Shown here in pieces: positions 1-64,000 of a stretch of 64,000 bases of DNA. The stretch's first letter is position 1; every line of letters begins with the position of its first letter. A program made the translations under genes and the position numbers. Origin of the DNA: Xiphophorus maculatus (Eukaryota; Chordata; Actinopteri; Cyprinodontiformes; Poeciliidae); NCBI RefSeq assembly GCF_002775205.1, contig NC_036457.1, forward strand, positions 5,100,024 to 5,164,023, given 5' to 3'. The notes beneath the pieces are model-generated. The model was not told the DNA's origin and did not search any database. It saw only the letters and a program-made list of their open reading frames with translations.

Positions 1-470
1 CATAACATGTTCTAGTTGCTTTTATTAAATGTTTTTTTTTAACCGTTTAAAAACTTTTAAAACAAGTTGTAAGAAACAGAAAAATTTAAAAAAATAAGCG
101 GAAAAATATAATGACAACTTGTAAAAGAATATTTTCTATGAAGAACATCTTGAAAATGACGGAAAGTACATGGAGTTTATTAAACAGTTTAATAAAAAGC
201 CAAACAAACCAAGAAACAACAATTACCTGTAATATTTTAAAATGAGTACTGTATGAAAAATATGAAGTAGCAAGAAGATTCAATGTAATATTCTTTTTAA
301 ATAAATGATTTAAACACGCAGAAATAGAACTGCTAGATTATATTGAAATGATTGAGAGGCTTCATGTTTGTCATAACGGTGGAAGAGATTTATGACACTG
401 TTGGACACCAGCCATGCAAGGGCTATTAATCCCACAATGCACCTCATTAAGCCCCCAGTCCTGCAGGAAG

Positions 471-545
471 AGGCGGAGTTTCAAACGGAAACTCAATGAC
501 GTCACGGAGGTTTATATAAAGGGACTCTGAGCTTCACCAAGTTTA
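471..545 (+). promoter_or_regulatory. Candidate TATA promoter with CRE and ISRE-like site
   Basis: A perfect palindromic CRE, TGACGTCA, lies at 497-504 and a TATATAAA box at 513-520, so initiation would be expected near 545 on the plus strand. Just upstream, 482-493 (CAAACGGAAACT) matches 11 of 12 positions of the interferon-stimulated response element consensus GAAANNGAAACT. The compact order and spacing are what is expected of an inducible vertebrate promoter. No coding exon could be recognised directly downstream, so the transcript is unknown; a non-coding first exon of CEBPZOS or another gene is possible. Confidence 0.45.
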
Positions 546-3434
<2,889 letters not shown>

Positions 3435-3435
3435 G

Positions 3436-6400
3436 CTACTTCCTGTTCCTCCTGAAGGTCCCGCGGCCCCTCGTATTCCTCCTGATGAAGGAGCTCTTCC
3501 TGCGGCGCAGCGTCTGGGAGTCCCGGCCGTGGATCCAGTCGTCCCGCTGCGATTCCCACTTCAGCTGCTTCAGGCCTAAAAAGAGGAAGTGGAGGAGGAA
3601 GAGCGGAGGTCAGAACCAAGCAGGTTCAACTCTTAAAGGGACAGTTTGGCTTTAAAAGCAGGAGAATCTGAACCAGCCAATCAGGAGCCGTCCTGGAACC
3701 AGAGGGGCGGAGCCTACCACTTCTATCCATCCCATAATATCAGAATGGATCAAGTGGTTCCCTCCAGAACCGGATCGAAACCATCCCAACAGTAAGAAAA
3801 GCAAACTGTCCCTTTAAGGAGCAGAACCGGTTCTGTTGGACTAACTGGACTCTGAATGTTCTGACCTGCTGGAATCCAAACTAAAATAAAACGATTACGT
3901 CTCCTGATTCATGCACAAACGCTTCTAAATGTTTTCCGGCCCGTTCTGGTCTGGTTCCGGTCCGTTCTGGTCCTACCTGCTCTGTCGCTGTTAGCCATGG
4001 CGTTCATGCTGATGTTGTCCAACTTGCAGTCGGTGTTTTCGTCCAGCAGCGATCCAAACTGCAGGAAAACAGGAGAATGAGAATTGCCTGCAGCGCCCCC
4101 CGCTAGCTGAAACCGGACCATCCGACCCGAGCCCAAAACAAAGCCGACCCGGTTCTGCAGGGAAATAACTCACTTCCTCCGCTGAAGCACACACGCCTCC
4201 GTCTTTCCTTCGTTTCTTCTTCTTGTCCTTCTGCGGTTCTGGAAGAACCAGGAAGTGAAACAGGAAGTGATTCCAGATGCTGCAGAACTTCCTGCAGAGT
4301 CAAAAAAGACACAAACCTAAAGGTCCGGAGAAATTTGGCTCCTTGAAGGACTTCCTCTTCCTGGTTTGAGGAATGGCAGGAAGCTCCGCCTCTTCGCCTG
4401 AACCTGCAGGAAGGAAAACACACTTCCTGTTGGGATCCCAGCGGATCATCAGGGAGGAAGAGGAGGAGCCGAACCGACCTTCAGGAACGTCTTCATCCTC
4501 GCCGTCCTTCAGCTCTGGAACTGCAGGAGGGACAAACCGGGATAAACCAGGAGGAAGCCAAGCGGACCGTCCTGAAGAACGCTCCCTACCTTCATCATCA
4601 TCATCAGGGTCCATGAAGGTCCCGCCTTCGTCCTCTCCAAAGTCCTCCTCATCCATGCTGCCCAGGGACACCTCCTCATCGTCCAGGTCATCCTCCATGT
4701 CTGAGTCCTCCGAGTCCCTGCCTTTCTTACTGCGGACGTTCCTGGGAAACATGGGAACATCAGAACCGGAACCAACTGGGACCATCAGTTGATTGAGCTC
4801 ATTGATCCTAAATTCACAGACGGTGTTACATGATCCATCCACCAGGGGGCAACTCTGCAGGTTAGAGCCAATAAAACATGTTTATCATTAAAGTAATTAA
4901 TGTTTCCTGTGATGCTCTCTTCTGATTTGTCGGCTTCACACCTGTCACCTGTAATGAGGCCAGTTAGCCCCGCCCCCGGTTCGTTCTAAATAAAATGATT
5001 AAACTGTCAAGGCTGGAAACTTCCAGACATTTTTCTAAATTTTCAGCTTTAATTTCTTTTCATGGATTCTGGAAAACTCACCCTGCAAAGTCCAGGTCCG
5101 GAAAGATGGTGAAGTCGGCCTCCAAGGAATCTGTTGGGATGATGGGAATGTTTCAACTAGGGCTGAAACGATTCCTCCAGTGATTCGAGTTCGATTATTA
5201 AAATTCCTCCAGGAAAATTTATCTGCTTCGTTAAATTATGTTTTATTATTTAGCGCGCCGTGTTCCGGCCGGGTTATTATTCGCGTTGCGCAGCGCTCAC
5301 TTCCGCCTGACTCCTTAACGAAAGCTAAGTGTTAGCAGCGTACGGTCCAGTTTTCTAGTTCAGCCTGGGAGGATTTTGATTGATGATTTTGTCTTTGTCG
5401 TTTTTCGGGGACCAATAAGCATCTTTAGCGCCATGCCTGGAGTACGGCAGCTTTTCTCCTCCCGGAGCCGCTGCCTGCTGGCGGTTCAGAGCGCTGCAGG
5501 TGTATTTATACAGGTGAGCGGATGGACTGAACGCTGTGGGCGGCCGAGCATTAGATGATTAACATAAGTGTAGCTTTACGAACGAACCGAAACATTTATT
5601 TTATATCATCCCGGTCTCAACAAATGGGTGGCGGAGAACGTTGTGGTGGCGCGTAGTTGGTAGATGTTTGAATGTGACGAATGAAGGAGTCAAATCCCGT
5701 CGCTAACATGAACATAAAGCTATAAATGTCTGGGAAAGGTCAGAGTTCATCTATTAAACTGACTGGAGATGAACACAGAAACCGAAAGATGTTTTTATAA
5801 GCGTATTTGTGAGCCTGCTTCTTTATTATGGACCTGAACATAATTTCAGATTATTGTATAACTTTTCTTCAGGTTAACTTGGAAAGTGATCCATTATTGT
5901 TACGAGTTAATTTTCTAAACTACAGAAAAGTTATTTTTATCGAAGCGAAAATGTGAAAAATTGGTCTGATGTTGATATGATGGTAAAATTGCTGTTAGAT
6001 TTACCAACGTTTTATTTTATTACTCGATGACTCGATTAATTGATAATCGATATATTACTCGATTACTAAAATATTCGTTTACCACAGCCCTAGTTTCAAA
6101 CATTCTTGTTAACGACTCGTTAGGAACGACTCGTTAGTACCGAGTGCCTTCTCGAACTCGTCGTCATCCACGCTCTCCACGCTCTCCTCGTCTCCGTCGG
6201 GTCGCGGCTGCCGGCTCTGCTTCTCCTGCTGCCGTTTCTTGAAGAAGCTGCAGAAATAGAACCGGACTCTGGGTCATCCGGGTCGGAACCGGACTCTGGG
6301 TCGGACCTGGGCGGAACGGCGAGACTCACCGGTGGAAGAAGACCTGGTCCACGGGGATCTGGCTCTCGTCTCTGGACAGGAACTCGGCGCCGTTCACTGG

Positions 6401-9400
6401 AAGAACCCAGAGTGAGAATTGGACCTGGAAACGTTCGGAACCAGAAGCACCGGCAGGGAAAACTCACCTGGCAGCGAGCCGACCAGGAACCGCTGCTTGG
6501 GCCTCAGTGCTGCAGAATCCGTGTTTTCTGACAAACAGACAGGAAATTGGATCAGAACCGGCCCGGGTCGGGAAGGAGCCGGAGAGCGGATCCGGGATTC
6601 TCACGTTTTCCTCTGAGCTGCTTTGGATTCCTGAAGACGAAGCGGTCCAGGAACCGGATCAGCGTGAAGTCCTGGAGCGGGTCGCCCGAGTACTGGACCG
6701 GTTCTCCCTGCGGACAGGAAACACATGAAACCCAGGCCGGGTTCTGGAGGACCGGGCCGGGTTCTGGCGTTACCTGCAGGACGGTTTTGGCGAACAGGGA
6801 CACCGATGGGTGGAAGTGCAGAGACAGCTGCAGAGGGGGAACAAAACCGGGTCAGAACAGAACACAATCCAGAACCGGGTCGTTTGGGTCGGTTCCTCAC
6901 CCGGTGCAGCTCCCACAGCGGCGAGCGGTCGGCGCCGCAGAACAGCGGGTTCCTGTGGACCGGGTCGTAGTTCTGGGAGCTCCGCCCTCCTGTCAGAACA
7001 TTCAGATGTCAGAACCGGGTCGGACCAGAACCGCCTCGACCACACCTGTTCTGATCCAAATCAGAACCCAGAAGGGACCAAGCACCTTCCAGGTTCTGGT
7101 GGTGGACCCATGACGCCGTGGGCCGGGTCGCTGGTTCTGCCACAGCCGGAGACTCCTCCTCTTCCTCCTCTTCATCGAGGCGCCTCTCCTCACAGACATC
7201 TTTAAACTCCTCCTCTTCCTCCGCCCCGTCCTGTCAGAACCCATCAGAACCAGAACCAATCAGAACATCAACAGGAGTTAATATGAGGTGAAACCCGATC
7301 CCAGCGGTACCGCCCGAAGGCCCGGTTCCGGCCCGGTTCCCTCACCTCCCCCTGCTGCAGCAGCATCCGCAAGCCCGGCTGGGCCTTCATCACCTCGGAG
7401 ATGAGGAAGAGCGCCCCGGCGGCGAAGCAGGCGCCCTGCTGCGCAGCGACCTGCAGCAGCCGCTTGGCGAAGGCCTTGACGCGCCGCGGCGCCACGTCCG
7501 CCTTCAGCGCCTTGAACAGCAGGTTGAGGAACAGGCTCTGCCGCGGCGACGCCGCCAGCCCCGGGTCCAGCAGCTTCCTGTCGGAATATAAATGAATGTT
7601 TATAGCTACAGTCTGACCGGGCATGAGTTTAGCTTTTAATAGCTACACAGCAGAAACCGAAATTTCCAGTCAGGTCAGAGTAGTAGAATGTCGATACGGC
7701 AAGACGAGGAAGTCCATGAAAGCCATCATCATGGTACCGGGTCACTCATCAAGTTACTCAGATTACTCGGTAGTGACGCATTACCAAGTAACTTACAATG
7801 TAGCTGAGTAATGCGTTAGATTACCTGATGGTGGAAAAATGTTCTCAGTTACCAACGTTTTTATTACTGGTGAAAAGTATTTGGATTAGAGTAACGCATT
7901 ACTCTGTAAGTTACTTGGTAATGCGTTAGATTACTGATCAATTAGATTATGATGTTACTAAATAAGTTACTAAGACAAGCTGTTAAAAATGTTCAGCCAG
8001 TAAAGTTAGTGACAGGATTCACTGCAGAATGAAACTAATAAAGTTATTAGTAACTTACTTTATTAATTACTTTTGAATCGGTGAATCAGTAACGAAATTG
8101 CAATTTAATCAGCCTTTTCCAAAGTAAGTGGGAACCAGTGCCCACTGGGTTTTCTCCAGTTGGTGGGTCTCTTACCTGTACAGGGCCACGTAGAAGCGGT
8201 CGGACACGCTCTGCTGCGCGTCCAGGACCTGGAACAGCAGCATCAGCGCCTGCACCGCCGTGTTGAACTTGGCCATGTGGACGACCCGGAACAGCGTGTC
8301 CAGCTGCTCGCGCACCTTCTCGTCTCCGGCGTCGGCGTAGGGATACGCCCGGTTGACGCCGGTCAGCAAAGCGCTCAGCATCTTGGACTCCACGTCCTTC
8401 TTCTTGACGCAGGCGCCGAAGAAGGAGAAGTAGACGGCGATGAGCTTGGCGGCCAGCGGCGCCTCGTCATGGCTCAGCATCACCTGGCTCAGGAAGCACA
8501 CGGCGTAGTACTGCGCCTTGGCGCCGACGTTGGGCCGGAACATGAGGCGCTCCACCTCGCAGCACACCACCGCCTTCATGTTGGGGTGGTTGTGTAGCAG
8601 CGTCTCTAGCAGGTGCGCCGCCTTGGTCGCCATCTTGTAGTCGGGGTCGCCCAGCTTGTTGACCACCTGGACCAGCAGCGCCCTCTCCTGCTCGGGCCGG
8701 CTGCTCAGCAGCTCGTGGGCGGTGGTCAGCGCCTTGACCTTGGTGGCCCCCACCGTGTCGTGGCCCACCTCGTCCAGCGCCGCCACAAACTGGGCTACCT
8801 GCTGCTTCAGCTGGTGCTCGAAGTACCAAAGGATGAGGCGGCGGTCGCGGGCGTCGCGGTTGCCGCTCGCCCGCTCCTCCAGCTGGTCGAAGGGGCGCTG
8901 GGCGAAGGGGCGGAGCTTCCGGTGCTCGGGCAGCAGGTCGGAGAGCAGCAGCTCCCGTATCGTGTCCAGGGCCATCAGGCCCATCCGTCGGCTGCCCTTC
9001 CTCTTCACCATGGAAACCAGTGTCTCCACGTGCTCCAGCATGTGCACCGGCGCGTCCTGCACCAGCACCGTCATGGCGGCCATGCGGTCGGCCAGCGCGC
9101 CAGTGGAGACCACTGTCTTCATCCAGGCAGAGTTGGCTCCTCTCTGCATGTTCTTCTTGGTGCGGTACAGCTCCAACTCGGACTCAAACAGTCGCTGCGC
9201 CAGCTCCTTGTAGCGGGAAACCACCGCCGCGTCCTGTGGCGTATCCGAGCCTTCCGAGGCGTACTCAAGCTCAAACCACTTCCCGCCCGGCTTGATGAGC
9301 AGAACCTGTCGCGGCTGGAACTCAAACTGGGCCGGCTTCTGCTTCGGCTTTTTCCCAGGTGGAACCGGAACATCTTCCTTCTTCTTCTGTTTTTTACTCT

Positions 9401-10784
9401 GAGAGCTGGACACTTGATCCACGGCCGACGCTTCTGCAGCCTTTTTTCCCTTCCTGTGGTCTGCAGCGGCGCCGCTCTCCGGCTGGTCCGGGACGCTTTG
9501 GCACCCGGTGTGGGCCCGGATCCCCAGTTTGGAGATGAATCCCTCCAGCTCTCCCTCCTCCAGGTCGTCAATGGCTTCCTTCATCCCTCCATCAACGAGC
9601 TCGGTGGAGTCATTAATGGCCGCCAGCAGGATGTAGTCCGCCTGCAGACGGAGAGCAGGGCTCAGAGATCCCACACGGTTTCACTTTTAACGTTTTACAA
9701 AGTTTACATTTCAATTAAACTGCACCTCCAGTCCAAAACAACATTTTTACGTCATAAACCAACACCATGCAGATGAAGCTCGGGCTGTTAGCACCACCTG
9801 CTGGCAGAGTGAGGTACTACACCCAGAGGATCCTGATCTTCAGGGATCATGGTGAGTTAAAAAAGGAAATGTGCTGAAAGAACTTCCTCAGAGCAGAAAT
9901 TAAACCAAAAACTGTACAGAAATAAGTAATTAAATAAAAACATTTTGCATTAAAGATTAAAAACTGTTCTACCCTTCACCTCTGCTCAGGTTTTAGCTTC
10001 ACATTCTGTGAATAAATCTCTTAATGACATTTTGCTGTTCGATTATCTTTTAATCCAATTTAATCCCTAAACTGTATCGTTGTTCAGTCCAGCAGAAAGG
10101 ACCCAGCTTTTCACATGGTGGTGATAGAAGGGTCTGTTATTGCATTCAAGTCAAGAAAATCCTTTTCTTATTTAAAAATGTAATTAAGCTGCTTTTATAC
10201 AATATTAGAAATACAACATAATTAAGTGGGTAAATGGCAAATCTGCAGAATGTTCAGATATTTTTATCTGAATAATAGATTTTTCTCCTCTGTTTTTCAA
10301 TGACTGAATAAAATCCTAAAGTGATTAAACGCAGCTACTGTTTGCAGTCTGGCGACAGAAATCACTTCTGTGACGTCATCTCATCCTAAAGAGCGAACCT
10401 GACCAATCCCCACTGGTTCTGTTCAGTTTCATCGGGTCAGAACTCCAACAGTGTTCTGTTAGTGAGCCCGACCTGCTGAAGCTTCTCTACCGAACCGAAC
10501 CAAACCATGGGTCCGTTAGCTGGGCCTCGCTGATATTTAGGACCCGTTTCAACATGTGTCGAACCGGACCAGGAGCTCCACTGGTGGGAAACATCTGGAC
10601 CTCCACTCGCACCCAGGGTTCTGTTGTAACGGATGTCCCGTCATCCCCAACCGAACCGCTGACTGACCTGGGTCCCTCCGAGCCGCAGCACCTCCTCCAG
10701 GTTGAGCTCCTCTCCTCCTGGAGTCTCCTCCTCCTCGCTGTTCTCCTCCTGCTGGGACTCATCGGAGCTCCTGCTGTCCGCCAT
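3436..10784 (-). CDS. cebpz: CEBPZ, NOC1/MAK21-family ribosome biogenesis factor
   Basis: Seventeen coding exons on the minus strand: 10784-10668, 9641-8176, 7577-7346, 7230-7086, 6989-6901, 6827-6774, 6707-6605, 6527-6468, 6396-6330, 6247-6141, 5130-5082, 4741-4590, 4520-4479, 4403-4317, 4238-4174, 4058-3977, 3575-3436. They join in frame to about 1018 residues; human has 1054. The N-terminus is acidic (NLEEVLRLGG), then comes the FEFQPR..LLIKPGGKW block and the helical-repeat NOC1 core with RDRRLILWYFEHQLK, VQVVNKLGDP and KKKDVESKMLSALLTGVNRAY. Exons 4 to 10 carry the CBF/MAK21 region (SWVHHQNLE, DPVHRNPLFCGAD, YSGDPLQDFTLIRFLDRF). The tail is acidic (exon 12), then basic. The family acts in nucleolar large-subunit precursor assembly; human CEBPZ was also named as a CCAAT-binding factor. 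Intron 10 is almost entirely a hAT element. An AATAAA (minus strand, 3258-3263) may end the transcript inside CEBPZOS intron 2. Confidence 0.97.
5158..6092. mobile_element. hAT-type non-autonomous DNA transposon in CEBPZ intron 10
   Basis: The element begins TAGGGCTG and ends CAGCCCTA, and is flanked by near-identical 8-base target duplications (GTTTCAAC at 5150-5157, GTTTCAAA at 6093-6100). It has no transposase ORF. The interior repeats gattcgag/cgattatt-like words near both ends. A truncated relative lies at 21075-21320. Both ends are close to the splice sites of the host intron: 28 bases from exon 11 and 49 bases from exon 10. Confidence 0.8.
7730..8060. repeat. Inverted-repeat element in CEBPZ intron 2
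   Basis: The words GTAATGCGTTAGATTAC and AGTAACGCATTACTC recur in direct and inverted order around 7760-7960, next to further AGTTACT words. This is the look of a degraded short DNA transposon of the kind common in fish introns. Ends and target duplication could not be fixed. Confidence 0.4.
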
Positions 10785-11491
10785 GCTGTCTCTGCGGCGT
10801 GGAGAGCAGCGCCGGATGGAGACAGAGAGAGGCAGCGAGAGAGCGCCAGCGCCCCCATAGGTCGGAGGGGGAACTGCACCACAGACTGCACACTGCAGAC
10901 GGAAATTTCTTTCGTAAATGTTATTCTAAGTAAGAAATGACAAAATTGTCTGTAGAAACCGTGGCCATCCTTAAACCAAACATTTCATTTCGACTATTAA
11001 TACTTTTATCATCACTTTAGCTTTTTAAAAAAGTATTTAGTCTTAAAAACGGCACAAATGATACAGGAAGACATATTTCTATGACATTCAGAAAAATATA
11101 GGAGATAAAAGGAAAACGGGAAGAAAACGGAAAACTGGAATAAATATTTATACATATCAGATTAGGGCTTACCTAAAGTAATTGGTAAAGTGCGACAAAA
11201 CTATATGATGATTGCAATCTGCCCAAAACGCCACAGTGTGTATTTATCGAATGGACTGCAAATGAATCAGAAAGGAGACAGCTGAAATAACCAATTTAGA
11301 TTATGAGAAAATATTTTTGGAAGCGATGTAAGTAAAATAATAGGTCAAATTGTGTTACTTTTGAAAAATATACATCTAATAAGGAGAATTTATATTACTA
11401 CTATTAATTTACTTATTCATCATTAGTAATTTATCTGAGTTATTTTACTCCTTTCCTTCCGTTAATTTCTTGTCCCCTCTCCAGGCCACCT

Positions 11492-11546
11492 GGGGGCGGT
11501 AATGCTTTCTATAGTTCTTTGCCAACCGTCATTAAAACAAAGAAGT
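11492..11546 (+). repeat. GGCGGTA dispersed hairpin element, copy A
   Basis: Shares the order CCAG, GGCGGTAATGC, TTTGCCAACCG, AAAACAAAGAAG with copies at about 55425-55497 and 63592-63662, all in plus orientation. The GGCGGT and ACCGCC-like arms can pair. Confidence 0.5.
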
Positions 11547-12184
11547 AATGTCGCGCTTTAATCCGCCTGCCGGAGGATCGGGCCGCAGGATGTTTGGTCT
11601 AATGTCATGGTTTGAGATTGATGCGATTCTTTTCAGGTAAATTATAATTCGGAAACACTATTCTAAGTTATTTATTGTTTTTCTGACAAAGTTGTTGAAA
11701 TCATTTTTGTATTAAGCAGCGCGGCAGACAAGAAACCGCCTGACTTCGAAGTCAGCGACGTTTTGTTTGGCTGCTGGACTCCCTAAAACATCTGAGAAAC
11801 AAAAATGGCGTCAGGAATCAGCAGCAGATCGAGGGTGGACATTGAGAGGAATCTCTGCAATCAAGTGAGGATCTGCTGGACTCATTAAGGTAGGCAAAGC
11901 AACTCCGGTTATCATCCATCAGGAGCGGTGGATGCTAACGCTGTTGACGGACATCGTATCTTTTTCCATCAATAGAGTAAAGCGCGCTATTCTGATCTAG
12001 ATAAGATTCTTACATTTTCTATGGAAAAATAAGGCACATAAAGTACTATGTTCTCTCACATTCTTTAGCTGAACGAGGTTTAAATGTTTTGACATTTATT
12101 GTCTTTAATCAAATATTTAAAATTAAGAGATTTTTAAAATTCCATGTGGAATATTATAACGATCATCTGTTAAAATAGGTGATC

Positions 12185-12570
12185 TCATCACCACAGGCCC
12201 CTACAGTTGATATGTGGATATTGCATATTTCTGCTATTGTCTCAGTCGAAAAATTGACCCATGATCTTCATCAAAAGTCGGACAAATTCTGGAGGATCTG
12301 GAACCCACTGCAATCGTTCTTACAGAGAATGTAATTTTTTACTTATTTTTTCTTTTTTTTCCTCATTTTTACACTCAGTATGTCATTCATTTGGTTGTCC
12401 GACCGTTTCGACTACTTTGAACCATGCCTGGGAATGTCTGTCTGTATTTAGTGTATGTAGTTGGTATGTTTGTTTTTATGTGGACACTGTAATGCTCCTT
12501 GTTGATTTGGGGTGGGTTATTTTTGTTGATGTTTAAATAAAGTTATGAAAATCCCCCAAAAAAAAAAAAA
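12185..12570 (+). mobile_element. 5'-truncated L1-clade LINE with poly(A) tail
   Basis: A perfect 8-base target duplication, AGGTGATC (12177-12184 and 12571-12578), flanks a segment ending in a pure A run that starts at 12558. The left part keeps an open frame of 45 codons ending at TAA 12332-12334 and containing SDKFWRIWNPLQSFL, a pattern seen at the C-terminus of L1/Tx1-type ORF2 proteins. A 3' UTR with AATAAA (12536-12541) follows. Intact duplication and tail suggest a fairly young insertion. The sub-family name is inference. Confidence 0.75.
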
Positions 12571-13427
12571 AGGTGATCAACTGAAACCCCAATTTTTTTG
12601 TTGCATTGTCGTTTCTCAGTTGGAAAACTTCTATTCAAATTAGCGAAGTTTCATCAGCAGGTTCTGTTGTGTTGGAGTCTATATATATTAATACAGCTAT
12701 TCTCCTCATCAGATGGAACTATGCTTACATGATACATATTTATCATATCTACATAACTGAGATGATTAAAAACATTGATTTGATAAACCTATTACTCAAC
12801 AGTAATGGTCGAGTAATTTTTATCTCTTACTTGACAGTAATTTCTTTATGACTTATTCAAATTCTCAAAAAGAATTTAAATTGGTCATTAAGTCTGTTCC
12901 TCATATTTTACGTTCTTTAGCACAAACCATACATCTAGAATCTCTCTCAGTTGAAGGAACTAATACAATAAGAAATTTACAACAGGTTTATCAGAGCTTA
13001 TCAACTGCCTCCCTTTGGACCCCCTGATGTGGAGTCCTGGTCGGGTTGATCTGGAGCCGGCGTTCCTCCTGGCTCCTGATCCTCTGCTGATGGAGCCTGA
13101 TTTCATTTTTTACCACCAGATTTAACTGTTTAGTAGTTTAACATCCTGCTAATGTTAAAATACATTAGCAGGCTGTACATCAGCGATAATAAACCGCTGG
13201 ATGAAGACTCAGAGCTACAATAGGACCCCACCCTGCAGGAAACATGCAGTTCCTGCAGCTGCCCAGCAGGGGGCAGCGGTTCCTCAACAAGTTCTATCAG
13301 ACGGTTACAAAAGCAGGATTCTCCTCCAGAACAGGTTTAACAATCACAACGCCACCTGGTTCATGAGCTGACCCTGTCAGTAATGAAACATGAAAGTAAA
13401 ACCAGGACAAAGAGCAGAGCAGGAATA

Positions 13428-13448
13428 TTTATTAAATTCCACTTTATT
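13428..13448 (-). terminator. Poly(A) signals of CNKSR3
   Basis: Two minus-strand AATAAA hexamers (complement TTTATT at 13428-13433 and 13443-13448) lie about 0.83 kb downstream of the CNKSR3 stop codon, a suitable position for the 3' end of its mRNA. Confidence 0.55.
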
Positions 13449-14213
13449 GAGCTGATGGACCAATCAGACAGCATGAAGCAGAAACGGTTAAATGCAATCA
13501 TGTGACCTCAGCAGATCAACAGCTTCCCAAAACATCGGAGCAAAAGCTCTCCGTTCACTAGCTGGTTTAGCTGGTTGAGACCCCTGAGAGCCCAGCAGGA
13601 TCCAGATTTATAAAAATAAACTTTAGAAAGTTTCACTTCCTGTGAGTTAAACATCTGTTCTTCCCAAATGAACAAAAACACACTTCCCTGAGGAACACCC
13701 TGAGGGTTCTGCAGGGCTCCTGACTTGGACCTCCAGGAATCTCAAGTCAGTCAGTAGAACCCTGGTTCTGGTTGGGCCTGAAGCGTAACCTGCAGCAGAT
13801 CCAGGAGGAACAGAAACAAGGTCAAAGTTCAGGACATTGCCAATGATCTTCTTCATGTCTCTGCTCCTCTTCAGCAGAACAATGGAGGATGTTCAGGTTC
13901 CTCTGGTTGGGTCATGGACGAAGCAGGTTCTGGTCCATGACCTGATACTGGACCAGGCCTTAACAGCTGAATGTCAGCGTTGGTTCTCCCAGGAGCATCA
14001 GAGTTCAGGAACATTCTGAAGGACCGGAGCGCCTCACATTTTTAGCATGATGACCGGATCCAACCTTCTGCTCCTCAGTCGGTTCCTGAAGGTTCGGCCT
14101 CTGCGTTTCCGTAGGAACCTGGACCAGAGGAACACGACGTCTTCTTGACCCCGTTGGAGAAGAGCTCAATGTTCAGACGAGTCTCTGTGTTGGTGTCGCT
14201 GAAAGAAGCGGGT

Positions 14214-14257
14214 CCTCCCAGCAGGAACCTCCCAGCGGCGGCGTTCCTGCTGGGAGG
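14214..14257 (-). other. Perfect 15-bp hairpin just after the CNKSR3 stop codon
   Basis: The arms at 14214-14228 (cctcccagcaggaac) and 14243-14257 are exact reverse complements with a 14-base loop. In the mRNA the hairpin begins 16 bases after the UGA. The stem is GC-rich and should be stable. Whether it has a role in termination or mRNA decay is unknown. Confidence 0.6.
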
Positions 14258-14273
14258 TTCCTGACGTTCCTCC

Positions 14274-23156
<8,883 letters not shown>

Positions 23157-23560
23157 GTCAGAACCGGGCTGGACCCAGACTGGCTCAGGCTCCCCGATCC
23201 GCTACTCGGACATCTTCTGATCGGAACCAACCGGAAGCTTCCACTCAGACTCCAAATCCAGAGAAAAGTTCTGCAGAACTCTGTCGGAACCGCTCTCTCT
23301 GAGTTTAAACCTCCTGGATCACTCTGGGGTTCGGATGGAAGTTCGGGTGAAGTCGGTTCGAACCGCTCCTGCTGCACTCTGACCGCCTGAGGTTCCGTAG
23401 AAGTTCGGACAGAGTTCGGGTCGAACCGAACCCGCCGCTCCGCTGCTTTCTGACCAACTGCTCCTCTAGGTAAACTGCGCGCTGATTGGCTGTCATCGCG
23501 CAGGGCTTGGACACGCCCCTTTGGACTTTCCTCCAATCACGTGAGGCGAATCCCCTCGCC
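23157..23560 (-). promoter_or_regulatory. Probable CNKSR3 promoter region
   Basis: A CpG-rich stretch directly upstream of the CNKSR3 first coding exon. It has a CCAAT motif overlapping an E-box (CCAATCACGTGAGG near 23534). Assigned by position; no start site can be seen. Confidence 0.35.
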
Positions 23561-23968
23561 CCCTGACCGAGGCGGTAAACAAAGTAGCTCAGTTCGACCC
23601 GGTCGGAGCGGTTCGTTTTCCCAGATGGTTGAATTCATGTGTTTATTATTACCTGGTAAAAATGTGTTTGTCTTATTTCTTGTGATTTTGGTTTAAAACC
23701 TGCCATTTTTCCCTCTTCACAAACCTGATCTGAACTTCCAGAGAGTTTGAGTTCAAACCGGGTTTTCATCCGAACTTTAATTTTCCTGCTTCATGTTGCT
23801 GATAAACTCACCTGGATTCAGATTCGTCCCAGTCTGATCCCGGTTCCGGTTCTGGCAGTCTTCTTGATAAACTCCTGTTTTTATTTCAGGTGAATAAACT
23901 GGAGCAGATTTGAACGGAAATTCTGCCCCCTGCTGGCAGCAGCACCTGAGATACACCTGGATCCCAGA

Positions 23969-25085
23969 GTCCAGGGGCCTCACACCAGATGTGCGGCGCT
24001 ATATTTTACGCACAAGTCGGCATGTAAAAATGAACTATAAACTAAATGTGCGGCAGTAACGCAAATTTATCTGTGAACAATATCAAACTAGAAAAAGTCA
24101 AAACTCACTAAATCCACTGAATCCAGACAACATTCAGTTATTTAAACCAAGAAGCATCAAACATCAAAATACTTTTGTGTTTAAACGATGAAACTGAACC
24201 GATTTATCCTTAGACAATAACACACACACACACAATAAGGAAAATAGAAATAAAGGATGTGAAAACCTCAATGTAAATAATCATGTTGCTCAGTTTGTGC
24301 CTCATAAAGATGAAACTCATCGTCTGAATGCATCTATTTATTCTCACGAGAAACCAGGGCTGATCAAACAGTTTGATTATTGAAGGTGATCAGGTGTGGA
24401 GACAATCCCAGGTATATCAGCAGCTGCATCAAGGTGAGCCGCCACCTGAGGAGCTTTGGCTCTGATGGAGAACATGGAGCCATTGATCAGAGATCAGATT
24501 GATCTGCTGGTTTCTGAGCGTTTAGATTCATCCAGACTGATCGTCCTGGAGCTCTGAGCAGAACTTAAAGCAGGTACCGGTACCGTTCCAGCTGCAGCTG
24601 TCCTCCAGTGGAGCCAGAAATCATCTGGACTCTGTAAATGTAACTTCTGCTCGTGATTCCTGGATTCAGAAGAAACATTTAAATCCCGGCTGAACGCTCT
24701 GCTGCTCCAACAGCGTCTGCTCTGAGATCTTTAGGATTTATTTAGAAATTTCTCTTTATTATTTTTGTGCCCTGAAAGCACCTTTTAAATAAAATCTATA
24801 ATTATTATTATTCTAGATCCTTACCGTTGCTATGGTTACTGCTTCCCGTGGCGGCAGACCTCCTGTATTTCTACTCATTTACATTAAGATGTATTTGTGG
24901 AGGCGACAGGCGGAGCAGCAGCTGCTCTGTGTCTAAATTGTGATGAATGAAGGAAAGGTGAGCAGGTCTGAGCGAACGGCTTCATATCCGACTTTTCTTC
25001 TGCGCCGCACTTTTCCAAATTTGTCCGTACACCAAGTTTAAGAGTGAAAACTGCGCAGTGTTTCATACATGACGCCTCAGATGTT
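23969..25085. mobile_element. Decayed DNA transposon, PIF/Harbinger-like ends
   Basis: The left end AGGGGCCTCACACCAGATG and the reverse complement of the right end (TGAGGCGTCATGTATGAAAC) resemble each other and the AGGGGCCTCAT-type termini seen in fish Harbinger elements. No open transposase frame is left. A second element seems nested inside. The family call is from memory of terminal motifs. Confidence 0.35.
24535..24815 (+). mobile_element. LINE 3' tail (L2-like)
   Basis: Ends in a long AT-rich tail with AAATAAAATCTATAATTATT followed by ATT repeats, preceded by a stretch that resembles fish L2-type 3' ends (TTTAAATCCCGGCTGAACG). No coding part can be read with certainty. Confidence 0.4.
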
Positions 25086-26539
25086 TGGGCTGCTTGGTTC
25101 AATTGTTTCTATTTGTTCTTTCAGTTTTAGTTTTTTCTGAGTTCCTCAGTTTTGTGGATCATAATATTGCAGAGATTAGTTGCGTTTAAAATTGTTTTGT
25201 TTGAAAACAAAAAAGACTTCTTGTGCAAGAAACATTTTAGTTTCCTAACTTTAATACCGTAGATCTAATTTGGTTTGTCCAAAAATAGTTCTGGAACTAG
25301 AAAAAACTTCTGAACGTAGTTTTGAACTTTTTGTTTCAGTTTCAAGCCTTTTTTTTTTATTTAAATTTTTTTTTTTAGTTCCAAAATTATTTTTCATTTC
25401 TAAAAAAATTTTAAACCAGTTTAACATCTGCAAATTAGCTCCATAAATTTATGTTTGAGTATGTCAAAAAGTAACTTGAAAACTGAAACAAAAAGATCAA
25501 AACTATTTTTCAGAGTCAAGTCTTTTTCCTTACTTTTTCTTTTCAGTTTCAGCATTTTTTTAATAACCTTTTTGGCCTCAATTTAGCTCCAAATAATAGG
25601 TTAATTATTGGCACATATTTTGTAAAAGGATGTTGGATTTTTATGAGCTTTTGCTAGAAATGTTTGTTCCTACACAAACAATAAAGTATTTTTATGTATA
25701 ATGAAGTTAAATATCTATTTGAAGTATCTGTTGTGGAAGTTTTTTCCTCAGCTCCAGGAGTTAGCCTGATCCCACTGCAGCGATGCTCTGAGTTTAAACT
25801 GATCCGGGTTTGGACCGATGAAGCAGGAAACAGCTCAAAGAACAAAACATGATTATGAACTTTTTCATAGATGATAAAGTGACTTTTTATGTTCGGGAGT
25901 TTTATTACTAGTTTATAAACCTGAAAGAGTAAAAACATTGATTATAGTTTTAAATTTAAAGAATTTGTCTAAATTACTGTTGCTTGTAATGCCTTATTTT
26001 CACCAAAAGATGGCGACAAAACTCAGCACTCGGGTGTAATAAAACCCCAGAGAACAAAGATTGTCTATAAAATTGATGTGCGTCCGTTTCTACAGTGTTT
26101 TTCTGAAAAGATTAATTACTTTAAAAATATTAAAAGGTATTTAAATCGTTTTTTTCTAAAACACATGTAAAGCAATTGTATTAGAAATAATTAAACAACG
26201 CAGATGTAGCCAAAATTAACAAAAATTCAAGTAATGAAAATGATTGTGTAAAAATAACCCTCTCCTCATGATTCTTTTCTATTTTAAAGTTTAATTTTAG
26301 CCAGTTAAGTATTATTGACCTGAATATATATAAAGGCCTAAATAAGGACAAAAGTTGAAAATTAATAATGACTATAAATAAACTCTGTACAACGCATAAG
26401 AACTATGCAAAACATTACCATTCCTCTTAAAATACATTTCCATTCTTTCTGCTCATGTCCTCTCAGAAATCACCTCAGAGTGAGCCCTCTCCCCAGTGTC
26501 TGGTCCTGGGTTTTTTGCTCAGAGTGAGCCCTCCCCGCT

Positions 26540-26765
26540 CTGTAACAGATCGTCTCCTCTCAGATCCGCTCCGAACCGCTGCCGCTCGGACCGTCGCCGT
26601 AGTTTGGCGGAAAAAACCGGCTCCATCCTCGGCCTGGAGCTGCGTGATCCGGCCGGAGGACCGACACCTTTGGACTCGCAGGTACTGCTGCAGGATCCTG
26701 CTGGTTCCGAGGGAACAGTTCGTGTAGGGCTCGGTTCTGGATGGACACTGTGAAATCGGAGGTAG
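26540..26765 (+). promoter_or_regulatory. Candidate PRKD3 promoter or non-coding first exon
   Basis: A CpG-rich patch in AT-rich surroundings, about 1.8 kb before the PRKD3 start codon, ending near a possible donor (GAAATCGGAG then GTAGTT). Assigned by position and composition only. Confidence 0.25.
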
Positions 26766-28529
26766 TTTTGAACTTTTTCTTCTTTCAAACTCTGAAATCC
26801 AGTTTGAGGATCGAGCTGCTGTCAGACTTGCTGCAGTTGATTTTTTCCTCTGTGGTAATTAATTCATTACGGCTCTCAGCTGAGTTCTGGTCCAGATGTT
26901 TCCAGATGTTCTGCTGGTTCTTAAACAGTTAAACCGCCGATGGTTCGTGGAAAAATCAGAATGTGAACCTGTGACCTTCCTCACATCGATTTCATATTAT
27001 AGAAATGATGAAATATTACAGAGGAGGATGGAATATGTGGGTTTGACGGGATAATTCACCAAAATCAGTTTCCCATATAACTATCGTTCTTCTCAAGTTT
27101 AGGTTTTGTGTTTGTGCAGAAACTTTAGTGGGACGGAACCGGATCGGATGACTCGCTTTGAAAAGCCATTTGTGTCCAACAGGATCCTGAAATCTGATTC
27201 TGCAGAGGAGACGATGATCTGGACCCAAAGATTCACTAAACAAACCGGACCGAACATCCACAGGATGTGAAACCTTCATATCAAAGACAAACTGAGCTGC
27301 TGTTGGTGAGGAGAACCGGGTCCTGAATCGGGTTCTGAACCTTTCTAGTAAACACTGGAGAATCCTGCCAGAGCTTTTTAATTTAGATAGATAATCCTCC
27401 TTCCTGCTCAGATTATCAATCCTAAATCCTGCCTCAGATTATCAATTCAACCGATTTAATGTTTCACTTTGATCACTTTTAGTTGAAAGTTAAGAAACCT
27501 GAAATGTCCTGGTGAGTTCTGCAGGAAATATCCAGGTTCAGTTCCAGGTTCCAGGTATTACTCCAGGTTCAGCTTCAGGTTTTACTCCAGGTTCCAGGTT
27601 TTACGCCAGGTTCAGCTCCAGGTTCCAGGTTTTACTCCAGGTTCAATCAGACAGATGGTTCAAATCTTCTCCATCCAGGACTTGTACAGGTCAAGGATCA
27701 GGAAAAAGGCAGCTAGCATCTCTGCAGACCCCACACATGCTGGACACAAACTGTTTTGTCTTCAGGTGGCGCTACAGAGGCGGTCTCTCTGAAGGCCACA
27801 TGAACAGCTGACATCCTGAGGATCTGCTCTGTTAGAACAATTCTTTTAGTTTTCTGTCTTTAAAACACACGACTGCAAATACATCAACATATTGTTCCTT
27901 TATCCTTACTTTACTTCCCCTAACGTTTCATATTTCTATCCAGTAATAACAATAATTGGCAGAAGCTAATATTATAGTACTATGTAAATAAGTTTTAGCA
28001 GAAGCTAATGCTAAAGCGCTAAATATACAGTACATTTAGCAGAAGCTAATGCTAAAGCACTAAACCTACAGTGCATTTAGCAGAAGCTAATGCTAAGCGC
28101 TAAGTGTCCTGAGCAGAATGAGACTTGTCATGTTTATGTCAGTTATCAGTTTTAATTGGTTGTCTGTCATTTATATTTCATGTCTTCTCGCTGTGAAATT
28201 CTTTATTTGTGACCCAGTCTGGCCCAATAAGTCTGGTTCTGGTTCTGACTGAAGCTCTATGATCCTAACGTCCGAGTAGAGCTGACCTTTGACCTTTCTG
28301 TCCTCTCCGTCTCTGTGTTTCCAGCTGCAGGCGCTCTGAGTGCGGACTGGTCCGGTTCTGACCCGAACCCAGTGTTTCCCTGACCAGCTGAGCGTCGTCT
28401 CCCTGGAAACAGAGATGCTCCGCGGCGACAGGAAGCAGCAGGGAAGCAGACAGGAAGTGGAGGGCCAGACCACCGTCGGCTGACTGAGCTTCTCCACCTG
28501 GCAGATCTCTCGCTCTCTGACAACACAAG

Positions 28530-41752
<13,223 letters not shown>

Positions 41753-42307
41753 AGGAAGCGGTTACCATGACGACATGCTGTCTCAAAGCTGCAGAGGCAA
41801 CCCGAACGCTGGTTCTGTTTACCCAACCAGGTCCAGTAATCAGGGCTTCTTCTCCTATTCAACAGGCTGACATAAAGGACTCAGCAGCGCCCCCTCAGGT
41901 TGCAGTAGGAAAAACAACACAGAATTTAATTTATCTTCAGTTTTATTCTCAGAGCCACTAATTCCATTCACAGCTTCATCTAATAATCCATAATCAGAGG
42001 CTCCACTCTGCTGATTAACTTCCTGGATTAATCCAGCAACGCTTTCCTAATCTCAGGAATTCACTTCCTGTTTCAGCAGCAGAAAAAAACATCAGATTAA
42101 CTTCAGATATGAAAATAAAAATTCAGTTTAACTTCAGATCTGAAGGAAAATCAGATTCTGTCCAGAATCAAACCCGTTTGATATGTAATCGGATCTGAAC
42201 CGAGGTTCCGATCCGAAGCAGAAATCAGAGCGAAGCTGATTTCTGCTTCCTCTTCCTCACTGACTGACGAAGACCTGAGAACGTTTCTACTTTTGTAGCA
42301 CAAAACC

Positions 42308-42313
42308 ATTAAA
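42308..42313 (+). terminator. Likely PRKD3 poly(A) signal
   Basis: ATTAAA lies about 0.56 kb after the PRKD3 stop and 77 bases before the NDUFAF7 stop on the other strand. The two converging transcripts probably end close together or overlap. Confidence 0.45.
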
Positions 42314-42389
42314 GTTGAACTGGGAACACTGGTTTCAGTCTGTTGCAGTGTTTACTTGACTTCCGTTCTAAACATGGTACTGATCCGGG

Positions 42390-45119
42390 TCAGGAGAAGC
42401 GGAGCTCGGAGAAGCCGGCCACAGGAAGTGGCGCGGGGCTCTTCCTGTCCAGCTTCAGGCCGGTGGGCGTGGGCGGGGCGGCGAGGCGGCCGGGCGCCAG
42501 CAGACACAGGAACAGGAAGCGCTCGCCCATGTGGGCGGGGCTTGTCAGCAGGTCGTAGCTCTGGATCAGCTGCTTCCTGCTGGACGGGTCGCTGCAGTTC
42601 CTCAGCAGAACCTGAACAAAACCGAGCAAAACCCAGAGTCAACCAGAACCCACCTGCATGCTGCGGGTCAGAACCAGAACCCACCTGCATGCGGGCGTCG
42701 CCGCCCATGTTCTTCAGGAACGCCCTCTGGGTCACGGGGCCCAGACAGGCCACGCCCCCTCCCGCCATGCGCCGCAGGAAGCTGAAGTCCACGTCGGCCG
42801 TCAGGTCGGCGCCGCCGGGGTCCGACAGGACGTCGTGCAGCTGGTGGCCCTTGAAGCCCTGAAACGGGTCGCACATTAGAACCGGAGCGGCCCTGGACCG
42901 GACCGGACCCGGCAGCCTGCGGCGTACCCGGAACGTGTCGGTCTTGGTTCCGTCGTGGCCGTAGTCGGCGATCAGCGCCGCCCCTCCCTGCTGCTGGATC
43001 CGGCGGGCCAGCAGCTGGACGATGGCGCCGCCCTCTGGACACACCTCCACGTGGCTCCGCCCCTCTCCGGCCTGCGCACACACACCTGGGTAAGCCCCGC
43101 CCCCCGGAGCGTCAGGCGACCCGCCGCTCGGCTCCTCACCTGGACCAGCGAGGACGAAGCGAGGGTCGGACCCGGAGAAAGAACCAACCGCAGCCGGCCC
43201 GGGTTGGCCGGGTCCAGATCCACTAGAACCTCCCGCCAACCTTTCTCCGTCCGCTGGGGGCGGGGACAGTGGACAGGTGAGGACGGGTGAGGGTTGAGAG
43301 CAGGACAGGTGTGGCGGCAGGTCACCGTCTCACCTGGAACTTGTGGACCGGCAGAACGTCAAAGAACTCGTGAGCAACAAAGATGCTGAAACCTGAAAGC
43401 AGAGAAACACTGGAGGTCAAAGGTAAGCCGGGCTGAATGTTTGACCCTCTGCCGCCGCCTCAGGGAAACGCTGACAGAAACTTGATACTACCCGGTTCTG
43501 ACCCGGCCCAGTTCCCACCTGCAGGGACGTCTTCCAGGCGGCGGTACCAGGACACCGGAACCCCAGCCGCCGTTTCCCCGCGCCGGTACTCCGGGCCGGC
43601 CGGGTCGGGCTCGCCGCTCGCCTCCTGGCCACCGGTTCCGGTCAGCGTCTCGGCTTGGACCCGACTCAGAACCGGACTCACCTCCACCAGGTGGACCGAC
43701 ACAGAGGCTCCGCCCACTACAGAGCGCAGCTGACCGAACACCTGGAGAGACAACAGAACCGGCATCGACCAACCGGAACCAACCAGAACCTCCAGAACCA
43801 GAGATCGGGTCTTACTCTGAGGACGTCCGCCATCAGGGAACCTTTCCCCGGGCCCAGTTCTACCAGCTGCAACCGACCGGGCCGACCCGCCGCCATCCAC
43901 TCACTGACCATCCACACGCCCAGCAGCTGCAGACCAGAACTGGGTCAGAACCAATCACCTGCTCCTCAGTGCGCTCATCGTAATCATCATCAGGTTCTGG
44001 TTCTGAAGACCAGTGACCCGGACGGGTTCTGATCCAAACACTCACTTCTCCAAACACCTGGCTGATCTCTGGTGACGTGATGAAGTCTCCCTCCGCTCCC
44101 AGCATCATCTTCCTCACGTAGTAACCCTGCAGGAAGGAGACACGTTAAGCCCCGCCCCTATGAGGAGACACGGTAAGCCCCGCCCCTATGAGGAGACACG
44201 GTAAGCCCCGCCCCCAGCCTGGCGGTGAGACGTACGGCCACTGGGTTGGTCAGAACCTCTCTCATGTACTCGGACACGGTGATGGGCCCGGTGGAGCGGA
44301 TTTTGGCGCTCAGGTGTTTGAGCATGGAGGGGTGGGACTTCCTGTCCTGGGCCGAAGAGCTGCACAGCGTCGCGGACGGAGCGCAGCGCCACCTTCCTGT
44401 CAAACACAGACATTCTGGAGTCAGTTTGGTCGGGAACACTGAGCAGAACCAAATGGGTTCTACTGAGTCCTGGATCCGACCCCGTTCTGGTTCAAATCCA
44501 GCTGAGCAGAACCAAACATCTACCAAAAACTGGACGATAGTTTAGTTTCCTGAGATTTCATAATTGGTTTCACTTCTTGTTTTATTTACGGATAAATAAA
44601 CAAAATGTCTTCCAGTTTTAAATGTTCGTCAGGATTTAAACGGTACTGACCTTTCAGAATGAGTTAATGATTATTATTGTTATCATTATTGTTATTATTA
44701 TCATTATTATTATTATTATGTACCTGGAAATGGCCTCAAAACATTAATATGATCGCTTATCGTGATCAGTTATAACAGCTGGTAAACCGGACTAAACATG
44801 GTATCATCATCATCATCTGTGACGTCATGAGCTGAATGCTGGAGAAGCTCAGGTGAGGGTTCTGGATTAAGATGAACCGGGTTCAGAACCGGGTCAGTTT
44901 ACCCAGATGTTCTGATGCTCTCTGTACTGAACCTGCCAGGTGTTTCTGCTTCAGGTTTCCCGCCTGCTGCAGGTGAAGTTTGACAGGTGAGCTGTGTGTG
45001 AGTGAGGTTCTGGTGGTTCTACCTGTGTCAGGTGTCACTGAGCCGGTCCTAACGGCACATGAGGCTCCGCGGTGACTGACGGCTCTACCGAGCAGCTGCT
45101 GACAGACCTTCATCCTCAT
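42390..45119 (-). CDS. ndufaf7: NDUFAF7, complex I assembly arginine methyltransferase
   Basis: Ten coding exons on the minus strand: 45119-45023, 44396-44236, 44126-44046, 43926-43816, 43741-43519, 43392-43334, 43253-43140, 43071-42928, 42858-42685, 42611-42390. They join in frame to about 461 residues; human has 441. The start is a basic mitochondrial presequence (MRMKVCQQLLGRAVSHRGAS). Next come the conserved STGPITVSEYMREVLTNP and GDFITSPEISQVFGE, and the S-adenosylmethionine-binding motif LVELGPGKGSL. Further on are VAHEFFDVLPVHKFQ, AALIADYGHDGTKTDTFRG, and HDVLSDPGGADLTADVDFS. The enzyme symmetrically dimethylates an arginine of NDUFS2 in the mitochondrial matrix during early complex I assembly. 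The second in-frame Met (MRM) could also start translation. Intron 2 (109 bases) is mostly a GC-box tandem repeat, and the exon 9 donor lies in a 31-base duplication. Confidence 0.96.
44159..44220. repeat. 28-bp GC-box tandem repeat in NDUFAF7 intron 2
   Basis: About 2.3 copies of a unit containing GGTAAGCCCCGCCCCTATGA and GGAGACAC. The repeat fills most of a 109-base intron and carries three CCCCGCCC boxes. Confidence 0.9.
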
Positions 45120-45145
45120 TGCGCCGTGTGCGTCACTTCCTGCAG
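45120..45145 (-). promoter_or_regulatory. ETS-CRE-like site just upstream of the NDUFAF7 start
   Basis: On the gene strand, GCAGGAAGTGACGC lies about 15 bases before the ATG. GGAAGTGACG is an ETS/half-CRE composite common in promoters of nuclear genes for mitochondrial proteins. The start site is unknown, so the site may lie in the 5' UTR. Confidence 0.3.
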
Positions 45146-47556
45146 CCGCTCTGGGACAACCCAGCTGGCATTAGCTAACCTGCGTAGCGGTGGGTTAATG
45201 TCCGGGTTAAAATCAAACTGGGTTCAGAGTAAAAGCTGCGGGTCTCCTCCAGGCTGTTAATGGTCAGATATCTGCCTGGAAAGGTTACAGGTCACTAGAG
45301 AGGGTCAAAAAGCCACCGAGTCCTCCTGAAGTTGGCACAGCTAAAGCTAACAGCGGCTGCTACACCGTTTACCAGGAACTGGTTATGGTCCGACAGCGCC
45401 ACTTGCTGCTGGGGAGGCGGAACTACATTATAATTATAATGGGTCAATACATACCGATAGGTAAATGATAAAACACTAAATCAGTAATAACATAATAATC
45501 TGTATTTTATTTCTGTTTTATCTGTTGCGGCTCTGACAGCTTCATCCTGAAGCATTGATCGGATAAACTGCACCCTCTAGTGGAAACAACGCTTCTGTTT
45601 CTGTTTGTGTTAATAGGAAGTTAGTGGGGTTTTTTGTTTTTGTTTTTTCAAATCAAATGACATTTATTATTGATGCATTGTTTCTTTTTTATAAGCAAAT
45701 TATCTGTTTTTTCTTTCAGTCTAAAGAAACTTTACAATATAAAGAAACATACAAAGAACATCTTTATTACCTACACAAGACACCTACAGTAAGTCCCTAA
45801 GTTCCTGTTAAAAGAGGAAACTAACCTCCAGGTTTGATCTCTGTTGGTTCAGGTCACTTCTCTGGAACCAGTCGCTTTAAATCTCATAACTCTGACATCA
45901 ATCCAGTTAAATAGATTCTGGATTATCGCAGCAATCCAGATTTCACAAACTGCTGCTCCACTTTTCATCTTCCTGCAGACTAGTCATAGTTACCAAAGTT
46001 ACTAAGCACTTTGTAATGTATAAAATTATCTTTACCTTTTACGTTTATAGTTCAAACTGATGACTTCCTGTCTTTGCAGTCACATGACCAGCTGAGCGCT
46101 TCAGCTGCAGAGGACTGGTCAGCCCTAAAGCATCGCTGAGATGTTCAGAAGTTCTGCATTGATCCCAAAGTCATCAATAAATGAAAGTAAGCTGCCGCCA
46201 GCGCAGAGCTTGATGAAGACACTTTAAAGACAGAAAAACTGAAGAAATATAAACAGAAACAAACTTTATTGATCCTCTGAATTCAGCATGTAGGAAAAAT
46301 ATTAAAACCAGAAACATGAAGCCAAGCAGCTGAGAATAACTAGAAACTATAATCTGGATTAAAAGACAGCTGAAACCCTCCCACAGCATGATGCTGCCAC
46401 TGCCAGGCTGAAGCCCTGGGAATGTTCAGAACCACTGTACCGGACCCTCAAGCTTCCCCAGCAGAACCGCTTCTGGTTCTGGAAGCTGAGGGTTTCAGCC
46501 TCCAGCACCAGTGCTGGTCTGTGCTGGTCCAGTCAGAGTAGATCTGGTTCTGACCCGCTGCAGTTTCCTCTTCCATCTGGACCCGGTTCTGATCCAGTCT
46601 GGATTCTCCTGGTCTTCACCAAACTGGACCAGAAACTGTTCCGGTTTTTCAGCCTCGTCTGGACCGAAGACACCGGAACCTCAGCGGTTCTGCGTGGCGT
46701 CCGTCCGGTTTGATCAGAATAACAGAACCTTCGACAGCCAGGTGTCATGGAGCTAGCTTCCGGTCTCCGCCTACCAGAAGAGGCTGTAGCCCCGCAGGCC
46801 AGCAGGGGGCGCCACCGAGCCCAGCGCTGAATGATTCCCTACTCGGTTCCCTCCGGTGTTCACAGGGAAAAGGTTCTGGACCGGTCCACACATCAGAACT
46901 TCAGGTTATGAACCGTCTTCTGCTCGTCAGAACCAGTCCTGCTACACAGAACTGTCAGCACCGCTTCACAATTCAGACCCAGTCGAACCATTCATTTCTT
47001 CAGATGGACTCTGGTTCTGAGTCGGTCCAAACTCTCCGAACTGCAGATCTAAGAGGCCAAAGTTACTCACGTAAAGTAAATTACAATTTATTTATTTTTA
47101 AACTTTCCAGCTGATGTTTGAACCTCAGAGTCGCAGCAAACTGAGCAGTTGTGCTGACAGCCAATCAGAAGCCAGGATCTCTGTGGAAGAAGCCAATCAG
47201 AAGCCAGAGCTTGCGTTAGGCCCGATAAATTTGATGGATTATATTAATTTATGATGTAATTCACTGCAGAAATAATGTTTAGTTTTTAAAATGAAACATT
47301 TAATAACTGGGGCAAGTTACTCATTATTTCTGTTTTTATTTCCAGCTTTAATAAATTTACATTTAAATTATAACTTCAATTATTTATAACCTTTACACCT
47401 GTTTTTGCTACAGGTTTGTGTTTCAGTGGTTCTGGAGTCTCCTGGGCCCTCGGACCGGTCCAGACCTGGGTCCACCAGAGCCAAGGAGCTGGTTCTGGAC
47501 TGAACCGGACCTGGACCAACAGTAAAGCACACGGAGACCAAAGTGACAGAAAACAA
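45146..47556. other. Spacer between the NDUFAF7 5' end and the RPS7 3' end
   Basis: No coding exon recognised. A possible Tc1 transposase scrap lies near 46375-46410 (minus strand GGCAGCATCATGCTGTGGG). The rest is AT-rich or CAGAACC-rich unique sequence. Confidence 0.45.
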
Positions 47557-47576
47557 CTTTATTGAGTCCGGCGCGT

Positions 47577-54534
<6,958 letters not shown>

Positions 54535-54704
54535 GGCCTTAGTCTCTGCACAGACACAGAGGGGTTAGAGAGGTCAGAGGTCATTTCATCACATATTTAA
54601 GGAGGAACAGCAAAAGCAAAGGAGGAGGATTAGCAGGGCTAGCTGGATGTGTGGCTGGGGGATATCAAGCTGTTAGTATTAGACTATCATACAGCAAGTA
54701 TTCA

Positions 54705-54835
54705 GTCAGACGTTGTAACACTGACTGCTACCAGAAATCCTCCCTGCCCACAGCATCATCATCCACAATTCTCTGAAGATACTTGGGTGATTTGCGTTTC
54801 ATTAACAAAGTATTTTTGAATAAAATCTGACTGAG
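54705..54835 (+). repeat. Dispersed repeat 3' end, copy 2
   Basis: Similar to 22795-22905 (ACTGACTGCTACC, then CAAAGTATTTTTGAATAAAA). It lies in RPS7 intron 1. Family unknown. Confidence 0.3.
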
Positions 54836-55283
54836 GAACATCTAAACTGGTTCCAGAATAACCGGTGAACTGGTCTCAGTTGCTGCCGACCTGAACTCCC
54901 AGTAAACTGATTTGAAATGGTTCCAGTTCTCCTCCTGCAGCGACCTAACCGCTAAACTGGTCCCAGCTCACAGGTTTTTCGGTGAAACTGTCGGACCAGT
55001 TTACTAGTTAATTCCCAGTTTATTCTCCAGCAGTAGCTGACTGAACACACGCTCGGCCTAGCTTCTCCCGCTAACACAGTCCCTCCGCTACTACGCTGTA
55101 AATACACCTCTAACGAAACCATCCGCTGCTACAAACATCTTAATCTGAGGTATCAGAGTCCAAATGGGAAGTTCAGGTTGTTGAAGCAACAACAAAACAG
55201 CTTTAAAGGACATTTAAGATCAGAAAACGGATGAACTGTGAAAATAACACGACTAACCTGTGTCAGCGACGGCCAAGGAAGAG

Positions 55284-55577
55284 ACCGGAACATCGCGAGA
55301 CTTGAATTAATCCAATCGCGTCGCTGATCAATAGCATCGCGAGAATTAGATATGTACGCCGTTGTTAATTTAAGATATCGCGAGAGTAAAATTAGATTAA
55401 TTTCTGAAGTTACATCTCCGTCCAGTTGATGGCGGTAATACACAAAGTCAGTAAACTGCCATAAAACCCAACAGAAGAAGAAGAAGAAGAAGAAGCGTAA
55501 AATTAGTAGCATTGCTGTTGTTAATTGTCGGGTTTCCAGCCGGGTTTACGGCCAGCTTCACCCAGTTTAGATCCAAC
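55284..55577. promoter_or_regulatory. Bidirectional RPS7-RNASEH1 promoter with three TCGCGAGA motifs
   Basis: About 295 bases separate the RPS7 TOP-like start (about 55283, minus) from the first RNASEH1 ATG (plus). TCGCGAGA occurs at 55293-55300, 55337-55344 and 55378-55385; the third fits the TMTCGCGANR promoter consensus exactly and the other two differ at one base. This motif is known from TATA-less CpG-island promoters and is bound by BANP. There is no TATA box. A GGCGGTA element lies at about 55425-55497. Confidence 0.7.
55425..55497 (+). repeat. GGCGGTA dispersed hairpin element, copy B
   Basis: CCAGTTGATGGCGGTAATAC, then AAACTGCCATAAAACCCAAC and a GAAGAAG run. It is related to copies near 11492 and 63592 and sits in the RNASEH1 promoter or 5' UTR. 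Confidence 0.55.
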
Positions 55578-55601
55578 ATGACACTCTGGTGGTTCCGCTG
55601 A
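55578..55601 (+). CDS. Upstream ORF of RNASEH1 (7 codons)
   Basis: ATG at 55578 opens seven codons and stops at TGA 55599-55601; the stop overlaps the first RNASEH1 ATG (55601) as TGATG. In mammals a short upstream ORF on the RNASEH1 mRNA is known to limit the mitochondrial isoform and to favour the nuclear one. The same architecture is seen here. Whether the ATG is in the mature 5' UTR depends on the unmapped start site. Confidence 0.6.
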   Translation: MTLWWFR

Positions 55602-58600
55602 TGTTCCGGTTTTGGACTCCGGTCCGGACAGTTCTCAAGAGGTTCTGCAGCGCTTCAGACATGCCGAACCCGAAAGGAAAGTTCTTCTACGCTGTCAGGA
55701 AGGGAGTCAAACCCGGAGTCTACAAGTCATGGTGAGGATCAGTACCGGTGTTCTGACTAGCAGTGCTACCTCGTCAGAATTTCCTACGAAACTTTTAACT
55801 AATTACGGATAGGAACCAGGTTTATTGTGACTCAATAATAATCCAGAACCGGGTGGTTCTGAGTATTTTCTCAGGCTGTTGCTTTCGGAACCGCTGATTA
55901 GTATTAACGCCTCAGCAGCCGCGTCTAGTTATTATGTCAGTAAAATTTAATTTATTTCAGGAATTTAGATCAAAAGTGAAGCTTATATGGTATGCCTTTA
56001 TTTCATACAGACGGATACATTTAACCCATTAGTTTAGTTGATTCTCACTTACAGTCAACGGAAATGCAGCATTTAGTTAAAATAGTCACACAGAAAAAAA
56101 CAAATTTAATGCAGAAATATTGTTTTATGGTCTAAACAGCCGTGGAGGAACTGAGTATAGCAGGAAATGGTCAATATTGTTTACGGAGTAGTATGAGTAG
56201 AAAGTTTAGTAGAAGGAAAAACTAGCAGTCAGTGGTTGCTATGGTGATTCTCTGCCAGTATTTAAAAGCTGTTACACAGTCATCATCAGAACCGTCTGGT
56301 GGGTCCATCTTTGTGTTTCCTGTAGGAGTTTGACAGGTTCAACAGAACCTTCAGGTCCAGTTTCTCCAGAACCGATCAGAACCAAATTTACTGGGAGTAA
56401 ATGAGAGAGTGGGCGTGTCTCACTGATCCCTGAGCTCTGATTGGACAGAAAACAGGAAGTCCTCCAACAGTATAAGGAGTCAGACAGACAATGTTAGGAA
56501 GGAGGAATGGGTTAAATTCAAAAGGTTCTGAAGATTTCACCAGGTCAGAACAAGAACATTCTGGAAAGAGTTCTGTAGAAATGTTTTGTCTAAAATCCTG
56601 ATGACTTTCCTGGTTCTGGTTGTTCTTCCAGGGAAGAGTGTAAGATCCAGGTGGACAAGTTTCCAGCTGCGTCGTTTAAGAAGTTTGGATCAGAACGAGA
56701 CGCCTGGGTGTTCTTCAGAGGAGAAAACCCGTCTGCGGTTCCAGACCACAGCACAGGTGAGCCGGTCCAGACAGGTGAGGAACTGAAGGTTCTGCCTCTA
56801 GAACCTCTAGGAACCAGCAGTAATCCTGCAGACTTGCTCTGAATGGTTCTGGTAGGAACATCTGGACCGATCAGATGGATGGCAGACCTGCAATGAAAGA
56901 AACATGATCTCTGTGTTTTCATCAGAATCTAGGCTGCAGCGTTTTGGATCAGCTGAAACCTTTTAGCAGAACTGGATCTGATTCCTCTGGAACGGTTCTG
57001 TTCCTGATTGCAGTTCTGTTTCCCATCAGTGACCTGGCCTGGAGAGACGGATGTCTCTCTGCTCCCCAGACGGGGCCCAGAACCGGTGGAGTGCATCCCG
57101 CTAGGAAAGAAGAGGCCCCGCCCAGAGGAGGAGGCGGAGCTTCAGCCTAAACGAGCCAAGCCATCAGAGAGCTCGTTAGCAGGAAGCAGTGATGGGTTCA
57201 CCTACATGGGTACCATGATGATGATAGAGCTTCATCCTTAGCTGTGGCCTCCAGTGGTCGGCACCGCTAGCTAAAAAGCTAGCTGCGCTGACCCTGAAGC
57301 ACTAATCAGTAATTTAATTCTGCTAATGCTAACGTGCTATACTAACATGGTGGAACATAAAGTGGAAGCTAAAGTTGTAGCCTCATGTCAACGTGGTATT
57401 TAGTGGGAGATAGTGCTAAAATGCTAACTTCAGCCATATTGACATAGTGCCCTCAGGTGTGCTACAGGACCATGTACCTCCACAGGATCAAATTATTAAC
57501 AGTTAAAAACCAAAACTTCAACATGGAACTTTTGAACTTTTTTCAACTGAAAGTTATCAAAACATGCAACTAAATTATCGCTATAGAATTCATCAGAAAA
57601 AAATTATTTTAGGGGAAGCTAAGTACGCTAAACATTTTAAAAGTTAGCAAAAGAGCTAAATGCTAAAGATTAGCTCTGCTAACAGTGGCCACTCCCAGAC
57701 TGACCTCCGACCTGCTGCTGACCCTCCAGGTGATGCGGTGGTGGTGTACACCGACGGCTGCTGCTCAGCCAACGGGCAGGACCGGGCTCGGGCCGGGATC
57801 GGGGTGTACTGGGGCCGGAACCACCCACTGTGAGTCCACACACACCAACACACCCTCAACTAGCTGCTAACGCTGTGAGGAAGTAACCAGCTGCTGCCTG
57901 TTGGCCAGAAATGTTGCAGAGCGGCTGCAGGGGCGGCAGACCAATCAGAGAGCAGAGATTCAGGTAAGACCTGCCCATCACATCCCACCTCAGAATCACC
58001 GTCCAATCAACACGAGAACAGAGTGCGGCTTTAAAAACAGTTGGAACCTGATTGGTCAGAATGAACTGGTACAGTGCCCTCTAGTGGCTCAACTGCTTCA
58101 GTGCAGCAAAATCCTTTTATTTCTTCCTGTTTGGGGATGATGTACTTTCATTTGTTTCATTGTTCAATTAAAATAATTAATACAATTCTGAGTCTAACAA
58201 GAGCTTAAATTTTAAACAGAATGAAAATGTAATGAATTAGTCTCAGAATAAAACAAAATGTCTGAAGTTTAAAAGACTCGTCACTCTGCGTGTAAACCAA
58301 CACTCAGTTTACCTGTTAACTGACTTGTTAATGACTCATTAGTGGTTAACGACTCGATACCTGGTCATTAACCAGGTAACTGGTCACTGACTAGTTAACT
58401 AGTTAGTGAATCGTTAGTGACTCGTTAGCTGGTTAGTTAGTCGTTAGCTAGTTAATGACTTGTTAGTTACTCGTTAGCTGGTTAATGACTTGTTAGTGAC
58501 TCGTTAGCTGGTTAATGACTCATTAGTGGTTAAAGACTCTATACCTGACTAGTTGGCTGGTTAATTACTCATTAGCTTGTCAAAGACTCGTTAACTGGTT

Positions 58601-59229
58601 AGTGACTCGTAAGTAACTCGGTAGCTGGTTAGTGACTCAGTTGCTGGTTAATGACTTGTTAGTGACTCGTTTAGCTGGTTAGTGACTCGATAATGACTCA
58701 TTCGCTGGTTAGTGACTCGTTAGCTGGTTAATAACTTGTTAGTGACTCGTTTAGCTGGTTAGTGACTCGGTAATGTCTCCGCCCCCAGGCGGCCTGCAGG
58801 GCTCTGGAACTGGCCCGGCAGAACCACCTCCAGAAGCTGGTTCTCTACACTGACAGCAAGTTCACCATCAACGGTGAGTCATTGCCATGGACCTCGGGGG
58901 ACGGCGGGGCCAGGTGACTTCTGACCTCTGACCTCCCGCAGGTGTGACCACCTGGGTGAAGACCTGGAAACTGAACGGCTGGAGGCTGAAGTCTGGCGGT
59001 CCGATCACCAACAAAGAAGACTTTATGGAGCTGGACCGGCTGAACTCTGAGCTGAACGTGGTCTGGGTAAATAACCGGGCCGAACCGGACCGGCTTGCTG
59101 GCACAGAAAGCTGGGCGCTCCTAACTGTCCCTCTCCCTGCAGATGCACGTGCCGGGCCACGCCGGGTACACCGGGAACGAGATGGCTGACCGGCTGTCCA
59201 GGGAGGGAGCAGCCAAGGAGCTGCTGTGA
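55601..59229 (+). CDS. rnaseh1: RNASEH1, ribonuclease H1 (dual nuclear and mitochondrial)
   Basis: Eight coding exons: 55601-55731, 56632-56756, 57030-57209, 57730-57829, 57909-57963, 58789-58873, 58942-59066, 59143-59229. They join in frame to 295 residues; human has 286. Residues 1-20 form a basic presequence ([20 protein letters not shown]) and a second in-frame ATG (55661, residue 21) would give the nuclear form, as in mammals. The hybrid-binding domain follows ([36 protein letters not shown]), then a linker and the catalytic domain with its four acidic residues in VYTDGCC, NQRAEI, LYTDSK and GNEMADRLS. The enzyme cuts RNA in RNA-DNA hybrids, needed for mtDNA replication and R-loop removal. 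The first ATG has a poor context (C at -3) and the second a good one (G at -3). Exon 2 has two in-phase donors. AATAAA is at 59304-59309. Confidence 0.97.
58296..58775 (+). repeat. GTTAGTGACTCGTTAGCTGG tandem array in RNASEH1 intron 5
   Basis: A degenerate array of GTTAGTGACTCGTTAGCTGG, TTAATGACTTG and related units, ending about 14 bases before exon 6. Confidence 0.85.
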
Positions 59230-59719
59230 AAAGTTTCTGATGTTTTCTGATTTTCTAAAGGTGAGCATAAAGGTGAACTTTATTCACCTTTCTGCTCAGG
59301 GTGAATAAAGTTTAGTTTGCTTCCGACCATGAAGCCGAAGCACTTCCTTTCCTGATTTATGAAGAACGGCAGCAGAGATCAGCCGACAGGTTGTCATCCT
59401 CCTGCTGTTCTCATCATTATCCAGCAGGGGGAACTGCTGTCATGTTAAACTGGGAGTTTACTGGTACCAGTTTGGCTAATTATTGTTTTCCCGGTTTAGA
59501 GATGAAACTGAAGTAAAACATATTTGCTAACTGAAGCCTTTCAGTTGGAACTGTGGGAATAATTAACTCACCAGTCGGAGTCTGGAGGATTATTTATTCT
59601 GCTGCTGTTTCTGTTGTCTGATAAAGCATAAGAAAGTTTCTCTAACCGTTTATTAAAATGTTTAAAAAGGCTAAACTGTGAAGTGTCTCTTTACTCCCTG
59701 AAGGATTAGCTCAGTGGAG

Positions 59720-59871
59720 CCCAAAGTCGTCCTGGAGGCCCGGCGTCCTGCGTGTTTTACTCTCTCCCTGGTTTAACGCACCTGGATCCAATCATGGCTC
59801 ATTAGAAGAACACTGACCTGCTGAAAAGGTTGTTGGTACCAATAAAACATGCAGGATGCCGGCCCTCTGGT
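59720..59871. mobile_element. Palindromic MITE, second copy
   Basis: The left arm CCTGGAGGCCCGGCGTCCTG (then CGTGTTTTA) pairs with the right arm AAACATGCAGGATGCCGGCC. It shares TCTCTCCCTGGTTTAACGCA with the copy in PRKD3 intron 6. Confidence 0.7.
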
Positions 59872-62465
59872 TTAGATATTAGTTAAATATAATCCCTGGT
59901 TCTGATTGGCCGATGACGCCCTCACGACGGCTCCTCCCCCGGAGCCGCTCTGCTTCTGTTGGCTGATTTAATCTGTTAAATTATTCCAAACATATTTTTT
60001 TAGAAAGATTTTATTAAATTATTCCATCTTTAATGTTTCACCTGGTTCCGACCTGCAGGTGTTCAAACGGACCAGCAGAGGGCAGCACGGCTTCCTCACT
60101 GTTAATGGCTTTTATTAAACTCTGGACAGATCAGCAGATTATTAATTTCCTAATTTATGTAGAATTAACTTTTGATTATATCAATTTATTATGATTAATA
60201 CTGAAGTATAATCCTTGATCACACTGAAAACCATTTCCTGTGGGTTTTTATTTTATTCTTAATTCCAGAAATTATTTTTTATTGTTGCCAAATAAATTTT
60301 ATTTCTTAGAAATAAAAAGAAATCCTTTGGCTACTTTAAATTTGTATTAAAGTTAAAATCTTTCAGGGATTAAAAGATTTATTTTCTAGTTTAACGAGCA
60401 GCAAGGATCATAACTATTCGTACTGCCGGCAGATTCAGCATGGAGTGATGCTGATTGGACAAAGAAGTTTGTTTAGAAAAAACTTTTATATTTCATAAAT
60501 CTGTTTCAGTCTGAACTCTGACCTCGCTCAGTTTGGCTTTGAAAACTGGCAGCAGCAGGCTGAGGCAGAGCCTCCCCTGACCTCTGACCTCTGCCTGCCG
60601 GCCAGCGCGAGCCGCCACGATCCCGCCAGCGGCGGCACACGCTGCGGGGTCAAAGGTCAACGCTTCAGCGGCTCGTTAGCTCTGCAGCTGGAGGGAACCA
60701 AGGCGGTAGAATCAGAACTCTGCTTTGCTCCAGAACATTCTGAGAAAATAAACTTTGCACATTGGGTCAGAGGAACCGGACCGGAGTTCTGCAGAACTTT
60801 CCGCCTCATCTGCAGAGCCAGGAGAGAGGGAGGTCTGCTTTGCGGTTCTGAGCAGCTCCGTTTGGACTCGACTCCCTCAGCAGGTCCAGAACCTCCTGAC
60901 CTGAACATGATGTCACAGACGGGTCTGTTTCCATGACAACAGGGACCAAGACGGAGCTGGGAAGGAGAAGATCTTTATCTGACACTATGACAGGATCCAG
61001 CAGGTCAGTGAATGCACCACGGCCAGTTCTCCCAGTCTGAGGCTGGTTTTGGCCCAGATCAGGCCAGTCCTCCCAGCAGGAGCCTCAGTGGGAGGAACAG
61101 CAGCATGTTGGGATGCAGCGCGGCTCTCTGGGCGTCAGCCTGCTGCAGACCTGAGCTGCATACTAACAGGCAGCTGCAGGAAACACCAAGCAGCTGCTCT
61201 GCTCCAAACGCTGAGTGTTGTTATTATTAAAATGTTTTTATCATGTTTTAATGTTGGGATCACTAATTATTGTTATTATTCAAATGTTCCGGTTCTATCA
61301 TGTTTTAATTGACATATTTAGATTTTATTCTTTATTAATAGCAAAATAAAAACCAGATCGTGTTTCTTTCCAGAACCGGAAGGAGAAAATTTGACCGATG
61401 AATTATTGCTGCTGTTTATGTCCCCCTGGTGGCCGGCAGCGGTACTGCAGCGTGTTCTGTTAACATGTAACCTTCAGCGATGTTCACCTGAGGAACAGGT
61501 GACAAGGAAAGGGGGTGGAGCCAGCAAAGAGCGTCATCATAAGTTCCCCTTCCTCGCCTCTGATTGGTGATTCATCACTTCTGTGTGCCTGGTTGTAAAT
61601 GAATAAATACAAATATATAAATTAATCCATGATAAATTAAGATTAAATAACTATTGGTAACTACAGGTTAACTTGGTTATATTCAGAGTTTACCGACATG
61701 ATGTCACAGTTAAAGGATTAAATTGGAAAAAAAAATCTGTTTTACTATTGGCTGCAGCAAAACAACCAATAGTGGTGCTTGCCATATTTCAAATCCTCTT
61801 CTGATTGGTCGATCACCCGCCATGACGACTCCTGCTCCTGTATCAGAAGCTGCAGGGACATTTGAGAGGCAAGCCTGGACTGAAGCACAGAACTGAACCA
61901 ATACTCAAGAATCTCCTAAAAAAGTCCTGAAATGGCCTAGTTAAAGTTCCAGAAACTCCTCACTTCACTTAAATGAGTCAAACTACCACAGAAGCAAAAA
62001 ACTGGACTCCAGTCAAAACTACAAAAATTCCCAGAAAGTTACTGAGGGTAGCAGAGTAACTGTAACTGGTTCCACTAGCAGAGGGGTGTGCTGACTTTGT
62101 CCCTGTCTGGAAAGTTCTTTAGTTTCCCAGACGAATAAATCGGATCAGAAACTTTAGAGAAACTCTGAATCAATACCAGAAGTTTCTGCAGACCCTGCAG
62201 GTCAAAGGTCACGGCTCCTCGCCCATACATGGAGCAGAGAGCTTGGGGGTATGGTTCATCGCCGCGGCAACGACTTTCTCTGGCAGAGCGGGTGGACGCC
62301 GCAGGCTGTGGGAGCCCAACACCTACACAGCAGCAAGCTGCTGGTTCTGGTCCAACCGGGTCGGAACCGCCTGGGATCAGATGATGGCGAAAAAGATGAT
62401 AAAGAGGAAGACATCTAAACTAAACTTTTCTTAACTTTCAGGAAAATAAAACTTTCCTCTACTCA

Positions 62466-63058
62466 GCTCAGAATAAGTTCAGGATAAAACCAGAATAAGT
62501 TCAGGATAAAACTGGAATAAATTCAGGATAAAACCAGAATAAGTTCAGGATAAAACCAGAATAAGTTCAGGATAAAACCAGAATAAGTTCAGGATAAAAC
62601 CAGAATAAGTTCAGGATAAAACCAGAATAAGTTAAGGATAAAACTGGAATAAATTCAGGATAAAACCAGAATAAATTCAGGATAAAACCAGAATAAGTTC
62701 AGGATAAAACTGGAATAAATTCAGGATAAAACCAGAATAAGTTCAGGATAAAACCAGAATAAGTTCAGGATAAAACTGGAATAAATTCAGGATAAAACCA
62801 GAATAAGTTCAGGATAAAACCAGAATAAGTTCAGGATAAAACCAGAATAAGTTCAGGATAAAACCAGAATAAGTTAAGGATAAAACTGGAATAAATTCAG
62901 GATAAAACCAGAATAAATTCAGGATAAAACCAGAATAAGTTCAGGATAAAACTGGAATAAATTCAGGATAAAACTGGAATAAATTCAGGATAAAACCAGA
63001 ATAAATTCAGGATAAAACTGGAATAAGTTCAGGATAAAACCAGAATAAGTTCAGGATA
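62466..63058 (+). repeat. 22-bp satellite array
   Basis: About 27 tandem copies of TTCAGGATAAAACCAGAATA plus AG. Two main variants alternate in blocks: ACCAGAATAAG and ACTGGAATAAA. Several adjacent blocks repeat the same order of variants, which suggests segmental duplication within the array. Confidence 0.95.
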
Positions 63059-63103
63059 ACTTGTTAAAAAGTAATCACCTCCCTGTTACATAATAAATAA
63101 ACT

Positions 63104-63300
63104 CAGTGTTTCTTAATTCCGGTCCTCCTGCCCTGCATGTTTTAGGTGTTTACCTTCTGTCACACACCTGGATGGAATCTGTAGGTAATTAACAGGCTTC
63201 TGCAGCACTTGATGGTCATGCAATCATTTGAATCAGCTGTTCTGGACTAGAGACCTAAAACATGCAGAGCAGGACTGAGCACTGGAATTGAGAAGCACTG
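63104..63300. mobile_element. Palindromic hAT-type MITE, third copy
   Basis: Starts CAGTGTTTCTTAATTCCGGT and its right end is the inverse (ATTGAGAAGCACTG). The flanks AATAAACT and AATTAACT match at 7 of 8, consistent with an 8-base hAT target duplication. The core CTGCATGTTTTAGGTGTTTA is present on both arms. Confidence 0.75.
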
Positions 63301-63591
63301 AATTAACTGTTTGGACTCAGCTTGGCCGTTTCTTCAGTGAACAGGCCTGATGAAACATGGTTAGCTTCAAGTGTAGCTAACCTTCGTGACCCAGAGAGGT
63401 CAGTTCCTCAAAGTGGGTGGAGCCATGACACGCTGAGGGGCGTGGCCAAGTGTGGGGTTAAGTGGGGGGGGTCAGGAGGGGGCTTTTTTTAACAGAAAAA
63501 TAATTTATCAGATAATATTCCGTCATCTTAAATGAACACAGTTCAATAGAAATCAATTCTCGAATGAGATTCCGGTTCACACTCCATACCA

Positions 63592-63662
63592 GCCGGTGGC
63601 GGTAGTGCACCAATTTTGTTGTTTGTCAACCGCCGAAAAGCATCACAGAAGAAGACGAAAAA
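63592..63662 (+). repeat. GGCGGTA dispersed hairpin element, copy C
   Basis: CCAGCCGGTGGCGGTAGTGC, then GTCAACCGCC and CACAGAAGAAGACG. The GGCGGT and ACCGCC arms form a clear hairpin. This is the best preserved of the three copies. Confidence 0.6.
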
Positions 63663-64000
63663 CAACCTATTGATCTTTTTTGTGTATTTTTTATTATAAT
63701 TGTTGTAGCTCGACAGGCCGTTTTCGATGGTAGTTCGACAGGAAGGAGGCAGAGAGGACAAAGGAACTGAGCTGCGCCCGCTAGCGGCTATTCTTCAAAC
63801 AAAGCTAACGGCTACGGCTAGAAAATAGGCAAGCGGTTAGCCTAGCGGCTAGGGCTAACTGTTAGACTAACGGCTAGGCTAGTGGCTGGAATAAGGTTCA
63901 TCTGTTACTCAGTTACTTAGTCAAACAGTTAGTAATTAGGCTGCCATAGGAGAAAAAAATGGAGGTTAATTTTGCAGTCATATTTTCACCATGTTGTTCA

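Follow-up and report, generated by a model that had tools for sequence, protein, structure and literature searches.

A seven-codon upstream open reading frame ends on the first start codon of RNASEH1 in Xiphophorus maculatus and may restrain the mitochondrial isoform

The window, i.e. the whole stretch of 64,000 nucleotides of Xiphophorus maculatus DNA that was analysed (contig NC_036457.1), contains a gene on the plus strand with the following coding parts, the exon ends of which were placed by eye:

55601..59229, + strand: RNASEH1 coding region, 8 exons, 295 aa, GT-AG at 7/7 introns
55601-55731, 56632-56756, 57030-57209 and 57730-57829, + strand: RNASEH1 exons 1 to 4
57909-57963, 58789-58873, 58942-59066 and 59143-59229, + strand: RNASEH1 exons 5 to 8

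Pfam analysis of the product revealed an RNase_H domain (E 8.3e-41) and an RNase H1 N-terminal domain (E 1.5e-16), and the best PDB match is human RNase H1 (6vrd), with an E value of 2.2e-88. Judging from these matches, the gene is RNASEH1, coding for an RNase H1 that has both the hybrid-binding domain at its N-terminus and the catalytic domain. An earlier note on this DNA had already given it that name, which both Pfam domains and the human match bear out. Between exons 5 and 6, the intron holds a degenerate tandem array (58380-58779) with units like GTTAGTGACTCGTTAGCTG. Another tandem array, with a 22-base unit, 26.9 copies and 92% matches, extends from 62469 to 63059.

The neighbouring gene, on the minus strand, is RPS7, recognised by a Ribosomal_S7e match (E 1.3e-36) of an N-terminal fragment that was joined by eye from three ORFs of the window. 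Its ATG is located at 54534 and a pyrimidine-rich first exon, labelled TOP-like, starts from near 55283 (by eye). Since RNASEH1 is on the plus and RPS7 on the minus strand, the two form a head-to-head pair, an arrangement that is presumably found in human as well. Three copies of TCGCGAGA, at 55293, 55337 and 55378 (spacing of 44 and 41 bases), are the sole ones on both strands of the window, and they lie in what is presumed to be the shared RPS7/RNASEH1 promoter. We take these sites to resemble the BANP-bound TCTCGCGAGA element, the full ten-base form of which does not occur in the window. In addition, an element of the type TGGCGGTARTRCAC ... AGAAGAAGA is present in two diverged copies, at about 55421-55490 and 63588-63665, the former falling in what would be the promoter or leader of RNASEH1. 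When a 14-base pattern taken from the element's own two copies was used, 14/100 shuffles contained at least two matches at up to 2 mismatches; both real copies match the pattern exactly and their similarity reaches past the 14 bases. A scan for bacterial-type promoters gave no match in this stretch, such models not being informative for vertebrate core promoters.

The start of RNASEH1 has the following layout:

55578..55601, + strand: seven-codon upstream ORF (uORF) MTLWWFR with a TGA stop, ATGACACTCTGGTGGTTCCGCTGA, codons ATG ACA CTC TGG TGG TTC CGC TGA
55599..55603, + strand: TGATG, one-base overlap of the uORF stop and the M1 start codon
55601..55660, + strand: M1 start and 20-residue N-terminal extension, predicted mitochondrial presequence (net charge, hydrophobic moment)
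55661..55663, + strand: M2, second in-frame ATG, predicted nuclear start, context AGACATGC

The final A of the uORF TGA (55599-55601) is the first base of the M1 ATG (55601-55603). M2, which is residue 21 of the product, follows exactly 60 bases past the M1 ATG (20 codons) and 59 nt after the uORF stop, the latter being situated 130 nt short of the exon 1 end. Upstream of M1, its frame is closed by a TAG at 55568 and has no ATG after this stop. The upstream ATG (uATG) at 55578 is the sole ATG between 55429 and M1. The ATG at 55429 itself opens 11 codons up to a stop at 55462 and is part of the RNASEH1 leader only if transcription begins upstream of 55429. Inside the uORF, a CTG at 55586-55588 lies in the RNASEH1 frame with A at -3, G at +4 and no stop before M1; used as a near-cognate start, it could in principle yield a slightly longer mitochondrial form.

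The three starts differ in their contexts. The uATG (CCAACATGA) has the best one, with CAAC at -4 to -1 and without G at +4. The M1 context (GCTGATGT) is weak, with C at -3 and T at +4, i.e. neither a -3 purine nor a +4 G, and that of M2 is intermediate, with G at -3 and C at +4. Judged by the consensus, the order is uATG > M2 > M1, as a bottleneck that limits the mitochondrial form would require. A weaker context at M1 than at M2 is what is expected of a uORF-controlled, dual-targeted RNASEH1, a feature reportedly described by Suzuki et al. 2010. In the earlier note, the uORF was placed on the first RNASEH1 ATG with coordinates that proved exact to the base (seven codons, TGATG), and the weak context of that ATG and the second in-frame ATG at 55661, 60 bases further, were reported as they are found here; that the uATG surpasses both in context goes unmentioned there. 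Its description of M2 as having a strong -3 purine holds for the purine, but "strong" gives way to an overall grading as intermediate. According to the available passages of PMC4172775, the start consensus is CAACATGGcG in medaka and AAACATGGC in zebrafish, and in zebrafish embryos expression is most efficient with the top-scoring start context. At -4 to -1, the CAAC of the uATG is identical to the consensus CAACATG given there for medaka and Xenopus; within the window, CAAC precedes the ATG in 17 of the 1755 cases examined.

Chance was assessed on shuffled leaders and on the window itself. For the former, 20,000 dinucleotide shuffles were made per leader length (138, 101 and 61 nt) with the first and last base fixed. 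A sole uATG with an M1-overlapping stop arose in 1.2%, 2.4% and 2.1% of the shuffles, respectively, and any M1-overlapping uATG in 3.1%, 6.5% and 2.7%, while some uATG was present in 45-79% of the shuffled leaders. The window control covered 1755 ATGs on both strands, omitting those less than 150 bases from the upstream or less than 600 from the downstream end. At least 43 open codons follow 298 of them; among these 298, an overlapping uATG of any kind lies within 138 nt in 25 cases and is the sole uATG in eight. Only the ATG at 55601 (1/298) adds a -3 purine at the uATG, a -3 pyrimidine at the start and an in-frame ATG with a -3 purine 12-30 codons on, the context and second-ATG criteria having been set after the site was seen. 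By itself, the stop-overlap geometry is suggestive, not compelling. As no single chance figure is convincing alone, the case is carried by the orthologues.

The 20-residue extension has a net charge of +3 and a hydrophobic moment of 0.699. Among stop-free shuffles, 21% reach its charge and 3.7% reach both charge and moment, and we consider it, with moderate confidence and from these two properties only, to be presequence-like. Folding of the leader with exon 1 (55500-55735) was the same as that of shuffles (z 0.02; 91/200 fold as well), so RNA structure gives the idea of a bottleneck no backing.

The founding paper on the control of human and mouse RNASEH1 by a uORF, M1 and M27 is reportedly that of Suzuki et al. 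2010, according to which mitochondrial RNase H1 is said to be the minor form. In the available passages of PMC11697566, human NM_002936.5 is described as having one uORF of 9 residues that overlaps the main ORF, with a Ribo-Seq initiation peak at the upstream ATG. Changing this ATG to TTG increased a reporter more than fivefold. Oligonucleotides designed to block the uORF caused no rise of RNASEH1, and the authors still deem the uORF bona fide (PMC11697566). As stated in parts of PMC5894942, mitochondrial localisation of human RNASEH1 needs the first 26 residues, and a version starting from Met27 acts in the nucleus. As far as these passages go, the gene studied here resembles its human orthologue in that a short uORF runs into the main ORF and a (here predicted) presequence lies between two in-frame AUGs. 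Repression of the main ORF by the uORF is known from reporters in human, whereas here it is the layout that is known, from the sequence. Moreover, the human uORF has 9 residues and the present one 7, and the human M27 column (M of MFYAVRRG) aligns with F28, M2 being seven residues upstream. The position of M2 outside the column of the human nuclear start and the different uORF length count against strict homology; the former is not deemed essential, M16 being the start used in the fly.

According to the available passages of PMC6433063, Drosophila rnh1 has three AUGs "arranged similarly as in mammals", a short unrelated uORF being followed by M1 and M16 in frame. The M1V variant is exclusively nuclear and M16V mainly mitochondrial. 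The order, a uORF and then two in-frame AUGs, is the same as here, with a start-to-start spacing of 15 codons in the fly, 20 here and 26 in human. On M1 overlap and repression by the fly uORF, these passages of PMC6433063 are silent. The earlier claim that the mammalian logic recurs in a fish finds partial support, in the RNase H1 gene and in the three-AUG layout as in human and fly; M2 is located outside the M27 column.

Relatives and literature were also searched. With an 85-residue N-terminal query, 0/3 pattern matches in viral contigs were confirmed. Among prokaryotic genome contigs, 9/60 were confirmed, all nine in records titled as bacterial; seven of these matches begin only at query residue 27 or 29 and the other two at residue 15. 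Because the collections scanned were viral and prokaryotic, these results have no bearing on a vertebrate leader either way. In the open-licence literature, no publication on a uORF of fish RNASEH1 was found among the matches listed, nor, among those listed for two in-frame AUGs or an RPS7 bidirectional promoter, any on the fish RNASEH1 leader. RNASEH1 is absent from the available main text of PMC4890304, and in the accessible parts of PMC11346376, PMC9410905 and PMC7006045 "upstream open reading frame" occurs solely in the citation of Suzuki et al. 2010. PMC5894942 was set aside as fish evidence, since in the passages available of this zebrafish study the RNASEH1 used is human, and PMC12861698 as independent evidence, since the parts available merely cite Suzuki for alternative starts.

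Given the RNASEH1 identity and the three-AUG match to human and fly, the best reading is that the uORF limits the mitochondrial form by acting as a translational bottleneck on this isoform (probability about 0.7). It builds on the layout, start contexts and gene identity described above, supposes transcription from upstream of 55578, and from these we infer how the AUGs are used and where the products localise. The well-placed uATG at 55578 would capture most scanning ribosomes; after seven codons, these would terminate on a stop that overlaps the M1 AUG and should hardly be able to use M1. Use of M1 would thus be limited to ribosomes leaking past the uATG, and its poor context would let many of these pass M1 too. 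M2 (55661) would be served by this double leaky scanning and by re-initiation across the 59 nt, giving a form without the presequence. Terminated ribosomes that do not restart could, with the stop 130 nt before the exon 1 end, expose the mRNA to nonsense-mediated decay.

On re-initiation, the accessible parts of the mouse-cell study PMC6547434 name Rnaseh1 as one of 240 genes whose translation efficiency differs when the re-initiation factor DENR is lost. CDS-overlapping uORFs are regarded there as unable to support re-initiation except where another start is available further downstream, and the Xiphophorus layout, an overlapping uORF with M2 downstream, is the exception named. DENR-sensitive genes are overall depleted for CDS-overlapping uORFs, and DENR-dependent re-initiation is associated with a longer uORF-CDS spacing (PMC6547434). 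In view of these data and of the distance of only 59 nt, the share of re-initiation at M2 may be small.

A different view is that the uORF arose by chance and is neutral or mildly repressive, like many others in vertebrate mRNAs, with its stop on M1 by coincidence and the isoform choice coming from the weak M1 context only. Some uATG is indeed common in shuffled leaders (45-79%), M1-overlapping ones less so (2.7-6.5%), and according to the available passages of PMC6547434 translated uORFs are found in nearly half of the expressed genes in mouse cells. We nevertheless consider this unlikely: no other ATG lies between 55429 and M1, the context of the uATG comes close to the consensus, and, in the passages available, uORFs are described for both orthologues, one overlapping the main ORF in human and a short one before M1 in the fly (PMC11697566, PMC6433063). 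Less likely still is that the uORF is outside the main mRNA, transcription starting downstream of about 55560 so that the mRNA lacks the uATG or has it too close to the cap for use, and the isoforms come from different transcription starts or from simple leakage of scanning ribosomes past M1 to M2. Against this, the divergent RPS7 first exon near 55283 and the three TCGCGAGA sites hint at a promoter used by both genes and situated well before 55578, with which a transcription start around 55440-55540 would fit.

The TGATG also permits the opposite outcome, in which ribosomes ending the uORF restart on M1 and the uORF feeds the mitochondrial form. A one-base stop-start overlap is the geometry of some viral termination-reinitiation sites. 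Initiation complexes have also been reported to move backward (PMC8593136, passages available). We regard such coupling as very improbable, since the human uORF also overlaps its main ORF and lowers the output of the latter in a reporter (PMC11697566, available passages), and since CDS-overlapping uORFs are held to be re-initiation incompetent unless an alternative start lies downstream (PMC6547434, accessible parts). For the re-initiating ribosomes invoked in the earlier note, this means that a restart at M1 is possible, yet the human reporter result in these passages of PMC11697566 points otherwise.

With a uORF that limits the mitochondrial form as the preferred reading, the site described here is most likely an additional case of the published RNASEH1 uORF logic of human and fly, and "old conserved control" of RNASEH1 translation is a fair hypothesis. 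A broader idea is more doubtful and is offered tentatively: a uORF stop on the mitochondrial RNASEH1 start might be an ancient animal device, from flies to fishes and mammals, in which selection would act on position only, while the peptide, the register and the downstream start drift. Replication of mtDNA requires mitochondrial RNase H1. If true, the fish counterpart would place the uORF device between mammals and insects.
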